A stretch of DNA of 64,000 bases. Origin: Microbacterium sp. CGR2. GTDB taxonomy: Bacteria > Actinomycetota > Actinomycetes > Actinomycetales > Microbacteriaceae. Below, piece by piece: positions 1 through 64,000 of this stretch. The notes below the pieces were generated by a model. It did not search any database. It was given only the letters and a program-made list of their open reading frames with translations, and had not been told where the DNA came from. Position numbers and translations under genes: made by a program. Where the stretch lies: contig NZ_RBHX01000001.1 of assembly GCF_003626735.1 (NCBI RefSeq), forward strand, positions 806,001 through 870,000. The letters are read 5' to 3'. Position 1 is the first letter of the stretch; each line of letters starts with the position of its first letter.

Positions 1-459
1 GAAGCCGGGGAACTCCTCGTCGGTCGGATAGTCGGGGTGCTCCGGCTCCTCCTCGGCGTTGAGGTGGTACAGGTTGCCGAAGAACTCGTCGAAGCCGTGT
101 GCGGTCGGAAGATGCTCATCCCGGTCGCCCAGGTGGTTCTTGCCGAACTGGCCGGTGGCGTAGCCGTGGTGCTTGAGCGCGTCGGCGATCGTGGGGTCCT
201 CGGGCTGCAGGCCCAGCCCCGCACCCGGCATTCCGACCTTGGTCAACCCCGTGCGGTAGGGGTTCTGCCCGGTGATGAAGGCCGCGCGCCCGGCCGTGCA
301 GCTCTGCTCGCCGTAGTAGTCGGTGAACTTCACGCCCTCGTCGGCGATGCGGTCGATGTTCGGCGTCCGGTACCCCATGAGACCGTCGGTATAGGTGCTC
401 AGATTCGAGATGCCGATGTCATCGCCCCAGATGATCAGGATGTTGGGCTTGTCAGCCAT
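1..459 (-). CDS. Arylsulfatase, N-terminal part (runs off window)
   Basis: Sulfatase that hydrolyses sulfate esters using a formylglycine made from a cysteine. Only the first 153 residues are in the window and the frame is open at position 1. The protein begins [16 protein letters not shown], the metal-binding Asp-Asp start typical of the alkaline-phosphatase-fold sulfatases. The modification motif is CTAGRA with the cysteine near residue 54, a C-x-A-x-R variant of the usual C-x-P-x-R and within the accepted C-x-[PA]-x-R consensus. AAGGAG lies 5 nt before the ATG. The gene encoding the matching formylglycine-generating enzyme lies 84 nt upstream on the same strand, so the two are probably co-transcribed. 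No signal peptide is seen, suggesting a cytoplasmic enzyme. Family is sure; substrate is unknown. Confidence 0.93.
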
Positions 460-543
460 GAAGACTCCTTCGTTCACCGATGAGATCGGGCGGACGCCCG
501 CGGTCGAAGCCAAGCACGACGAGGATCAGAAGCCCAGGGGCCC

Positions 544-1455
544 TCACTCGGAACGGGTGAGGCGGAACCCGATGTGCGACATACCGGTGTCCTCAGCCTG
601 CGGCGAGCGCGCGGCCGGACGGAAACGCAGGCAGTAGTCCGGCGAGCAGAGGTGCGACCCGCCTTTGAGGACGCGCCTCGGGATGTCGGGGAATCCCTCC
701 TGGGCACTGGCCGCCGCGAGGAGATTCGCCCGCTTCCCGGCATCCACGGGCTTGTCCGACAAACGGATGTGCCGCGGTGTGTAGAAGTCGGTCGTCCACT
801 CCCACACGTTGGCGATCATGTCGTGGAGTCCGTAGCCGTTCGGCGGGTACGAACCGACGGCGGCCGTGCCGCCCACGCCCTGATTGTCGTACGGGAAGCG
901 CCCCAGCCATGAGTTGGCCTGAGCCACGCCCTCCGGATACGCCTCATCACCCCAGGCGAAAGCGGCGCTCTCCCGTCCTCCGCGTGCGGCGTACTCGAAT
1001 TCGGCTTCGGTCGGAAGCCGCATGCCCGCCCAGTCGGCGTAGGCCACGGCATCCTCGAAGGCGATGTGCACGACCGGATGCTGCAACCGGTCGTCGATCG
1101 ACGATTCCGGGCCGAACGGGCGGCGCCAGGACGCCCCCGGCTGCCAGCGCCACCAGTTGCGCCAGTTGCGCAGATCCGTGGGTCCTGCCGTCGGGGTGAA
1201 CACCATCGACCCGGGGACGAGGTCGGCGGGGTCGGCCCCGGGATACGCGGAGACGTCGAGAGGGCGTTCGGCGACCGTCACGTACCCGGTCACGTCGACG
1301 AACTCGGCGTACTGCGCGTTCGTCACCGGATGACGGTCGATGAAGAACTCCGCGACCTCCCGCTCATGGACCGGCCGTTCATCCGGATAGAAGTCCTCGG
1401 AACCCATCAGGAACGTACCGCCGGGGATCCGGACCATGTCGCGCTTCTTCGTCAC
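544..1455 (-). CDS. Formylglycine-generating enzyme (SUMF1/FGE family)
   Basis: Copper-dependent oxidase that converts the motif cysteine of sulfatases to formylglycine; the neighbouring sulfatase is its obvious client. From the chosen GTG start the protein is 303 residues. It shows the FGE-sulfatase fold landmarks: IPGGTFLMGS at the N terminus, HPVTNAQYAEF, RLPTEAEFEYAARGG, NVWEWTTDFY, and C-terminal KGGSHLCSPDYCLRFRPAAR followed by IGFRL. The two cysteines of CSPDYC (about residues 270 and 275) align with the catalytic Cys pair of bona fide FGE, so this is an active enzyme rather than one of the many cysteine-less relatives. A TACGCT -10 element sits 7 nt before GTG at 1455, supporting a leaderless start there; ATG at 1437 is the alternative. 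Confidence 0.92.
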   Translation of the reverse strand: MTKKRDMVRIPGGTFLMGSEDFYPDERPVHEREVAEFFIDRHPVTNAQYAEFVDVTGYVTVAERPLDVSAYPGADPADLVPGSMVFTPTAGPTDLRNWRNWWRWQPGASWRRPFGPESSIDDRLQHPVVHIAFEDAVAYADWAGMRLPTEAEFEYAARGGRESAAFAWGDEAYPEGVAQANSWLGRFPYDNQGVGGTAAVGSYPPNGYGLHDMIANVWEWTTDFYTPRHIRLSDKPVDAGKRANLLAAASAQEGFPDIPRRVLKGGSHLCSPDYCLRFRPAARSPQAEDTGMSHIGFRLTRSE

Positions 1456-1462
1456 GATTTTC

Positions 1463-1468
1463 AGCGTA
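1463..1468 (-). promoter_or_regulatory. -10 element, leaderless promoter of FGE gene
   Basis: TACGCT read on the minus strand, followed by 7 nt and then GTG at 1455. Transcription would start at or next to the start codon. No convincing -35 is seen. Confidence 0.5.
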
Positions 1469-1541
1469 GTCCGGCGCCCACGAGAAGGTACTCCGGCATC
1501 AGCTGTTCCCGCAACCCGCATCAATTCCGCGACGGCGCGAG

Positions 1542-1547
1542 TACGTT
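1542..1547 (+). promoter_or_regulatory. -10 element, leaderless promoter of antiporter gene
   Basis: TACGTT followed by exactly 6 nt and the ATG at 1554; no Shine-Dalgarno of useful spacing, so a leaderless transcript is inferred. Confidence 0.45.
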
Positions 1548-1553
1548 CTAGGA

Positions 1554-2852
1554 ATGACCCTCGACCCGGTAGGGCTGCTGTATCTCGCCGCCAGCATCGC
1601 CACGCTGGTCGCGGCACTTCTTCCGCGCCTGCTGCGGCGGGCGCCGATCTCCATGCCCATCGTCTTCGTGGCCGCCGGCGTCGGTGCCTTCGCGCTGTTC
1701 CCGGACCTGCCGGATCCGGACCCGCTCGAGCATCCGGAGTTCGCACTGCATCTCACCGAGCTGTGCGTCATCGTGTCGTTGATGGGCGCGGGGCTGGCGA
1801 TCAATCGCCGGTTCCAGTGGCGCACCTGGTCGACCACGTGGAGGCTCCTGGCGATAACCATGCCCCTGTCGATCGTGGCCGTCGCCTTCCTCGGATGGTG
1901 GGGCCTGGGGCTCGGGGTCGCCGGGTCGGTCCTTCTCGCGGCGGCCCTCGCCCCCACCGACCCGGTACTCGCGAGCGAAGTGCAGGTCAGCGAACCTCTC
2001 ACCGGGGATGACGACAACGACGACGACGAGGCCCGCTTCGCCATCACCTCCGAGGCCGGCCTCAACGACGGCCTCGCGTTCCCCTTCACCTACGCGGCGA
2101 TCGCCATCAGCCTCGTCGGCTTCGCACCCGGCGGGTGGCTCGGCGAATGGATCCTGGTCGACGTGCTCTGGCGGCTCGCGGTCGGCACGGCCGTCGGATT
2201 CGGCGCCGGATGGCTGCTCCGACGCCTGTTCTTCTCGGAGTTGTCGCAGCGGGCCGGCTTCGCCGATCGCGCCGACGGCTTCATCGCGCTCGGTGCCACG
2301 TTCCTCGCCTACGGGGCCGCCGAGGTCGTGGAAGGGTACGGCTTCATCGCCGTCTTCGTCTGCGCCTGCACGATCCGGGCCGGCGAGCAATCGCACGGCC
2401 TTCATTCGGTGCTGCACACCTTCGTCGAACAGGTCGAACGGCTGCTGACCGTTGTCGTGCTCGTCCTCCTGGGCGGGGCAGTCGCCCGCGGGCTGCTCGA
2501 CTCACTCACGCTCGCCGACTATCTCTTCGCCGCCGTCGTGCTCCTCGTCATCCGCCCGTTGGCGGGATGGATCGGTCTGACCCCGGGCAAGACCGGCCCC
2601 CGAGAGCGCGCCGTGATCTCGTTCTTCGGAGTACGCGGGGTGGGCTCGCTCTTCTACATCGCCTACGCGCTGCAGAACGGCGACTTCGCCGGAGGGGATC
2701 GCCTGTGGGCCGTCGTATCCCTCGTGATCCTCGGATCCGTCCTCATCCACGGAGTCGCGGCGACCCCGACGATGGCCGCGCTCGACCGCGCACGGCACCG
2801 ACGCGCGGCTCGCCGCGGCCATCCGGACGAAGAGATCGACACCCCGGTGTGA
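1554..2852 (+). CDS. Na+/H+ antiporter, CPA1/NhaP type
   Basis: Membrane cation/proton exchanger of 432 residues with about 12 hydrophobic segments covering most of the protein. The family signatures are APTDPVLASEVQV (around residue 130) and FAITSEAGLNDGLAFPF (around residue 165), where the N-D pair holds the ion-binding Asp. Between them lies a short acidic stretch rich in Asp (DDDNDDDE), probably a cytoplasmic loop. The C terminus is short and basic/acidic, without the long regulatory tail of some NhaP proteins. It stands alone, divergent from the FGE gene and convergent with the aminotransferase. Which cation is moved cannot be told from the sequence. Confidence 0.9.
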   Translation: MTLDPVGLLYLAASIATLVAALLPRLLRRAPISMPIVFVAAGVGAFALFPDLPDPDPLEHPEFALHLTELCVIVSLMGAGLAINRRFQWRTWSTTWRLLAITMPLSIVAVAFLGWWGLGLGVAGSVLLAAALAPTDPVLASEVQVSEPLTGDDDNDDDEARFAITSEAGLNDGLAFPFTYAAIAISLVGFAPGGWLGEWILVDVLWRLAVGTAVGFGAGWLLRRLFFSELSQRAGFADRADGFIALGATFLAYGAAEVVEGYGFIAVFVCACTIRAGEQSHGLHSVLHTFVEQVERLLTVVVLVLLGGAVARGLLDSLTLADYLFAAVVLLVIRPLAGWIGLTPGKTGPRERAVISFFGVRGVGSLFYIAYALQNGDFAGGDRLWAVVSLVILGSVLIHGVAATPTMAALDRARHRRAARRGHPDEEIDTPV

Positions 2853-2883
2853 CGGATGCCGCGTCGAGGCCGTGGCGTGCCGG

Positions 2884-4050
2884 TCAGCGCCGTGCCAGGG
2901 CCTCCGCCATCCGGTCCACGGCCTGCTCGATGATGGGTCGCGGGGTGGCGAAGACGAACCGCATGAAGCCCACGCCCGCCACCCCCGTGGCCGAGCCGTC
3001 GGTCAGAGCGACGCCGGCATTCTCGCGGAAGAAGTCCGCGGGCTGCGTGCTGAGATCGAGGGCACGGGCATCCAACCACCCGATATAGGTGCCCTCAGGC
3101 GCCCGGTAGGCGATCTCGGGGATGCGTGCAGCGAGGGCCTCGCCGAGGAAGCGGCGGTTGCCGTCGAGGTACTCCACGACATCGGCGAGCCAGGTGCGGT
3201 CGTCGCGATAGGCGGCAGTGTTCGCGATGACGCCGAGGTTGCTGGCGCCGTGCGACGCCATCATCCCGATGCGCTCCCAGATCTCGCGGTCCCCGTCATT
3301 GGTGATGATGATCTGCGCCGTCTTCAACCCGGGCAGATTCCAGGCCTTCGACGCGGAGGTCGCGGTGACGGTGTGGGCGGCCGCGGCATCCGAGATCGAC
3401 GCGTACGGGATGTGTGCACCGGGGGCGTAGACGAGCGGCGCGTGGATCTCGTCGGAGAAGACCCGGCCACCGTGACGCGCGACCACTTCGCTGACGGCGA
3501 GCAGCTCTGCACGATCGAACACTCGCCCGACCGGATTGAACGGGTTGCAGAGGATCAGCAGGGTCGCGCCCGCACGGAACGCGGCGTCGATGCCCTCCAG
3601 GTCGAGCGTGTAGCGGCCGTCCGTCACGGTCATGGGCACCTGGATGACTTCGCGCCCGGCCGCCGGCGGCACCGACAGGAACGGCATGTAGGCCGGCGTG
3701 GGAACGATGACCGGAGCGCCCGGCGTCGAGAAGTGCGCCATCGCGAGCTCGAGGGCGTGGATGACGTCGGCGATCGGATGGACGTCGGATGCCGGAACGG
3801 TCCAGCCGTACACGTCGCGGAGCCAGTCGGCCGTGGCCTGCGACATCTCGTCAGAGACCGCCGTGGGCAGGTAGCCGAACAGTCCCTGGTCGACGGCGGA
3901 GTGCAGCGCGCGGGAGATGCCCGGGGCGACACCGAAGTCCATCTCGGCCACGAACGCCCCCACGGTGTCGGGGAACATCGACCATTTGAGTCCGCCGATC
4001 CGGCGAAGATGGTCGACCTCGATGGAGTCGAACGGTGAGGCGAGTGTCAT
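2884..4050 (-). CDS. PLP-dependent aminotransferase, MalY/PatB (cystathionine beta-lyase-like) family
   Basis: Fold-type I pyridoxal-phosphate enzyme of 388 residues. The start MTLASPFDSIEV is preceded by AGGAG 6 nt away. The N terminus (LKWSMFPDTVGAFVAEMDFG) is the characteristic MalY/PatB opening, followed by a C-N-P-F-N-P-V-G-R motif and the Schiff-base lysine in TATSASKAWNLPGLK. Members of this family cleave the C-S bond of cystathionine or cysteine, and some act as transcription modulators; aminotransferase activity is often only predicted. It ends 31 nt from the convergent antiporter gene and sits 55 nt downstream of an epimerase gene on the same strand. Function within the family is inference. 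Confidence 0.88.
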   Translation of the reverse strand: MTLASPFDSIEVDHLRRIGGLKWSMFPDTVGAFVAEMDFGVAPGISRALHSAVDQGLFGYLPTAVSDEMSQATADWLRDVYGWTVPASDVHPIADVIHALELAMAHFSTPGAPVIVPTPAYMPFLSVPPAAGREVIQVPMTVTDGRYTLDLEGIDAAFRAGATLLILCNPFNPVGRVFDRAELLAVSEVVARHGGRVFSDEIHAPLVYAPGAHIPYASISDAAAAHTVTATSASKAWNLPGLKTAQIIITNDGDREIWERIGMMASHGASNLGVIANTAAYRDDRTWLADVVEYLDGNRRFLGEALAARIPEIAYRAPEGTYIGWLDARALDLSTQPADFFRENAGVALTDGSATGVAGVGFMRFVFATPRPIIEQAVDRMAEALARR

Positions 4051-4105
4051 GGGAGCTCCTGTCCTGGGTGCGGCGGGGCGCGCTCCTTCCATCTTCGCCC
4101 GGATT

Positions 4106-4945
4106 TCAGCCCCGCGGCTCTCCCGAGATCATCTCCGCATAGCCCTCGACATAGGTCGGGTACCGGAGGGTCCCCAGCAGAGCGACCAGCAGCGATCCAT
4201 CGTGCACCAGGCCTCTCGCCTGGGCGGACGGGTCGTCGGGCGGCGCGTCCACGCCGAGTTCCCGCGCGATGTGGTCGACCACTTCGCCGAGGGGAACGGG
4301 GACCTGATCGACGGCGTGCACGAGCGCGGGTGGCTCCGGCATCCGAAGAAGCAGATCCAGAGCGCGCACGAGATCGACTTCGTGGATGCGGTTCGTGCGC
4401 CGACGGTGGTTGACCGTCGCGTGCTCCCGCACCTGGCGCAGCAGGAATCCTCGGCCGGGTCCGTAGATGCCGGCCGGCCGCACGATGATCGCTGAGAACA
4501 GCTCGATGGCGGCCTGCTCCCCGTCGCGGAGCCCTCGTGACCGGTCTGACGCCGGCACGGGTTCGTTCTGCTCGGTGACCGGATGCTCCGACGCCGATCC
4601 CTCGAACACCCCCGTCGAAGAGACGAACACGGTGCGCGCGGGAACGGCCGGCAGCGCCTCGGCCAGATGAGTCAGCGCGATGCGGTAGCTGTCGACACCG
4701 CCGCCCGGCGGGAGGGTCACGACCATGGCGTCGACCGCGGGCAGCGCCTCGGGCAGCGGCGCCGCCAGATCCGCCCGGATGCCGACCACGCCGTCCGGCA
4801 GCACACCGTCGCTGCGGCGGAGCGCGAAGACCTCGCCGCCGTCCGCGCGGAGGCGGCGAGCGAGGCGCGCACCGAGTTTGCCGAACCCGACGAGCAGGGT
4901 GCGCGCGGGCGGAGCGGCGTCGCCCACGGAAGCTGTGGTGTTCAT
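4106..4945 (-). CDS. NAD(P)-binding epimerase/dehydratase-like protein (extended SDR, YeeZ-like)
   Basis: Predicted 279-residue Rossmann-fold protein. The dinucleotide-binding loop is LLVGFGKLGARLARRL near residue 20, followed by VFVSSTGVFEG and IVRPAGIYGPGRG, the latter two typical of atypical extended short-chain dehydrogenases such as YeeZ. The active-site YxxxK is not obvious, so catalysis is uncertain; YeeZ-type proteins are mostly of unknown substrate. ATG at 4945 is preferred to GTG at 4951 because GAGATT, a weak -10 hexamer, lies exactly 6 nt before it, as in other leaderless genes here. Divergent from the amino-acid permease gene. Confidence 0.82.
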   Translation of the reverse strand: MNTTASVGDAAPPARTLLVGFGKLGARLARRLRADGGEVFALRRSDGVLPDGVVGIRADLAAPLPEALPAVDAMVVTLPPGGGVDSYRIALTHLAEALPAVPARTVFVSSTGVFEGSASEHPVTEQNEPVPASDRSRGLRDGEQAAIELFSAIIVRPAGIYGPGRGFLLRQVREHATVNHRRRTNRIHEVDLVRALDLLLRMPEPPALVHAVDQVPVPLGEVVDHIARELGVDAPPDDPSAQARGLVHDGSLLVALLGTLRYPTYVEGYAEMISGEPRG

Positions 4946-5023
4946 CGTCACAATCTCTCACACCCGGGCTTCCGAGATCGCTGCTACCGTGTCAACCCCT
5001 CGCCGGTTTCTGCGCGCGCCCGA

Positions 5024-5029
5024 TAGGTT
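5024..5029 (+). promoter_or_regulatory. -10 element, leaderless promoter of permease gene
   Basis: TAGGTT followed by 6 nt and ATG at 5036. CCAGGATG offers no well-spaced ribosome site, so a leaderless message is inferred. Confidence 0.5.
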
Positions 5030-5035
5030 TCCAGG

Positions 5036-6406
5036 ATGACCACCGAGACCGCGCCCGACGGGCAGGCCCCCACACGCTTGCGACGGGCCATCACCGGCCC
5101 CCTCCTGTTCGCCTTCATCCTGGGAGACGTCCTGGGCGCCGGCATCTACGCGCTCATGGGCGTCCTCTCCGGAAAAGTCGGCGGGATGCTGTGGGCGCCG
5201 ATGCTGCTCGCCCTCTTGCTCGCGCTCCTCACCGCCGGCTCCTACGCCGAGTTGGTGACCAAGTATCCGCGGGCGGGTGGATCGGCGGTCTTCGCCGAGC
5301 GGGCTTTCCGCAATCCACTGGTGTCGTTCCTCGTGGGCTTCAGCATGCTGGCGGCGGGCGTCACCAGCGCGGCGGGTCTGGCCATCGCCTTCGCGGGCGA
5401 CTACTTCAGCACCTTCATCGACCTCCCGACCATCCCGGTCGCCATCGCCTTCCTCGCCGTGGTCGGGCTCCTCAATGCCCGCGGCATCCGCGAATCCATG
5501 GGCGCGAACCTCGTGATGACCGCGATCGAGTTGAGCGGTCTGGTGATCGTGATCGCGGTCGTGGCGATCTTCGTCGGCGGTGGTGGCGGTGACGTGTCAC
5601 GCGTCACGCAGACACCTGAGGGCACCAGCGTCGGAATCGCCGTGCTCTCCGGCGCGGTGATCGCGTACTACTCCTTCGTCGGTTTCGAGACCTCGGCGAA
5701 CATGATCGAAGAGGTGAAGAACCCGCGTCGCACGTACCCCCGCGCCCTCTTCGCGGCCCTGTTCACGGCGGGCGCCGTCTACGTGCTCGTGGGCCTGGCG
5801 AGCTCCGTCGCCCTCCCGGCATCCGAACTGCAGGAGTCCAGCGGCCCCCTGCTCGCCGTGGTGGAGGCGACCGGTGTGAGCGTGCCTTCCTGGCTGTTCA
5901 GCCTGATCGCTCTGATCGCGGTGGCGAACGGCGCGCTGCTGACGATGATCATGGTCAGCCGCCTGACCTACGGGATGGCCGAGCAGAACCTGCTGCCGCC
6001 GGTGCTGGGCCGCGTGCTCCCCAACCGCAAGACGCCGTGGGTCGCCATCCTCACCACGACCCTGGTGGCCATGGGCCTCACCCTCGTCGGCGACCTGGCG
6101 ACACTCGCCGAGACGGTCGTGCTGCTGCTGCTGTTCGTGTTCCTGAGCGTGAACATCTCGGTGCTGGTGCTCCGTCGCGACAAGGTCGAACAGGATCACT
6201 TCCGGGTCTGGACGTTCGTACCGGTCCTCGGCGTGGCATCCTGCATCCTGCTGCTCACCCAGCAGCGCCCCGTCGTCTGGCTGTTCGGCGCGATCCTCCT
6301 CGCTGTGGGAGTCGCGCTGTACTTCCTGGCACGCTGGGGACGCACCCGCGCGGAGAACCGCACCCCGCACACCGACGGCACGAAGGAGAACCATGAGCAC
6401 GCCTGA
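5036..6406 (+). CDS. APC-superfamily amino acid permease
   Basis: Integral membrane secondary transporter of 456 residues with about 12 transmembrane segments. The first segment carries the glycine-rich motif LGDVLGAGIYALMG, where amino-acid/polyamine/organocation carriers bind the substrate backbone, followed by KYPRAGGSAVFAERAF and, mid-protein, YYSFVGFETSANMIEEVKNPRR, the highly conserved loop of the family. The C terminus is hydrophilic. It overlaps the following small acidic gene by 14 bp, so the two are translationally linked. The substrate cannot be named; members of this branch import amino acids or related amines. Confidence 0.92.
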   Translation: MTTETAPDGQAPTRLRRAITGPLLFAFILGDVLGAGIYALMGVLSGKVGGMLWAPMLLALLLALLTAGSYAELVTKYPRAGGSAVFAERAFRNPLVSFLVGFSMLAAGVTSAAGLAIAFAGDYFSTFIDLPTIPVAIAFLAVVGLLNARGIRESMGANLVMTAIELSGLVIVIAVVAIFVGGGGGDVSRVTQTPEGTSVGIAVLSGAVIAYYSFVGFETSANMIEEVKNPRRTYPRALFAALFTAGAVYVLVGLASSVALPASELQESSGPLLAVVEATGVSVPSWLFSLIALIAVANGALLTMIMVSRLTYGMAEQNLLPPVLGRVLPNRKTPWVAILTTTLVAMGLTLVGDLATLAETVVLLLLFVFLSVNISVLVLRRDKVEQDHFRVWTFVPVLGVASCILLLTQQRPVVWLFGAILLAVGVALYFLARWGRTRAENRTPHTDGTKENHEHA

Positions 6407-6611
6407 TCACACCCCCGACGACGAGATGACGAGCGAAGAGAAGCGTCACGACCAGCTGACGTCCGCCCCGGATGCCACCGAAGCAGATGCTGCCCCGCGC
6501 ATCGAGGTCAGTGAGCACGACGGCAACACGCGCATCGACATCGCGCCGGATGCTCCGGTGCGCCCCGGGCCCGGACCGGGTGTGGAGATCGACGAGGACG
6601 AGTCGCGCTGA
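6393..6611 (+). CDS. Small acidic protein of unknown function
   Basis: A 72-residue, strongly acidic protein without cysteine, aromatic or hydrophobic segments (MSTPDHTPDDEMTSEEK at the N terminus, GVEIDEDESR at the C terminus), likely disordered. It starts inside the last codons of the permease gene in another frame, and AAGGAG lies 4 nt before its ATG, which argues that it is genuinely translated. It ends 2 nt before the convergent isochorismatase-like gene. I do not recognise the family; a partner or regulator of the permease is only a guess from the overlap. Confidence 0.65.
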   Translation: MSTPDHTPDDEMTSEEKRHDQLTSAPDATEADAAPRIEVSEHDGNTRIDIAPDAPVRPGPGPGVEIDEDESR

Positions 6612-6613
6612 CG

Positions 6614-7186
6614 CTACGACGAGGACGACGTAAAGCGCTGCGCCGTCGTGATCGCGGCGAACCCACGGGCGGAGAGGATGCTCTCGGTGCGGCGCATGAT
6701 GTCCTGACCGGACACGGCCACGAGCGAGCCGCTTTCCGCAATGGACGAGGTTGTCGTGGCATCCGTCACGAACTCCACGTCGAAGCCGAGGTCATTGGCG
6801 ACGCGGGCGGTCGTCTCGCAGCACTGTTCGGTGCGGATGCCGCAGACGACCAGGCGCCGGATGCCGGCTGCGCGCAGTCGCTCCTCCAGGTCGGTGGAGG
6901 TGAACGCGTTGATGGACGTCTTCGTCACGGCGAGTTCGGAGTCCAGAGGGCCGAGTTCGGCGATCACGCGGACGAACCCTCGGTCAGGATCGAAGACGCC
7001 TCCGCTGCCGGGCTCGGAGTGAGTGATCCAGATGACTCGGTCCCCGCGGGTTCGCGCATGCTCGACCAGCAGCGCGATGCTGTCCAGTACTGACGGATTG
7101 GCGGTGGCCGCCCACTCCTCGGGACGCTGACGGAAGGACTCCTGCGCATCGATGACGAGCAGGGCGGTGTCGGTGGAGCGGTTCAT
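6614..7186 (-). CDS. Isochorismatase-family cysteine hydrolase
   Basis: Predicted 190-residue hydrolase of the isochorismatase/nicotinamidase fold. Visible catalytic residues are the Asp in ALLVIDAQESF near the N terminus, the Lys in LAVTKTSINAFTSTDLE, and the Cys in VVCGIRTEQCCETTARVA, with the cis-peptide region just before it. The metal-binding His set of nicotinamidase is not evident, so a simple amide or ureide hydrolase is more likely than PncA. The start MNRSTDTALLVID is chosen because the hexamer GACGCT lies 6 nt before it; ATG further upstream at 7213 is possible. Substrate unknown. Confidence 0.83.
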   Translation of the reverse strand: MNRSTDTALLVIDAQESFRQRPEEWAATANPSVLDSIALLVEHARTRGDRVIWITHSEPGSGGVFDPDRGFVRVIAELGPLDSELAVTKTSINAFTSTDLEERLRAAGIRRLVVCGIRTEQCCETTARVANDLGFDVEFVTDATTTSSIAESGSLVAVSGQDIMRRTESILSARGFAAITTAQRFTSSSS

Positions 7187-7264
7187 CCGCTCAGCGTCCC
7201 GCCGGATGCCCGCCATCACAAGGCGTTCTTCTGCCAACCTTCCGCGCACCTCGGCCGAATCAGC

Positions 7265-8281
7265 TCACAGCCAACCCTTGCGCTTGAAAACGGCGTAGAG
7301 GCCGACCCCCATGCCGACCATGAGGGCGACGGCCATCGGGTACCCGAGAGCCCAGTGCAGTTCGGGCATGTGGTCGAAGTTCATGCCGTACACGGTGCCG
7401 ACGAGTGTCGGTGCGAACAAGATCGCCGCCCACCCGGAGATCTTCTTGACCTCGTCGTTCTGACGGATGCTCAGTTCCGTCATCCGCCGCATCTCCTCGT
7501 TCTGACGCCTGGCCACGATCGTCGACTCCACCGTGAGCGCGTTGTCGAGCACCGTTCGGAACGTCGTGGCGCGATCCGTGACGCGCAGCGTGTGGTCGAG
7601 GACGTCTCGCAGGTATCGCTGCAGTTCCTCGCTCACGCCGTACTTGTCGGCACCGCGGAGCAGGGCGTCCAGCATCCCGGAAAGCGGCTGCGTCGCGCGC
7701 TGGAAGTCGATGACCTCCCGCCCCAGGTCGTAGATGCGCTGCGTCGCATCGACGTCTTCCTCGAACAGCTCGCTCTCGATCTCGTCGATGTCGTTCTCGA
7801 GGCCGACGAGCACCGGGGCGTACTCGTCCACGACCTCATCGAGGATGGCGTAGAGCACCGCCTGGGGCCCGTGACCGAGCAGAGCAGGATCGCCCTCCAG
7901 CCGGCGGCGCACGCGGCCGAGGTCGGGCGACTCCGCATGCCGGATCGTCACGACGAAGTCGGGTCCGACCAGGATGTGCACCTCGCCGAACTCGACCTCC
8001 TCGATGTCATCGAGATAGCGTGCCGGACGCAGCACCATGAACAGCACGTCCCCATAGCGCTCGAGCTTGGCGCGCTGATGTCCGGAGAGCGCGTCTTCGA
8101 CGACGAGAGCGTGGATGCCGAACTCGTCGGCGACCTCGCGGATCTCCTCTTCGCTCGGTCGGTAGAGCCCGATCCAGCTCATGCCTCCGCGCTCGCGCAT
8201 ACGCTCGAACGTCTCACTGAGGCTCTGCGGGTTCTCGGTCCGAGAACCGTTCACATAGATCGCGTTGTCGATGATCGCCAT
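7265..8281 (-). CDS. corA: CorA-family magnesium/cobalt transporter
   Basis: Pentameric divalent-cation channel of 338 residues. The large N-terminal cytoplasmic domain ends in a long helical stalk, followed by two transmembrane segments at the C terminus. The signature GMN motif is present in VYGMNFDHMPELHW, in the loop between them, and the protein ends with the basic tail FKRKGWL. AAAGGG lies about 6 nt before the ATG. It stands alone between the isochorismatase-like and the beta-lactamase-like genes, all on the minus strand. Confidence 0.95.
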   Translation of the reverse strand: MAIIDNAIYVNGSRTENPQSLSETFERMRERGGMSWIGLYRPSEEEIREVADEFGIHALVVEDALSGHQRAKLERYGDVLFMVLRPARYLDDIEEVEFGEVHILVGPDFVVTIRHAESPDLGRVRRRLEGDPALLGHGPQAVLYAILDEVVDEYAPVLVGLENDIDEIESELFEEDVDATQRIYDLGREVIDFQRATQPLSGMLDALLRGADKYGVSEELQRYLRDVLDHTLRVTDRATTFRTVLDNALTVESTIVARRQNEEMRRMTELSIRQNDEVKKISGWAAILFAPTLVGTVYGMNFDHMPELHWALGYPMAVALMVGMGVGLYAVFKRKGWL

Positions 8282-8318
8282 TGCAGACCCTTTCGATGTC
8301 GTCCGGGCTGCGCGCCGA

Positions 8319-9602
8319 TCACCCCGCGGGCGGGGCGACGCAGGTGATCGCGGAGTCGGTGATCGCCTGGTGGTACTGCTCGGCCGTGAACGGCAGGCCG
8401 AACTCGGGTGCGGTCTGCCCCGATGCCGCCGGGGCTTTCGACGCGATCGCCGCGAGCTCCCAGGAGAGGTTCCTCGCGAGGTTCGAGCCGGCCGTCGAGT
8501 CGTTCAGTGTGACCGCGACGGTGAAGCCGGTCGCGGGATCCGCGTAAGCGGCCGTGATATAGCCGGGGGTCCAGCCGTGCTGACCCACCATCGATCCCAC
8601 GAGGTAGCCGCCACCCGTGGCCTGGAACCACGATGCGGACTTCTTGCTCACCGGCAGCGGCGAACCGTAGCGGTCCGGCTCGTCCTGTGTGCGCAGCACC
8701 TGCGCGGCCTGAGCCTGCGCATAGCGGCCGAGGTCGGTGATGGTCGAGACCACTCCGGAGTCGGTGTAGCCGTTGCTCGACGACACCGTGGTGATGTCGC
8801 GGGGTGCCGCGCAGTTGAAGCCGCCTTCCGCGGTCGGCAGGTAATGCCCCTTCATCACCGGACCTGTCGAGGGCGGTGCAGCGACGGGGCTCGGCAACGA
8901 GGTGTCTTGCAACCCGAGGGGCTCGGCGACGTACTCCTGGATCAGTTCGGCAGCCGACATTCCGCTGGCGCGCTCCAGCGCGAGCCCGAGCAGAAGGTAG
9001 CCGGCGTCCGAATCACGGAAGGCGGTGTGAGGGGCGACCCGGTCGCGGCCCAGTCCGAAACTCGCCAACTCCAGCGGCGCCCAGACCCGCTCCGGCGTGT
9101 TGAACCACGCGCTCTTGGCGGTCGTTTCCGACGACGCGGCACCACTCGTTCCGTTGCAGAGATCGAGCAGAGTCACCTCTTGCATGTCGGCGACGCCCGA
9201 CACATACTCGGGAACCTTCGCGTCCAACTCGACGGTTCCTTCGTCAGCGAGCGCGTAGAGCACGTCGCACGTCATCAGCCGGGTCACATCCGCGATGCGG
9301 AAGGACATGTCGGTGCTCAGCTCATCTCCGCCGTCGCGCTCCTGCGTGCCGGTCGCGGCAACCCAGCTTCCGCTCCACGGCACCCACACGCCCACGATCG
9401 CGCCCGATGCGCCCGATGCCGCGATGGCGTTGTCGACCGCCCCCTGCATCGCCGTGACGGTGGCTTCCGGAAGCGCGGCATCGACCTGGGCGGGCGGCGT
9501 GTACGTGAACGACTCGTCAGCGGAGCATCCGGTCAGGACGAGGCCGAGCATGGCCGCACTGGCGGCTGCGGCGCGCCACCGGCGCGACGAGAGAAGCTGC
9601 AT
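8319..9602 (-). CDS. Beta-lactamase-fold lipoprotein lacking catalytic residues (pseudoenzyme)
   Basis: Secreted lipoprotein of 427 residues related to class C beta-lactamases and D-alanyl-D-alanine carboxypeptidases. A signal peptide with lipobox LVLTGC puts the lipidated cysteine at residue 26. The fold is clear from FRIADVTRLMTCDVLYALAD, LLDLCNGTSG and GYLLLGLALERASGMS. However, the nucleophile motif S-x-x-K reads D-V-T-R (residues 105-108) and the Y-S-N motif reads D-S-D (residues 197-199), so serine, lysine, tyrosine and asparagine are all replaced. I infer a non-catalytic cell-surface protein, perhaps peptidoglycan binding. A TAGACT -10 at 9633-9638 (minus strand) would give a leader of about 24 nt. 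Confidence 0.85.
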   Translation of the reverse strand: MQLLSSRRWRAAAASAAMLGLVLTGCSADESFTYTPPAQVDAALPEATVTAMQGAVDNAIAASGASGAIVGVWVPWSGSWVAATGTQERDGGDELSTDMSFRIADVTRLMTCDVLYALADEGTVELDAKVPEYVSGVADMQEVTLLDLCNGTSGAASSETTAKSAWFNTPERVWAPLELASFGLGRDRVAPHTAFRDSDAGYLLLGLALERASGMSAAELIQEYVAEPLGLQDTSLPSPVAAPPSTGPVMKGHYLPTAEGGFNCAAPRDITTVSSSNGYTDSGVVSTITDLGRYAQAQAAQVLRTQDEPDRYGSPLPVSKKSASWFQATGGGYLVGSMVGQHGWTPGYITAAYADPATGFTVAVTLNDSTAGSNLARNLSWELAAIASKAPAASGQTAPEFGLPFTAEQYHQAITDSAITCVAPPAG

Positions 9603-9682
9603 GGAAAGAACCCCCGGAAGACGTGTCTCCCGAGTCTAGAACGCGGATGCTGAAAGATGGCCCTCCCCGACACGACGCGCCT

Positions 9683-9688
9683 TAGTGT
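9683..9688 (+). promoter_or_regulatory. -10 element, leaderless promoter of DUF2470 gene
   Basis: TAGTGT followed by 6 nt and GTG at 9695. This spacing decides the start of the next gene in favour of 9695 rather than the GTG at 9689. Confidence 0.45.
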
Positions 9689-9694
9689 GTGCAT

Positions 9695-10009
9695 GTGCCG
9701 CATATCTTCGAAGCTCCCGTGGTCGCGGCGGTCCTGCGCCATATGAACGGGGACCACGCCGACGACAACGTCCTGATCGCCCGTGCCTTCGCGGCTCCCG
9801 ACGACGAAGAGGCGACGTCCGCGAGGATGATCGGCTTCGACGGCGATGGCGGGGTGTGGGAGGTCTCTCGGGCCGCTGAGGTCTTCGAGCTGCGCGTGCC
9901 GTGGCCGGGCGGCCCGATCGACGATCGCCCCGCTGTGAGACGCGAGGTCGTCGCGATCTACGACGCCGCTTGTGCGCGCCTGGGCGTCGACGCGCGACCC
10001 CAGGACTGA
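9695..10009 (+). CDS. DUF2470 domain protein
   Basis: Small 104-residue protein beginning with GTG. The pattern HMNGDHADDNVLIARAF near the N terminus and GFDGDGGVWEV in the middle match the DUF2470 domain, which is found alone or at the C terminus of HugZ-type heme-degrading proteins. Its immediate neighbour, 66 nt downstream on the same strand, is a heme oxygenase, so a role in heme or iron handling is a reasonable inference. The start is chosen by leaderless spacing from TAGTGT. Confidence 0.75.
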   Translation: MPHIFEAPVVAAVLRHMNGDHADDNVLIARAFAAPDDEEATSARMIGFDGDGGVWEVSRAAEVFELRVPWPGGPIDDRPAVRREVVAIYDAACARLGVDARPQD

Positions 10010-10046
10010 CTCATCTTCGGTCGGGTTCGCGCCACCCCCTTCCCCG

Positions 10047-10065
10047 CAAGGTTAGGTCACCCTTA
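10047..10065 (+). promoter_or_regulatory. DtxR/IdeR-like iron box at heme oxygenase promoter
   Basis: CAAGGTTAGGTCACCCTTA matches the 19-bp DtxR consensus TTAGGTTAGGCTAACCTAA at 13 positions, including the AGGTTAGG core. It overlaps TACACT (10064-10069), a -10 element exactly 6 nt before the heme oxygenase ATG. Iron-loaded DtxR/IdeR bound here would block the promoter. Confidence 0.62.
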
Positions 10066-10075
10066 CACTGAAGCC

Positions 10076-10723
10076 ATGCCCGCGATCCTCTCCTTCTCCT
10101 CGGCCCTGCGCGAGCGTTCCTCCGGATCGCACTCCCGCAGCGAGGGCGCCGGCTTCATGTCCGACCTCATGAAGGGCGACGGGTCTCGCGACGACTACAT
10201 CTCTCTCGTCGCGCAGCACTACTTCATCTACGAGGCCTTGGAGGGCGCCGGAGAGCGCATGCGGCAGGATCCCGTGGCATCCGTCTTCCTCAGCGACAAG
10301 CTCACGCGTCTCCCGGCGCTCGAAGCCGATCTCGAATTCCTCCTCGGGCCGGACTGGCGGCAGCGGATCGCACCGTTGCCCACGACGCAGCGCTACGTCG
10401 AGCGCATCCGTCAGGTCGGGGCGACGTGGCCTGGCGGCTTCGTCGCGCACCATTACACCCGGTACCTCGGCGATCTCTCCGGCGGCATCTTCATCGGGCG
10501 CGTGATGTCGCGGCGCTTCGGCTTCGAGACCAACGGCATCGGCTTCTACCTGTTCGACGACATCGCCGACCCGGCCGCGTTCAAAGACGTCTACCGGGAA
10601 CAGCTCGATCACGCCCCGTGGGACGACGACGAGCGCGAGCGCGTCATCGACGAGGTGCTTCTCGCCTACCGCTTCAACACCGAGCTCTTCGAAGACCTCG
10701 ACCGTGCCCGCGCTGCGGCCTGA
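10076..10723 (+). CDS. hmuO: Heme oxygenase (biliverdin-producing)
   Basis: Cytoplasmic enzyme of 215 residues that opens the heme ring to release iron, carbon monoxide and biliverdin. The conserved distal-helix signature is seen as HHYTRYLGDLSGGIFIG around residue 125, and the proximal histidine is probably in SGSHSRSEGAGFM near residue 20. Its length is that of corynebacterial HmuO. A DtxR-like box covers the promoter, giving iron-repressed expression, and the message appears leaderless. The DUF2470 gene precedes it; the heme source and the reductase are not in this window. Confidence 0.93.
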   Translation: MPAILSFSSALRERSSGSHSRSEGAGFMSDLMKGDGSRDDYISLVAQHYFIYEALEGAGERMRQDPVASVFLSDKLTRLPALEADLEFLLGPDWRQRIAPLPTTQRYVERIRQVGATWPGGFVAHHYTRYLGDLSGGIFIGRVMSRRFGFETNGIGFYLFDDIADPAAFKDVYREQLDHAPWDDDERERVIDEVLLAYRFNTELFEDLDRARAAA

Positions 10724-10737
10724 GCCGGACCGGCGCC

Positions 10738-12135
10738 TCAGGCCTTCGGCAACTCCGGAGTCGACGCCGCCAGCCACGCATCGCGCATGAACCGCCGCAC
10801 GTCCTCATCGACGCGGATGTCGCTCGGACGCAGCGGACGCGACAGGTACAGACCGTTCAGCGACGTCAGTCGGCTCAGCGCGACGTAGGTCTGGCCGGGA
10901 GCGAAGGCTCCGGAGCCGAGGTCGATGATCGCGCGTTCGTAGGTCTTCCCCTGGGACTTGTGGATCGTCACCGCCCAGGCAAGGCGCAGGGGGAACTGGG
11001 TGAACTCGGCCACGACGTCACGAGAGAGCTTCTTCGTGTTCTGGTCGTACGCGTACCGGAACCTCTCCCAGACGGCCGGCTCGACGTCGACCTCCTCCCC
11101 GTCGATGTCCACACGCACCGCCCCCCCGAGGATCCGGGTCACCGTGCCGATCGTTCCGTTCACCCACCGCGGCGGCTCACCTGACATCGCCGTGTCGTTG
11201 CGGAGGAACATGACCTGCGCTCCGACCTTCAATTTCAACTCCGACTCCGCCGGCAGCGAGGCCTCGCCCCGGCCGAAGTCCCCACTGACCTCGGCCCGTG
11301 CGGTCTGCTCCTTGCCGGGCAGCGCCTGAAGGTGCCGGCTGTTGATCCCGTTCACGATGTCGTTGCGCGTCGCGAGCGTGATCATGGGCACTTCACCCGG
11401 TTCGGGCTCCGGAGGCGTGCGCGCACCCTGCGCGTTCAGCACCCCCGCGATCTCTGCCGTGACCCGGCCGTACCGGACGGCATTGAGCATCGCCTTGAAG
11501 CCGTCGTCGGACTGCCGGTGGATCTGCACCAGCTCCCGCACATGCAACTCGGCCCTGGTGTCGACGTCGAACAGCCCCTCGTTCGGAGCCCCCGATCCCG
11601 CGCCTCCCGAGCCGCCCGCCCAGACCTTCGCGTCGAAGAACCAGAACGACCGATAGTGGTCCTGCACATAGCGTGCCTCATCGCCGCGCGGTGGCACGGG
11701 TGCCAACTGGTACGGGTCGCCGAACATCACGACCTGGACACCTCCGAACGGCTCGCCACGCCGACCTCGCGCCTGCCGCAGCGACCGGTCCATGGCATCC
11801 ATCAGGTCGGCGTTGACCATGGAGATCTCGTCGATCACGAGAGTCTCGATGGCGTTGAGGATCCGGCGCGTCGCATCGTTCTGATCGATGTCGGCGTCGC
11901 CGATGAGGCCGATCGGTAACCGGAACAGCGAATGGATCGTCTGCCCCTCGACGTTCAGGGCCGCCACCCCGGTCGGAGCGCAGATCGCGATCTGCTTCTT
12001 CGTGTGCCAGGCGAAATGCTGCAGGAGTGTCGACTTGCCGGTCCCCGCACGACCGGTGATGAACACGTGCTCGCGAGTGTCCTCGATGAGCCGGAACAGC
12101 TCATCCTGCTCTTCGGACAGGGCGGGAAGGGACAC
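10738..12135 (-). CDS. PIF1-like superfamily I DNA helicase / AAA ATPase
   Basis: ATP-dependent helicase-like protein of about 465 residues. Motifs in order: Walker A FITGRAGTGKSTLLQHF near the N terminus, APTGVAALNVEGQTIHSLF (motif Ia), LVIDEISMVNADLMDAMD (Walker B), VVMFGDPYQLAPV (motif III), and near the C terminus LAWAVTIHKSQGKTYERAIID plus YVALSRLTSLNGLYL (motifs V-VI of the RecD/PIF1 group). Such proteins unwind DNA at stalled forks or G-quadruplexes, though the bacterial role is little known. GTG starts at 12135, 12144 and 12174 are all in frame; a -10-like TAGCAT at 12177-12182 argues against the longest. Convergent with hmuO. Confidence 0.88.
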   Translation of the reverse strand: MSLPALSEEQDELFRLIEDTREHVFITGRAGTGKSTLLQHFAWHTKKQIAICAPTGVAALNVEGQTIHSLFRLPIGLIGDADIDQNDATRRILNAIETLVIDEISMVNADLMDAMDRSLRQARGRRGEPFGGVQVVMFGDPYQLAPVPPRGDEARYVQDHYRSFWFFDAKVWAGGSGGAGSGAPNEGLFDVDTRAELHVRELVQIHRQSDDGFKAMLNAVRYGRVTAEIAGVLNAQGARTPPEPEPGEVPMITLATRNDIVNGINSRHLQALPGKEQTARAEVSGDFGRGEASLPAESELKLKVGAQVMFLRNDTAMSGEPPRWVNGTIGTVTRILGGAVRVDIDGEEVDVEPAVWERFRYAYDQNTKKLSRDVVAEFTQFPLRLAWAVTIHKSQGKTYERAIIDLGSGAFAPGQTYVALSRLTSLNGLYLSRPLRPSDIRVDEDVRRFMRDAWLAASTPELPKA

Positions 12136-12238
12136 GTTTCTCACAGGGGCAGCGGACGGACACGGGCAGCCCACCCATGCTATGTCTTGCCGTCCGCCGA
12201 CAGCAGCCGACGCTCGGCGTCATCCCAGGACGCAGACC

Positions 12239-12244
12239 TAGACT
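12239..12244 (+). promoter_or_regulatory. -10 element, leaderless promoter
   Basis: TAGACT followed by 6 nt (GGCGCC) and the ATG at 12251. Confidence 0.5.
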
Positions 12245-12250
12245 GGCGCC

Positions 12251-13321
12251 ATGCAGCAGGTCGAGACGAAGGCGCCCCGCCGCGCCCGTCTTGCTGCGGA
12301 TCTGGCCATCCTCATCGTCGTCGGCCTGATGCTCATCGCGGCGCTCGGCGCCGGCGGAGCCACGCTCTACCAGCAGTTCTACGGCCCCTCCGCCTTCGTG
12401 TCCCGCTACCTCGACCTCCTCGCCGCGGGCCGCGCGGCAGACGCGTTGCGCGTGCCAGGCGTCAGCGTCGACCACGAGATCCTCGAAGCGGCAGGCATCG
12501 ACCCTGCAGCTTCCGAAGCTATGCTGCGCCACGCCGCTCTGGCCCCGCTCACGAACGTCGAGATCGAGTCCGAGGAGCCCGCCGACGGGAAGACCGCCGT
12601 CACGGTCACCTACCGGGCCAGCGGCCACGCGGGAACCACCACCTTCCTCATCGAGCAGGACGGGTGGGCGGGCATCACCCCCAACTGGCGCTTCACGACC
12701 AGTCCGCTGGCCGTGATCGAGCTCACCGTGCGGGGTGCGGATCGTTTCGCGGTCAACGGGTTCGAAGTCGACCGGCGACAGGTCTCGGCGGCAGGGGCGG
12801 ATGCCGAAGCGCTCGATCCCCTGTCGCTGCTGGTCTTCACGCCCGGACTGTATTCGATCACCGTCGACACGCCGATCTCGCAGTCGTCGGGCAACGGCAT
12901 CCTGGCCGACGCTCCGCTCGCGATCACGCCCCTGGATGTGCAGACCACGCCGACCGAGGATTTCGTCGGCGTCGTGCAGCAGCGGGTCGAGGAATTCCTC
13001 ACCCAGTGCACGGAACAGGAAGTGCTGCAGCCGACGAACTGCCCCTTCGGCCTCGAGGTGGTGAACCGGATCACGTCACCGCCGAAGTGGTCGATCGCGT
13101 CGCAACCTCAGGTCACCGTCGCCCCTGACGGCGGCCAGTGGCAGATCCCACCCACGGATGGCGTGGCTCACGTCGAGGTCGAGATCCAGTCGTTGTTCGA
13201 CGGTTCCATCGATCACGTGTCGGAGGATGTGCCGTTCCAGGTCAACGGCACCATCGCGATACTGCCGGACGGATCTGCATCGATCCGCGTGGGCTCCCCC
13301 AAGGACCCGACCGACGACTGA
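12251..13321 (+). CDS. Membrane-anchored extracytoplasmic protein of unknown function
   Basis: Protein of 356 residues with a single N-terminal membrane helix (LAILIVVGLMLIAALGAGGA, residues about 18-37) and a large extracytoplasmic part. The outside portion is rich in beta-strand-like stretches, contains two cysteines about ten residues apart (QCTEQEVLQPTNC) that could form a disulfide, and has an N-terminal segment (FVSRYLDLLAAGRAADAL) like the NTF2/DUF4878 type found in many actinobacterial surface proteins. I do not recognise a named family. It is divergent from the helicase gene and convergent with the copD-ctaG fusion. Confidence 0.72.
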   Translation: MQQVETKAPRRARLAADLAILIVVGLMLIAALGAGGATLYQQFYGPSAFVSRYLDLLAAGRAADALRVPGVSVDHEILEAAGIDPAASEAMLRHAALAPLTNVEIESEEPADGKTAVTVTYRASGHAGTTTFLIEQDGWAGITPNWRFTTSPLAVIELTVRGADRFAVNGFEVDRRQVSAAGADAEALDPLSLLVFTPGLYSITVDTPISQSSGNGILADAPLAITPLDVQTTPTEDFVGVVQQRVEEFLTQCTEQEVLQPTNCPFGLEVVNRITSPPKWSIASQPQVTVAPDGGQWQIPPTDGVAHVEVEIQSLFDGSIDHVSEDVPFQVNGTIAILPDGSASIRVGSPKDPTDD

Positions 13322-13330
13322 CGCGGGTCG

Positions 13331-15343
13331 CTAACGGCTCTCGTGCACCTCGTGGCGGCGGTCGCGCTCGGCGAGAGCGGCGAGCCGCGCGTTGTACTCC
13401 TCGAGTTCGGCGTCACCGGTGCGGTCGGCGTGCCGGTCACCGCGGCGCTGCAGCTTCGTGTCGCTGCGGCTCCACTGGATCGCCACAGTGATCGCAAGGA
13501 CGAGGGTGGGGATCTCGCCGATCGACCAGGCGATGCCACCGCCGACATACTGATCGTCGAGCGGGCTGACACCCCAGTCGCGGCCCATCGCCCCGAACCA
13601 GTCGGCGACCATCAGCCCCTCCTGCATCATGATCGCGATGCCGAAGAACGCGTGCATGGCCATGACGGCGATGAGCGTGATGAGACGTCCGGGGTACGGC
13701 AGCCGGTACGGCACCGAGTCGGCGCCGATCAGACTCATCACGAACAGATAGCCCGAGAGCAGGAAGTGGATCACCATCCACTCATGGCCGAGATGCTCGT
13801 ACATCGACCAGCGCACGAGGTCCGTGAAGTAGAAGGCCCACAGCGACAGGATGAAGTTGGCTGCCGCGAAGAACGGATGCGTCACGACCCGGGCGACCGG
13901 CGAGTGCACAGCCCACATGATCCATTCGCGACCGCCCCGGGTGCCGTCATCGCGCTTGTGGATGGCCCGGAGGGCGAGAGTGATCGGCGCACCGGTGACG
14001 AGCAGCAGCGGAATCGCCATCGACAGCATCATGTGCCCGAGCATGTGCACGCTGAACAGGTACTCCTGATAGGCGTTGATCGGTCCGCCGGTGACCCAGA
14101 CGAGCATCAGCATCCCCAATACCCAGAACACGGTGCGGTGGATCGGCCAACGGTCGCCCCGGCGCTGCAGGCGGAAGACGCCGGCGAGGTAGAAGAACAG
14201 ACCCAATCCTGCGGCGACGAGCCAGAGCACATCGATGTTCCACGCGGTGAACCAGCGCTCGAAGGTCAGTTCCGGCGGCAGGGTCGTTCCGGTGAGGATC
14301 TCGGCCGGGGTCTGTGCGAACGCGGCGGTCTCTCCTGTGGGCGGGGGTGTGCGGGCGAGGGCGGCGGCCGCTCCGGAGGCCAGCCCCATCAGGGCGACTT
14401 CGCACAGCACGAGCAGCCAGAACCACCGGGCGGCCCTGTCGCCCTCGAGTCGGGAGATGAGTCGGGTGCGATACCAGGCGCCCAACAGCCCCATCGCGAC
14501 GAGCAGCGCGACCTTCGCCAGCACGATCGCCCCGTACGGGGTGGTCCACAACGCAGCCCAATCGCCGACCGCCACCACCGACCGGGTGACCCCTGAGACC
14601 GCCACGACAGCGAAGGCAACGATCGCGAGCGACGAATACCGCGCGACCAACCGGGGCGTGTCCGCCCCCTCGCGACCGCGCAGGAGCACGAGGAGGATGA
14701 GTCCGCCGAGCCAGACCGCCGCGGCGATCATGTGCAGCAGGATCGAGTTCACGGCGACGTTGTGTCCCGCCAGGTCGCCGGCGTGCCCCTGAGTGGCCAG
14801 AGGAAGGAACGAGGCTGCGGCCAGGATCGCTGTGACAAGGGTCGGCGTCCACGTGCGCCAGGCGAAGGCGAGCACCGTGATCAGGGCGCCGAAGATGGTG
14901 GTGATGAGCCAGGACTGCCCGAGCGGGAGTTCGAGCAGGAACCGTCCCAGCTGCGTTCCGAACTCGCGCTCGATGCTGAGCCGCGGATTGAACGCGGCCA
15001 TGAAGGCGAGGAAACCGGCGAGCCCCGACGCGACCGTGAACACGGCGGCGCCTATGGAGGCGATGTTCAGCGCCGTGTCGAAGATCCGCTCCCCGGCACG
15101 CAGGGCGAACAGCGCAAGCACCAGCGAACCGAGCATCACGGCACCGGCGAGGTTCATGACCACCCTGGCGATCGGCGTACCCCAGAGGACGAAGGGCCCA
15201 GGGTCCTGCAGAAGGGGCGGTTCCGCTCCTCCGCCGACCATGAGGGCCACGATCGTGCCGAAGAGGGCGGCGACCATGAGTATCGTCACACCGGCGAGAC
15301 GATACGCCGAAGCCCGGCTGGTCGTTTCGGCACGGAGGGTCAC
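13331..15343 (-). CDS. CopD-CtaG fusion: copper resistance D / cytochrome c oxidase assembly protein
   Basis: Polytopic membrane protein of 670 residues. The N-terminal half (to about residue 330) is a CopD-type domain with transmembrane histidines in HAGDLAGHNVAVNSILLHMIAAAVWLGG; the C-terminal half is a CtaG (caa3-type) domain with YLFSVHMLGHMMLSMAIPLLL and MYEHLGHEWMVIHFLLSGYLF, both His-rich and predicted copper ligands. The fusion is common in Actinobacteria and is thought to deliver copper to cytochrome oxidase or give copper tolerance. TAGGCT lies exactly 6 nt before GTG at 15343, indicating a leaderless start. It faces the HU gene with a strong hairpin upstream. Confidence 0.9.
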   Translation of the reverse strand: MTLRAETTSRASAYRLAGVTILMVAALFGTIVALMVGGGAEPPLLQDPGPFVLWGTPIARVVMNLAGAVMLGSLVLALFALRAGERIFDTALNIASIGAAVFTVASGLAGFLAFMAAFNPRLSIEREFGTQLGRFLLELPLGQSWLITTIFGALITVLAFAWRTWTPTLVTAILAAASFLPLATQGHAGDLAGHNVAVNSILLHMIAAAVWLGGLILLVLLRGREGADTPRLVARYSSLAIVAFAVVAVSGVTRSVVAVGDWAALWTTPYGAIVLAKVALLVAMGLLGAWYRTRLISRLEGDRAARWFWLLVLCEVALMGLASGAAAALARTPPPTGETAAFAQTPAEILTGTTLPPELTFERWFTAWNIDVLWLVAAGLGLFFYLAGVFRLQRRGDRWPIHRTVFWVLGMLMLVWVTGGPINAYQEYLFSVHMLGHMMLSMAIPLLLVTGAPITLALRAIHKRDDGTRGGREWIMWAVHSPVARVVTHPFFAAANFILSLWAFYFTDLVRWSMYEHLGHEWMVIHFLLSGYLFVMSLIGADSVPYRLPYPGRLITLIAVMAMHAFFGIAIMMQEGLMVADWFGAMGRDWGVSPLDDQYVGGGIAWSIGEIPTLVLAITVAIQWSRSDTKLQRRGDRHADRTGDAELEEYNARLAALAERDRRHEVHESR

Positions 15344-15349
15344 CCCTCA

Positions 15350-15355
15350 AGCCTA
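15350..15355 (-). promoter_or_regulatory. -10 element, leaderless promoter of copD-ctaG
   Basis: TAGGCT on the minus strand, 6 nt before GTG at 15343. Confidence 0.5.
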
Positions 15356-15382
15356 AGCCGCGCCGAAGGACTGCGCCCACGC

Positions 15383-15416
15383 AGAAGGCCGCCACCCCGA
15401 GGGGCGGCGGCCTTCT
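15383..15416 (-). terminator. Strong hairpin terminator of hup
   Basis: Perfect inverted repeat with arms AGAAGGCCGCC and GGCGGCCTTCT around a 12-nt centre that itself can pair (CCCC/GGGG). It begins 16 nt after the HU stop codon. There is no T-run, as usual in this GC-rich group. Confidence 0.75.
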
Positions 15417-15432
15417 GGAGGTGCGGTCCGAA

Positions 15433-15720
15433 TTACTTGACGGCAGCCTTGAGCTTGGAGCCAGCGGTCACCTTGACGCGCTTGCCGGCCGGGATCTTGA
15501 TCTCGGCGCCGGTCTGCGGGTTGCGGCCCGTGCGGGCAGCGGTGTCGACCTGCTCGAACGAGATCCAGCCCGGGATCGAGACCTTGCTGCCCTTGGCAAC
15601 AGCATCGGAGACCGAGGAGAAGAGCGAGTCGAGGACACCGGAGACGGTGGCCTGGCTCTGGCCCGTGGCGCTTGCGATGCTCGCGACGAGCTCGGTCTTG
15701 GTGATGGACTTGTCAGCCAT
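15433..15720 (-). CDS. hup: HU-family nucleoid protein
   Basis: Histone-like DNA-binding protein of 95 residues. MADKSITKTELVASIASATG and the beta-arm signature GWISFEQVDTAARTGRNPQTG followed by IPAGKRVKVTAGSKLK identify the HU/IHF fold; the arm proline (RNPQTG) that intercalates in DNA is present. This is the short form, without the long lysine-alanine tail of mycobacterial HupB. GGAGG lies 7 nt before the ATG, consistent with strong expression, and a hairpin terminator follows directly. The roughly 290-bp stretch upstream holds its promoter and the rpsN terminator but no gene. Confidence 0.96.
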   Translation of the reverse strand: MADKSITKTELVASIASATGQSQATVSGVLDSLFSSVSDAVAKGSKVSIPGWISFEQVDTAARTGRNPQTGAEIKIPAGKRVKVTAGSKLKAAVK

Positions 15721-15958
15721 GTCATCCTCCAGCGACGAGATCCCGTCGCATCGTTGTGGGTGTCGGAGCGGATGCTCCTGGTCTAGTGACCGCCTCGAAT
15801 GTATCAACGCCAGCCGACATTTCCGCGTCATTTCGCGGGTTTTGGGCATATCCGGGGCGTGTCGGGCCACATTTGTCACTCCAGCCACAGGTTTCGGACC
15901 GTTCCGGCGTCTCACGCCGTCGCTTCGGAGGGGATCTGCGCACGGCGGCGCGGGGACG

Positions 15959-15996
15959 CGAAAGGGGCGAGGATCCGAAGATCCTCGCCCCTTTCG
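15959..15996 (-). terminator. Terminator of the rpmB-rpmG-rpsN operon
   Basis: A 17-bp perfect stem (arms CGAAAGGGGCGAGGATC and GATCCTCGCCCCTTTCG) closed by a CGAA tetraloop, 12 nt beyond the rpsN stop codon. Confidence 0.85.
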
Positions 15997-16007
15997 TCTG
16001 CCGGTGA

Positions 16008-16313
16008 TTACCAGCTGGACTTGGTCACGCCGGGCAGCTCGCCACGGTGTGCCATGTCACGGAAGCGGACGCGCGAGACGCCGAACTTCGTGAGGACACC
16101 GCGGGGGCGGCCGTCGATGACGTCGCGCGAACGCACGCGAGCCGGCGACGCGTTGCGCGGCAGCTTCTGCAGGCCGACGCGTGCGGCCTCACGGGCCTCG
16201 TCGGTGGCGTTCGGGTCGACCAGGGTCTTCTTCAGCTCGGCGCGACGCTCGGCGTAACGCTCGACGATGACCTTGCGCTGCTCGTTGCGAGCGATCTTGC
16301 TCTTCTTCGCCAT
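16008..16313 (-). CDS. rpsN: 30S ribosomal protein S14 (zinc-independent form)
   Basis: Small-subunit ribosomal protein of 101 residues. It ends with [24 protein letters not shown], the conserved S14 C terminus. The length and the absence of any CxxC pair show the long, zinc-free (C-minus) form rather than the 61-residue zinc-ribbon S14. It is the last gene of rpmB-rpmG-rpsN, starting 2 nt after the rpmG stop codon. In mycobacteria and Streptomyces such C-minus sets are Zur-repressed spares; no Zur box was seen here, so this may be the main copy. Confidence 0.97.
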
Positions 16314-16315
16314 GA

Positions 16316-16486
16316 TTAACGCTCCTCGCGGAATTCGACGTGCTTGCGAACAACCGGGTCATACTTCTTCAGCACGAGGCGGTCAGGGGTGTTGCGGCGG
16401 TTCTTCTTGGTCACGTACGTGTAACCCGTACCCGCCGTCGAACGCAGCTTGATGATCGGACGTACGTCCTGAGCCTTCTTGGCCAT
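16316..16486 (-). CDS. rpmG: 50S ribosomal protein L33 (zinc-independent form)
   Basis: Large-subunit ribosomal protein of 56 residues: [19 protein letters not shown] at the N terminus and [20 protein letters not shown] towards the C terminus. It has no cysteine, so it is the C-minus type. Its ATG overlaps the rpmB stop codon (TAATG), and rpsN starts 2 nt downstream, giving a tightly coupled three-gene unit. Confidence 0.96.
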
Positions 16487-16722
16487 TAGAGCTTCACACC
16501 CTTCGCCTGGAGGTCCTTGACGACGTTCTCGATGCCGCGGACGTCGATCACCTTGATGCCCTTGGCGGACACGTTGAGCGTGATCTTACGACCCAGCGAC
16601 TGAACGAAATAGGTCTTCTTCTGCACGTTCGGGTCGAAGCGGCGCTTCGTCCGGCGGTGCGAGTGCGAGACGTTGTGACCGAAACCGGGAACAGCTCCGG
16701 TCACCTGGCACACTGCTGCCAT
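16486..16722 (-). CDS. rpmB: 50S ribosomal protein L28
   Basis: Large-subunit ribosomal protein of 78 residues. [29 protein letters not shown] is the standard L28 opening (N-terminal methionine to the basic block), and it has a single cysteine, so no zinc ribbon. AAGGAG lies 5 nt before the ATG at 16722; longer in-frame extensions upstream lack support. First gene of the rpmB-rpmG-rpsN operon. Confidence 0.96.
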
Positions 16723-16743
16723 GATGGTGACTCCTTCTATACC

Positions 16744-16763
16744 GTGAGGCCGGACGGCCTCAC
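16744..16763 (-). other. 5'-leader hairpin of the rpmB operon, proximal
   Basis: Arms GTGAGGCC and GGCCTCAC with a GGAC loop, 22 nt before the rpmB ATG. Could be a leader structure for ribosomal-protein feedback; this is inference. Confidence 0.45.
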
Positions 16764-16831
16764 CCAAGATCCCTTGTCTGCACGCGACCCCACCCGCCGA
16801 TCGCTCGGCCGCAGAAGGGGAAGCATGCGAA

Positions 16832-16853
16832 CTGCGCACAGGAGTGTGCGCAG
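16832..16853 (-). other. 5'-leader hairpin of the rpmB operon, at the likely mRNA start
   Basis: Arms CTGCGCACA and TGTGCGCAG (9 bp) with a 4-nt loop. A -10 element TACACT (16864-16869, minus strand) would start transcription near 16857, so this stem would form the very 5' end of the message. Confidence 0.45.
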
Positions 16854-16913
16854 ACAAAGAGTCAGTGTAGCACGCGGTGGGAGCCGCCCCTCGCAGCGCG
16901 CGTGCCCTCGAGA

Positions 16914-17657
16914 TCAGTCCAGTGAAGAAGGATCTGGGCGAGCGGAAGCCTGAGCATCGGCGGCACCGCGCCCCCAGCGGAACACCGAGACCGTCGGGTC
17001 ACCATCGATCCAGAAGCGCCACGGGAACGCGTCCGTGCCGGCGATCCCCGCGACCCCCACGCGCGGGCCACGCGCGATGTCGTCGCGCGGTTGCGCGAGC
17101 CAGAGTTCGGCGCGTGCGCCCTCCCGCTCCTCACCGGTGATCGCGTCGATTCCGTCGTGCAGAGAATGCCGGAGCCCCACAGCCTGGCCCAGTCGCCCCG
17201 GTCCGCGTGCGAGATCTCGCAGAGCCGTACGGCCGAGTGGGAGCAGCGCACCGCGGCGACGGGCGGCGACGTCCGTGCCGAACACGACCTCGCCTGCGCG
17301 AAGCAGCACGCCGTCGCCTTGACCCTCGGGGCCGCAGGCCACGTTGACGCACGAATGGATGCCGTGGCTGAGGTACACGTAGAGATGCCCTGGCTCGCCC
17401 CACATCGTGGCGTTGCGTGCCGTGGGGCCCATGCGCGCGTGCGAGCCGGGGTCGGCGAACTCCCCCGTCCCCTGCCCGTGATAGGCCTCGACCTCCGTGA
17501 CGCGGAGCCTCACCTCGAACCCCCGGTCGGCGTCGGACGCCGAGGGATCGACCACGAACGTCCGCAACTCCGCCCCGAGGAGCCGCGGTGCGACCTCGAG
17601 GGCGGACCGGTTCAGATCGGCCCGGGTCGCGCGCCGCGCAGCATCCGTGTGGTTCAT
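16914..17657 (-). CDS. mpg: DNA-3-methyladenine glycosylase (AAG/MPG family)
   Basis: Base-excision repair enzyme of 247 residues that removes alkylated purines. Family landmarks are [16 protein letters not shown] at the N terminus, [10 protein letters not shown] with the catalytic Glu, [18 protein letters not shown], and [18 protein letters not shown], followed by VLLRAGEVV and [13 protein letters not shown]. It starts 2 nt after the preceding gene in the zur operon, so repair is transcribed together with metal-homeostasis genes, an odd pairing that may simply reflect operon read-through. Confidence 0.94.
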
Positions 17658-17658
17658 G

Positions 17659-19413
17659 TCAGAATCGCGGGGCCGTCTGGCACCAGGACGCGTCGAATCC
17701 GGTGAGGGGAACGATCTCCTCGCCGGAGTCCATGTCGATCAGGTGCGTCTCGACCGTCTCCGGCAGCGGCAGCAGCATCCCGTCGTACGGATTGCCGGCC
17801 ATGTCGGGCGCGATCACCACCGCGGCGTACTGCCCACTCGGAGAGGCGCAGGCCTGAAGGATCGAGTCCGTCGCCCCCACCTCGACGAGCGGGGTCGCGG
17901 CACCCTCGTCGTCGACGCGGATGACAGCCTGCCCGATCGGGATCCCGGAGTCATCCCTCGCGACGACGTGGCGCAGGGTGCCGCCGGGGAAGGGTGTGAT
18001 CGTGGTGGCGGGACCGTAGTCAGGATCGGATGCTTCGAGCGGCACCTCCGACCCGTCGGCCAGGTTGAGTTCCATGATCGACCCGTCGAGGCGTTCCACG
18101 ATCGCGGTGTACGTCCCCCGGGATATCCCCTGGATGGCGGCCGCCAGACCCAGCGACTGCACCCCCGAGTCACCCGTCCGGTCGAGGAGCGACAACGCTC
18201 CGTCGAAGTCGATGAACAGCACGGCGGCGCTGTCGGGCACGAACTGCCAGGCGAAGACGCTCGCCTCCTCGCCCGATACTTCGATCACCTGCGGTTCGTC
18301 CTCGCCGCTGAGTGACTGGGTGACGAGGACGCTCGCGCGACCCTCGGTGTCGCTGAGTTCGCGGTCGGAGTAGTTGTAGCCCACGAAGCCGCCGCGGTCG
18401 GACACCTGGATGGCGCTGACGAACCCATCACCGGGGAGGTCGAGTTCGCGCTCGTTCTTCCCTTCGCGGTCCATCACCAGGAGGCGCGACCCGTCATCCG
18501 TCTCGACCGCGACGACGAGCGCGTTCGACGTCGCGCGGAAGTCGTTGATCTTGTCGGCCGAGAAGACGGGCACCGCCTCCTCGCCGCTGAGGTCCGTGCG
18601 GAAGATCGTGTCCGCCTCGGCGGCGTCCCGACGCAGGAGGAAGATCTGCGAGTCCGGAGTGGTGAAGCTCGTGGTCAGGTCCGTCGACGGCCCGCCGCCG
18701 ACGCCGGCGACACCCGCGACGCGCACGGTGTACTTCGTCGAGTCGTCGAGCGGGACGGTGAAGCGGATGCCGACCCCGCGTCCGGATGCGTCGACCGTGA
18801 ACGGCACAGCCGGCTCCACCGTCACCTGCTCGGCAGCGATGTCGTCCAGCGCCTGGTTGGCGGTGAGGATGACCCGGCTTCCGGATGATTCGATCGCCTG
18901 CGCAGGGTCGACCTGCACTTCGGAGAGCCGCGGCCCCTGCAGCAGGCTGACGACACCGAGACCCGTGCCGACCAGCACCAGGACGCCGAGCACCGCCGCG
19001 AGCGTGAGCAGGAATCGTCGAGACGGCCCGGGTTTGCGAGGCGCCGGGTCGACTGGCGTCGGCTCGGCGGGCGCCGTGTCGGCAGGCGCCGGGTCGGCAG
19101 GCGCCGGGCCTGCTGGTTCAGCGGCGGGTGGGACGTAGGCCGTGTCGGCCGCGGGCCCGACATCGGTGCTTCCGCCCGATATCCGCGCCGGCTCGGGCGT
19201 GGTCGGCTCGGGTGCGGTCGGCTCCGGCGTGGTCGGCTCGGGCGTGGCCGGCTCGGGCGTGGTCGGGTCGGGTGCGGCAGCGGTCGGGTCGGGTGCGGCA
19301 GCGGCTGCCTCACGGTCCGCGCGCTCCTGCGCCTCACGAGCGGCGCGCACCTCCGCACGCGTGCGGGGAACCGGAACGGCGGGCGCGTCAGCGCGCTCGT
19401 CGTCAGTACTCAT
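17659..19413 (-). CDS. Pro-rich membrane-anchored protein with Ig-like and beta-propeller-like extracellular part
   Basis: Protein of 584 residues. The cytoplasmic N terminus (about residues 35-125) is a low-complexity tandem array of PTTPEP/PADPAP units; a basic patch then precedes a single membrane helix ([21 protein letters not shown], cited in part) near residue 145. Outside lies an Ig-like stretch (about 165-260) and then a region of repeated short beta motifs resembling a WD/TolB-like propeller ([32 protein letters not shown]). The start [11 protein letters not shown] overlaps the TIGR03943 gene by 11 bp. I do not recognise a named family. Co-transcription with zur suggests a cell-envelope role in metal handling, which is inference. 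Confidence 0.75.
19189..19308 (-). repeat. Tandem low-complexity repeat coding PTTPEP units
   Basis: Short near-identical GGCTCGGGCGTGGTC-type units inside the preceding gene's N-terminal coding part. Unit number is likely variable between strains. Confidence 0.8.
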
Positions 19414-20218
19414 ACGGGTCCTTCGGCTCGTCGATCGCGACGACGTCCGTCGGTTCGACGTGGAGCTCGCCGTCGGCATCCGCACGAACCGTGCCGGTGA
19501 TCTCGACCCACTGACCGGTCGGGTAGTCGCCGGGATCGACGGAGACCGGCAACGCAGCGGTCTGCGCATCGATCACACAGTGCGTGATGACCAGGCGCGT
19601 GAGATTCACGCCTTCGTCGTCCGACTCGCCCGGCGTCACGAAGCCGGTGAGGGTGACCTCGGCGCCGTCGTATGCGGTGGTGTTGGTCGCCGTGGCGAAG
19701 ACGCTGGCCCAATCACCGACGCCGAAGGTCGACGTGTCCGCGACGCCCAGAGCAACGGTGTCGGACCCCGCGAACAACGCGGTCTCCTCGCCGGCACGAG
19801 ACACCGCGAGCTCGACGGAAAGCGACGCGGGCGGCAGCACCAGGCCGGCGACCACGACGCCGCTGGCGACCACACCGCCCGCCACAGCACCGACCACGGC
19901 GAGCGTGCGCCGCGGGGAGGCGGTCGAGTCATCTGAGGAATCCGCGGCAACCGACTCAGCCGCGGCACCCGCAACGTGCCCGTGGTCGTGCCCATGATCG
20001 CCCTCGGCCCCGAGCGGCAGGGTGCAGGACCAGATCGCACCGACGAGCGTGACCACGGCTGCGGCGCAGGCGAACCACACGGTCTCCGGGCTGATGTAGA
20101 GATTCAGCTGCCCCGTGATGCCGAGGCTGAGGGTCACGACGGCGATGACGGCGGCGAGGCCGACTCCGAGCCAGCGGTTGCCGAGCGCGCGAGTTCGGGG
20201 AGAAAGCACGTCAGACAA
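19403..20218 (-). CDS. TIGR03943-family putative permease subunit (YcgQ-like)
   Basis: Membrane protein of 271 residues with two N-terminal helices, a His-rich cytoplasmic or loop segment (DHGHDHGH, about residues 73-80), a third helix, and a C-terminal extracytoplasmic domain with [23 protein letters not shown] and [10 protein letters not shown], the signature of TIGR03943. These proteins occur paired with a DUF318/YraQ permease, as here, where the permease gene overlaps by 8 bp. The His cluster and the upstream zur gene support a role in zinc or another metal. Transport itself has not been shown for the pair as far as I know. Confidence 0.87.
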
Positions 20219-21257
20219 AGACGTTCACCCCGATCCCGATCGCGAAGGCGGATGCCAGCACGACGCCCACGATGCCTGCGAGGGTCCGTGCCGTGAAAGT
20301 GGTGCGCATGAGCGCGAGCATCTTGATGTCGACGAGCGGCCCGACCAGCAGGAACGCGACCAGGGCTCCGGACGAGAAGGTCGACGCGAACGACAGGGCG
20401 AAGAACGCGTCGACGTTGGAGCAGATCGCGACCGTCATGGCCAGGGCCATCATCGCGACGATCGACAGCACGGGGTTCGACCCGATGGCCAGCAGCATGT
20501 CACGCGGGATCAGCACCTGCACCGCCCCGGCGAGCGCCGAGCCGATGACCAGCGCCGGCATCACGGCGCGCAGCTCCACGAGGAACTGCGTGAGGCTGCG
20601 GCGCACCGGCGTCCCGGGCTCGTGGGCCACGTGGTCGCAGGTGTCGATGAATCGCTGGGTGAGGAGCGAATCGGGCGACGGGTGGCGGCTGTAGATCCAG
20701 CCGATGAGGTTGGCGATCAGGTAACCGCCGACCAGCCGTGCCACGAGGATGCCGCCATCCCACCCGAACGCCGCATGCGTGGTGAGGATGACGATCGGGT
20801 TGACGATCGGAGCCGCGATCAGGAAGGTCAGCGCTTCGGCGGGAGCCAGCCCGCGCATCATGAGCCCTCGGGCGAACGGCACGTTCCCGCATTCGCACAC
20901 CGGGATCAGCATCCCGAGGAGCGACAGGACGGCTCGACGCGCCCACGCACGCTGCGGCAGCCAGCGGTGGATGACGTCGGCCGGCAACCACACCTGTACG
21001 ACGATCGACAGCAGGACGCCGAGGATGACGAACGGCAGCGCCTCGATGAGCACGCTGAGCGCGAGGGTCAGACCGTCCTGGGCGCGGGTCGGCAGCGATG
21101 CCGGGAACAGCGTCGGCAGGAACAGGTCGACGAGGAAGAGCGCCGCGATGAGGGCGACGCCGAGACCGACGCCCACCCATGCGGAGCGGGGCGATCGGGT
21201 CGGACCATGCGTGTGGCGCTGGCCTGGACGGGACGCCGTACCTGCCGAGAAGCTCAC
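20211..21257 (-). CDS. Permease, DUF318/YraQ family
   Basis: Polytopic membrane protein of 348 residues with about eight helices. Motifs: LSVLIEALPFVILGVLLS, the cysteine-containing IPVCECGNVPFARGLMMRG, PIVNPIVILTTHAAFG, and CSNVDAFFALSFASTF towards the C terminus. The CECGNVP loop is the diagnostic feature. Relatives include ArsP-like organoarsenical exporters, but the gene order zur-permease-TIGR03943 suggests a metal-linked function instead. Its start overlaps the zur stop codon by 4 bp. Confidence 0.9.
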   Translation of the reverse strand: MSFSAGTASRPGQRHTHGPTRSPRSAWVGVGLGVALIAALFLVDLFLPTLFPASLPTRAQDGLTLALSVLIEALPFVILGVLLSIVVQVWLPADVIHRWLPQRAWARRAVLSLLGMLIPVCECGNVPFARGLMMRGLAPAEALTFLIAAPIVNPIVILTTHAAFGWDGGILVARLVGGYLIANLIGWIYSRHPSPDSLLTQRFIDTCDHVAHEPGTPVRRSLTQFLVELRAVMPALVIGSALAGAVQVLIPRDMLLAIGSNPVLSIVAMMALAMTVAICSNVDAFFALSFASTFSSGALVAFLLVGPLVDIKMLALMRTTFTARTLAGIVGVVLASAFAIGIGVNVFV

Positions 21258-21670
21258 GCGTTCGCTGCCCGCTCAGCGTCGCGCCTCTTGGTGCAGGGGG
21301 TGCAGAGACCGAAGATGTCGACCACGTGGGCGGCATCGCTGAACCCGTGCAGAGCCGCGGTGCGGTGCGCCCACTGCTCGACGTCTTTCGCTTCGATCTC
21401 GACGGTCAGTCCGCACGACCGGCAGATGAGGTGGTGATGGTGCCCCTGAGTCGTGCAGGCGCGGTAGAGCGCCTCGCCCTCGGGGCTCTGCAGCGAGTCG
21501 GCGTCTCCGGAGGCGGCAAGCCCGGACAGGGCGCGGTACACGGTGGCGAGGCCGATGCCGGTGTTGTCCTCACGCAGAGAGGCGTGGAGGTTCTGCGCGC
21601 TCACGAAACCGCGCGCGTCGGCGAGTGCTTCGCGCACGCGTTCTCGCTGCCAGGTGTTCCGCTGAGCCAT
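21254..21670 (-). CDS. zur: Fur-family regulator, probable zinc uptake regulator Zur
   Basis: DNA-binding metal sensor of 138 residues. The winged helix includes VREALADARGFVSAQNLHA and GLATVYRALSGLA; the metal sites are HHHHLICRSCG (His cluster with one CxxC) and LCTPCTKRR (second CxxC). Its position 350 bp from znuACB, in an operon with a metal-type permease, and a Zur box at znuA make Zur much more likely than Fur or PerR. TAGACT lies 6 nt before the ATG, indicating a leaderless start. First gene of a five-gene chain with overlaps (zur, permease, TIGR03943, envelope protein, mpg). Confidence 0.9.
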   Translation of the reverse strand: MAQRNTWQRERVREALADARGFVSAQNLHASLREDNTGIGLATVYRALSGLAASGDADSLQSPEGEALYRACTTQGHHHHLICRSCGLTVEIEAKDVEQWAHRTAALHGFSDAAHVVDIFGLCTPCTKRRDAERAANA

Positions 21671-21676
21671 GCGTCG

Positions 21677-21682
21677 AGTCTA
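21677..21682 (-). promoter_or_regulatory. -10 element, leaderless promoter of zur
   Basis: TAGACT on the minus strand, 6 nt before the zur ATG. No Zur-type palindrome was seen beside it. Confidence 0.45.
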
Positions 21683-22024
21683 AACCGCGGGGGTTGTAAC
21701 GGGCTGGGTACGAGGTGCGAGCTCCAAAGCAAGCCGTCTGGCCTATTGCCAAGTGCCTCGCGAGCGCCGGTGTACCTGCATGGATTCTGGCGGGATTGTC
21801 CATTGTGTGTGGCGCTGCGTGCGCGCGGCGAAGACGATAGCGCGCGATGACAGCTCTTGAGCGTTCAGAAACGATACTGCTGGGTAGTTCGGTCGGGCGC
21901 TCCGGATATGCGAGCGTCACCACGCGCGTCCAACCACGGCAGCTCTGCGAGAGAGACGATGACGGCGACGGCGACACGGTCCAGCCGTGGAGCGCACGAA
22001 CCCAGCGACGCGGTTCGCCACCGC
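21683..22024. other. Gene-free stretch between znuB and zur
   Basis: About 340 bp. It holds the upstream part of the zur promoter and the end of znuB. Codon structure is poor on both strands and I see no RNA gene, strong hairpin or repeat in it. Confidence 0.6.
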
Positions 22025-22924
22025 TCAGTTCTGGACCGCCGCCGCCTGCCCGACCACCCGCCGCACACGCGCTCGCACCTTCTGCACGATCCAGCAGACG
22101 ACGTAGATCGTGAACGACAGGGTCGTGATGTACGGGCTCACCGGCAGCGTTCCCGCGAGTGCGAGGAGGATGCCACCGACCGCAGACACGAATCCGAACA
22201 GAGCCGAGAGCAGCGGCACGGCCACGGGCCCCGCCGACACCCGCATCGCCGCAGCCGCCGGGGTGACCAGCAACGCCATCACCAGGAGCGCCCCGATGAT
22301 GTGCACGCTGACGGCGACGATGAGTCCGAGCAGCACCATGAACATCAGACTCACGGCGCGCGTGGGCACACCTCGAGCGGCGGCCGATTCCGGGTCGAGC
22401 GAGTCGAACCGCAACGGGTTCCAGATCAGCAGCAGCCCCAGCAGCACGACGAGGCTGATGCCCACCAGCCAGCCGAGGTCGGGGCTCGACACCGACACGA
22501 TCTGGCCGGTCAGCAAGCTGAAGCGGTTGGCGCTGCGCCCGTCGTAGAGCGACAGGAAGAGGATGCCGAGCCCGAGGCCGAACGGCATCAGCACCCCGAC
22601 GATCGAGTTGCGGTCGCGTGCTTTCGCACCGAGGATGCCGATGAGGATCGCGGCCACCAGCGCTCCGCCGAGTGAGCCGACGACGACGCTGCCGCCGAAG
22701 AGGAGTGCCGCTGCCGCTCCGGCGAAGGAGAGTTCGCTCACACCGTGCACTGCGAATGCGAGGTCGCGCTGCATGACGAAGACGCCGATCAGGCCTCCGA
22801 CGATGCCGAGCACCGCGCCCGCGATGATCGAGTTCGAGAGCAGAGCGACGAGATCGCCGTAGTCCTGAAAGGAGAAGACGTCGTTCCAGTCCACCATCGG
22901 GACCATCCCGGCCCGCGCGATCAT
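22025..22924 (-). CDS. znuB: Zinc ABC transporter, permease
   Basis: Integral membrane subunit of 299 residues of the ABC-3 (manganese/zinc) family, with about eight helices. Conserved features are FAVHGVSELSFAGAAAALLFG and the coupling region LDPESAAARGVPTRAVSLMFMV. It imports zinc with ZnuC and ZnuA. Its start overlaps znuC by 4 bp. It ends with a basic tail, RARVRRVVGQAAAVQN. Confidence 0.93.
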   Translation of the reverse strand: MIARAGMVPMVDWNDVFSFQDYGDLVALLSNSIIAGAVLGIVGGLIGVFVMQRDLAFAVHGVSELSFAGAAAALLFGGSVVVGSLGGALVAAILIGILGAKARDRNSIVGVLMPFGLGLGILFLSLYDGRSANRFSLLTGQIVSVSSPDLGWLVGISLVVLLGLLLIWNPLRFDSLDPESAAARGVPTRAVSLMFMVLLGLIVAVSVHIIGALLVMALLVTPAAAAMRVSAGPVAVPLLSALFGFVSAVGGILLALAGTLPVSPYITTLSFTIYVVCWIVQKVRARVRRVVGQAAAVQN

Positions 22925-23751
22925 GCGGCGCTCCCGTGATCGTGACCGTGCTCGTCGTCGTGCAGGTGATGGGGCTCGGCATCCGGAACGCCGACCACTA
23001 CCAGGCGGTCTCCCGCTCGGAGCACGAACACCGGCGTCCCGTACAGGTCGGTCAGCACCCGGGTCTGCAGAACCTCTTCGGGGGTGCCGAGCACGAAGCG
23101 TCCGCCGGCGATGTAGAGGATGCGGTCGACGCGGTTCAGGATCGGATTGATGTCATGCGTGACGAAGAGCACCGCGGCGCCGCGCTCGCGACGCTGGCGG
23201 TCGATGATGTCGGTGACGCCGAGCTGATTCGCGAGGTCGAGGTTCGAGAGCGGCTCGTCGCACAGAAGCAGCGACGGCTCATCCGCGAGCGCCTGTCCGA
23301 CGCGCAGCCGCTGCTGTTCACCACCGGAGAGCAGCCCGACCCGGCGGTCTGCGTAGTGCGAGGCGCCGACGGACGCGAGCAGCCGATCGACTTTGGCCCG
23401 GTCTCCGCGGTGCGGGATGGGAAATCCGAATCGGCTCCCCTGCACCCCCAGCGCGACGAGGTCGCGTGCTCGCATGCTCGTGTCGGGTGCGAGCGAGCGC
23501 TGCTGCGGGATGTAACCGATGCGCGGGTTGCCGCGGTGCACCGGGGCGCCGGCGACCTGGATGGTGCCCGACGACAGGGGCTGAAGACCCAGGATGCTGC
23601 GCAGCAGAGTCGTCTTGCCCGAGCCGGACGGCCCGAGCACGGCGATGAACTCGCCGGGCTGAACCGTCAGGTCGAGCCCTGACCAGAGTTCCCGGCGACC
23701 GTGCTGCAGCGCAGCGCCCGAGATCTCGAGGACCGGGGCGGGCGCGCTCAC
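22921..23751 (-). CDS. znuC: Zinc ABC transporter, ATPase
   Basis: ATP-binding subunit of 276 residues. Walker A GPSGSGKTTLLRSILG, signature LLSGGEQQRLRVGQALADEP, Walker B LLLCDEPLSNLD, and the switch histidine in LFVTHDINPIL are all intact. The C terminus is His-rich (EPHHLHDDEHGHDHG), as common in zinc ATPases. Overlaps znuA and znuB by 4 bp each, consistent with translational coupling. Confidence 0.95.
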   Translation of the reverse strand: MSAPAPVLEISGAALQHGRRELWSGLDLTVQPGEFIAVLGPSGSGKTTLLRSILGLQPLSSGTIQVAGAPVHRGNPRIGYIPQQRSLAPDTSMRARDLVALGVQGSRFGFPIPHRGDRAKVDRLLASVGASHYADRRVGLLSGGEQQRLRVGQALADEPSLLLCDEPLSNLDLANQLGVTDIIDRQRRERGAAVLFVTHDINPILNRVDRILYIAGGRFVLGTPEEVLQTRVLTDLYGTPVFVLRAGDRLVVVGVPDAEPHHLHDDEHGHDHGSAA

Positions 23752-24764
23752 TGCTGGACGGCGGCGGCGAGGCTCTGAATCGCGTCACTCATCCACTCAG
23801 AGTACGACGATCCGTCCTCGAGCAGCTCGGTGAAGGCGACGACGGGGATGCCGGCGTCTTCGGCGGCCGTCTCGACGCGGTCCGTCTCGGCACCGCCGGT
23901 CTGCGCGTTGGTGAGCAGTGCGCTCACGTCGCCGCCTTCGATGACCTGGAGCGCTTCGAGGAGGACGGCGGGTGCGACATCGCTGCCTTCTTCCACGGCC
24001 TCGGCGAAGCCCTCGGGCGTGACGTCGGTGAGACCGGCGGCTTCGGCGAGGTAGCCGGGAAGCGGCTCGGTGATGAAGACGTTCGCGCCGGCAGCATCCG
24101 TCTTGAGCGTCTCGAGGTCTGCTTCGGCCGTTTCGAGGTCGGCGATGATCTCGTCGGCAGCGGCGGTGAAGTCAGCCTTGCCCTCGGGGTCGAGTTCGGC
24201 GAGGTGAGCCGCGATGTCCTCGACGACGTGGATCATGGTGCGCGGATCGAACCAGACGTGCTCGTTGAAGCCTTCGATGTGGTCGTGGCCCTCGTGACCC
24301 TCTTCGTCAGCGTGCGCTTCTTCCTCAGCGTGCGCTTCTTCCTCAGCGTGGTCGTGGCCCTCTTCTTCGGCGTGGGCGTCTTCTTCGTGACCTTCGTTGC
24401 CGGGGAAATCGTGCGAGAACTCGACTGCGGTGAGCACCGCGGCATCCGAGCCTTCGAGCAGTGCCTCGATGAAGCTGTCGTATCCGCCGCCGTTCTCGAT
24501 CACGAGGTCGGCCTCCTGCACGGTGAGGCGATCGCGCGCGCTGGCCTCGTAGGAGTGCGGGTCCTGCGTCGCCGAGGTGATGATCGAGGTGACCTCGACG
24601 CGGTCACCGCCGATCTGCTCCGCGATCGAGCCGTACACGTTCGTGCTCGCCACGACGGTGATCGTGTCGTCGCCTGCACCGTTCGCCTCAGGAGTGGTCG
24701 CGCAGCCGGCGAGCATCAGCGCAGCAGCGGACGTGAGGGCGAGGGCAGGGACGAACTTCTTCAT
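23748..24764 (-). CDS. znuA: Zinc ABC transporter, substrate-binding lipoprotein
   Basis: Cluster A-I metal-binding lipoprotein of 338 residues, lipidated at the cysteine of LMLAGC (residue 22). Metal-ligand histidines are expected in DPHSYEASARD, EFSHDF and NEHVWFDPRTM. Between residues about 125 and 163 is a flexible loop of repeated His/Glu units (GHDHAEEEAHAEEEAH), the loop thought to capture or sense zinc in ZnuA proteins. A Zur box lies 20 bp upstream of the ATG. First gene of znuACB. Confidence 0.96.
   Translation of the reverse strand: MKKFVPALALTSAAALMLAGCATTPEANGAGDDTITVVASTNVYGSIAEQIGGDRVEVTSIITSATQDPHSYEASARDRLTVQEADLVIENGGGYDSFIEALLEGSDAAVLTAVEFSHDFPGNEGHEEDAHAEEEGHDHAEEEAHAEEEAHADEEGHEGHDHIEGFNEHVWFDPRTMIHVVEDIAAHLAELDPEGKADFTAAADEIIADLETAEADLETLKTDAAGANVFITEPLPGYLAEAAGLTDVTPEGFAEAVEEGSDVAPAVLLEALQVIEGGDVSALLTNAQTGGAETDRVETAAEDAGIPVVAFTELLEDGSSYSEWMSDAIQSLAAAVQQ
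24280..24396 (-). repeat. Tandem repeat coding the His/Glu loop of ZnuA
   Basis: An 18-bp unit CAGCGTGCGCTTCTTCCT occurs twice in direct succession (from 24308 and 24326) with degenerate copies on both sides. Copy number is likely to vary. Confidence 0.75.
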
Positions 24765-24784
24765 GTTCCCACCCTACGCGCTAA

Positions 24785-24799
24785 TGAGAACCATTATCA
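24785..24799 (-). promoter_or_regulatory. Zur box over the znuACB promoter
   Basis: TGATAATGGTTCTCA on the minus strand is a near-palindrome close to the actinobacterial Zur consensus TGAAAATGATTTTCA. Its GATAAT part is also a good -10 hexamer, so zinc-loaded Zur would directly block RNA polymerase. Confidence 0.78.
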
Positions 24800-24833
24800 A
24801 ATCGTCGAGCCCGGCGACAGATGTCGGCCTTGG

Positions 24834-24900
24834 GCACAGATGTCGGGCGCGTGCACGTGCTCACGCCCGACATCTGTGCGAAGTCCCGACAGGTGTGTCG
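24834..24900. repeat. Dispersed palindromic repeat, copy 1
   Basis: A perfect 15-bp inverted repeat, GCACAGATGTCGGGC (24834-24848) and GCCCGACATCTGTGC (24865-24879), followed by CCCGACAGGTGTGTCG. The 35 bp at 24866-24900 recur at 40590-40624 with only four or five differences. A further related unit, GACAGATGTCGG, lies at 24816-24827. Each copy sits just after the stop codon of a minus-strand gene, suggesting a REP-like element or a terminator. Confidence 0.75.
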
Positions 24901-24904
24901 AAAC

Positions 24905-26587
24905 TCAGGCCAGGACGCCTGCCGGAGCGATCCAGACGGTACTCTCCCCGGGTACGGCGCCGTCGACGACAGCTCCGAGCACCACGTCCGATGCGGCTGC
25001 GCCGAGGTCGAACGGCTCCGACCCGAAGTTCGTCACCACCTGCCAGCCGTTCGGGCGAGCGAAGTGCAGCACGTCGTCGCGTCCCGACTCGATCCACTCC
25101 ATGCGCTCGTCGGTCTGCAGCAGATGACGAAGTCGCAGAGCCTCGCGGTACAGCGACAGGGTCGACGTGGGATCGCTTTCCTGGACATCGACCGCGTAGT
25201 CCGCGAACCACGCCGGCTGCGGAAGGTGGGCGTCAGCCGACCCGAAGCCGAAGGACGAACCGGATGCCGTCCACGGCAGTGGCACGCGGCATCCGTCGCG
25301 CCCGAGACCGTCGAAAGCGCCCTCGCGCAGGAACGCCGGGTCCTGGCGCTGCTCGGGCGTGATCTGCGCGACCTCGTGCAGGCCGAGCTCCTCCCCCTGG
25401 TAGAGGTACGTGCTGCCGGGGAGCCCGAGCAGCATCAGGGTGGCGGCGTGCGCCCGGCGGAGTCCTCTGTCGCGGTCCAACGCCTCGGCCGGGCCACCCG
25501 CGGCGACCCATTCGGTGCCCTGCTTGACCGGCCGACCGTCGAGCGGGGGCAAGCCGTACCGGGTGGGGTGACGCGTGACATCGTGATTGGACAGCACCCA
25601 CGTCGTCGACGACCCGGTGGCCTCGGCCTGCCCGAGGTTGTCCGCGATGATGCGCCGGAACTGTCCGGCATCGAACTCGGCGACCAGCAGATCGAAGTTG
25701 AACGCCTGCCCGAGCCCGTCGGCAGAGGCGTACTTCGCACGACGCTCCGGGGTGTCGACCCAGGCTTCCGCGACGGCGGTGCGCGGCGGGTCGTACTCGT
25801 TGAACACCGCGCGCCACTCCGCGTAGATCTCGTGCACTTCGTCGCGATCGAGAAGCGGGTGTCGACCCGAGGTGCGATCCATCGCGTCGAGTTCCACTTG
25901 GCTGGGCAGCGGTTCCGTCAGATCTTTGGTGAGCATGTGCGCGACGTCGATGCGGAACCCGTCGACACCGCGGTCGGACCAGAAGCGCAGCGTCTTGAGG
26001 AAGTCTTCGCGCACCTCCGGGTGGTCCCAGTTCAGGTCGGGCTGCTCCACGGCGAAGCTGTGCAGGTACCACTGCCCGTCCTCGACGCGCTGCCAGGCGC
26101 TGCCGCCGAACGCCGCGCCCCAGTCCGTGGGCGGCTCCGAGCCGTCCGGCCCCTTCCCCTCGCGGAAGATGTAACGGTCACGCGCCGCGGAACCGCGCCC
26201 GGCGGCGAGCGCCTCCTGGAACCATTCATGCAGATCGGAGCTGTGGTTCGGGACGATGTCGACGATGACGCGGATGCCGCGCGCGTGCAGCGCCTCGACC
26301 ATGGCGTCGAAGTCGCCGAGCGTGCCCAGACGCGGGTCGATGTCGCGGTAGTCGGCGACGTCGTATCCGCCGTCGGCGAGCGCCGAGGGGTAGAACGGGC
26401 TGAGCCACACCGCGTCGATGCCGAGGTCGGCGAGATAGTCGGCGCGCGAGACGATGCCGGGGATGTCACCCAGACCGTCGCCGTTCGCGTCGGCGAAGCT
26501 CCGCGGATAGATCTGATAGACGGCGGCCTGTCTCCACCAGGCGGCGGCGTCGGTCGTGCGGGTCTCGACGAGAAGCGCGTCGGTCAT
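24905..26587 (-). CDS. Alpha-glucosidase, glycoside hydrolase family 13
   Basis: Cytoplasmic GH13 enzyme of 560 residues. The barrel signatures are VYQIYPRSFADANGDG, DAVWLSPFYPS, VDIVPNHSS, GFRIDVAHML (nucleophile Asp), AVAEAWV (acid/base Glu) and WVLSNHDVTRH (transition-state Asp). QIYPRSF with SHD-type spacing fits oligo-1,6- and alpha-1,4-glucosidases rather than secreted amylases, and there is no signal peptide. It lies downstream of two MalFG-like permeases and a binding protein on the same strand, so it should hydrolyse the imported alpha-glucoside. Maltose, isomaltose, sucrose or trehalose cannot be told apart by eye. Confidence 0.94.
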   Translation of the reverse strand: MTDALLVETRTTDAAAWWRQAAVYQIYPRSFADANGDGLGDIPGIVSRADYLADLGIDAVWLSPFYPSALADGGYDVADYRDIDPRLGTLGDFDAMVEALHARGIRVIVDIVPNHSSDLHEWFQEALAAGRGSAARDRYIFREGKGPDGSEPPTDWGAAFGGSAWQRVEDGQWYLHSFAVEQPDLNWDHPEVREDFLKTLRFWSDRGVDGFRIDVAHMLTKDLTEPLPSQVELDAMDRTSGRHPLLDRDEVHEIYAEWRAVFNEYDPPRTAVAEAWVDTPERRAKYASADGLGQAFNFDLLVAEFDAGQFRRIIADNLGQAEATGSSTTWVLSNHDVTRHPTRYGLPPLDGRPVKQGTEWVAAGGPAEALDRDRGLRRAHAATLMLLGLPGSTYLYQGEELGLHEVAQITPEQRQDPAFLREGAFDGLGRDGCRVPLPWTASGSSFGFGSADAHLPQPAWFADYAVDVQESDPTSTLSLYREALRLRHLLQTDERMEWIESGRDDVLHFARPNGWQVVTNFGSEPFDLGAAASDVVLGAVVDGAVPGESTVWIAPAGVLA

Positions 26588-26641
26588 AGAGAAGAACTCC
26601 TTCTTTCTTGCTTTTTCTGCGGTGGTCGTGCGGGCAGTGCG

Positions 26642-27523
26642 TCAGCCCTTGACGGCGCCCTGCGTGACGCCTTCCATGACGAACCGCTGCGTGAACAGGT
26701 ACGCCAGGATCGCGGGCGCCATCGCCATGAGGTACGAGGCGAATGAGATGTTGTAGTTGTTGGCGAACTGACTCTGGAACAGGTTCTGCCGCACCGGCAG
26801 CGTCTGCAGCGCCGGATCGGAGATGATCAGCGACGGCATCATGAAGTCGTTCCAGGCGTAGAGGAAAGCGAAGATGCCCACGGTCGCGCTCATCGGGGCG
26901 AGCAGCGGGAAGATCAGCTGCCAGAACGTCTGCCAGGTGGTGGCTCCGTCGATCCGCGCACTCTCCTCGAGCTCGATCGGGATCGAACGGAGGAAGGCGG
27001 TGAACAGCAGCACGCTGAAGCTGAGCTGGAACATGGTCGCGAGGATGATCACCCCCATGGGGTTGTCGAGCCCGACGCGACCGGTGAGCTGGATCTGCGG
27101 CAGGGCGACCACCGGGAAGGGGATGAACATCGCCGCGAGCAGGTAGAAGAACGAATAGCGGAAGAACCGGCGGTCCCAGTTGCGCACGATCGCGTACGAG
27201 GCGAAGGCCGCCAGCACGATCGTCGCGACCACGGTGCCGGCGGTGACGAAGAACGAGATCGCGGCGCCCACGGGGAACTTCGTCAGATTCCAGGCCTCGA
27301 CGAAGCCGTCGATGCTGAACGGCGCAGGGAGGGAGAAGGCGTTGCCGTCGACGGCCTGCTCGGTCGTCTTGAAGGCCATCGAGATGGTGACGTACAGCGG
27401 CAGCAGCACGGTGACGGCGCACAGGATCAGGATGATCGTGCCCGACCAGTTGACCCGCTCCATGCGGGTGCGCGGCTTCCGGCCCTTCGTGTGGGCGGTG
27501 GTGATCGTCTCGGTCGCGGACAT
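26642..27523 (-). CDS. Carbohydrate ABC permease, MalG-like
   Basis: Inner membrane subunit of 293 residues with six predicted helices. The EAA coupling loop is ELEESARIDGATTWQTFWQLIFPLL, given here only for its position near residue 195 (key residues E-A-I-D-G-A). It ends in FVMEGVTQGAVKG, the conserved MalG C terminus. Its start codon overlaps the stop of the MalF-like gene by one base. Works with the MalF-like protein and the lipoprotein upstream. Confidence 0.93.
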   Translation of the reverse strand: MSATETITTAHTKGRKPRTRMERVNWSGTIILILCAVTVLLPLYVTISMAFKTTEQAVDGNAFSLPAPFSIDGFVEAWNLTKFPVGAAISFFVTAGTVVATIVLAAFASYAIVRNWDRRFFRYSFFYLLAAMFIPFPVVALPQIQLTGRVGLDNPMGVIILATMFQLSFSVLLFTAFLRSIPIELEESARIDGATTWQTFWQLIFPLLAPMSATVGIFAFLYAWNDFMMPSLIISDPALQTLPVRQNLFQSQFANNYNISFASYLMAMAPAILAYLFTQRFVMEGVTQGAVKG

Positions 27524-28464
27524 CAGAGTGCGCTCCTTCCGCGAGTCATCGAGAGTTGCAGGAGCGAGATGAGCACGGCGACGATGAAGAAGATCGTCGC
27601 GTTCGCCATCTGGTAGGCGTAGTCACCGGCGTTGAAGCCGGCGATGATCGTCATCGCGACGCTGCGCGTGGCGGTGCCCGGGCCGCCGTTGGTGAGGCCG
27701 ACGATGATGTCGTACGCGTTCAGGAAGCCCTTGAAGCCGAGGATCACGTTGATCACGACGTAGCCGGCCACCAACGGGATCGTGATGCGGGTGAGTTGCT
27801 GCACCTTGCCGGCGCCGTCGATGCTCGCCGCCTCGTACACCTCACCCGGCACCGAGAGAAGCCCGGCGATGTAGATGAGGAGCGTGCCGGGAACCGCCTG
27901 CCAGGCGGTGACGATGACGATCGCGACCCAGGCGAGGTCGGGGTTGGCGAGCAGGCTCGTCTCCAGCCATGGGATACCGGTGGCTGCGCCGGCCGCGGGG
28001 ATCGAGTTCGAGAACAGGAAGTTGAAGACGTAGGCGATGATGATGCCGGAGATCACCATCGGGATCACGAAGATCGTGCGGAGCCCGGTCTTGAAGCGGA
28101 TACGGGAGGTGAGCCCGACCGCGAGCATGAAGGCGATGACGTTGACGACGATGACCGTCGCGATGGAGAACCCGAACGTGAACAGGTAGCTCTGCAGGAT
28201 GGCCGGATCGCTGAACATCGCGATGTAGTTGGTGACGCCGTTGAAGCTCCACTCGCCGATGCCGATCGAGTCGGTGAAGCTGAAGAAGATGCCCATGACG
28301 GCGGGGAGCGTGATCGCGAGAGTGAAGATCACGAGCGTCGGCACGAGGAACAGGTAGTAGATCGGTTCCACGCGGCGCGTATGCCGTCGGATCTTGCGAT
28401 CCTGCCCGGTGAGGATCGTCGTGGTGCTGGTGTTGGCCGCCTTCGTGGCGGTGCCGGTGCTCAT
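27523..28464 (-). CDS. Carbohydrate ABC permease, MalF-like
   Basis: Inner membrane subunit of 313 residues with six helices, a cytoplasmic N terminus, and the EAA loop VYEAASIDGAGKVQQLTRI near residue 210. The last segment FFIVAVLISLLQL is followed by a short basic tail. Start overlaps the binding-protein stop codon by 4 bp. No ATPase gene is present in this operon; such systems usually share a MsmK/MsiK-type ATPase encoded elsewhere. Confidence 0.93.
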   Translation of the reverse strand: MSTGTATKAANTSTTTILTGQDRKIRRHTRRVEPIYYLFLVPTLVIFTLAITLPAVMGIFFSFTDSIGIGEWSFNGVTNYIAMFSDPAILQSYLFTFGFSIATVIVVNVIAFMLAVGLTSRIRFKTGLRTIFVIPMVISGIIIAYVFNFLFSNSIPAAGAATGIPWLETSLLANPDLAWVAIVIVTAWQAVPGTLLIYIAGLLSVPGEVYEAASIDGAGKVQQLTRITIPLVAGYVVINVILGFKGFLNAYDIIVGLTNGGPGTATRSVAMTIIAGFNAGDYAYQMANATIFFIVAVLISLLQLSMTRGRSAL

Positions 28465-29813
28465 CGTGCGGACTCCTCTGTCTCGCCGGATGCGGAACTC
28501 TCGCCTGTTTCGTCGCTGGAGGGGATCGGGGCTCGGAACGCGATACGTGCCCAGTCGGCATCCATCGTGCGCAGCATGCTCTTCGGGTCGGCACCGAGAA
28601 CCATCGCCTGCGAGTAGTTGAAGACCGGCAGCGTCCGGGGCACGAGCACCGAGGGGCCCTGATAGACACGACCGTCCTCGTAGTAGGCGATCATGCCCTC
28701 GATTCGAGGATCGTCCGGCGGCGGAGCATCCTTCGTCGGGGTGAAGCCGAGCTGCGAGGCGTTGTATGCCTCGATGTTCTCGGGCAGATACAGGAACTCG
28801 AGGAAGTCGCGCGCCGCCTCCTGGTGCCGGGACTCCTCGGGGATCATCGCGCCGAGGTCCGTGTTGACGCGCACGGCCAGGTCGGCCGGATCATCGGTCA
28901 TCGGCAGCGGGAACGTACCCAATTCCAGGTCGGGTGACGTCTTCGCGATCTCGCTGAAGGCCCAGGGTCCCTGCAGATACATCGCCGCCTCGCCCTTGGC
29001 GAAGGCGAGGTTTCCGTCACCGTAGCCGCGGCTCTCGGCATCCTCGTTCGTGTATTCGGTCGCGAGCTGCATCATCTTGTCCATCGGCTCGGCGAAGTCC
29101 TGCTCGAACGACACGTCCGAGCCGGAACCGACCTCGCTGCCTTCGGCCGCGAGCTGATCGAAGAACTCGAGCACGTCGAGCGAGCCGCCGATCGTGTAGT
29201 CGTACCAGCCCTGAGCGACCGTCCAGTCGTCTTTGAAGGTGCCGTAGAACGGGTCGATGCCCGCCTCCTTGAGCTGGTCGCACACGGCGATCAACTCGTC
29301 CCACGTCTGCGGGACCTCGAGGCCCTGCTCCGCGAAGATCTCCTCGTTGTAGATGACGGATGCTCCCATCACCGAGTACGGCAGGGCGCTGGTCCGGCCT
29401 TCGCAGGTGCCGTACTGCGCCATCAAGGGTCCGAGGTCTTCGCGGATGCTGGCGGCGGCATCCGTCTCGGAGAGGTCGGTGAGCCCGCACCGCTGCACGA
29501 ACCGCGCGATCTCGTAGTTGTAGTTCGCGAGCATGATGTCCGGCGGATTGCCGCGCACGAAGCTCGCGGAGATGACGTCGGGACCCGAGGTGTCCATTTC
29601 GACGCGCACCTTGTCCTGCGACGAGTTGTACTGGGCGACCAGTTCGTTCATGAACCCGATGGCTTCTCGTTTGTTGAACGTGAAGCGGATCGTCTCCTGC
29701 CCGCCGCCCGCCGCGCAGCCTGCCAACGCCGTACCGAGCAGGCCGAGCGCGGTCGCTCCGGCGACCAGTCGTCGCCGTCGTGAAGATCTCGCAGACACCG
29801 TTGTCCCTTTCAT
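28461..29813 (-). CDS. Carbohydrate ABC transporter, substrate-binding lipoprotein
   Basis: Family 1 extracellular binding protein of 450 residues. A basic stretch SSRRRRLVAG is followed by a hydrophobic signal and lipobox LAGC, with the lipidated cysteine near residue 33. The body shows SASFVRGNPPDIMLANYNYE, PQTWDELIAVCDQLKEAG and KGEAAMYLQGPWAFSEI, characteristic of sugar-binding proteins. First gene of the operon that ends in the GH13 enzyme, so an alpha-glucoside ligand is likely. Its promoter is overlapped by a dyad that the divergent ROK protein probably binds. Confidence 0.93.
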   Translation of the reverse strand: MKGTTVSARSSRRRRLVAGATALGLLGTALAGCAAGGGQETIRFTFNKREAIGFMNELVAQYNSSQDKVRVEMDTSGPDVISASFVRGNPPDIMLANYNYEIARFVQRCGLTDLSETDAAASIREDLGPLMAQYGTCEGRTSALPYSVMGASVIYNEEIFAEQGLEVPQTWDELIAVCDQLKEAGIDPFYGTFKDDWTVAQGWYDYTIGGSLDVLEFFDQLAAEGSEVGSGSDVSFEQDFAEPMDKMMQLATEYTNEDAESRGYGDGNLAFAKGEAAMYLQGPWAFSEIAKTSPDLELGTFPLPMTDDPADLAVRVNTDLGAMIPEESRHQEAARDFLEFLYLPENIEAYNASQLGFTPTKDAPPPDDPRIEGMIAYYEDGRVYQGPSVLVPRTLPVFNYSQAMVLGADPKSMLRTMDADWARIAFRAPIPSSDETGESSASGETEESAR

Positions 29814-29828
29814 CCCGTAGATCCGAAG

Positions 29829-29853
29829 ACTAAATCTAGTCAGCGAATTTACT
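29829..29853. promoter_or_regulatory. Probable ROK operator in divergent promoter
   Basis: Dyad ACTAAAT-N11-ATTTACT (6 of 7 positions symmetric), with a second dyad GACTA-N4-TAGTC overlapping its left arm. It is an AT-rich island between the binding-protein gene and the ROK gene and covers TAGATT, a likely -10 of the binding-protein promoter. Shape and position fit a NagC/Mlc/XylR-type site. Confidence 0.55.
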
Positions 29854-29885
29854 CCGATGAACGGTACTCTCTCATCTGAGGAAGA

Positions 29886-31121
29886 GTGAGGTCAAGGGCC
29901 GTGGCAGAAGTATCCGCCGATCTCGGCACCGGACGCGCCAGCGTCGGCGCCGTGCTCGATTTCGCCTGGGCGGCGGGCGAGTTCACCGCCACCGAGGTGA
30001 TGGCGAGCACCTCGCTGACCCGCTCCACCGCCATCGATGCGATCGACACCCTGCTCAGCGCCGACGTGCTCCGTGAGCTCCCGAACGCCCGCGCCGTGGG
30101 CAGCTACCGCTCCGGTCGGCCCGCACGGCGCTTCGCCCTCTCCCCCGACCTCGGGGTCGTCATCGGCGTGGATGCCGGCGACACCCACCTCGCCGTCACC
30201 GTCGCCGACCCCCTCGAGACGACGCTGGTGCACCATCGCGCCGAGCTCGACCCGACGCAGTCCGCGACCGAACGTCGGCAGACGAGCCTGGACCGGCTCT
30301 CGGAAGCTCTCGCCGAGACCGGAGTATCGCGAGATCGCGTGCTCGCCCTCTGCGTCGGCGTCGCGGCACCGGCGAACCGCGACGGCATCTCGCCACCTCA
30401 TCCGGACGGCTTCTGGGAGCGCACCAACCCGGGGCTCGCGGCCGCCCTCCGCGACTGGGCACCGGTCGTCGAGATCAAGAACGACGCGCAGCTGGCCGCG
30501 GTCGCCGAGGGCGCGGTGGGTGCCGCGGTCGGATGCCGTGACTACGTCGCCCTGCTCGCGAGTGAACGCTTCGGTGGCGGGGTCGTGGTCGACGGACATG
30601 TGCTGCACGGTGCGCACGGCGGCGTCGGCGAGGGCGTCGTCTTCGACCACATCATCGGCGTCGGCTCGGCCGTCGGACTGAAGTACGCGCTTCAGGACGA
30701 GGCGGTCGCGGTGGTGGAAAGCGGAGAGGTCGAGCGCGACGGGGCGATCGGTCGGCTCGTCTCAGACGGTCGGGTCGCCCCTCGCACGGTGCTGATGCTC
30801 GCGGCATCCGGCGACGCGGACGCGCTGCTGGTCGCGTCGCGCGTCGGTGGCACGCTCGCCCGCGTGGTCGGTGTGCTCGGCAGCATGTACGACCCTTCGC
30901 GCGTGATCGTATGCGGGGCGGTCGCCGAGAGCATCGAACCCGTGCTCGACGCGGCCCGACGGCTCGTGCCCGGCGAACTGCATCTGCCGGCGCCGGAGCT
31001 GCTGGCCTCGACGCTCGGTGCGGAAGTCGTGTCGGTGGGTGCCGTGGTGACGGCACGGCGTGCGGCGCAGGAGCGGGCCGTACCCCTGCTCGCCCAGCGG
31101 CGGTTGCGGTTGCCGGCGTAG
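29886..31121 (+). CDS. ROK-family transcriptional regulator
   Basis: Repressor-type ROK protein of 411 residues. An N-terminal winged helix-turn-helix (TATEVMASTSLTRSTAIDAIDTLL, around residues 37-60) is followed by a sugar-kinase-like domain with GVVIGVDAGDTHLAVTV and VEIKNDAQLAAVAEGAVG. The ROK zinc motif (CxCGxxGC) is missing; the corresponding stretch has no cysteines, so ligand binding may be altered. It is divergent from the alpha-glucoside uptake operon, with a dyad between, and is its likely regulator. Starts GTG at 29886 or 29901 cannot be separated; a TACTCT -10 lies at 29865. Confidence 0.88.
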   Translation: MRSRAVAEVSADLGTGRASVGAVLDFAWAAGEFTATEVMASTSLTRSTAIDAIDTLLSADVLRELPNARAVGSYRSGRPARRFALSPDLGVVIGVDAGDTHLAVTVADPLETTLVHHRAELDPTQSATERRQTSLDRLSEALAETGVSRDRVLALCVGVAAPANRDGISPPHPDGFWERTNPGLAAALRDWAPVVEIKNDAQLAAVAEGAVGAAVGCRDYVALLASERFGGGVVVDGHVLHGAHGGVGEGVVFDHIIGVGSAVGLKYALQDEAVAVVESGEVERDGAIGRLVSDGRVAPRTVLMLAASGDADALLVASRVGGTLARVVGVLGSMYDPSRVIVCGAVAESIEPVLDAARRLVPGELHLPAPELLASTLGAEVVSVGAVVTARRAAQERAVPLLAQRRLRLPA

Positions 31122-31161
31122 ACGTCGTTTGCCTGAGGCCGGGGGAGCTGACCGCGGTAGA

Positions 31162-32502
31162 TCAGTCGACGAGCAGCGCGGGCTCCTCCAGCACGGATGC
31201 CACGTCGGCGATGAACCGGCTCATGCCGTCGCCGTCGATCACGCGGTGGTCGAAGGAACCGGCGACCGTGGTCACCCAGCGCGGGCGCACCTCGCCGTCG
31301 ACGACCCACGGCTTCTGACTGATCGTCCCCATGGCCACTATCCCGGCCTCGCCGGGGTTGATGATCGGGGTGCCGGCATCCATCCCGAACACGCCGATGT
31401 TGGTGATGGTGATCGTGCCGCCCTGCTGATCGGCGGGTGACGTCTTGCCCTCGCGGGCGGTGAGCGTGAGGCGGTTGAGCGCCCGTGCGAGGTCCTTCAT
31501 GCCGAGATCCTGCGCGTCCTTGATGTTCGGGACCAGCAGCCCGCGAGGCGTCGCCGCGGCGATGCCGAGGTTCACGTAGTGACGCACGGAGATCTCGGCG
31601 CCGTTCTCGGTCTCCACCCACGCGGCGTTGACCATCGGGGTGCGTCGCGCCGCCCAGATCACGGCTCGCGCCATGATGAGCAGCGGTGAGACGCGGATCT
31701 CAGCGTAGTCCGGAGAAGCCTTCAGCCGCTTCACCAGCTCCATGGTGCGGCTCGCGTCGATCTCCTTCCAGACCGTCACGTGCGGTGCGGAGTAGGCGCT
31801 CTGCACCATCGCCGAGGAGGTCGCCTTGCGCACACCCTTGACGGGGATCGACTCCGTGCGTCCGTCGTCATCGGAGGCTGCCGCCGAGGGAGTCAGTCCC
31901 CGGGCCAGCCCCGCAGGTGCGTTCTGCGGCGCAGGCACGGTCTCTTCGCGCACCTCGCCCCAGGCGGGGGTCTCGATGTTGCGGAACACGCTCGCCTGCG
32001 ACGCGTGCTTGACGACATCGTCACGGGTGACCTCGCCGTCGGCGCCGGTGGGCGTCACGACCGTGAGGTCGACGTCGAGGTCCCGGGCGAGCTTGCGGAT
32101 CGGCGGCTTGGCGATGACGCCGACCGACGAACGCACGGCACGCTCAGCCGGGCGCTTGCGCCGAGAGGTCGCGCCACCACCGGTGCCGTAACCGACGAGC
32201 ACCGAGCCGCCGCCCTCCTCCGGCGCGGGAACCACTGCGACGGCGGGTTCCGCGGAAGCGTCGGCGGTGGTGAAAGTGATGATCGGCGCCCCGACCTCCA
32301 CCGTGGCACCCTCGGGTGCGAGCAGCTCCCCGACGATGCCGGCGTGCGGCGACGGGAGCTCGACGAGCGACTTGGCCGTCTCGATCTCACAGATCACGTC
32401 ATTGATGGCCACGCTGTCACCGGGCGCGACCTTCCAGGCCACGATCTCCGCCTCGGTCAGCCCTTCCCCGACATCCGGGAGGTTGAAGTTCTGCGTGCTC
32501 AT
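31162..32502 (-). CDS. 2-oxoacid dehydrogenase E2 (dihydrolipoyl acyltransferase)
   Basis: Core subunit of 446 residues. One N-terminal lipoyl domain carries the lysine in [18 protein letters not shown] (about residue 45); a peripheral-subunit-binding domain around residue 145 reads [15 protein letters not shown]; the C-terminal catalytic domain has the active-site HxxxDG as [11 protein letters not shown] single lipoyl domain and the partners E1alpha and E1beta fit the branched-chain 2-oxoacid dehydrogenase type. The start [14 protein letters not shown] is clear by homology. Follows E1beta by 25 nt. No E3 is in the window. Confidence 0.94.
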
Positions 32503-32527
32503 GAGTGTGCCTTTCGGAACGACGAGG

Positions 32528-33508
32528 TCAGTATGCCAGCGAGCGATCGACGGCTTCGAGGATGCGGTCGGCATCCGGAAGGTATGCGCCCTCGAGCTTG
32601 GCGGGCGGGAACGGGGTGTCGTAGCCGGAGACGCGCAGCACCGGCGCTTCGAGCGCGTAGAAAGCACGCTCCATGACGGTCGCGGCGATCTCGCTGCCGA
32701 CGCTCGAGAACCCCTGGGCTTCCTGCGCGTAGATCATGTGGCCGGTCTTGCGCACAGAGTCGAGGATCGGCTCGTAGTCGACCGGCGACAGCGAACGGAC
32801 GTCCACGACCTCGCAGCTCGTACCCTCACCCTCGGCGAGCGCGGCCGCCTGCAGCAGTGTCGTCACCATGGCGCCGTGTCCGACGAGAGTCACGTCGCTG
32901 CCGGTACGCACGACCCGGGACGCGTGCAGTGGGACGGCGGAGGCGTCGAGCTCGACCTCGCCCTTCTGCCAGTACCGGCTCTTCGGCTCCATGAAGATGA
33001 CGGGATCGTTCGAGGCGATGGCCTCCTGGATCATCCAGTACGCGTCGTTCGGAGTCGATGGCGAGACCACGCGCAGACCCGGGGTGTGCGCGAAGTAGGC
33101 CTCCGGGCTCTCCTGGTGGTGCTCGACCGCTCCGATGTGTCCGCCATACGGGATGCGGATGACGATCGGCATCGACAGCCGACCCTCGTGCCGGTTCGTG
33201 AGCTTCGCCAGTTGAGTCGTGATCTGGTCGAATGCGGGGAAGACGAACCCGTCGAACTGGATCTCGATGACGGGACGGAACCCGGTCATCGCGAGCCCGA
33301 TGGCGGTACCCACGATTCCCGACTCCGCCAACGGGGTGTCGATGACACGTCGGTCACCGAAATCGCGCTGCAGATGCTCGGTGACGCGGAACACTCCGCC
33401 GAGTTTGCCGATGTCCTCACCCATGAGCAGGACCTTCGGGTCGTTCTCCATCGCCTTGCGCAGACCGGCGTTCATCGCCTTGCTGAGCGGCATCGTCTCG
33501 AGAGTCAC
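32528..33508 (-). CDS. 2-oxoacid dehydrogenase E1 component, beta subunit
   Basis: Thiamine-diphosphate enzyme subunit of 326 residues. Landmarks are [52 protein letters not shown], and [22 protein letters not shown]. The GTG start at 33508 forms a GTGA overlap with the E1alpha stop codon, so the subunits are coupled. Together they decarboxylate a branched-chain 2-oxoacid (or pyruvate) and pass the acyl group to E2. Confidence 0.94.
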
Positions 33509-34632
33509 TTGCTGCCTTCCTCGAACGACGCCTCGTAGCGGGCGTGCCATGCCTTCTGTTCCGCGATCAGCGGGTGCGGCTCGCTGTAGACGTGGTCGAA
33601 CATCCTGCTGACCGGTGGCGGACCGAGCTCCACTGTGCGGGCGCGCAGATCTTCGGCGGCATCCGCGCCTTCCGCATCGACATCGGCGAAGAAGGATGCC
33701 GCCGCGCCACGGCCCTCCAGGAACGTGCGCATCCGCACGATCGGGTCGCGCAACGCCCAGGAATCCTCTTCGTCGCTCCCGCGGTACTTCGTCGGATCGT
33801 CGCTCGTCGTGTGCGCCCCGAGACGGTACGTCACCGCTTCGATGGCGCGTGGGCCACCGCCGGCGCGCGCCTCCTCGAGAGCCACACGCGAGACGGCGTA
33901 GCTGGCCAGCACATCGTTGCCGTCGACGCGCACGCTCGGAATGCCGTAGCCGGCGCTGCGCTGCACCAACGGCACACGGGACTGCGTCGACACCGGCACC
34001 GAGATGGCCCAGTGGTTGTTCTGCAGGAAGAAGACCGCGGGGGCCTGGTAGCTCGCCGCGAACACCATGGCCTCGTGCACGTCACCCTGACTGGAGGCGC
34101 CGTCGCCGTAGTAGACGACCACTGCCTCGTCGCGCTCCGGGTTCCCCGTACCACTGCGGCCATCGAAGGCGAGGCCCATCGCGTAGCCGGTGGCGTGCAG
34201 CACCTGCGAGCCGAGTACCAGCGTGTACAGCCGGGTGTTGCCGTTCTTCGGATCCGTGGGGTCCCAGCCCCCATGCGAGACGCCCCGCATGAGCTTGATG
34301 ATGTCGAGCGGATCGACGCCACGGATCCGGGTGACCGCGTGCTCACGGTACGAGGGGAAGATGGTGTCCTGCGCACGGCTGGCGAGAGCGGAACCCACCT
34401 GCGCCGCCTCCTGCCCCCGGCTCGGCGGCCACAGCGCGAGCTGCCCCTGCCGCTGCAGGTTGGTGGCCTGGGTGTCGATGGCGCGGATGATCACCATCTC
34501 GCGGTAGAACTGCTCGAGCTCGGCGTCACCGATCGCCTCGATCAGTGGCAGGTACTGCTCGGCGGCAGGACTGGGCGCGAAGCGACCGTCCTGATCCAGG
34601 ACGCGGACGAGTTCAGTCTCTGACGAGGTCAC
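33505..34632 (-). CDS. 2-oxoacid dehydrogenase E1 component, alpha subunit
   Basis: Thiamine-diphosphate-binding subunit of 375 residues. The cofactor motif is YYGDGASSQGDVHEAM, ending in FLQNNHWAISVPV, and the phosphorylation-loop region SYRLGAHTTSDD is present as TYRLGAHTTSDDPTKYR. PPSRGQEAAQVGSA marks the N-terminal half. Similar to BkdA of branched-chain amino acid catabolism, which supplies starters for branched fatty acids. TAGCGT, a -10 element, lies 6 nt before GTG at 34632 and overlaps the TAG stop codon of the upstream gene, so this operon appears to have its own leaderless promoter. Confidence 0.94.
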   Translation of the reverse strand: MTSSETELVRVLDQDGRFAPSPAAEQYLPLIEAIGDAELEQFYREMVIIRAIDTQATNLQRQGQLALWPPSRGQEAAQVGSALASRAQDTIFPSYREHAVTRIRGVDPLDIIKLMRGVSHGGWDPTDPKNGNTRLYTLVLGSQVLHATGYAMGLAFDGRSGTGNPERDEAVVVYYGDGASSQGDVHEAMVFAASYQAPAVFFLQNNHWAISVPVSTQSRVPLVQRSAGYGIPSVRVDGNDVLASYAVSRVALEEARAGGGPRAIEAVTYRLGAHTTSDDPTKYRGSDEEDSWALRDPIVRMRTFLEGRGAAASFFADVDAEGADAAEDLRARTVELGPPPVSRMFDHVYSEPHPLIAEQKAWHARYEASFEEGSK

Positions 34633-34638
34633 CGTTCC

Positions 34639-34644
34639 ACGCTA
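34639..34644 (-). promoter_or_regulatory. -10 element for E1alpha operon, overlapping hisC stop
   Basis: TAGCGT on the minus strand, whose first three bases are the stop codon of the upstream aminotransferase gene; exactly 6 nt separate it from the E1alpha GTG. Confidence 0.45.
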
Positions 34645-35742
34645 TCCGAGGTTCCGAGGGTCGGCCTGGAGAGTCCGCACAATGGATTCGGAAACCTGTA
34701 GGACCTTGTCCACGGATTCATGCTCGCCGACGGATATGCGGATGCCGTCGCCGGAGAAGGGACGCACGATGAGGTCGGCGTCGACGAGGGCCGCCGCGAC
34801 GTCGTCGGTCTGCCCCTCGGTCGGCAGCCAGACGAAGTTCCCCTGGGCGTCCGGGACGTCCCAGCCCTGCGCGCGCAGCCCCTCGACCAGGCGCGTCCGA
34901 CGCTCGACGATGTGTGCGACGCGCTCGAGGAGCTCCGCTTCGGCGTCAAGGCTGGCGATCGCTGCGTTCTCAGCGGCAGAGGTGACCGAGAGCGGCACCC
35001 CTGTCGCCCTCGCCGCGTTGAGAACGGTGACGTTGCCGATCGCATATCCGATCCGGAGTCCGGCGAGACCGTAGGCCTTGGAGAAGGTGCGCAGGACGAC
35101 CACGTTCGGATGCTGCTCGAAGACGCGCTCCGCGAGACCGTCGACCGCGTCCGGAGCGGTCACGAACTCGGCGTACGCCTCATCGAGGATGACGAGCACG
35201 TCCTTCGGCACACGGGCGATGAAGGCGGCGAATTCAGCGCTGGTGATGATCGGGCCGGTGGGATTGTTGGGCGTGCACAGGATGATCGTGCGGGTGCGGT
35301 CGGTGACGGCATCCGCCATCGCGTCGAGATCGTGCCGGGCGTCGGTCGTCAGCGCGACCTGCACCCCGGTGGCCCCGGCGACCAGCGGAAGGCTCGGGTA
35401 GGCCTCGAAGGAGCGCCACGCGTAGATCACCTCATCGCCGACGGATGCCGTCGCAAGGATGAGCTGGTGCAGGATCGACACGCTTCCGGCGGCGACGTGC
35501 ACCTGGTCGGGGTCGACCTCGTAGCGGGCACCGAGTCGCTCACGCAGCCGGCCGGCGGTGGCATCCGGGTAGCGGTTGATCGGCGTCGTGTGCTGCAGCG
35601 CCTCGACGACCGACGGCAGGGGGTCGAACGGGTTCTCGTTGCTGGAGAGCTTGAAGGCCGCGGGGCCTGCCTGCTTGCCCTGACGGTACGGCGCGAGGGC
35701 GGCGATGGCAGGGCGGATGCGGGGCAGGATCGGGTCGGTCAC
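34642..35742 (-). CDS. hisC: Histidinol-phosphate / aromatic aminotransferase
   Basis: PLP aminotransferase of 366 residues, class I/II. LSSNENPFDPLPSVVEAL at the N terminus, IILCTPNNPTGPIITSAEF, LVILDEAYAEF and the Schiff-base lysine in RTFSKAYGLAGLRIGYAI are all typical of HisC. The C terminus has NFVWLPTEG and IRISVGEHES. Since it is outside a his operon and next to 2-oxoacid dehydrogenase genes, it may be the phenylalanine/aromatic aminotransferase Pat instead. GTG at 35742 is supported by TAGACT 7 nt upstream. Confidence 0.88.
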   Translation of the reverse strand: MTDPILPRIRPAIAALAPYRQGKQAGPAAFKLSSNENPFDPLPSVVEALQHTTPINRYPDATAGRLRERLGARYEVDPDQVHVAAGSVSILHQLILATASVGDEVIYAWRSFEAYPSLPLVAGATGVQVALTTDARHDLDAMADAVTDRTRTIILCTPNNPTGPIITSAEFAAFIARVPKDVLVILDEAYAEFVTAPDAVDGLAERVFEQHPNVVVLRTFSKAYGLAGLRIGYAIGNVTVLNAARATGVPLSVTSAAENAAIASLDAEAELLERVAHIVERRTRLVEGLRAQGWDVPDAQGNFVWLPTEGQTDDVAAALVDADLIVRPFSGDGIRISVGEHESVDKVLQVSESIVRTLQADPRNLG

Positions 35743-35749
35743 GTGGATG

Positions 35750-35755
35750 AGTCTA
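35750..35755 (-). promoter_or_regulatory. -10 element, leaderless promoter of hisC-like gene
   Basis: TAGACT on the minus strand followed by 7 nt and the GTG start at 35742. Confidence 0.45.
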
Positions 35756-35844
35756 CGAGTGCCGTCGAGCGCGTCGGAGAGCACATCCGCTGACTCCCTG
35801 GAATCACTGACAACGCGGGCCTCTCATGCGAGACTGATGGCACT

Positions 35845-36249
35845 ATGCGCTTCATCATCCGTGTCGTCGTCAACGCGTTCGCCATCTGGGTCGTCACCCT
35901 GATCCCGGTGCTGCAGGTGACGCTTCGCGCCTTCCCTCCCGGTGAGACGCTGCAGGTCGTGCTGACCCTGCTCGCCGTCGCCGCGATCTTCGCGCTGGTG
36001 AACACCATCATCGGCACGGTCGTGAAGATCGTCGCCTTCCCGCTGTACATCCTCACCCTCGGGCTCATCGGCTTCGTGATCAACGGCTTCCTGCTCTGGC
36101 TCACTGCCTGGATCACGAGCGGATTCGGCTGGGGACTCGAGGTCGGCCACTTCTGGTGGAGCGTCGTCGCCGCCCTCATCATCTCGGTCATCAACGGCGT
36201 CTTCGGCTTCATCCTGCGTCCGCAGAACAAGAAGTCGCGCCGCGACTGA
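35845..36249 (+). CDS. Small membrane protein, phage holin superfamily IV-like
   Basis: Protein of 134 residues with four predicted membrane helices and a basic C terminus (RPQNKKSRRD). The segment ALVNTIIGTVVKIVAFPLYILTLG (positions about 52-75) is typical of the PF04020 family, found widely in bacteria as a chromosomal protein of unknown function despite the phage-holin name. No phage genes are nearby, so this is not evidence of a prophage. Confidence 0.82.
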   Translation: MRFIIRVVVNAFAIWVVTLIPVLQVTLRAFPPGETLQVVLTLLAVAAIFALVNTIIGTVVKIVAFPLYILTLGLIGFVINGFLLWLTAWITSGFGWGLEVGHFWWSVVAALIISVINGVFGFILRPQNKKSRRD

Positions 36250-36267
36250 GGAGGTCTGCGTTCGCGG

Positions 36268-36672
36268 TCAGGCCTCGAACGGATGCAGGCGCAACGGGCT
36301 GATCGCGGCGAGGTAGGCGAAGTCGCGGTCGTGCTGCAACAACGACATCCGGCGACGAATGGCGACCGCGGCGATCACACAGTCGGTCATGCTCCGGATC
36401 GGGTGTCCGTTCGCCGCGGATGCCCGATACAGCCCCGCAGCATCCCGGTAGTCGCTCGCGGGCTCGATCGGAATCAGTGGCAGCCCGTTCGTGAGAGCCT
36501 CGAGCCGCGCCAACTCGGCGGGCCTTCTCGCGCCGGCGAGCAGCTCCATCACGACAGGTTCCGTGATCGCCACTTCGGTTTCTGAGGAGAGCAGAGTCTC
36601 AAGCGCTTCAACCACCGCAGAGTCGGCGTCTCGGAGGTACGCGATCCAGACGGATGAGTCGACGAGGATCAC
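36268..36672 (-). CDS. vapC: VapC-type toxin, PIN-domain ribonuclease
   Basis: PIN-domain RNase of 134 residues, the toxin of a type II system. The acidic active-site residues are visible: Asp in [13 protein letters not shown], Glu in [11 protein letters not shown], Asp in [15 protein letters not shown] and Asp in [12 protein letters not shown]. Its ATG overlaps the antitoxin stop codon by 4 bp. Targets are probably tRNA or rRNA, as for other VapC proteins. Complete and apparently functional. Confidence 0.93.
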
Positions 36673-36887
36673 TCCGCAGTCGATCCGGTCGGCGGATCAT
36701 CCCGCATCGCATCAAGGTCGCCACTCCAGCCGCTTCCTCGCAGGCCCAGGAGGAAGTCTTTGGTAAGAGGCACCCCCACGAGACGGCGGAGCGCGAGGTC
36801 GACCGCTTCCTTCTTCGTGGAGAGGTCGAAACGTCGCATGACCTCGCCGACGAGATCATCGTCGATGTCGATGTTGGTGCGGGTCAT
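36669..36887 (-). CDS. vapB: VapB-type antitoxin
   Basis: Antitoxin of 72 residues. The N terminus [17 protein letters not shown] is a ribbon-helix-helix strand and helix, and the C terminus ([16 protein letters not shown]) is the usual toxin-wrapping segment. The start is set by TACGGT exactly 6 nt upstream; longer in-frame starts are unlikely. Autorepression of vapBC by the complex is expected. Located 38 nt after the broken hydrolase gene. Confidence 0.9.
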
Positions 36888-36893
36888 ACACCG

Positions 36894-36899
36894 ACCGTA
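36894..36899 (-). promoter_or_regulatory. -10 element, leaderless promoter of vapBC
   Basis: TACGGT on the minus strand, 6 nt before the vapB ATG. Confidence 0.48.
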
Positions 36900-36928
36900 C
36901 ACCTCTGACAGACCCGTGGCGAGGATGG

Positions 36929-38226
36929 TCATTCAGTGGGTTCCAACCGCTCGGCCCGATACTCCGTCCGCTCGACCGACACCGCCTCGCCGAGCTTCGC
37001 CCAGTGCTTGTCGAGCGCTTCCGCACGGGGGTCGTGTGACGCGTCGACCATTGCCGCCGTCTCCCGGTACGTCTCGAGCGCGTGCGTACGCAGCGACATG
37101 TCTTGGATGCCCGCGTTCGGGTCGCCCACCCTCGTCGCCGTGAAGCTGTCCGGCGACCCGGTGCCGGCAGGCGAGCCTCCTCCGGCCATCGACCTGATCA
37201 CGTCGTCGGTGTGCGCGAGCTGGACGAGCATCTGGTCATCGCCCAATGTCGGCTCGGTGGGCTGCCCGCCGTCACCACGAGAGGAACCTCGTAGTCGCTC
37301 TCCATCGCGAGATGAGTGGCGATCATGCCCGCCTGGGAGTGACCGAAGACATCGACGCGGTCTCCGGGCTTCGCGCCCGCCGCCGCCAGCGCATCGAGCG
37401 TCGCCTGATACGACGCCGACATCTCACCGGTGTACAGCTCCGCGTTCGACTTCATGTCCCACGGCTCCGCGCCACCGGCATCATTGAGCGCGAAGTTCTG
37501 CGTCCCGACGATGTACGCCGTGTAGGAGGTCGAGCCGTCGGCCATGGTCGCCTTCTCGACAGCGATCTGTGCGCCCGGAGTCGAGGGCATCCGCCCGAGC
37601 GCGCCCTTGAGGCTCGCCGGCGGGGCGGCCGGGGCAGAGGACTTCACCGGTGTGACCCTGACCGGCTCGGACTCTCCCTTCAGCGTCATGCCCGGCAGCA
37701 CCTTTCCCACCCCGGCTGTGACACCGACGAGCGCGCCCGCCAGGAAGATCGGCGGCAGCAGCCCACCCATGTTCCACTGGCTGCCCAGCCCCTCGAACCT
37801 CTCCAGCTTCCAGCCCGCCACGAGCCAATCCGCCATCTTCCCGATGCGCTCATCGGCCGCCACCATCCGGTCGATCCGCGCCTGAAGCGCCTGGGCGGCG
37901 GCGGAGTCGGTGACCGCCAGCGCTTCTGCTTCGGCCCGCAGCTCGACGACCTCGAACGCATCCGCCATCAGGAGCGTCCCCGCACTCGCCTCCTCGATCT
38001 CGGTGCTCAGAGCGCGCACACGCTCGCCGCTGACTCGCAACGCAGCCGTATCGACGTGCTCCCGCAGAGCAGGAGTGGCATCGATCACCGCGTAGGCGCT
38101 CTCGATCGCCGCGCGCGCCTCGTCGTAATGCGAGACGATCGCCGCCATTCGGGCACCGACGTCGCGCAACTGATCGGTGTCCACGGCGATCGCGCCGCCA
38201 TGATCGATCTCGAGTTCGCCGCTCAC
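36929..38226 (-). pseudogene. WXG-like alpha/beta hydrolase, split by a frameshift
   Basis: In one piece this would be about 432 residues: an N-terminal helical WXG/ESX-like domain (IAVDTDQLRDVGARMAAI onward, to about residue 150), a hydrophobic segment (LLPPIFLAGALVGVTAGVG), and a C-terminal alpha/beta hydrolase with nucleophile elbow DVFGHSQAGM. The frame is lost at a CCC run at 37259-37261 after VVTAGSP. One extra C there restores SPTEPTLGDDQMLVQLAHTDD, and the rest of the hydrolase, including the likely catalytic Asp (HTDDV) and His (SLRTHALETY), is intact to a stop at 36929. Either a recent mutation, a phase-variable run or a sequencing error. GTG start forms a GTGA overlap with the upstream gene. 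Confidence 0.8.
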
Positions 38227-38489
38227 GCGAGGACCGCCGCTTCCAGCTCCCACTCACGCACCGACAGGTCTCCCACCTGCGAGCCCGTGCGATCGCCCAG
38301 CTGCAGCAGAAGGTCGTGCAGTGCGCGCATCCCGTCGGACTGCCAGTTCGCTGCATCGGCCAGCGGCCTCAGCTCAGCTCCTGCTGATTCCACCGCCGCG
38401 ATCGCACCACGAAGGTCTTGTCGCGCGGACACCCAGGCCCACAGATCTGTCGAGACGCCGCCACCGCCGGCGGGAAGGAAGGAGTGCAT
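38223..38489 (-). CDS. Small WXG100-like protein
   Basis: Helical protein of 88 residues (from ATG 38489) with the sequence ADAANWQSDGMRALHDLLLQLGDR, resembling the W-x-G helix-turn region of ESX/WXG100 proteins although the motif here is W-Q-S. A -10-like GATGCT lies 6 nt before the ATG. Its stop overlaps the start of the hydrolase gene (GTGA), so the two make a two-gene unit like partner proteins of type VII secretion effectors. No secretion ATPase (EccC) is in the window. Function is inferred from arrangement only. Confidence 0.65.
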   Translation of the reverse strand: MHSFLPAGGGGVSTDLWAWVSARQDLRGAIAAVESAGAELRPLADAANWQSDGMRALHDLLLQLGDRTGSQVGDLSVREWELEAAVLA

Positions 38490-38591
38490 GGATCCAGCAT
38501 CCGCGGGCGGCACTCTTCTCACGCAGCCGATTCACCCGGCCGGTGGAGAGCGGGCGTCCGGACGCGTCTGTGCAGGACAGCCCCAGAGGGG

Positions 38592-38597
38592 CAGAAT
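38592..38597 (+). promoter_or_regulatory. -10 element, leaderless promoter of phosphatase gene
   Basis: CAGAAT followed by 6 nt and GTG at 38604. Confidence 0.4.
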
Positions 38598-38603
38598 GGG
38601 TGA

Positions 38604-39116
38604 GTGTCGTCCCCGGTTGTCTTCCGCGTGATCTTCGTCTGCACGGGGAACATCTGCCGCTCTCCCATGGCCGAGGCCGTGTTCCGCGACCTCGCGGAGC
38701 GCCAGGGACTCGGCGCGCGGATCGTCTCCCGCAGCGCGGGAACCGGCGACTGGCACCTCGGGGAACGTGCCGACCACCGCACGGTCGATTCCCTCGCCCG
38801 CCACGGGTACGACGGCTCCCAGCACCGAGCACGCCAATTCACCGCGGCATCCTTCGCCGAGAACGATCTGGTCGTCGCCCTCGACCGCACCCATGAACGC
38901 ATCCTCCGCGAGTGGGCGCGCGACGAAGACGAAGAGGGCAAGGTCACGCTGCTTCTGGCCTTCGACCCGGACGCATCGACCCACGACGTCCCCGACCCCT
39001 ACTACGCGGGCGCGGAAATGTTCGATTCAGTGCTCAGTATGATTGAGACGGCGACTCGGGGCCTGTTCCGCCAGCTCGAACCCGCTCTGCGTCTCCCCCG
39101 CACGCCCCGCCTCTGA
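38604..39116 (+). CDS. Low-molecular-weight protein-tyrosine phosphatase
   Basis: Phosphatase of 170 residues. The P-loop FVCTGNICRSPMAEAVF near residue 13 gives the nucleophilic cysteine and arginine; the general acid aspartate is in VPDPYYAGAEMF. In bacteria these enzymes dephosphorylate tyrosine kinases controlling exopolysaccharide, or, as in mycobacteria, act as secreted effectors. No kinase or polysaccharide gene is nearby. purB follows 23 nt downstream on the same strand, so the two may be co-transcribed. Confidence 0.93.
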   Translation: MSSPVVFRVIFVCTGNICRSPMAEAVFRDLAERQGLGARIVSRSAGTGDWHLGERADHRTVDSLARHGYDGSQHRARQFTAASFAENDLVVALDRTHERILREWARDEDEEGKVTLLLAFDPDASTHDVPDPYYAGAEMFDSVLSMIETATRGLFRQLEPALRLPRTPRL

Positions 39117-39139
39117 GGGGCCCGATCAGGAGGACTCCC

Positions 39140-40522
39140 CTGACTTTCCAGCCTTCGCTCCCGCCCCAGCCTCTGAGCCCGCTCGACGGTCGCTATCGTG
39201 GCGCCGTCACCGGACTCGCCGACTTCCTCTCCGAGGCCGGTCTGAATCGCGCGCGGGTCGAGGTCGAGGTGGAGTGGCTGATCGCACTCACCGATCGCTC
39301 CCTGTTCGAGACGAGCCCGCTCTCGGATGCCGATAAGGAGCGCCTGCGCGCTCTCTACCGCGACTTCGGGCAGGACGAGATCGACTGGCTCGCCGAGAAG
39401 GAAGCAGTCACCCAGCACGACGTGAAGGCGATCGAGTACCTGGTGCGCGACCGTCTCGCAACGCTCGGACTCGACGCCGTCGCCGAACTCACCCACTTCG
39501 CCTGCACGAGCGAGGACATCAACTCGGCGTCGTACGCGCTCACGGTGAAGCGAGCTGTCGAAGAGGTCTGGCTGCCCGCGCTCGACACCGTCATCGCGAA
39601 GCTCCGCGAACTCGCCGTCGAGCACGCGGATGCCGCGATGCTCGCACGCACGCACGGTCAGCCCGCGACGCCGACGACGATGGGCAAGGAACTGGCCGTC
39701 TTCGCCTGGCGCCTCGAGCGCGTGCGCGGTCAGATCGCGGCCTCCGACTATCTGGCGAAGTTCTCCGGCGCGACCGGGACCTGGTCGGCTCACCTGGCGG
39801 CCGACCCGGACGCCGACTGGCCGACCATCGCCCGCGAGTACATCGAGGGTCTCGGGCTCGGCTTCAACATCCTCACCACGCAGATCGAATCGCACGATTG
39901 GCAGGTCGAGCTCTACGACCGCGTACGCCATGCCGGCGGCATCCTGCACAATCTCGCCACCGACATCTGGACGTACATCTCCCTCGGCTACTTCGCGCAG
40001 ATCCCGGTCGCCGGAGCCACCGGCTCGTCGACGATGCCGCACAAGATCAACCCGATCCGCTTCGAGAACGCCGAGGCGAACCTCGAGCTCTCCGGTGCGC
40101 TGCTCGCCTCGCTCGGCCAGACGCTCGTCACGAGCCGCCTGCAGCGAGACCTCACCGACTCGACCACGCAGCGCAACATCGGCGTCGCCTTCGGCCACTC
40201 GCTCCTCGCGCTCGACAACCTGCGCCGGGGTTTGAACGCCATCTCGCTGTCGCGCGATGTCCTCCTCGCCGACCTCGACGTGAACTGGGAGGTGCTCGCC
40301 GAGGCGATCCAGACCGTCATCCGCGCCGAGGTCGTCGCGGGCCGCTCGACGATCAGCGACCCGTACGCCCTGCTCAAAGAACTCACCCGTGGCCACCGCG
40401 TCGGTGGCGCCGACCTGGCGGCCTTCGTCGAGAAGCTGGAGATCGGGGATGCTGCGAAGCAACGCCTCCTCGCCCTGACTCCTGCCACCTACACGGGCAT
40501 CGCCGAGCGTCTGGCCCGCTGA
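39140..40522 (+). CDS. purB: Adenylosuccinate lyase
   Basis: Purine-biosynthesis enzyme, 460 residues, acting on SAICAR and adenylosuccinate. The signature GSSTMPHKINPIRFENAEANL (20 residues cited from the G) is present, and CTSEDINSASYAL holds the catalytic region. The conserved N terminus LSPLDGRYRG lies upstream of any ATG, GTG or TTG in frame. The only plausible start is CTG at 39140, preceded by AGGAGG at 39128-39133, giving a CTG-TFQPSLPPQPLSPLDGRY N terminus. Starting at GTG 39269 would remove about 43 conserved residues. Length then matches the E. coli-type enzyme. A sequencing error of ATG to CTG cannot be excluded. Confidence 0.94.
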   Translation: MTFQPSLPPQPLSPLDGRYRGAVTGLADFLSEAGLNRARVEVEVEWLIALTDRSLFETSPLSDADKERLRALYRDFGQDEIDWLAEKEAVTQHDVKAIEYLVRDRLATLGLDAVAELTHFACTSEDINSASYALTVKRAVEEVWLPALDTVIAKLRELAVEHADAAMLARTHGQPATPTTMGKELAVFAWRLERVRGQIAASDYLAKFSGATGTWSAHLAADPDADWPTIAREYIEGLGLGFNILTTQIESHDWQVELYDRVRHAGGILHNLATDIWTYISLGYFAQIPVAGATGSSTMPHKINPIRFENAEANLELSGALLASLGQTLVTSRLQRDLTDSTTQRNIGVAFGHSLLALDNLRRGLNAISLSRDVLLADLDVNWEVLAEAIQTVIRAEVVAGRSTISDPYALLKELTRGHRVGGADLAAFVEKLEIGDAAKQRLLALTPATYTGIAERLAR

Positions 40523-40589
40523 ACGAGTCTCCGCAGCGTTACACCTGTCGGAGGAAATCACGGATGCAGGGACGGAACGCCGGAAGTCT

Positions 40590-40627
40590 CCCGACATCTG
40601 TGCAAACTACCGACAGGTGTATCAGCG
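40590..40627. repeat. Dispersed palindromic repeat, copy 2
   Basis: CCCGACATCTGTGCAAACTACCGACAGGTGT, the same unit as at 24866-24900 with four or five substitutions. It spans the gap between the convergent purB and MFS genes and includes the MFS stop codon at 40622. Confidence 0.75.
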
Positions 40628-42082
40628 TAGTTCGGGTTGTCCGGCACCACTGCCGCCGGCGCCGCCGGAAAGGCTCTCCGGGTCATCCTTCGGCATGAAG
40701 ACCGCCGCGAGCAGTGTGAGAGCCGCGGTGATCGCCACCGCGATGAACACCCAGACCGAGGCTCGGATGATCGTGTCCGGGTCTTCCGGGCCCCCGCCCT
40801 GGGCGATCACCGTGTTCGAGATCGCCCCGAACACGGCGACCCCGACGGCACTGCCCGCGGACCGCGCGAAGGCGTTCATGCCCGTCACGGCGCCGCGCTC
40901 GCCCCAGCCGACCGACGCCTGAGCGGCGATCAGCGTCGGGGCCGCGCTCCAGCCGAGCCCGAAGCCGAACACGAATGCGACCGCGGCGACGACGAACACG
41001 TTCGGCCAGGAGGACACCGCCGCGAGGGTGATGGCCGCGATCGTCGCGATGCTCATGCCGATCAGCGTGGTGCGCCGGAAGCCGATGCGGAGATACAGCC
41101 GTCCTGCGTTCGCGGCGGACAGGGGCCAACCGAGGGTGAGGGCGGCCACGGCGAGCCCTGACAGCAGGGGCGCGATGCCGATGGATCCCTCCAGGTAGGC
41201 CGGGGCGAAGCTCGTCACGCCCATCATCAACGCTCCCACGCCCATCGAGACGATGGTCGTGGTCAGGATCAGCGGACGCGCAGCGAGTCGGAGATCGACG
41301 ACCGGCTCGACCGTGCGCCGTTCCACAGCCGCGAAGACCGCGAGAGCAGCCACGCCGACTCCGAAGCAGAGCGCACTCTGCACCGAGAACCACGCCCAGG
41401 CGTTCCCTCCCTCGAGCATGCCGAGGATGAGCGCGGTGAGGCCGACGGTGAGGAGCAGCGCACCGGCATAGTCGATGCGGTGACGCTTCGTCTGCTTCTC
41501 CTCGTGATACTTGCGCAGCAGCATCCACCCCGCGATCAGGCAGAGCGGGACGTTGACCCAGAAGATCCACCGCCACGCCTCGAGCTGGGCGAAGATGCCG
41601 CCGAGCGCAGGCCCGACGACCGATGAGATCGCCCAGACGCTCGCGATGTAGCCCTGCACCTTGGCGCGCTCGGCGACCGTGTAGATGTCGCCGACGATCG
41701 TCATGGCCATCGGCGCGACTGCCCCGGCGCCGAGCCCCTGGACGATGCGGAACACGATGAGCGCCGGCATGCTCCAGGCGAGACCGCAGAGGACCGAACC
41801 CAGAAGGAAGAGGGCGATGCCGAGGAGGATGATCGGCTTGCGTCCGATGGTGTCGGCGAACCGTGAGTAGATGGGGACGCTCACCGCCTGCGCAAGCAAG
41901 TAGACGGAGAACAGCCAGGGGAACTGCTGATAGCTCCCGAGATCGCGCACGATGCTGGGCACGGCCGTCGCGAGGATCGTGGCATCGATGGCGATCAGCC
42001 CGGTCGCGAGCATCAGCGCTCCGAGAATGGGCCCTCGCGCCGACCGGAACCCGATGGAGGCGCGTTCGACGGAGGCAGTCAC
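40622..42082 (-). CDS. MFS transporter, drug:H+ antiporter-2 type
   Basis: Exporter-type carrier with 14 predicted helices, about 486 residues from GTG 42082. ALMLATGLIAIDATILATAVPSI is the typical DHA2 first helix (motif D1 follows), RFADTIGRKPIILLG is the loop 2-3 motif A, and GPALGGIFAQLEAWRWIFWVNVPL includes the antiporter motif C. Drug or fatty-acid export is usual. Alternative GTG at 42148 would add an unlikely basic extension. The C terminus is Gly/Ser rich and overlaps the palindromic repeat. Confidence 0.9.
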   Translation of the reverse strand: MTASVERASIGFRSARGPILGALMLATGLIAIDATILATAVPSIVRDLGSYQQFPWLFSVYLLAQAVSVPIYSRFADTIGRKPIILLGIALFLLGSVLCGLAWSMPALIVFRIVQGLGAGAVAPMAMTIVGDIYTVAERAKVQGYIASVWAISSVVGPALGGIFAQLEAWRWIFWVNVPLCLIAGWMLLRKYHEEKQTKRHRIDYAGALLLTVGLTALILGMLEGGNAWAWFSVQSALCFGVGVAALAVFAAVERRTVEPVVDLRLAARPLILTTTIVSMGVGALMMGVTSFAPAYLEGSIGIAPLLSGLAVAALTLGWPLSAANAGRLYLRIGFRRTTLIGMSIATIAAITLAAVSSWPNVFVVAAVAFVFGFGLGWSAAPTLIAAQASVGWGERGAVTGMNAFARSAGSAVGVAVFGAISNTVIAQGGGPEDPDTIIRASVWVFIAVAITAALTLLAAVFMPKDDPESLSGGAGGSGAGQPELR

Positions 42083-42144
42083 CTCAGAGACAAGCTGATC
42101 CTCCCTGCCTCTATTCCGGAACACGGAAGAGCGCCGAGGATGCC

Positions 42145-42501
42145 TCACGAGGACGCGGGACGGTCCGATGCTTCGGAGTCGGGAGTCTCGTCGTCAGGCT
42201 CGGGGTCCAACAGCACCGGACGATCGATCGTCTTCGTGACGTCGGCCGGGTCGACGGCGAGGATCAGCATCGCGAGGATCAGCAGCGTCACGATGAAGGC
42301 GCCCCCGCCCACCACGAGCCCCAGCACCACGGGCGTGAGCCCGTCGTAGGAGCCGTCGGCGATCGCCGTGTTCACGTTCAAAGTGAAGGCACCCGTCGAG
42401 ATCAGGGTGACGATCATCGCGAAGATCCCGCAGCCCAGGGCGATGGCCAGCAGGTGCAGCGGTCGCAGGATGTCCCGGCGGGTCGGCTTCTCGTCGCTCA
42501 T
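42145..42501 (-). CDS. Two-helix membrane protein of unknown function
   Basis: Protein of 118 residues with two membrane helices (about residues 18-38 and 55-80) and an acidic C-terminal tail (DPEPDDETPDSEASDRPASS, cited from residue ~99). GGAGGAG lies 5 nt before the ATG. Its start codon overlaps the stop codon of the preceding membrane protein by 4 bp. I do not recognise the family. Confidence 0.72.
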   Translation of the reverse strand: MSDEKPTRRDILRPLHLLAIALGCGIFAMIVTLISTGAFTLNVNTAIADGSYDGLTPVVLGLVVGGGAFIVTLLILAMLILAVDPADVTKTIDRPVLLDPEPDDETPDSEASDRPASS

Positions 42502-43190
42502 CGGTCTCCTCCGCGCTCGGCCGAGGCTGCGCTGTGATCGGTGTCGGAAGCGTTCGGGGCGGCGACACCGGTGTCGGGCAGTGCGGATCGTTCGTCGACG
42601 ACGGCATCCGCGTTCTTCGGCGTGAGACCGGCGATGCCGAGGAACACCGCGACGATCGCCGCATAGCCGCCGAACATGCCGACCCCGAGGATGATGCCCG
42701 AGAGCACGAAGGTGCCGGCCTGGTCGATCGTGTATTCCTGCACGAACCCGGACGGGATCAGCAGAAGCAGGATGCCGAGCAGAACACCGAACGCGCCGAC
42801 GGTGATCGCATCGCGCGCCAACGGGTCGTTCGTGCGCCGTGCGCGGATGCCGGCAAGGAGCTCGATGCCACCGCTGACGACGGCCCACCCGATGACGACG
42901 ATGAAGAACAGGTCATCTGAGCGCCAGACGGGGATGCCGCTGACCATGCCGGCGACGATCCCGACCGCGGCGAGCAGCACGGACGACCACCGCGACCCCG
43001 CCGGCAGCACGAGCCAGGCGGCGAGCACCTGGACCAACGCCGTCACGAAGACGAAGCCGCTGAAGACGGAGAGGCCGACCGGCGCGGAGTGGTCGGACGA
43101 GAACGTGATCATCACGGCGGCGATCGCCGCGAACAGCGCGCGCAACAGCTGAACGTGTCGCATGGTGAATGCGCGAGCAGGGGCAGACAT
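42498..43190 (-). CDS. Polytopic membrane protein of unknown function
   Basis: Protein of 230 residues with about six helices (ALFAAIAAVMITFSS, VFSGFVFVTALVQVLAAW and so on), resembling DUF308-type membrane proteins. The acidic C-terminal tail (residues ~200-230) is probably cytoplasmic. The start may be ATG 43190 or ATG 43163. Overlaps the next small membrane protein by 4 bp, forming a two-gene unit. Upstream is a hairpin-rich gap shared with the divergent HTH gene. Confidence 0.75.
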   Translation of the reverse strand: MSAPARAFTMRHVQLLRALFAAIAAVMITFSSDHSAPVGLSVFSGFVFVTALVQVLAAWLVLPAGSRWSSVLLAAVGIVAGMVSGIPVWRSDDLFFIVVIGWAVVSGGIELLAGIRARRTNDPLARDAITVGAFGVLLGILLLLIPSGFVQEYTIDQAGTFVLSGIILGVGMFGGYAAIVAVFLGIAGLTPKNADAVVDERSALPDTGVAAPNASDTDHSAASAERGGDR

Positions 43191-43495
43191 GACTGGCCAG
43201 AGTCCTCCGAGGGTGTTCCCCCCAGTCTACGCGGGGGTTCAGGGCCGTCGAACCTGAGGTCGGGCAGGGCGTTCGTGAAGCCCGGCGGATCTCCCCAGAT
43301 CGCACGCCGGGCTTCACGATGCACGCGGCGAGGGGGGCATCACCGCGTCAGACTGTTCGTTCGCAGAGTCGGGCACCCTGCCCTTCGACGACGCAGCCAT
43401 CGGACCTGTTCACTCACCTGGTCCCCTGAGGTGCGCGAACTCAGTCGTATGCTCACTCTAAGGCGGTGTGTTTCACATACCGGAGGGGGCCTGTG
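43191..43495. other. Hairpin-rich gap of about 305 bp between divergent genes
   Basis: No ORF with good codon use. It contains several hairpins in a row: CCCCC/GGGGG (about 43211-43237), TCAGG/CCTGA (about 43239-43257) and the long stem at 43273-43319. No T-loop, tRNA anticodon arm or tmRNA sequence was found. A small RNA, or terminators of short antisense transcripts, are both possible. Confidence 0.5.
43273..43319. other. Long hairpin with CCCC loop, terminator or RNA element
   Basis: Arms TCGTGAAGCCCGGCG and CGCCGGGCTTCACGA (15 bp), extended by GATCT/AGATC after a 3-nt bulge, closed by a CCCC loop. No T-run follows on either strand. It lies between two divergent genes, where a terminator would not be expected. 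Confidence 0.6.
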
Positions 43496-44425
43496 ATGAG
43501 TTTCGACGACGATGCCGGCATGACGCAGACGCAGGCTTTCGCGACAGCGCTGCGCGACGCCATCAACTCCAAGCGGGTGACGCTGTCGTGGTTGCGCCGC
43601 CGCCTGGAGGAGCGCGGGAATCGCGTGTCGATGGCCACTCTGAGCTACTGGCGTTCCGGCGCCCGTCGTCCCGAGGGGGTGCAGTCACTCTCGGCAGTGG
43701 CGAGCATCGAAGAGATCGTCGGCCTCGATGACGGCGCGTTGACGACGCTGCTCCGCACGTCGAACCGAACGGGCCCGTTGGGCCCCAATCTGTTCCCCAT
43801 CGACGAACGGGAGATCGAGAGAGCAGTGCGAGACGCGTACGCGTCGCTCGACTCTCCGTACCCCGACACCACCCGAGAGGTGACCACTCATTCGGTGACC
43901 GACGTCGGGCGCGACGGCTCGGTGTCGTCCTCGATCACACGGTCGGTGCTCCAAGCCACCGTCGGAACGATCACCGCCACTCCTTTCCTCGAGATCTCGC
44001 CGGGTGTGCGCACCCCGGCTCCCACTTTGGAAGCAGTGTCGGGCGGGCGGATCGCCGCCCGATACTCGCACCCGGGTGGGCAGGTGCACGGCGTGCTCTT
44101 CGAACTCGAAGCGCCGTTGACCGCTCCGGCGACGGCGATGATCGAATGGTCGGCCCAATATCCGGCCGACTACCCGCCGACCCGGGACACCGGCCACGCG
44201 GTGTCCCGCCAGTGCAGGGAGCTGCTCATCTGGACGCGGTTCCATCCCGACGCACTGCCCGACTGGTGCGAGGAAAGAGTGGAGACGCCGTCCGGGATCA
44301 CGGTCACCCCGCTCTCGCTCAACGGGGGAACATCCGTCCATCGCCTCCACCGCGCTTTCGGTCCCGGTGCGGTTCAGGTGTTCTGGGGCTACGGTCCCCG
44401 CGACGGCGGAGATCAGCCCGGCTGA
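43496..44425 (+). CDS. Helix-turn-helix protein of unknown specificity
   Basis: Protein of 309 residues. The N-terminal part (residues about 8-60) looks like an XRE/BldD-type HTH: FATALRDAINSKRVTLSWLRRRL followed by VSMATLSYWRSGARRPEG. The remaining 230 residues are a beta-rich domain with WSAQYPADYPPTRDTGHAVSRQ, unfamiliar to me. GGAGGGGG lies 7 nt before the ATG. It overlaps the last bases of the convergent rhodanese gene by 13 bp at the 3' ends. Probably a transcription regulator; target unknown. Confidence 0.72.
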   Translation: MSFDDDAGMTQTQAFATALRDAINSKRVTLSWLRRRLEERGNRVSMATLSYWRSGARRPEGVQSLSAVASIEEIVGLDDGALTTLLRTSNRTGPLGPNLFPIDEREIERAVRDAYASLDSPYPDTTREVTTHSVTDVGRDGSVSSSITRSVLQATVGTITATPFLEISPGVRTPAPTLEAVSGGRIAARYSHPGGQVHGVLFELEAPLTAPATAMIEWSAQYPADYPPTRDTGHAVSRQCRELLIWTRFHPDALPDWCEERVETPSGITVTPLSLNGGTSVHRLHRAFGPGAVQVFWGYGPRDGGDQPG

Positions 44426-45249
44426 TCTCCGGTGGCGACCGGCCGGCCCGGGGTGTTCGACCACTGACTCCACGATCCCGGGAACACCTTCGCCTCGATG
44501 CCGATCTCGCTGAGGACCAGAGCGGTGTGCGCTGCGGTGACGCCCGATCCGCAGTAGGCGGCGACAGGGGCCGCGCCTGTCACACCCACCCCGGCGAAGT
44601 TCGCTCGCACGGTCTCAGGATCGAGCATCCGTCCCTCGGCATCGAGGTGGAGCATGGTCGGGAGGTTGCGCGCGCCAGGGATGTGACCTGCGAGCGGGTC
44701 GAGCGGCTCGGTCTCCCCGCGATATCGCTCCGGCGCGCGCACATCGAGCAGCACACCGGATGCCGGGAACGCGGCCACCTCATCGATGGAAAGGGCATCG
44801 CGACCGATCTCTTCCAGCACGACGTCTCCGCTGTCGGGGGACACGTCGTCCGTGGCGAGGGGGAGCCCGGCGGACTTCCAGGCGCGGATCCCGCCGGCGA
44901 GAACACGGACATCGACGCCGGCCTGGCGCAGCAGCCACCATGCCCGAGCGGCCGACACGCCCTTGGCATCGTCGTACGCGATGACGGTGTCGCCCGTACG
45001 CACGCCCCATCGACGAGCGGCGGCCTGGAGCGTCTGCGTCGAAGGCAGCGGATGGCGCCCTTCCACCGGTTCCCCGTGCGTGGAGAGCTCTGCGTCGAGC
45101 GGAACGAACACGGCACCGGGGATGTGCCCGGCGAGGTAGTCGTCGCGGCCGTCCGGACGGTCCAGCCGCCATCGCACGTCGATCACCCGCACGGGAGCGC
45201 CCTGGGAGAGAAGATCGTTCAGGTCGGTTGCGGTCACGAAGCTGCTCAT
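44413..45249 (-). CDS. Two-domain rhodanese-type sulfurtransferase
   Basis: Thiosulfate- or 3-mercaptopyruvate-sulfurtransferase of 278 residues. Two rhodanese domains; the active cysteine is in the second, AAYCGSGVTAAHTAL. CGSGVTA matches the 3-mercaptopyruvate type (CGSGxTA) rather than CRKGxT. The first domain has DVRWRLDRPDGRDDYLAGHIPGA. TAGCCT lies 6 nt before the ATG, so the message is leaderless. Convergent with the HTH gene. Confidence 0.92.
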   Translation of the reverse strand: MSSFVTATDLNDLLSQGAPVRVIDVRWRLDRPDGRDDYLAGHIPGAVFVPLDAELSTHGEPVEGRHPLPSTQTLQAAARRWGVRTGDTVIAYDDAKGVSAARAWWLLRQAGVDVRVLAGGIRAWKSAGLPLATDDVSPDSGDVVLEEIGRDALSIDEVAAFPASGVLLDVRAPERYRGETEPLDPLAGHIPGARNLPTMLHLDAEGRMLDPETVRANFAGVGVTGAAPVAAYCGSGVTAAHTALVLSEIGIEAKVFPGSWSQWSNTPGRPVATGDQPG

Positions 45250-45255
45250 CCGGTC

Positions 45256-45261
45256 AGGCTA
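45256..45261 (-). promoter_or_regulatory. -10 element, leaderless promoter of sulfurtransferase
   Basis: TAGCCT on the minus strand, 6 nt before ATG at 45249. Confidence 0.48.
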
Positions 45262-45329
45262 TCGAGGCCGCCGACAGATTCCGGACGACATCGAGGGAAT
45301 AGCGCTCCGGCGAGCGTGTTGCACCGGTC

Positions 45330-45989
45330 ATGATTGAAATTTCAACCGTCGCACCGAGCGCCACGGAACGGACCCGCGTTCGGGTGCCGCTGCGTTTCGC
45401 GGACGGGTTCGCGGCGACCGCGGACGTCATCACATTCGAGGGCCTCGTCGATGGCCGAGAGCATCTGCTGCTGGCTCTGGGCGACTGGTCGGCGGCACTG
45501 GAACGCGCGCAGGACGGCGGCGAGGCGCCGCTGGTGCGCCCGCACAGCGAATGCCTCACCGGCGATGTCTTCGGTTCCGAGCGCTGCGACTGCGGGCCTC
45601 AACTCCGCGAGGCGGTGGAGCGTATCGCCGACGAGGGCGGCTTCCTGCTGTACCTGCGTCAGGAAGGTCGCGGCATCGGCCTCTACGCCAAGCTCGACGC
45701 TTACGCCCTGCAGGACTCCGGACTCGACACCTATGAAGCCAACGTCGCTCTGGGCCATGGCGAGGACGAGCGCGACTACACGGTGGCGGCGCAGATGCTT
45801 CGGTCCGTCGGCGTGGACGGGATCCGCCTGCTCAGCAACAACCCCGACAAGGCGAGGCAGCTCGAAAGCCTCGGCATCCGCGTGACGGATCGTGTGCCCA
45901 CGGGAGTGCACCTGTCGGACGCGAACTCGCGCTACCTGGAGGCCAAGCGCGATCACACCGCGCACACCCTCGACCTGTCCGCGGCGTGA
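45330..45989 (+). CDS. ribA: GTP cyclohydrolase II (stand-alone)
   Basis: Riboflavin-pathway enzyme of 219 residues that opens GTP. Zinc cysteines lie in SECLTGDVFGSERCDCG, the catalytic loop is YLRQEGRGIGLYAKLDAY, and LLSNNPDKARQLESLGI plus VPTGVHLSDANSRYL follow. There is no DHBP synthase domain, unlike the fused RibBA of most actinobacteria. The start MIEISTV coincides with a perfect 12-bp palindrome, and no ribosome site is seen. A MarR gene overlaps the 3' end by 4 bp, suggesting specialised, inducible use of GTP cyclohydrolase rather than housekeeping riboflavin synthesis. Confidence 0.93.
   Translation: MIEISTVAPSATERTRVRVPLRFADGFAATADVITFEGLVDGREHLLLALGDWSAALERAQDGGEAPLVRPHSECLTGDVFGSERCDCGPQLREAVERIADEGGFLLYLRQEGRGIGLYAKLDAYALQDSGLDTYEANVALGHGEDERDYTVAAQMLRSVGVDGIRLLSNNPDKARQLESLGIRVTDRVPTGVHLSDANSRYLEAKRDHTAHTLDLSAA
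45334..45345. promoter_or_regulatory. MarR-type operator over the ribA start
   Basis: Perfect palindrome TTGAAATTTCAA lying within codons 2-6 of ribA. TTGA-N4-TCAA sites are usual for MarR/OhrR regulators, and the next gene in the operon is a MarR protein, so autoregulation is likely. Confidence 0.6.
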
Positions 45990-46447
45990 TGAGCGATCGG
46001 CGACTCGACGACGCGGAGATGGCGACCTGGCTGCCGGCGATCCGCTTCGTCCAGCTGCTCCCCCAGGTGCTCGACCGCGCGCTCAAGGCGGAGATCGGAC
46101 TGAAGCACGCGCACTACGCGATCCTCGTCACGCTCGCCGGCGGTGGTGATGGCGCGGTCACGATGACCGAACTCGCCCGCATCGCCGGGCTCAGCCGCTC
46201 CCGCCTCAGCCACGCTCTTGACTCACTCGAGGCGCACGGCTGGGTCGAGCGGGTCACCTGCGGCAATGACAAGCGGACGCTTTCGGCGACACTGACGGAC
46301 GCCGGACGCGAGCTCCTGCGCTCGGCCGCTCCGGTTCACGTCGCGCAGATCCGCGAACTGGTGCTCGATCCGCTCACCGACGAGGAGCGCAGCCAGCTCG
46401 CCGCCATCCTGTCGAAGCTCCTCCCCGGCATCACGGCCGCCCTGTAG
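45986..46447 (+). CDS. MarR-family transcriptional regulator
   Basis: Winged-helix repressor of 153 residues. The core is VTMTELARIAGLSRSRLSHALDSLEAHGWVER, followed by the wing DKRTLSATLTDAGREL. No cysteine suited for oxidant sensing except one in the wing (VTCGNDKR); ligand unknown. Overlaps ribA by 4 bp (ATGA). It probably binds the TTGAAATTTCAA palindrome at the ribA start. Confidence 0.92.
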   Translation: MMSDRRLDDAEMATWLPAIRFVQLLPQVLDRALKAEIGLKHAHYAILVTLAGGGDGAVTMTELARIAGLSRSRLSHALDSLEAHGWVERVTCGNDKRTLSATLTDAGRELLRSAAPVHVAQIRELVLDPLTDEERSQLAAILSKLLPGITAAL

Positions 46448-46491
46448 CGCCACGGACGCCCGAACGGGCGCCCCTCTCGACGACACCACAG

Positions 46492-46512
46492 GGTTCTGCT
46501 CTGAGCAGAACC
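46492..46512. promoter_or_regulatory. Palindromic operator upstream of the PopR-like gene
   Basis: GGTTCTGCTCTGAGCAGAACC, a 21-bp palindrome perfect except for the central base. Its centre is 48 bp before the start codon of a leaderless gene, a position typical for an activator. A degenerate copy lies before the clpP operon at 48238-48252. Confidence 0.65.
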
Positions 46513-46538
46513 ACTCGAAGCCGTCGGATGCCGCGGCT

Positions 46539-46544
46539 TATCTT
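46539..46544 (+). promoter_or_regulatory. -10 element, leaderless promoter of PopR-like gene
   Basis: TATCTT followed by 5 nt and the ATG at 46550. Confidence 0.45.
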
Positions 46545-46549
46545 GAGGC

Positions 46550-46903
46550 ATGGCCGATATCGTCTCGCTCCCCCGCGCACCCCGAGTCCGCCGCCCGCAG
46601 CCGAGCGAGCCCGAGCCGCTGTGGCGTCAGTTGCTGGGTGAACAGCTGCGACGACGACGACACGAGCGGGAGGAGACCCTCACCGAGACGGCGGACAAGG
46701 CGGGAGTCTCGCCCCAGTACCTCTCCGAGGTGGAACGCGGGCTGAAAGAGCCGTCGAGCGAGATGATCGCGGCGATCAGCGGCGCACTCGAGACTTCGCT
46801 GATCGAACTCACGAGTGCCGTGGCCGACGAGCTCCGTTCCACCGTGGTCCCGGCATCCGCCGCGGTCTCGGCTGGGCGTGCTGCCTTCATGCTCGCCGCC
46901 TGA
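46550..46903 (+). CDS. PopR/ClgR-type XRE regulator of clpP genes
   Basis: DNA-binding protein of 117 residues with an XRE HTH: LRRRRHEREETLTETADKAG, then VSPQYLSEVERGLKEPSSEM, which closely resembles ClgR and PopR. The protein ends in RAAFMLAA. In Streptomyces PopR the two terminal alanines are the signal for ClpP-dependent degradation, giving feedback (established for PopR; inferred here). The clpP-like operon lies on the opposite strand just downstream and carries a similar palindrome, so this gene is its likely activator. Confidence 0.83.
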   Translation: MADIVSLPRAPRVRRPQPSEPEPLWRQLLGEQLRRRRHEREETLTETADKAGVSPQYLSEVERGLKEPSSEMIAAISGALETSLIELTSAVADELRSTVVPASAAVSAGRAAFMLAA

Positions 46904-46974
46904 ACGGGCTCCCGCGTCAGCGGCGCTGCCGCGGAAGGATGGCGCTGTCGGCATCCGTGGGCGGCAGCACCCGC

Positions 46975-47571
46975 TCAGCCGGCGGAACGCTCCCCCAGCA
47001 CCGTATCGACCAGCCCGTATGCCAGGGCGGCCGGTGCGGTGAAGACCCGATCCCGGTCGGTGTCGACGCGCAGCTCCTCGAGCGTGCGACCGCTGTGTCT
47101 GGCCAGGATCGCCTCCATGTCGGCACGCACACGCACGACCTCGTCGGCCGCGAGGATGAGGTCGGGGATGGCCCCACGCGATTGCCCGGCAGGTTGATGC
47201 AGCACGATCCGCGCGTGCGCCAGAGCTGACCGCTCGCCGGCAGCTCCCGCCGCGACGAGTAGCGCTGCGGGGCCGATCGCCTGGCCGACGCAGGTCGTCG
47301 CGATGCGCGGACGGATGTGCTGCATCGTGTCGTAGATCGCCAGCGCCGCACCGGGATCGCCGCCCTCGCTGTTGATGTAGAACTGAACACCGCTCTCCGG
47401 GCTGTCGGCGTCAAGGTGCAGCAGTTGCGCGATGAGCGCGTTGGCGACACCCGCATCGATCCCCGTGCCCAGATAGATGACGCGCTCGGCGAGCAGGTGC
47501 GAGTAGACGTCCATGATGCGTTCGCCACGCGGATGCTGCGCGATGACGTTGGGGATCGAGTAAGTGCTCAT
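46975..47571 (-). CDS. ClpP-like subunit lacking the catalytic serine (ClpR-like)
   Basis: ClpP-fold protein of 198 residues. The fold, oligomer handle and His/Asp are kept: FYINSEGGDPGAALAIYDTMQ, VLHQPAGQ (His125), VDTDRDRVFTAPAALAYGLVD (Asp174). But the nucleophile site, GQAASMGA in ordinary ClpP, reads GQAIGPAA, so serine is replaced by Gly100. It should be proteolytically dead but able to form mixed rings with the adjacent active ClpP, as ClpR does in cyanobacteria and plastids. Its start overlaps the other ClpP gene by 4 bp. Confidence 0.9.
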   Translation of the reverse strand: MSTYSIPNVIAQHPRGERIMDVYSHLLAERVIYLGTGIDAGVANALIAQLLHLDADSPESGVQFYINSEGGDPGAALAIYDTMQHIRPRIATTCVGQAIGPAALLVAAGAAGERSALAHARIVLHQPAGQSRGAIPDLILAADEVVRVRADMEAILARHSGRTLEELRVDTDRDRVFTAPAALAYGLVDTVLGERSAG

Positions 47572-48182
47572 GCTCCCGCCCCCAGTCCGACGCGTGCGCG
47601 GCGCCGCGGCATGATCTCGGCCAGCGACTCGACGATCTCGTCGATGAAGCCGTACTCGAGCGCCTCCGCCGCCGTGTACCAGCGGTCGTGCAGCGAGTCG
47701 TCGAAGATGCGCCCGACTGGCTGGCCGGTGTCCTCGGCGATGAGGCCGAGGACGGTGTCACGCATGTGGCGGAGGTCGTCGGCCTGGGTCTCGATCTCGC
47801 CCGCCGAGCCGCCGATGCCGGCGGATCCCTGATGCATGAGGATGCGTGCGTGCGGCAGAGCACGGCGTTTCCCCGGGGTTCCGGCGGAGAGGAGGAACTG
47901 ACCTGCACTGCAGGCGAGGCCGAGCGCCAGGGTGGATACGTCGTTCGGCACCAGTTTCATGATGTCGCGGATCGCGAGCATCGACGGCACCGAGCCGCCG
48001 GGCGAGTGGATCCACAGGGCGACATCGGCGGCCGGATCCTCCGCCGAGAGGGCGAGCAGCTGTGTCATCAGCAGCGTGCCGTTGTCGTCGTCGAGGGCGC
48101 CGTCGAGTACGAGGACGCGGTCATGGAACAGCGCCCGACGGGCCTCGGGACCGAAGTGCGGGATGGGGTTGTCTTCGCTCAT
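47568..48182 (-). CDS. clpP: ClpP-like protease subunit with intact triad
   Basis: Serine protease subunit of 204 residues. Motifs: WIHSPGGSVPSMLAIRDIM, LALGLACSAGQFLLSAG (Ser92), RILMHQGSAG (His117) and DSLHDRWYTAAEALEYGFID (Asp166). The nucleophile context ACSAG differs from the canonical AASMG, and the N-terminal FHDRVLVLDG replaces the usual RIIFLG. First gene of the two-gene operon, and most like the ClpP3/ClpP4 class of Streptomyces in arrangement. The main ClpP1P2 pair is not in this window. Confidence 0.92.
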   Translation of the reverse strand: MSEDNPIPHFGPEARRALFHDRVLVLDGALDDDNGTLLMTQLLALSAEDPAADVALWIHSPGGSVPSMLAIRDIMKLVPNDVSTLALGLACSAGQFLLSAGTPGKRRALPHARILMHQGSAGIGGSAGEIETQADDLRHMRDTVLGLIAEDTGQPVGRIFDDSLHDRWYTAAEALEYGFIDEIVESLAEIMPRRRARVGLGAGA

Positions 48183-48237
48183 GTCCCCAGCATCCGCTCG
48201 TCAGGGGCGGTGCGCGCCGGTATCTGCCCCCAGCGGA

Positions 48238-48252
48238 TCAGCCCTGAGCAGA
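48238..48252. promoter_or_regulatory. Degenerate palindrome upstream of clpP operon
   Basis: TCTGCTCAGGGCTGA (minus strand) matches the core TCTGCTC-N-GAGCAGA of the palindrome at 46492-46512 with two mismatches in one arm. It is 56 bp before the clpP ATG. Likely site for the PopR-like protein. Confidence 0.5.
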
Positions 48253-48260
48253 GCTGCGCC

Positions 48261-48659
48261 TCACGCCCTGGCTCCGGTCGCACTTTCGGCCGGGCGAAGG
48301 ACAGGTCTGGCGGCAGAAGTCGCGACCGGAGCGCTGATCTTCGTAGCGGCCGAGGCACGCTCGGGCGAACGTCCGGCATTCGCCAGCACCACTCCCCGGA
48401 CCACGCAGCCCACCACGAGCATGGCGACCAGAGCGAGGCAGGCGGCGAGCACGGGCACCCACTGGTTGGCGAAGGAAGCCGTGAAGCTCATGAGTGCGAA
48501 CACGATCCACAGCCCCACGGCTCCTCCGCTGAGCCCTCCGGCGCCGCGGATGATCGCGATCCCCGCCACGACGGCGCAGACGGCTGCCAATCCGGCGCCG
48601 ATGTACCCGATCGGCACCAACACCTCGGCAAGTTCATTGGCCAATCTGAAGCTCGTCAT
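48261..48659 (-). CDS. Small membrane protein of unknown function
   Basis: Protein of 132 residues with three predicted helices (IGYIGAGLAAVCAVVAGIAI, LWIVFALMSFTASFANQW, LAACLALVAMLVVGCVV) and an Ala/Ser-rich tail. The ATG at 48659 is preceded by GAGGGGGG. It lies upstream of clpP on the same strand, and its 3' end abuts the presumed operator. I do not recognise the family. Confidence 0.7.
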   Translation of the reverse strand: MTSFRLANELAEVLVPIGYIGAGLAAVCAVVAGIAIIRGAGGLSGGAVGLWIVFALMSFTASFANQWVPVLAACLALVAMLVVGCVVRGVVLANAGRSPERASAATKISAPVATSAARPVLRPAESATGARA

Positions 48660-48786
48660 GGTCCCCCCTCTTCCACGGATCTCCCGCACCTTCCACACTA
48701 GGAAGGCATCGCCCGCAGCCCATCCGCCCCTGGTCCGATCCGCGTCATCCTTCAGAGGGATCTTTCGCCCGCTCCGGTCTACGCGC

Positions 48787-50268
48787 CTACCGGCGCCGGG
48801 TCAGGGAGAGGCGGCGCAAGCGCGACGCGCGGACCGTCGGGATCGGTCGCGTGATCACAGCGTCGACGACCATGGAGCCGTCAGTCGGGCCGACGATGGC
48901 CATGGTGGAGGTCGCAGTGGCCTCGGCGGGATCGACGAGCTGGCGTCCGAGCTCACGGTGAGCGCGGACATACGCGGGCACCAGCAACACGATGGCCCCG
49001 ACCCACGCGAGCGGATTGCTGAGCGCGACGCCGTCGAAGCCGATCATGGCTCCGAGCACGACGGCGGCCCCCACGCGCATCACGAGCTCGACGACGCCGG
49101 TCAGGGTGGGGATGAACGTGTGGCCGAGTCCTTGGAGGGCGCCGCGCAGCACGAAGAGCATTCCGAGCGCCCAGTAGCCGAATCCGTTGATGATGAGCAT
49201 CCGATGCGCGAGCTCGACGACCTCGTCCGACCCCTCCCCCACGAACAGACGCACCATCGGGGTGCCGAACGCGATCAGGAGTCCTCCGAGCACGACACCC
49301 GCGATGACCGACATCCAGACGGCCTCCACGACTCCACGACGGATGCGGTCGGGTCGACGACCGCCATGGTTCTGCGCCGCGTACATCGACACCGCGAGGC
49401 CCAGCGACGAAAGCAGTGCGACGGCGAGGCTGTCGACGCGCGCCCCGGTCGTGTATGCGGCGACGGCGTCGGCGCCGAGAGTGTTGAGCGCGACCTGGAC
49501 CGTGAGCGTGCCGATGGCGATGATCGACGCCTGAAAGCCCATCGGGAGCCCGAGTCGCAGATGCTCGGCGATGTCGGCGCGGCTGATCCGCCAGTCGGCG
49601 CGACGCAGGTGCAGCATGGGGAGGCGGCGGCGAACGAACTCGAGGCACAGTGCCACCGAGACCGCCTGGGCCACGACGGTCGCGAGCGCGGCGCCGCCGA
49701 CACCCCAGGCGAGCGGTCCGACCATGAGGATGACCAGGCCGACGTTGAGCGCGCAGGACACAGTGAGGAACACCAGCGGCGTTTTGGAGTCGCCGATCGC
49801 GCGGATGATCGCCGAGAGGTAGTTGAAGAACATCGTGGCGCCGGCGCCGAGGAAGCTGATCTGGGTGAAGACGGTGGCCTCGGCCATCAGCTCAGACGGC
49901 GTCCGCAGCAACTCGAGGATGGGTGCCGCGATGAGCGGTGCCACGACTGTCAGGATCACGCTGGTGATGCCGGTGAGGAGCACCCCGGTCGCGACCGACC
50001 GTCGCACTGCGGCGTCGTCCCGTCCGCCGAAGGCCTGCGCGATCGGGATGGCGAATCCGCTGGTCAGACCCCAGGCGAAGCCGAGCAGCAGGAACAGCAG
50101 GCTTCCGGTCGCACCGACAGCCGCGAGCGACTCGACGCCGAGGTGTCTGCCGACGACGATCGTGTCGACGAACTGATACAGCTGCTGGACGACGTTGCCG
50201 ATGAGCAGCGGGATCGAGAAGGAGAGGATGACGCGCCACGGACGACCCGTGGTGAGGGAGGTGGCCAT
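48787..50268 (-). CDS. MATE-family multidrug exporter
   Basis: Na+- or H+-coupled exporter of 493 residues with about 12 helices. SIPLLIGNVVQQLYQFVDTIVVGRHLG is the family's first-helix signature (cited in part), followed by LAWGVGGAALATVVAQ and PMGFQASIIAIGTLTVQVALN in the second half. The C-terminal tail of about 60 residues is basic and soluble. Start at MATSLTTGRPW; no clear ribosome site. Resistance to cationic drugs is the usual role, unproved here. Confidence 0.9.
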   Translation of the reverse strand: MATSLTTGRPWRVILSFSIPLLIGNVVQQLYQFVDTIVVGRHLGVESLAAVGATGSLLFLLLGFAWGLTSGFAIPIAQAFGGRDDAAVRRSVATGVLLTGITSVILTVVAPLIAAPILELLRTPSELMAEATVFTQISFLGAGATMFFNYLSAIIRAIGDSKTPLVFLTVSCALNVGLVILMVGPLAWGVGGAALATVVAQAVSVALCLEFVRRRLPMLHLRRADWRISRADIAEHLRLGLPMGFQASIIAIGTLTVQVALNTLGADAVAAYTTGARVDSLAVALLSSLGLAVSMYAAQNHGGRRPDRIRRGVVEAVWMSVIAGVVLGGLLIAFGTPMVRLFVGEGSDEVVELAHRMLIINGFGYWALGMLFVLRGALQGLGHTFIPTLTGVVELVMRVGAAVVLGAMIGFDGVALSNPLAWVGAIVLLVPAYVRAHRELGRQLVDPAEATATSTMAIVGPTDGSMVVDAVITRPIPTVRASRLRRLSLTRRR

Positions 50269-50378
50269 GAGAAAGGGGCTCGCAGAACTGGGGAATGAAT
50301 CGGGGGAGGCCACCAGCTTATCGAATCGATTCGGTGAGCGGAATGGCGGGTTTCGGGCGCCTCCGATATGCCAGTATC

Positions 50379-50391
50379 TTCGAGACTCGAA
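50379..50391. promoter_or_regulatory. Operator-like palindrome 1 upstream of sugar importer
   Basis: TTCGAGACTCGAA, a perfect odd palindrome, with another TTCGAA 3 nt further on. Confidence 0.45.
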
Positions 50392-50453
50392 CATTCGAAC
50401 CCCAATACTTGCGGTTTTCTCCGACTGTCACGAAGTGATCACGAACTATTGAC

Positions 50454-50466
50454 TTCGGATCTCGAA
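50454..50466. promoter_or_regulatory. Operator-like palindrome 2, over a -35 element
   Basis: TTCGGATCTCGAA, a degenerate copy of the palindrome at 50379, 75 bp away. It overlaps TTGACT (50449-50454), a good -35 hexamer; the -10 GAAAGT 18 nt later is weak. Possible site of the downstream ROK regulator. Confidence 0.45.
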
Positions 50467-50562
50467 CTCAAGGAAAGTGTCTCCGAGCGGATCGGATGGA
50501 CTCGTCCGGATTTCGCTCTGGCGTCAACAGCGACGCTGCCGTTCACAGCGAAGGAGCTCGGA

Positions 50563-51717
50563 ATGAAGAAGAAGTATGCAATCGCCGCCCTCGGCCTTGC
50601 GGGAGCGCTCGTGCTCTCCGGCTGCGGAGGAGGCGGTGCGGGGTCGTCCGCCGGTGGCGGCGATGAAGCCGCGGCGGACAAGGGCGACATGCTCATCGGC
50701 GTCTCCATGCCGACCGAGACCTCTGAGCGCTGGATCGCCGACGGCAGCGCCGTCGAATCCGGACTCGAGGAAGCCGGATATCAGGTCGAGCTTCAGTACG
50801 CCGGCGATGACATCCCCACCCAGGGCCAGCAGATCGACCAGATGATCACCAAGGGCGCAGACCTCCTGATCATCGCCGCGATCGACGGCACGGCACTCTC
50901 GTCGCAGTTGGATGCCGCGGCCGCCGCGAACATCCCGGTCATCTCCTACGACCGACTCATCCGCGACAGCGAGCACGTCGACTTCTACGTCACCTTCGAC
51001 AACTACAAGGTCGGCGTGCAGCAGGCGACCTCGCTCCTGGTCGGTCTCGGCGTCCTCGACGCCGAGGGCGAGGAGACCGGCGAGAAGGGCCCGTTCAACG
51101 TCGAGCTCTTCGCCGGATCGCTGGACGACAACAACGCGCACTTCTTCTGGGACGGCGCGATCGACACCCTCCAGCCGTTCATCGACGACGGCGTGCTCAC
51201 CGTGCCGTCCGGGCAGACCGACATCGAGCAGGCGGCCATCCTGCGCTGGCAGCAGGAGACGGCTCAGAAGCGCATGGAGGACCTGCTCACGTCGACCTAC
51301 GGCGGCGGCACCGAACTCCACGGCGTCCTCTCGCCGTACGACGGCCTCTCACGCGGCATCATCACCGCACTGCAGGGCACCGGAGGATTCGGCGCAGACA
51401 TCGAGGCCGGCCTTCCCATCGTGACCGGCCAGGATGCCGAGATCGGCTCGGTCAGCCTGATCGACCAGGGCGTGCAGTTCGCATCGATCTTCAAGGACAC
51501 GCGCAAGCTCGCCGAACAGTCGGTCGTCGCCGCAGAGGCGATGCTCGAGGGCGACGAGCCGGAAGCGAACGACACCGAGACGTACGACAACGGTGTGAAG
51601 GTCGTCCCGTCGTTCCTGCTGCAGTCCGACATCGTCTACAAGGACAACATCACGCCCCTCCTCGTCGACTCCGGGTACTGGACACAGGCCGAGGTCGACG
51701 CAGGCGTCGCCGAATAG
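50563..51717 (+). CDS. Multiple-monosaccharide ABC transporter, binding lipoprotein (ChvE-like)
   Basis: Periplasmic-binding-protein type 1 lipoprotein of 384 residues. Lipobox LVLSGC sets the lipidated cysteine at residue 20. IGVSMPTETSERWIADG, IPVISYDRLIRDSEHVDFYVTFDN and TDIEQAAILRWQQETAQ match ChvE-type proteins that bind galactose, arabinose, xylose and glucose. AAGGAG lies 6 nt before the ATG. First gene of a complete binding protein-ATPase-permease operon; a hairpin after it probably keeps the lipoprotein in excess. Confidence 0.93.
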   Translation: MKKKYAIAALGLAGALVLSGCGGGGAGSSAGGGDEAAADKGDMLIGVSMPTETSERWIADGSAVESGLEEAGYQVELQYAGDDIPTQGQQIDQMITKGADLLIIAAIDGTALSSQLDAAAAANIPVISYDRLIRDSEHVDFYVTFDNYKVGVQQATSLLVGLGVLDAEGEETGEKGPFNVELFAGSLDDNNAHFFWDGAIDTLQPFIDDGVLTVPSGQTDIEQAAILRWQQETAQKRMEDLLTSTYGGGTELHGVLSPYDGLSRGIITALQGTGGFGADIEAGLPIVTGQDAEIGSVSLIDQGVQFASIFKDTRKLAEQSVVAAEAMLEGDEPEANDTETYDNGVKVVPSFLLQSDIVYKDNITPLLVDSGYWTQAEVDAGVAE

Positions 51718-51726
51718 TCCCTGACC

Positions 51727-51760
51727 GTGGGGCGCGCTGCCGGAAGGCGGCGCGCCCCAC
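51727..51760 (+). terminator. Intercistronic hairpin with GGAA tetraloop
   Basis: Arms GTGGGGCGCGC and GCGCGCCCCAC (11 bp), extended by a T-G wobble and GCC/GGC, closed by the GNRA-type loop GGAA. It lies 10 nt after the binding-protein stop; partial termination or mRNA stabilisation would raise binding-protein levels over the other subunits. Confidence 0.72.
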
Positions 51761-51784
51761 GCCTTGACCGGAAGGACACCGCTC

Positions 51785-53326
51785 ATGACGACAGCCATCC
51801 TGGAGATGCGCAACATCGAGAAGAGCTTCCCGGGGGTGAAGGCTCTCCAAGGCGTCAACCTCGACGTACGGCCCGGCGAGATCCTCGCCATCTGCGGAGA
51901 GAACGGAGCGGGCAAGTCCACGCTCATGAAGGTGCTCTCGGGCGTCTACCCCCACGGCAGCTACGAGGGAGAGATCGTCTACGAGGGCGAGGAGGCGACC
52001 TTCGCGTCGATCAACGATTCCGAGCGGGTCGGAATCGTGATCATCCATCAGGAGCTGGCGCTGATCCCGCACCTGAGCGTCGCCGAGAACATCTTCCTCG
52101 GCAACGAGCGCCGCGGTCGCAGCGGCTTGATCGACTGGGATCGTGCGAACGCCGAAGCCTCCGGACTGCTCGCCCAGGTGGGACTCGACGAGGATCCCAC
52201 CACACCGGTGTCTCAGCTCGGCGTGGGAAAGCAGCAGCTCATCGAGATCGCGAAGGCGCTGTCGAAGAACGTGCGGCTGCTGATCCTCGACGAACCCACG
52301 GCGGCCCTCAACGACACCGACTCGGCGCACCTGCTCGATCTGCTCCGACGCCTGCGCGACGGGGGGATGACGTCGATCATCATTTCGCACAAGCTCAACG
52401 AGATCGCTGCCATCGCCGACCGCACCACGGTGATCCGCGACGGCAACACGATCGTGACGCTCGACATGAACGACCCGGACTCGACGCAGGAGACGATCAT
52501 CCGCGCCATGGTCGGTCGCGATCTCGCGAACCGCTACCCGGAGCGCACCCCGAACCTCGGCGAAGAGGTGCTCCGCATCGAGGACTGGACCGTGCACCAC
52601 CCCACGCAGCCGGGGCGCGTGATGGTCGACAGCGCCTCCCTCACGGTCCGCGCCGGTGAGGTCGTCGGCATCGCCGGCCTCATGGGCGCCGGTCGCACGG
52701 AGCTCGCGATGAGCGTCTTCGGGCGCACTTACGGCCGGAACGCCAGCGGGAGAGTGTTCGTCCGCGGCAAGAAGGTCGACACGTCGACCACCAGCGCCGC
52801 CATCCGCGCCGGCATCGCCTATGCGACGGAGGACCGGAAGAAGTTCGGCCTCAATCTCATCGATGACATCCGCCACAACATCACCATGGCCTCGCTCCGG
52901 CTCATCAGCCCGGGCGGCTGGGTCGACTCCAACCGAGAACTGCAGGTCGCCGAGCAGTACCGCGCCGAGATGAACATCAAATCGCCCACGGTGCTCCAGA
53001 TGGTCGGCAACCTGTCGGGCGGGAACCAGCAGAAGGTAGTGCTCAGCAAATGGATCCAGACCGGGCCCGACGTCCTGATCCTCGATGAGCCGACCCGCGG
53101 GATCGACGTGGGGGCGAAGTACGAGATCTACACCATCATCAATCGACTGGTCGCCGAGGGGAAGGGCGTCCTGGTCATCTCGTCCGAGCTGCCCGAACTC
53201 CTCGGCATCTGCGACCGCATCTACACACTGGCTTTCGGCAAGATCACCGGCGAAGTGCCGATCGCCCAGGCAACCCAGGAGAACCTCATGCATCTCATGA
53301 CTGTCGAAAGGACGGCCGCACCATGA
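51785..53326 (+). CDS. mmsA: Multiple-monosaccharide ABC transporter, tandem ATPase (MmsA-like)
   Basis: Double ATPase of 513 residues. Domain 1 has Walker [18 protein letters not shown] and [13 protein letters not shown]; domain 2 has the degenerate Walker [17 protein letters not shown], signature [15 protein letters not shown] and [13 protein letters not shown]. The first domain's signature is [15 protein letters not shown]. This asymmetry is usual in RbsA/XylG/MmsA proteins. GGAAGGA lies 9 nt before the ATG. Overlaps the permease gene by 4 bp. Confidence 0.94.
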
Positions 53327-54501
53327 CCGGCGTCAGCAACCTGTTGAGTCTCGCGACGCGGAATCTGCGTCAGAGCGGCATCCTCGTCGCGTTCGTCGCG
53401 ATCGTCGCGTTCTTCGCGATCCTGAACCCGACGTTCCTGTCTCCCGGGAACATCACCAACATCATCCTGCAGTACTCCTACATCCTGATCCTCGCGATCG
53501 GCATGGTGATCATCATCATCGCCGGCCACATCGACCTCTCGGTCGGCTCGGTCGTCGCTCTCACCGGCGCGGTCGCCGCGGTGGTCGTGATCCGCGGTCA
53601 GTACCCGTGGTGGGTGGGTGTGATCGCGGCGATCGCGGTCGGCCTCCTCGTCGGAGCCTGGCAGGGCTTCTGGGTCGCCTTCGTCGGCATCCCGGCCTTC
53701 ATCGTGACGCTCGCCGGGATGCTGCTCTTCCGCGGGCTCACGTTCCTCGTGCTGAACAACGTGTCGCTCTCGCCCTTCGGCGGAACCTACTACCAGATCG
53801 CCAACGGATTCCTCAACGGGTTCTTCGGCGGGTACGGCGTCGATGTCTTCACCCTCGTGATCTTCGCCATCGGTGTGGTGGGCTACGCCGTCTGGCAGGT
53901 GCGCACCCGTCGCTCGAAGATCGCGCACCAGCAGACGATCGAGGCCCTCCCCTGGTTCATCGTGAAGATCGCGCTCGTCGCGGCCGTCGTCATGTGGTTC
54001 GGCTACCAGCTGTCGATCAGCCGAGGGCTGCCGTTCGTCCTGATCATCCTGGCCGTGCTGATCATCACGTATTCGGTCATCACGCAGAAGAGCGTGTTCG
54101 GTCGCCATGTCTACGCGATCGGCGGCAACCTGCACGCCGCGCTGTTGAGCGGTGTCAACGTGCGCAAGGTCAACTTCTGGATCTTCGTCAACATGGGTCT
54201 GCTCGCCGGGGTCGCCGGAGTCGTCTTTTCGTCGCGGACCAACGGTGCGCAGCCCGGCGCGGGGAACATGTTCGAACTCGACGCGATCGCGGCCTGCTTC
54301 ATCGGCGGGGCCGCGGTGACCGGTGGCGTCGGTCGAGTGGGCGGCGCGATCATCGGCGGACTCATCATGGCCGTCATGAGCAACGGGATGCAGTTGATGG
54401 GGCTCGACCAGGCGACGCAACAGGTCGTGAAGGGTCTCGTCCTGCTGATCGCCGTCGCCTTCGACGTCTGGAACAAGCGGAGAGCCGGGGCTGCACGCTG
54501 A
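53323..54501 (+). CDS. mmsB: Multiple-monosaccharide ABC transporter, permease
   Basis: Membrane subunit of 392 residues, longer than RbsC owing to an additional helix pair, as in MmsB/Ggu[23 protein letters not shown] is the classic second-segment motif, and [25 protein letters not shown] lies in the second half. Ends with the basic [10 protein letters not shown]. Its ATG overlaps the ATPase stop codon. Confidence 0.94.
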
Positions 54502-54526
54502 CCTCGGTCGTGACGAGTCGGCGCTG

Positions 54527-54532
54527 TAGGCT
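54527..54532 (+). promoter_or_regulatory. -10 element, leaderless promoter of ROK gene
   Basis: TAGGCT followed by 6 nt and the ATG at 54539. Confidence 0.5.
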
Positions 54533-54538
54533 CCCGCT

Positions 54539-55717
54539 ATGAGCAGATGGTCGGGCGGGTCCCAGTCGGGACTCCGCGAGGCCAACGCCGCGAAGATCGT
54601 CGACGCTGTCAAGCGCTTCGGCGGGCTCACGCAGGTCGAGCTCGCCGAAGCGACCAGCCTCTCGACCGCCACCGTCTCCGCGATCGTGAAGGAACTGTCG
54701 CTGACCGGCCTGATCGAGACGCATCCGACGTCGCGCAGTGGGCGGCGCGCGCAACTCGTCACCATCGCACGCCGCGCCGGGCTCGTCGCCGCCGTGCAGA
54801 TCGGCAGCCGCAGCATGCGCGTGCGCCTCTCGGATGTCGGTCAGGACGTTCTGGCCGACCGCGCGATGCCGCTGCCCGTCGACCACGCCGAAGACACGGT
54901 TCTCGATCGGATCGCGCTTCTTCTGGTCGACATGCTCGCCATGATCGCGGCCGAGGCCGGCGACCTCATCGGGGTGTGCATCGCGATGCCGGCGCCCGTG
55001 GATCCGGCATCCGGTCTGGTCGCCTATCGCGGAGTGATGCGCCGGTGGGAGGACCAGCCCGTCGCCGAGGTCGTGGCGCAGCGCCTGGGGTGCACGGTGA
55101 TCGTCGAGAAGGATGCGAACCTCGCCGCTCTCGCCGAGGCCACCCTCGGCACCGCCCGCGACGTCGCCGACAGCATGTTCGTGCAGGCGTCGCACACGAC
55201 GAGCGCCGGCGTGATGCTCGGATCCCAGATGTATCGCGGGCGCTCCGGCACCGCCGGTGAGATCGGTCACGTGCAGGTCGACCCCGCCGGTTCCATCTGC
55301 GCCTGCGGTCAGCGCGGCTGCCTCGAGACTCGCGTCGGAGCGGAAGCCATCACGGCGCCGTTGCGTGCCACCTACGGACGCATCACCTTCCGCGACGTCA
55401 TCGCGCAGGCGGCGGCGGGCGATCCCGGTTGTGCACGGGTGATCGCGGACGCCGCCACTCTGCTGGGCCGGGTCGTCGCCGGCGCCTGCCAATCGCTGGC
55501 ACCGGAGGTCATCACGGTCGGCGGCGAACTGGTCGATGCCGGGCCCATCTTCCTGTTGCCGTTCGCCACCGCGGTCCGCGAGCACGCCCCCCACGGTCGC
55601 ACTCCGCGCCGGGATCCGGTGCCGTCGTCGTTCGGGAAGGACGCGGTGCTCGTCGGCGCGACCATCCACATCCTGCAATCCACCGACCCGTCTCAACTCC
55701 TGGAGGAGCGGTCGTGA
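54539..55717 (+). CDS. ROK-family transcriptional regulator
   Basis: Repressor of 392 residues. HTH: TQVELAEATSLSTATVSAIVKELSLTGLI (residues about 33-60). The kinase-like domain has VIVEKDANLAALAEATLG and the zinc motif CACGQRGCLETRVG, intact here, unlike the ROK protein at 29886. Follows the monosaccharide importer by 37 nt and has its own leaderless promoter. Likely controls the importer, perhaps through the palindromes at 50379 and 50454. Confidence 0.91.
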   Translation: MSRWSGGSQSGLREANAAKIVDAVKRFGGLTQVELAEATSLSTATVSAIVKELSLTGLIETHPTSRSGRRAQLVTIARRAGLVAAVQIGSRSMRVRLSDVGQDVLADRAMPLPVDHAEDTVLDRIALLLVDMLAMIAAEAGDLIGVCIAMPAPVDPASGLVAYRGVMRRWEDQPVAEVVAQRLGCTVIVEKDANLAALAEATLGTARDVADSMFVQASHTTSAGVMLGSQMYRGRSGTAGEIGHVQVDPAGSICACGQRGCLETRVGAEAITAPLRATYGRITFRDVIAQAAAGDPGCARVIADAATLLGRVVAGACQSLAPEVITVGGELVDAGPIFLLPFATAVREHAPHGRTPRRDPVPSSFGKDAVLVGATIHILQSTDPSQLLEERS

Positions 55718-56505
55718 ACGTCACCGCGTCGCAGGCCGAACCGCTGCTGACGATGCGCGGGGTGACGAAACGCTTCGGCGCGGTCGAGGCACTCATCGAC
55801 GTCGACTTCACCGTCAACGCGCGAGAAGTGGTGGGACTCGTCGGCGACAACGCGGCGGGCAAGTCGACCCTCGCGAAGATCGTCGCCGGAGCGTTGGCGC
55901 CGACCGACGGCGAGATCCACATCGCCGGCGAGCGGGTCGAACTCTCTTCCCCCGCCGATGCATACCGCCACGGCGTCGCGACCGTCTTCCAGGACCTTGC
56001 GGTATGCGAGAACCTCGATGTGACCGCCAACGTCTTCCTCGGCCGCGAGCTCCGGACCGCCAAAGGCATGATGCGCGAGGGCGACATGGAGGCCGCGACT
56101 CGGCAGGCGCTCCACGACCTCGGCGCCAGCATCCCTTCGACTCGCGCACCGCTGTGGTCGCTCTCCGGTGGCCAGCGGCAGGCTGTCGCCATAGCCCGGA
56201 CCCTCATCAGCCAGCCTCGGCTCGTCGTGCTCGATGAGCCGACCGCTTCGCTGAGCGTCGCGCAGACCGCCGATGTACTCACGCACATCGAGCACCTGCG
56301 CGACCTGGGACTCGGCGTGATCTTCATCAGCCACAACCTCGGCGACGTGCAGGCGGTCTCGGATCGGATCGAGGTGCTCAGACACGGGCGCAACAACGGC
56401 TCGTTCGTCGCGCAGGACACGGAGTACTCCGACCTGATCGCCGCGATCATCGGGGCGCCACGAGCGTCGCGTCCGCCGCGGGGGCCGGGCGACGGCCTGA
56501 TCTGA
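55714..56505 (+). CDS. Orphan sugar-type ABC ATPase (FrcA-like)
   Basis: Single-domain ATPase of 263 residues. Walker A GDNAAGKSTLAKIVAG, signature SLSGGQRQAVAIARTL, Walker B LVVLDEPTASLSVAQ, and switch His in IFISHNLGD are intact. A GDNxxGKST Walker A and TASLSVAQ are typical of FrcA, the ATPase of fructose-type importers. It starts with GTG forming a GTGA overlap with the ROK gene; TGGAGGAG precedes it. No permease or binding protein accompanies it, so it may serve another permease or a neighbouring one. Confidence 0.87.
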   Translation: MNVTASQAEPLLTMRGVTKRFGAVEALIDVDFTVNAREVVGLVGDNAAGKSTLAKIVAGALAPTDGEIHIAGERVELSSPADAYRHGVATVFQDLAVCENLDVTANVFLGRELRTAKGMMREGDMEAATRQALHDLGASIPSTRAPLWSLSGGQRQAVAIARTLISQPRLVVLDEPTASLSVAQTADVLTHIEHLRDLGLGVIFISHNLGDVQAVSDRIEVLRHGRNNGSFVAQDTEYSDLIAAIIGAPRASRPPRGPGDGLI

Positions 56506-56840
56506 GCCGAAGGGTGCGGCGGTCCGGTACGTAACGGCTGGCGCACGCGTACTTAACCCGAGCGCCAGGTGCTGAACCTGCGGCTGAAACGAGCCGTCAA
56601 GTACGGAGCCGACCGCGTATCGGTACTTAACCGCGCTCACTTCCCTAAAGTCGCTGCGGCGACCAACGAGGCTTCCGTGATCGCTCATCGACGAGCGATG
56701 ACGGAGGTAGTGCTCGCCTTCTACCTCACAGAGGTGAGGTACTCGCGAGCCCTGGAGCACGCGTTGAGCCGAAGATAGGTAACGGGCGGGAGCACAGCAT
56801 CCGCGGATATCCTGGGTGCCGCGGTCGCGGAAGGAGAGCG
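56506..56840. other. Hairpin-rich gap with repeated GTACTTAACC motifs
   Basis: About 335 bp without a convincing gene. It contains three GTAC[GT]TAAC motifs (about 56527, 56549 and 56622) and at least five hairpins: CTGGCGC/GCGCCAG (56538-56568), CGGCT/AGCCG (56581-56596), a nearly perfect 12-bp stem CCGTGATCGCTC/GAGCGATGACGG (56675-56704, extendable to 16), TACCTCAC/GTGAGGTA (56722-56741), and CTCGCGAG. Base composition is less GC-rich than its neighbours. A structured RNA, or remnants of a mobile element, are possible. Confidence 0.5.
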
Positions 56841-57755
56841 ATGTTCGACAGTCCGCTCTCGGCTTCGGCCTACGAGATCCTTGAGGTCGACCCCGCGGTC
56901 GATGACGCCGCGCTGCGGCGCGCCTACCGTCTGCGGCTTCGGCAGACGCACCCCGACACCGGCGGCGATGCGGCAGTCTTCATCCAGGTCCAGCGCGCGT
57001 GGGAACTGGTCGGCACACCCGAGGGCCGCGCCGCCTACGACCGTCGCACGGGCGTGACCGCCGATTCTCAATGGAGCGGATGGCGTCCGCCGGCGGCTCG
57101 GGCCGACACTCGGCCCCGCGCTCGGTCGTACGGCCACCCTGGCGGGTGGCGGCGGGAGCGCTACCTCATGCTCATCCGCGAGTGGGCCGGCCGCGGCGTC
57201 GAGGTTCCCGACCCCTATGACCCGGCGCTCGTGCGCGCAGCGCCACGTGAACTGCGACGGATGCTGGCGGATGCTCTCGCCGAAGAGGCCACGGCCCGCA
57301 CGGTCTCCGACCTCGGCATGGGCTTCACCGTCTGGCATGACGTGGTTGCAGGACCGGATGCCGACGACAAGCTCGACCACGTCGTGCTCGGTCCTTCCGG
57401 GCTCTACGGGGTGATGTCGGAGGACTTCGGCGGTGTCGTCGGCTTCCGCCGCGGCGAGATCACCGGTCCGAGTCTGGGCACCCGGGCTCCCGTGACGACG
57501 GCTCTCGCCCGGATGCGCGTCGTCGCCCGCGCAGCGAAGGTGCGGTTCGGCGGGGCGATCATCGTGCTCCCCGACGACGACCTCGCCCAGGCGGTCACGC
57601 CACTCGGCAGCATCCGAGGGGTCCCCGTCGTCGTGGTTCGACGCAGTGCTCTGTCACGGGTGCTTCGCACAGGTGTCCCGCGTGCGCGAGCCATCGGGGG
57701 CAACGAGCTCTTCGATGTCCGCACTCGCCTGCAGCAGACCGTCCGCTTCGTCTGA
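56841..57755 (+). CDS. J-domain protein with degenerate NERD-like domain
   Basis: Protein of 304 residues. The N terminus is a DnaJ J-domain with the HPD tripeptide in RQTHPDTGGDAAVF (residues 37-39), so it should stimulate DnaK. The C-terminal half resembles the nuclease-related NERD domain: DLGMGFTVWHDVVAG and DKLDHVVLGPSGLYGVM. In active NERD proteins the next residues are I-E-x-K; here they read V-M-S-E-D-F, so the catalytic Glu and Lys are absent. AAGGAGAGCG precedes the ATG. A chaperone cofactor with a binding domain is the likeliest role. Confidence 0.78.
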   Translation: MFDSPLSASAYEILEVDPAVDDAALRRAYRLRLRQTHPDTGGDAAVFIQVQRAWELVGTPEGRAAYDRRTGVTADSQWSGWRPPAARADTRPRARSYGHPGGWRRERYLMLIREWAGRGVEVPDPYDPALVRAAPRELRRMLADALAEEATARTVSDLGMGFTVWHDVVAGPDADDKLDHVVLGPSGLYGVMSEDFGGVVGFRRGEITGPSLGTRAPVTTALARMRVVARAAKVRFGGAIIVLPDDDLAQAVTPLGSIRGVPVVVVRRSALSRVLRTGVPRARAIGGNELFDVRTRLQQTVRFV

Positions 57756-57807
57756 CAGCGCGATTCGCAGAGGCGCTCGTCTGCGGCATCCGACTTCTGC
57801 CCGACCA

Positions 57808-57836
57808 TTGACACGTTGCGCAAACCGGTTTACGCT
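57808..57836 (+). promoter_or_regulatory. Promoter of the lacI-type gene
   Basis: TTGACA and TACGCT separated by exactly 17 nt: a near-perfect -35 and a good -10. Transcription would start near 57843. The -10 and spacer are overlapped by the first operator. Confidence 0.75.
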
Positions 57837-57851
57837 CGCACAAACCGGTTC
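57822..57851. promoter_or_regulatory. Twin LacI operators
   Basis: AAACCGGTTT (57822-57831) and AAACCGGTTC (57842-57851), both with the palindromic LacI/PurR-family centre CG, with centres exactly 20 bp apart, so two dimers would bind the same face of the helix. Confidence 0.75.
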
Positions 57852-57893
57852 AACCGACGTCCTTGAGCCGACGCGAATCCACGAGGAGGTGGC

Positions 57894-58898
57894 ATGAGCC
57901 GCACGACGATCGCCGATGTCGCCCGAGAAGCGGGTGTGACGAAGGCCACGGTTTCGCATGCGCTGAGCGGCAACCGACCCACCTCGGAGGAGACCAGAGC
58001 GAAAGTGCTGGCCGCCGCCGAGAAACTTCACTGGGTGCCGAGTCAGAGCGCCCGCGCACTCGCCACGAGCAAGGCCAACGCCGTCGCCGTCGTGCTCGCA
58101 CGCGACCCATCGGTCATCGCGAACGACTCGTTCTTCCCGGCCTTCATCTCCGGCGTCGAGTCGGTGCTCGCCGAGACCGAGACGGCGCTGCTCCTTCAGG
58201 TCGTGTCGGGCCGCGACGCCGAAGAGCGCGCCTACCGCACACTCAGCAACGGCCGCGCCGACGGCGCACTGCTCCTCGACCTGCGATCCGACGACTGGCG
58301 CGTCCCTTTCCTCGACACGCTCGGCCTGCCCACCGTCCTGGTCGGAGCCTACGAGCAGCCCACGAGGTTCTCCTGCGTCCGCACGGACGACGCCGCCCCC
58401 GTCCGAGAGATCGTCGCCCACCTCCGCGCCGCCGGGCATGAGCGCATCGCCCACATCTCGGGCCCTCTCGACTACGTGCACTCGCGTGCTCGGGCGGATG
58501 CCTACACGACGGCGATCGGCAGCGACGAGCTGCTTCGCGAAGGCGATTTCACTGCCGCGAGCGGGCGCGACCTCACCGAGGAGCTGCTCGCCGTCCGCGA
58601 CCGTCCCACCGCGATCCTCTACTCGAACGACACGATGGCCATCGCCGGCCTCTCCTACGCCCGCTCGCAGGGCCTTGTCATCCCCCGCGATCTCGCGATC
58701 TCAGGGTTCGACGACGATCACCTCTCGGCCCACCTCTCCCCCGCGCTGACCAGCGTCTCGTCCGACCCTGCCGCACGCGGGCGTGCGGCCGCCCGTCTGC
58801 TGCGGGAAGACATCCTCGGCACGCCTCCGCGGACCGAGGTCGTCGACTGCAATGTCGTGCACTTCCGAGAAAGCACTGCTCCCTCAGCATCCGCATAA
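57894..58898 (+). CDS. LacI-family transcriptional regulator
   Basis: Repressor of 334 residues. HTH: TTIADVAREAGVTKATVSHALSG, then hinge QSARALATSKAN, and a periplasmic-binding-like effector domain with ILYSNDTMAIAGLSYARSQG and LAISGFDDDHLSAHLSPALTSV. GAGGAGG lies 7 nt before the ATG. It probably represses itself and the downstream operon through the AAACCGGTTT sites; the effector is likely the sugar that the operon imports. Confidence 0.93.
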   Translation: MSRTTIADVAREAGVTKATVSHALSGNRPTSEETRAKVLAAAEKLHWVPSQSARALATSKANAVAVVLARDPSVIANDSFFPAFISGVESVLAETETALLLQVVSGRDAEERAYRTLSNGRADGALLLDLRSDDWRVPFLDTLGLPTVLVGAYEQPTRFSCVRTDDAAPVREIVAHLRAAGHERIAHISGPLDYVHSRARADAYTTAIGSDELLREGDFTAASGRDLTEELLAVRDRPTAILYSNDTMAIAGLSYARSQGLVIPRDLAISGFDDDHLSAHLSPALTSVSSDPAARGRAAARLLREDILGTPPRTEVVDCNVVHFRESTAPSASA

Positions 58899-58921
58899 CC
58901 CAACGTGTCGAGGAGGACACC

Positions 58922-60193
58922 ATGAAGAAGATCCGCGCAGCAGCACTCATCGGCGTCGTCGCCCTCGTCGCCACCGGATGCTCGTCGGGCGGGGGTGGCG
59001 GAGGCGACGAGGGCGCGGCCGAGGGCACCGGACCCATCGACGTCTGGCTCTCGAACAACGAGCAGGAGGTCGCCTGGGGCACCGCCGTCGTCGAAGCCTG
59101 GAACGCCGAGCACCCGGACGAGAAGGTGACGGCGCAGGAGATCCCCGCTGGTTCCTCTTCGGAGGAGGCCATCACCGCGGCGATCACCGCCGGCACCGCC
59201 CCGTGCCTGGTCTACAACGTCGCGCCCGCTGCCGTCTCCGGGTGGGTCAAGCAGGGCGGCCTCGTCGACCTCAGCTCGATCGAGGGCGGCAGCGACTACA
59301 TCACCGAACGCGGCGGAGACGTCGACGCCTACGCGAGCGACAGCAGTTTCTACCAGCTGCCGTGGAAGTCGAATCCGGTCATGGTCATGTACAACAAGGC
59401 GCTCTTCGAAGCCGCCGGAATCGACCCGGAAGACCCGCAGATGAACACGCACGAGGCGTTCCTCGAAGGTTCGCGGGCGATCGTCGAGTCGGGCGTGCAG
59501 AGCGCGATCTGGCCCGCGCCGACGAGCGAGTTCTACCAGCCGTGGTTCGACTTCTACCCGCTGTATCTCGCCGAGACCGACGGAACGATGCTCGTCGAAG
59601 ACGGTAAGACCACGGTCGATTCGGATGCCGGTCGCACGGTCGCCGAGTTCTGGGCGACGATCTACGAAGAGAAACTCGCCCCCAACGAGGCCGCCACCGA
59701 CGACGCGATGTCAGCGGGGACGACAGCGATGCAGCTCGCAGGACCGTGGGCGATCCCGTCCTACGCCGAGACCGTCGATGTGGGCTTCATGCCTGTGCCG
59801 ACGAGTGACGGCCGCGAGAACCCGATCACCTTCGCCGACTCCAAGAGCGTGTCGATGTTCACCGCGTGCGAGAACCAGGCGACCGCATGGGAGTTCCTGC
59901 AGTTCTCGACGAGCGTGGAGAACGACGGAGAGTTCCTCGAGCTCACCGGTCAGATGCCGATGCGCACGGACCTCACCGAGACCTACGCCGACTACTTCGA
60001 GTCGAATCCGAACTATGTGGCGTTCGCGGAGCAGGCCGAGGCGACCGCCGACGTCCCCAGCATCCCGAACTCCGTCGAGGCGTGGCAGGCCTTCCGCGAC
60101 GAATACTCTCCTGCAGTGATCTTCGCCAAGAACTCGATCGACGACTTCCTGAAGAACGCGTCGTCGAAGATCGATGACCTCGTCGCCGAGTGA
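58922..60193 (+). CDS. Carbohydrate ABC transporter, binding lipoprotein
   Basis: Family 1 binding protein of 423 residues with lipobox LVATGC (Cys near residue 20) followed by a Gly/Ser-rich linker SSGGGGGGDEG. LSNNEQEVAWGTAVVEAWNAEHPDEKV, YQLPWKSNPVMVMYNKALFE and LAGPWAIPSYAETVDVGF are typical of sugar-binding proteins. AGGAGGAC precedes the ATG, 23 nt after the lacI stop. The accompanying GH130 enzyme points to a beta-mannoside or similar oligosaccharide as ligand, which is inference. Confidence 0.93.
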   Translation: MKKIRAAALIGVVALVATGCSSGGGGGGDEGAAEGTGPIDVWLSNNEQEVAWGTAVVEAWNAEHPDEKVTAQEIPAGSSSEEAITAAITAGTAPCLVYNVAPAAVSGWVKQGGLVDLSSIEGGSDYITERGGDVDAYASDSSFYQLPWKSNPVMVMYNKALFEAAGIDPEDPQMNTHEAFLEGSRAIVESGVQSAIWPAPTSEFYQPWFDFYPLYLAETDGTMLVEDGKTTVDSDAGRTVAEFWATIYEEKLAPNEAATDDAMSAGTTAMQLAGPWAIPSYAETVDVGFMPVPTSDGRENPITFADSKSVSMFTACENQATAWEFLQFSTSVENDGEFLELTGQMPMRTDLTETYADYFESNPNYVAFAEQAEATADVPSIPNSVEAWQAFRDEYSPAVIFAKNSIDDFLKNASSKIDDLVAE

Positions 60194-60197
60194 CGTC

Positions 60198-61094
60198 ATG
60201 ACCGAGAACCGGCGGTTGCGCACCCGATGGCTGGGTGCGCAACCGATCGGCGGCCTGTTCGCGCTGCCGTACTTCGTGTTCGTGATCGCGATCTTCGCCT
60301 ACCCGCTCGCGTTCGCGATCTACATCGCCTTTCACGACTACTTCTTCACCGCACCAGGCACCGAGGTCGAGCGTCCGTTCGTCGGTTTCGACAACTTCGT
60401 GGCGGTGCTCACGGATCCGCGCGTGCTGGGGTCGTTCCGCAACACGCTGGTCTTCCTCGTGATCAACGTGCCGCTGACGGCGGTGCTCTCGCTGATCCTC
60501 GCGGCGGCCCTCAACACCGGCATCCGCTGGGTGGCTGCGTATCGCGTCGCCTTCTACGTGCCGTACCTGACCGCCAGCGTCTCGCTGGTCGGCGTCTGGA
60601 TGCTGCTGTTCTCCGGAAACGGCCTGATCAACACCATCCTCGGGCCACTCGCGCCCGATCCGTCGTGGCTCGTGAACAGCGGACTCGCGATGCCGATGAT
60701 CGCTCTCTACGTCACCTGGAAGCAGCTCGGTTTCTACATCCTGCTCTACCTCGCCGCGCTGCAGAACGTGCCCAAGGAACTCTACGAATCGGCGGAGACC
60801 GACGGCGCCGGCGCGTTCAAGCGGTTCCTCCACGTGACGGTTCCCGGGGTGCGCAGCGCGACGACCCTGGTGCTGATCCTGTCGATCATCACGGGCGCGA
60901 ATCTCTTCACGGAGCCGTACCTGCTGACCAACGGCGGCGGACCGGACGGCGCCTCCTCCACTCCCGTGCTGCTGATCTATCAACTGGGCATCCAGCAGCA
61001 GAACCCCGACACCGCAGCAGCCATCGGCATGATCCTCGTGGTCCTCGTCGGGATGCTGTCACTCGCGGCCAACCGTGCAACCAGGGAGCGATGA
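60198..61094 (+). CDS. Carbohydrate ABC permease, MalF-like
   Basis: Membrane subunit of 298 residues with six helices, starting MTENRRLRTRWLG. EAA loop: ELYESAETDGAGAFKRFLHVTVPG. Ends near LSLAANRATRER. Follows the binding protein by 4 nt and overlaps the next permease by 4 bp. As in the operon at 26642, no ATPase is encoded here. Confidence 0.93.
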   Translation: MTENRRLRTRWLGAQPIGGLFALPYFVFVIAIFAYPLAFAIYIAFHDYFFTAPGTEVERPFVGFDNFVAVLTDPRVLGSFRNTLVFLVINVPLTAVLSLILAAALNTGIRWVAAYRVAFYVPYLTASVSLVGVWMLLFSGNGLINTILGPLAPDPSWLVNSGLAMPMIALYVTWKQLGFYILLYLAALQNVPKELYESAETDGAGAFKRFLHVTVPGVRSATTLVLILSIITGANLFTEPYLLTNGGGPDGASSTPVLLIYQLGIQQQNPDTAAAIGMILVVLVGMLSLAANRATRER

Positions 61095-61933
61095 TGAAGC
61101 GCCGACGTTCACTGCCCCGCATCCTCAGCATCGTCCTGCTCACGGTCGCGGCCATCGGGTTCGCGTTCCCGTTCTACTTCATGCTGATCGGCGCCTTCCA
61201 GGAGAGTCCGACGAACTCTCCCAGCGAGCTCTTCCCCACCAGCGGCTGGACCGTCGACAACTTCGTGGCGATCGACTCGCGCATCGACCTGGCCGGCTCG
61301 CTGTTGAACTCTCTCATCTTCACCGCGGGCGTGCTGCTGGGAACCGTGGTCTTCGGCCTGCTCGCCGGGTATGCGATCGCTCGTCTCGACTTCCGCGGAC
61401 GCGGCACGGTCTGGGTGCTCATGCTGCTGGTGCAGATGGTGCCGTTCCAGCTGCTGATGATTCCGCTCTACGTGCAGATCACTCGCAGCTATGGTCTCGG
61501 CGACTCGTATCTCGGCATGATCCTGCCGTTCCTCATCAACACCACGGCGGTGTTCATCTTCGTGCAGTTCTTCAAGGCTCTGCCGGTGGAGATCTTCGAA
61601 GCGGCGCGCATCGACGGCGCCGGCGAGATCCGGCTGCTCACCTCGGTCGCGATCCCGCTCATCCGTCCGGTGCTGGTGACGGTCGTCCTCGTCACGTTCA
61701 TCGGCCCGTGGAACGAGTTCCTCTGGCCGTTCCTCATCACGAAGGATGCGACGCTGCAGCCGCTCGCCGTCTCCCTCGCGAATTACATCTCGAACGTGGC
61801 GCAGTCCACGGCCAATCCGAATGGGGCGATCCTCGCCGGAGCCACGGCGCTCGCGTTCCCCGTCGTCATCCTGTTCATCGTCTTCCAACGCTTCTTCCGA
61901 GCCACCGACCTCGGCGCGGCCGTCAAAGGCTAG
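61091..61933 (+). CDS. Carbohydrate ABC permease, MalG-like
   Basis: Membrane subunit of 280 residues with six helices. It begins MMKRRRSLPRILSIVLL; the EAA loop is EIFEAARIDGAGEIRLLTSVAIP, and the C terminus RFFRATDLGAAVKG matches the MalG family. The start overlaps the MalF-like stop codon (ATGA). The GH130 gene follows after 15 nt. Confidence 0.93.
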   Translation: MMKRRRSLPRILSIVLLTVAAIGFAFPFYFMLIGAFQESPTNSPSELFPTSGWTVDNFVAIDSRIDLAGSLLNSLIFTAGVLLGTVVFGLLAGYAIARLDFRGRGTVWVLMLLVQMVPFQLLMIPLYVQITRSYGLGDSYLGMILPFLINTTAVFIFVQFFKALPVEIFEAARIDGAGEIRLLTSVAIPLIRPVLVTVVLVTFIGPWNEFLWPFLITKDATLQPLAVSLANYISNVAQSTANPNGAILAGATALAFPVVILFIVFQRFFRATDLGAAVKG

Positions 61934-61948
61934 CCAGAAAGGGCATTC

Positions 61949-62965
61949 ATGTTCACCGGAGCCTCCTTCCCTCTCGGTCCGTTCACCCCGTATGCGAACA
62001 ACCCGATCATGCGACCGCGCGGCGACAGCTGGGAGTCAGCCAACCTCTACAACCCCGCCGCTCTCGTCGACGGCGACGAGGTCGTGCTGCTGTACCGGGC
62101 GCACGCCGACGACATCATCTCCCACATCGGCATCGCCCGGTCGCGCGACGGAGTGAACTTCACGAGAGAGGATGCGCCGATCCTGTCGCCGTCCGAGGAC
62201 TACGAGCGATTCGGGTGCGAAGATCCGCGCATCGCACTCATCGACGGGACGTACTACCTCACCTACACCGGATGGGACCGGCGCAGCGCCCAGCTGTGCC
62301 TGGCGACCTCGACCGACCTGCGCACCTGGACGAAGCACGGCCCGCTCTTCGACGACTTCGACACGTTCAAGACCATGGACCCACGCGGGTTCAACTGGTC
62401 GAAGGCCGGCGTGATCGTGCCGCAGAAGATGCACGGCAAATGGTGGATGTACTTCGGGGAGGGCGCCATCTACTGGGCGACCAGCGACGACCTCATCCAC
62501 TGGACTCCCGGCACGACGGACACCGAGCCGATGTACTCGCCGACACCGGGCACGTGGGACGAGGCGCTCGTCGAGATCGGCACATCGCCGGTTCTCGCCG
62601 ACAACGGGTTGCTGGTGTTCCTCACCAACGGCGCCACCCGGACCGTGCACGACGACGGCTCCGTCGACGTCGACTACCGTTGCGGCCAGATCGCCATCGA
62701 CCCGGACGAGCCGACGAAGGTGATCGCCCGTCTGCAGGAGCCGTGGCTGCGTCCGCAGACCTTCGAGGACATGAATGGGCTGGTGTCGAACGTGACTTTC
62801 GTGGAGGGACTCGTGAAGTTCCAACGCAAGTGGTTCGCCTACTACGGGCAGTCCGACACGACGCTGGCGGTCGCCATCTACGACCCGACCGAGCCGTGGG
62901 GTCGCGCGCTCCGGGATTCGGCGCCGGCCGGCAGCGGCGAGTCTTCCGGCAGCGGCGAGGAGTGA
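61949..62965 (+). CDS. Glycoside hydrolase family 130-like enzyme (mannoside phosphorylase group)
   Basis: Cytoplasmic five-bladed beta-propeller enzyme of 338 residues. NLYNPAALVDGDEVVLLYRAHAD at the N terminus, CEDPRIALIDGTYYLTYTGWD (with the E-D-P-R motif) and KAGVIVPQKMHGKWWMYFGEG match GH130/GH43-like propellers; the conserved Asp that protonates the bond in GH130 lies in the first block. These enzymes phosphorolyse or hydrolyse beta-mannosides. AGAAAGGG precedes the ATG. The short Ser/Gly tail SGESSGSGEE is unusual. It processes the sugar imported by the operon's transporter. Confidence 0.86.
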   Translation: MFTGASFPLGPFTPYANNPIMRPRGDSWESANLYNPAALVDGDEVVLLYRAHADDIISHIGIARSRDGVNFTREDAPILSPSEDYERFGCEDPRIALIDGTYYLTYTGWDRRSAQLCLATSTDLRTWTKHGPLFDDFDTFKTMDPRGFNWSKAGVIVPQKMHGKWWMYFGEGAIYWATSDDLIHWTPGTTDTEPMYSPTPGTWDEALVEIGTSPVLADNGLLVFLTNGATRTVHDDGSVDVDYRCGQIAIDPDEPTKVIARLQEPWLRPQTFEDMNGLVSNVTFVEGLVKFQRKWFAYYGQSDTTLAVAIYDPTEPWGRALRDSAPAGSGESSGSGEE

Positions 62966-62969
62966 CGTC

Positions 62970-64000
62970 ATGGACGCTTCCCGTCGCGCATTCCTTGCCC
63001 TCGCGGCAGCGGCACCCGCGCTCGCTCTCCTCCCGGTCGACGCTGCGGTCGCGCAGACCGAGGCCTCGACTTCCACAGCCAGCCGTCCCGCTGAGGGAAC
63101 GCATGGCGCGCGGCTGACGAACCTCAGCCACCTGCGATTCCTCCTCGCCGAGGTGCCCGTCGCGACGAGCGCGACACACACGACGTTCGGCATCGAGAGT
63201 CGTCCGACGGTGCTCGCGCCATGGACGTACGCCGACACCGACGGTGCGGGCGGGTACCGCCCGGTCGGAGGCGGCACACGCGACGCGGCGACCGGCCACT
63301 GGACCCAGGGCGCGTACAACGCCGACGACATCGCGCGCGCCGCCATCGTCTTCATCCGTGACTGGAAAGCGACCGGAGACGCGCAGAGCCGCGACGAGGC
63401 GAAGGACGTCCTGCGCTCACTCGCCTATCTGCAGACCACGAGCGGGCCGAACGCCGGGCGTGTGGTGCTGTGGCAGCAGGAGGACGGCACGCTCAATCCG
63501 AGTGCGATCCCGGTGGAGCTGCCGGACCCCTCGGACTCGGCCGAGTCGTACTGGCTCGCGCGCACTGTCTGGGCGTTCGGAGAAGGTCACGCGGCTTTCC
63601 GCCGCACCGATCCGGAGTTCGCCGCTTTCCTGCGCACGCGTCTGCATCTGTGCCTCGACGCGCTCGCGCGCGAGTCGCTTTCGCGCGCCGGCCAGTGGGT
63701 GATCAGCGATGGGCGGAACCTGCCTGCCTGGCTCATCGCCGGAGGAGCGGATGCCACGGCCGAGGCCATGCTCGGGCTCGCGGCCGCGACCGAAGCCGGC
63801 GACGCCCGGAGCAAGAAGGCGCTCCAGTCATACGGTGCGGCCGTGGCGGCGATGGCGACCGACCCGGCCGCAGGGTGGCCGTTCGGAGCGGTGCTGCCGT
63901 GGACGGGGTCGCTCGGATTCTGGCACGCGTGGGGCGCTGCAGCTCCGGAGGCGCTGGCTCGCGCGGGCGCGCTGCTCAGGCAGCGAGCCTGGTCCGCCGC
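62970..64000 (+). CDS. Tat-exported protein of unknown function, N-terminal part (runs off window)
   Basis: ATG at 62970, 4 nt after the GH130 stop codon, frame open for the remaining 343 residues. The N terminus has a twin-arginine signal, SRRAFLALAAAAPALALLP, followed by a likely cleavage site after VAQ. The mature part has alternating helical segments such as NADDIARAAIVFIRDWKATGD and ESYWLARTVWAFGEGHAAFR, reminiscent of (alpha/alpha)6-barrel carbohydrate enzymes. Its last position in the operon suggests extracellular trimming of the oligosaccharide that is then imported. Family not recognised. Confidence 0.82.
   Translation, partial: MDASRRAFLALAAAAPALALLPVDAAVAQTEASTSTASRPAEGTHGARLTNLSHLRFLLAEVPVATSATHTTFGIESRPTVLAPWTYADTDGAGGYRPVGGGTRDAATGHWTQGAYNADDIARAAIVFIRDWKATGDAQSRDEAKDVLRSLAYLQTTSGPNAGRVVLWQQEDGTLNPSAIPVELPDPSDSAESYWLARTVWAFGEGHAAFRRTDPEFAAFLRTRLHLCLDALARESLSRAGQWVISDGRNLPAWLIAGGADATAEAMLGLAAATEAGDARSKKALQSYGAAVAAMATDPAAGWPFGAVLPWTGSLGFWHAWGAAAPEALARAGALLRQRAWSA

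Follow-up and report, generated by a model that had tools for sequence, protein, structure and literature searches.

Why should a bacterium keep, directly next to an intact ClpP gene, a second one whose product lacks the catalytic serine, and what could such a pair be used for? The question is raised by two ClpP-like genes, P1 and P2, within a 64,000-nucleotide stretch of the Microbacterium sp. CGR2 genome, referred to as the window (Table 1).

Table 1. Features of the P1-P2 locus, with positions counted within the window
Feature	Positions	Strand	Remarks
P1, ClpP3-type ClpP-like subunit	47568..48182	-	204 aa, full triad; ORF, PF00574
P2, ClpP4-type ClpP-like subunit without nucleophile	46975..47571	-	198 aa; ORF, PF00574
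P1/P2 start/stop overlap	47568..47571	-	ATGA, 4 bp
P2 Gly100 codon	47272..47274	-	GGC, nucleophile position
XRE HTH regulator, PopR/ClgR-like	46550..46903	+	117 aa, convergent to the pair, -MLAA end (degron-like)
Tandem PopR-type operator (predicted)	48223..48252	-	TCTGCTCAGGGCTGATCCGCTGGGGGCAGA, 40 bp 5' of the P1 start codon
Single palindromic operator (predicted)	46494..46510	+	TTCTGCTCTGAGCAGAA, ~40 bp 5' of the regulator start codon
MarR-family regulator	45986..46447	+	directly upstream of the PopR-like gene

Active sites of the paired subunits

P1 and P2 both match the Pfam ClpP family PF00574 (9.6e-53 and 4.6e-58, respectively), and their 4-bp overlap is found in 69 of the 76 genus loci. 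The triad of P1 is Ser92-His117-Asp166 and the corresponding residues of P2 are Gly100-His125-Asp174, both with the +25/+74 spacing from the nucleophile; in P2 the nucleophile is replaced, and His and Asp are kept. Alignment of the active sites to solved ClpPs, three for each subunit, was gap-free and placed Ser92 and Gly100 in the nucleophile column (GLACSAGQF in P1, GQAIGPAAL in P2). A sequence-only reading of this DNA had claimed the overlap, the complete triad of the first gene and, in the second, a glycine for the nucleophile with His and Asp remaining, all of which the open reading frames and alignments confirmed. Another serine that could be aligned as the nucleophile, the alternative named in that reading, was not found within 10 residues on either side of Gly100, a span that contains Thr92, Thr93 and Cys94. 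The dead subunit beside an intact one that it had described for an actinobacterium stands as well; the recurrence of this situation across Actinomycetes had escaped it. In the 76 genus P2 orthologues that could be aligned, the window P2 among them, the nucleophile column holds Gly in 69, Ser in five and Ala in two, so that glycine at this position is more than chance. The serine nucleophile of an active ClpP peptidase (S14) is present in P1 (Ser92) and absent from P2 (Gly100); apparently, P1 is the cutting and P2 the non-cutting subunit. The median dN/dS within 32 genus loci was 0.092 for P2 and 0.138 for P1 (496 pairs, Nei-Gojobori), and purifying selection on P2 is thus stronger than on P1 in these loci. 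Structure prediction of P2 gave a mean pLDDT of 48.6 and the model was not used.

The CGR2 genome carries four PF00574 genes, namely the P1-P2 pair and a second pair at 3249815-3251037, which we take as housekeeping because its neighbour is presumably the trigger factor gene. Three ClpB_D2-small (PF10431) proteins are encoded in the genome, all of them away from P1-P2, which excludes a dedicated ATPase adjoining the pair. P2 orthologues (at least 60% identity) were found in 77 of 149 genus genomes, i.e. the own genome and 76 others, with identities of 60-94% in the latter. At the family level, P2 matches were obtained in 42 of 299 genomes (E <= 1e-52) and at the class level in 219 of 394 (E <= 1e-50), the latter including ClpPs without a regulator neighbour, and relatives occur in many families. 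The best 120 of the 4015 P2 relatives (E <= 1e-50) all lack the nucleophile serine and the named relatives are annotated as 'Clp protease proteolytic subunit' or 'ClpP family protease'; a share of the 4015 annotated as Clp proteases may thus not be proteases. In two genus genomes the pair is disrupted, with P1 truncated in one (L070) and P1 and P2 lying in one disturbed frame in the other (L078), which reflects either real loss or assembly error.

Regulator and operators of the pair

A convergent HTH gene was present within the flanks examined in 52 of the 76 genus loci and its product ended in -AA in 51 of the 52; in the other 24 loci a regulator homologue lies at most ~8 kb away, and that of G099 shares its strand with the pair. 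In some Microbacterium loci (L261, L267, L274, L277, L288) a gene that is presumably LigD polymerase domain-like separates P2 and the regulator. Among the 80 named loci, which include Microbacterium, Streptosporangium, Nonomuraea, Actinomadura, Nocardia, Glycomyces, Promicromonospora and Kribbella, 73 have a convergent regulator with an -AA end and two a regulator with another end; the flanks of the other five showed none. The window regulator matches the regulator beside the Streptomyces fungicidicus pair (L114) at 59% over 49 aa and scores 64 bits against the NCBIfam ClgR model, below the cut-off of 170, and therefore seems to be a ClgR paralogue rather than ClgR itself. A C-terminal AA reportedly marks ClgR and Lon for degradation, and ClpP1P2 is reported to degrade PopR (PMC9775585; PMC9765437).

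Right-aligned upstream sequences revealed a predicted tandem 30-bp operator 5' of P1 and a single 17-bp palindrome 5' of the HTH gene. The distance to the start codon is 40-42 bp for 74 of the 76 P1 genes and, for the regulator genes, 40-41 bp in 40 of 42. The window tandem operator agrees with 19 of the 20 positions of the Y/R-relaxed consensus. At least 17 of 20 positions were matched in 164 of 175 accessory pairs, with 11 below this threshold, while the maxima in 30 mononucleotide shuffles each were 14-17 and the ten outgroup pairs all scored between 12 and 14. The PopR site reported for S. lividans is TCTGCC-N3-GGCGAATCTGCC-N3-GGCAGA (PMC9775585); the S. fungicidicus locus fits it exactly and the window shares its 15+15 layout. 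A scan of the own genome with TCYGCYNNNRGCRGA yielded 14 palindromic places versus 44 for the backward-read control, so this consensus alone defines no regulon. On contig 2 of the same genome (17029-17043; L241), a near-perfect operator-like palindrome lies 41 bp 5' of a 322-aa ORF, the spacing of both sites at the P1-P2 locus; it lies in the middle of a perfect hairpin that extends beyond it and may be a terminator.

With the PopR-controlled ClpP3/ClpP4 of S. lividans and S. coelicolor, the locus has in common two clpP genes in a putative bicistronic operon, another clpP pair in the genome, here taken as clpP1P2 from gene order, a nearby ClgR-paralogue regulator with C-terminal AA, the tandem operator, and a second subunit that has a broken triad and groups with Streptomyces ClpP4. 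The two differ in the lesion, with Gly in place of Ser here and in place of His in the seven Streptomyces-type loci, and in the P1 pocket (Trp/Leu/Arg in the window); identity to the S. fungicidicus subunits is 48% for P1 and 54% for P2. The sequence-only reading had named the PopR pair as a relative, for which the promoter, the degron-like end, the regulator and the tree all speak, and had missed that the Streptomyces-type ClpP4 has a broken triad of its own (7/7). Its likeness to ClpR found no support in terms of membership. P2 scores 152.6 bits against PRK12552, which we take to be the ClpR-like model and whose cut-off is 263, and 220.9 bits against the generic PRK00277; judged by these model scores, P2 was excluded from the ClpR lineage. 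The ClpR of cyanobacteria and plastids resembles P2 as a ClpP-fold subunit without a full triad that is partnered with an active one, and we know of no PopR circuit for ClpR. In contrast to the arrangement proposed for P1 and P2, ClpR is reported to be mixed within the ring with ClpP3 (PMC4673316).

Recurrence and history of triad loss

Percentages drawn from the following counts are not population frequencies, because resemblance to the window P2 decided which relatives were sampled and the genomes behind the 80 named loci overlap in part with those of the other set. The Ser-His-Asp triad of P1 is complete in all 176 accessory pairs counted for P1 and in 79 of the 80 named loci, the remaining locus being cut inside P1. 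At the nucleophile position of P2, the 177 accessory pairs carry Gly (89), Ala (50), Ser (31), Trp (4), Glu (2) or Phe (1), and 75 of the 80 named loci lack the serine. Seven of the 31 P2 with Ser, all Streptomyces-type, have the catalytic His changed to Gly, three have lost the Asp and 21 have the full triad; hence 156 of the 177 P2 have a broken triad, and the dead state is not obligatory. The Asp lesions are to His, Asn or Ser, and most P2 keep both His and Asp. Full triads occur in genus loci L065, L067, L077, L079 and L081 and, among the named loci, in L295, L306, L313, L314 and L315. In all seven Streptomyces-type loci (L114, L175-L180) Ser is kept and His replaced by Gly, which suggests that Streptomyces ClpP4 is probably inactive too. 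One metagenome-assembled Acidipropionibacterium (L297) has Asp at the P2 nucleophile position.

Both triads are intact in the outgroup, which consists of ten pairs after L186 was moved and includes only two known housekeeping pairs (L083, L082). L186 carries a tandem operator yet groups with the outgroup; it was treated as accessory in the triad and axial-loop counts and as outgroup in the operator, pocket and quick-tree counts. Left out were L078, P1 of L070, L187 (single ClpP), L084 (duplicate of L036) and an extra fragment in L128.

The careful tree comprised 76 rows and was built from an alignment stripped of the three catalytic positions and their adjacent columns. P2 and Streptomyces ClpP4 are split from the housekeeping ClpP2 with a support of 94 in the quick tree and 97/88 in the careful tree. 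At least seven changes between intact and broken triads are required on the 76-row tree, and 14 losses on a 187-row tree if regain is forbidden. Placing all lesions in one clade was rejected by the AU test (p 6.6e-5, which does not allow for the groups having been named after the first tree; p 0.004 with earlier row labels). Joining only the two Glu rows to the Ser-lost rows gave p 0.011 (AU, earlier row labels). Pairwise joins of lesion groups were not rejected (p 0.11, 0.14 and 0.54), which leaves the number of losses uncertain. The first lesion inferred differs between lineages: Ser loss, His to Gly, Asp to His or Asn followed by Ser to Glu, and Asp to Ser. Loss of the P2 triad has apparently recurred across Actinomycetes, through different lesions. 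Furthermore, the five Ser-bearing genus loci nest in the Ser-lost clade, and a grouping of the Ser-lost rows that excluded them was rejected (p 6.6e-7); three further Ser rows (L152-L154) are placed, weakly supported (84/36), between two groups that have lost Ser. Such nesting means either returns of Ser or many more losses. The Ser codon in the possible regain loci, TCG, differs from the Ala codon GCG by a single base, and a re-gain of the catalytic serine in the five genus loci is possible.

Absence of catalytic residues from clpP alleles is already known, as one sentence in d'Andrea 2022 mentions such alleles in Nocardia asteroides, S. coelicolor and Leptospira interrogans (PMC9067928); this remark concerns the same phenomenon and itself gives no gene, lesion, regulator or recurrence. 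Neither the link to PopR nor the recurrence nor the Microbacterium case was recognised as described among the matches listed from the open-access literature.

Probable division of labour and possible role

In the window P2 the axial-loop motif at the N-terminus (IPNVIAQHPRGER) is retained and the ATPase pocket has Tyr65 (-35 from the nucleophile) and His85 (-15), while the window P1 has no such motif and carries Trp57 (-35), Leu77 (-15) and Arg107 (+15). The motif is present in 141 of 156 broken P2, the other 15 being mostly near-matches. P1 lacks it throughout (0/155 beside broken P2, 0/21 beside intact P2 and 0/10 in the outgroup), and since it is missing also beside intact P2 and in the outgroup, the absence is old. 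Pocket residues were counted in 143 pairs in which the P2 serine was lost to A, G, W or F. P2 has Tyr at -35 in 138 of them and Phe, Tyr or His at -15 in 142. In P1, by contrast, position -35 is Trp in 140, -15 is never aromatic and +15 is Arg in 100. The P2 pocket is altered too, with His at -15 in 80 and Ala or Ser at +15 in 136 of the 143. P1 beside an intact P2 has Leu at -15 in 13 of 18 pairs, which together with the missing loop suggests that the specialisation is partly older than the loss of Ser. In mycobacteria and Streptomyces, docking of the ATPase on ClpP2 was demonstrated by mutating a set of positions that includes -35 and -15 (PMC9067928, PMC9765437). The idea of the sequence-only reading that a dead subunit would alter ATPase docking is likely the reverse of the situation, as P2, with its axial loop and pocket Tyr, looks like the docking subunit.

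The ClpP1P2 of mycobacteria and Streptomyces consists of one ring of each subunit. Mycobacterium tuberculosis strains with ClpP2 S110A or forced asymmetry grew like controls (PMC9067928), and in S. hawaiiensis ClpP1 with ClpP2 S131A retained full activity, ClpP2 docking the ATPases (PMC9765437). The expected split of P1-P2 resembles that of the mycobacterial complex, in which ClpP1 cuts and ClpP2 docks, and the forced-asymmetry strain follows the same logic (PMC9067928); the mycobacterial ClpP2, however, has an intact triad and the pair is housekeeping, essential and not PopR-type. P1-P2 looks like the natural end point of this engineered asymmetry: mutation work showed that ClpP2 needs no active site, and nature has apparently repeated the experiment in the second subunit of a backup pair.

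Taken together, the locus is likely a PopR-type backup Clp core in which P1 cuts and P2 docks, used when ClpP1P2 fails. The backup pair is probably switched on only upon failure of the normal machine: healthy ClpP1P2 would degrade the regulator via its C-terminal AA, and failure or poisoning of ClpP1P2 would let the regulator accumulate and activate P1-P2. P1 and P2 would then form stacked rings with cutting by P1 only and with the shared Clp ATPases docking on P2 only. The active site of P2 would thereby become dispensable, and could hence have been lost repeatedly. With accessory pairs of this kind, natural material is at hand for asking why ClpPs of two subunits exist.

P1 and P2 might instead be mixed within each ring in the manner of ClpR, with the dead subunit tuning rate or stability and without a separate docking ring. 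Cyanobacterial ClpP3/ClpR rings are reported to be mixed 3:4 and restored ClpR catalysis gave no faster core (PMC4673316), and most P2 retain His and Asp as if these were structural. We nevertheless consider such mixing unlikely, since the nearest studied relatives, the mycobacterial and Streptomyces ClpP1P2, are reported to dock the ATPase on the ClpP2 face and the axial-loop pattern of P1 and P2 fits separate faces. It is likewise doubtful that P1, P2 or both become part of the housekeeping ClpP1P2, retuning or inhibiting it. Their identity of ~42-43% to the housekeeping subunits and the disruption of ADEP-activated ClpP1 complexes by Streptomyces ClpP-ADEP (PMC12607617) would agree with insertion, but a self-sufficient core is the simpler explanation for a P1 with a full triad in 176/176 pairs and for both genes lying in one putative operon, and clpP3P4 substitutes for clpP1P2 in S. 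lividans viability (PMC9765437).

Catalysis by P2 through another nucleophile is highly improbable: a hidden one was ruled out by the gap-free alignment, Thr92, Thr93 and Cys94 are six to eight residues N-terminal of the position, no serine is near it, and in relatives the column is occupied by Gly, Ala, Trp, Phe, Glu and Asp. As for a decaying gene without function, the lost catalytic residue and the two disrupted genus pairs (L070, L078) would be expected of it; the dN/dS of P2 (0.092), however, is below that of P1, orthologues are 60-94% identical in 76 other genomes of the 149 and relatives occur in many families, so that decay was ruled out on dN/dS and conservation and its probability is next to nil.

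The backup core may have a further function. In S. lividans, clpP3P4 is expressed upon clpP1P2 deletion and viability needs one of the two pairs (PMC9765437). ClpP3P4 is reported to be insensitive to ADEP (PMC12607617), and beta-lactones are lethal to S. coelicolor without clpP3 and clpP4 (PMC9775585). By analogy with these reports, we tentatively put forward that the PopR-type locus across Actinomycetes could be a self-sensing, ClpP-poison-proof spare core, in which loss of the P2 active site was selected and repeated, with two apparent returns of Ser. The P1 pocket for ADEP-like activators would have been remade (Trp, aliphatic and mostly Arg versus Tyr/Phe/Tyr), P2 would have shed the active site that is trapped by covalent inhibitors, and poisoning of ClpP1P2 would stabilise the regulator and swap in the resistant core. 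The proposal is weakened by the aromatic residue (Trp) that P1 keeps at -35. If the spare core does resist ClpP-targeting antibiotics, it would provide a general, self-sensing backup. The pair and its regulator were also found on plasmid-labelled records of Tsukamurella (L113), Streptomyces (L114), Prescottella (L115) and Embleya (L112), and thus the pair may move horizontally.
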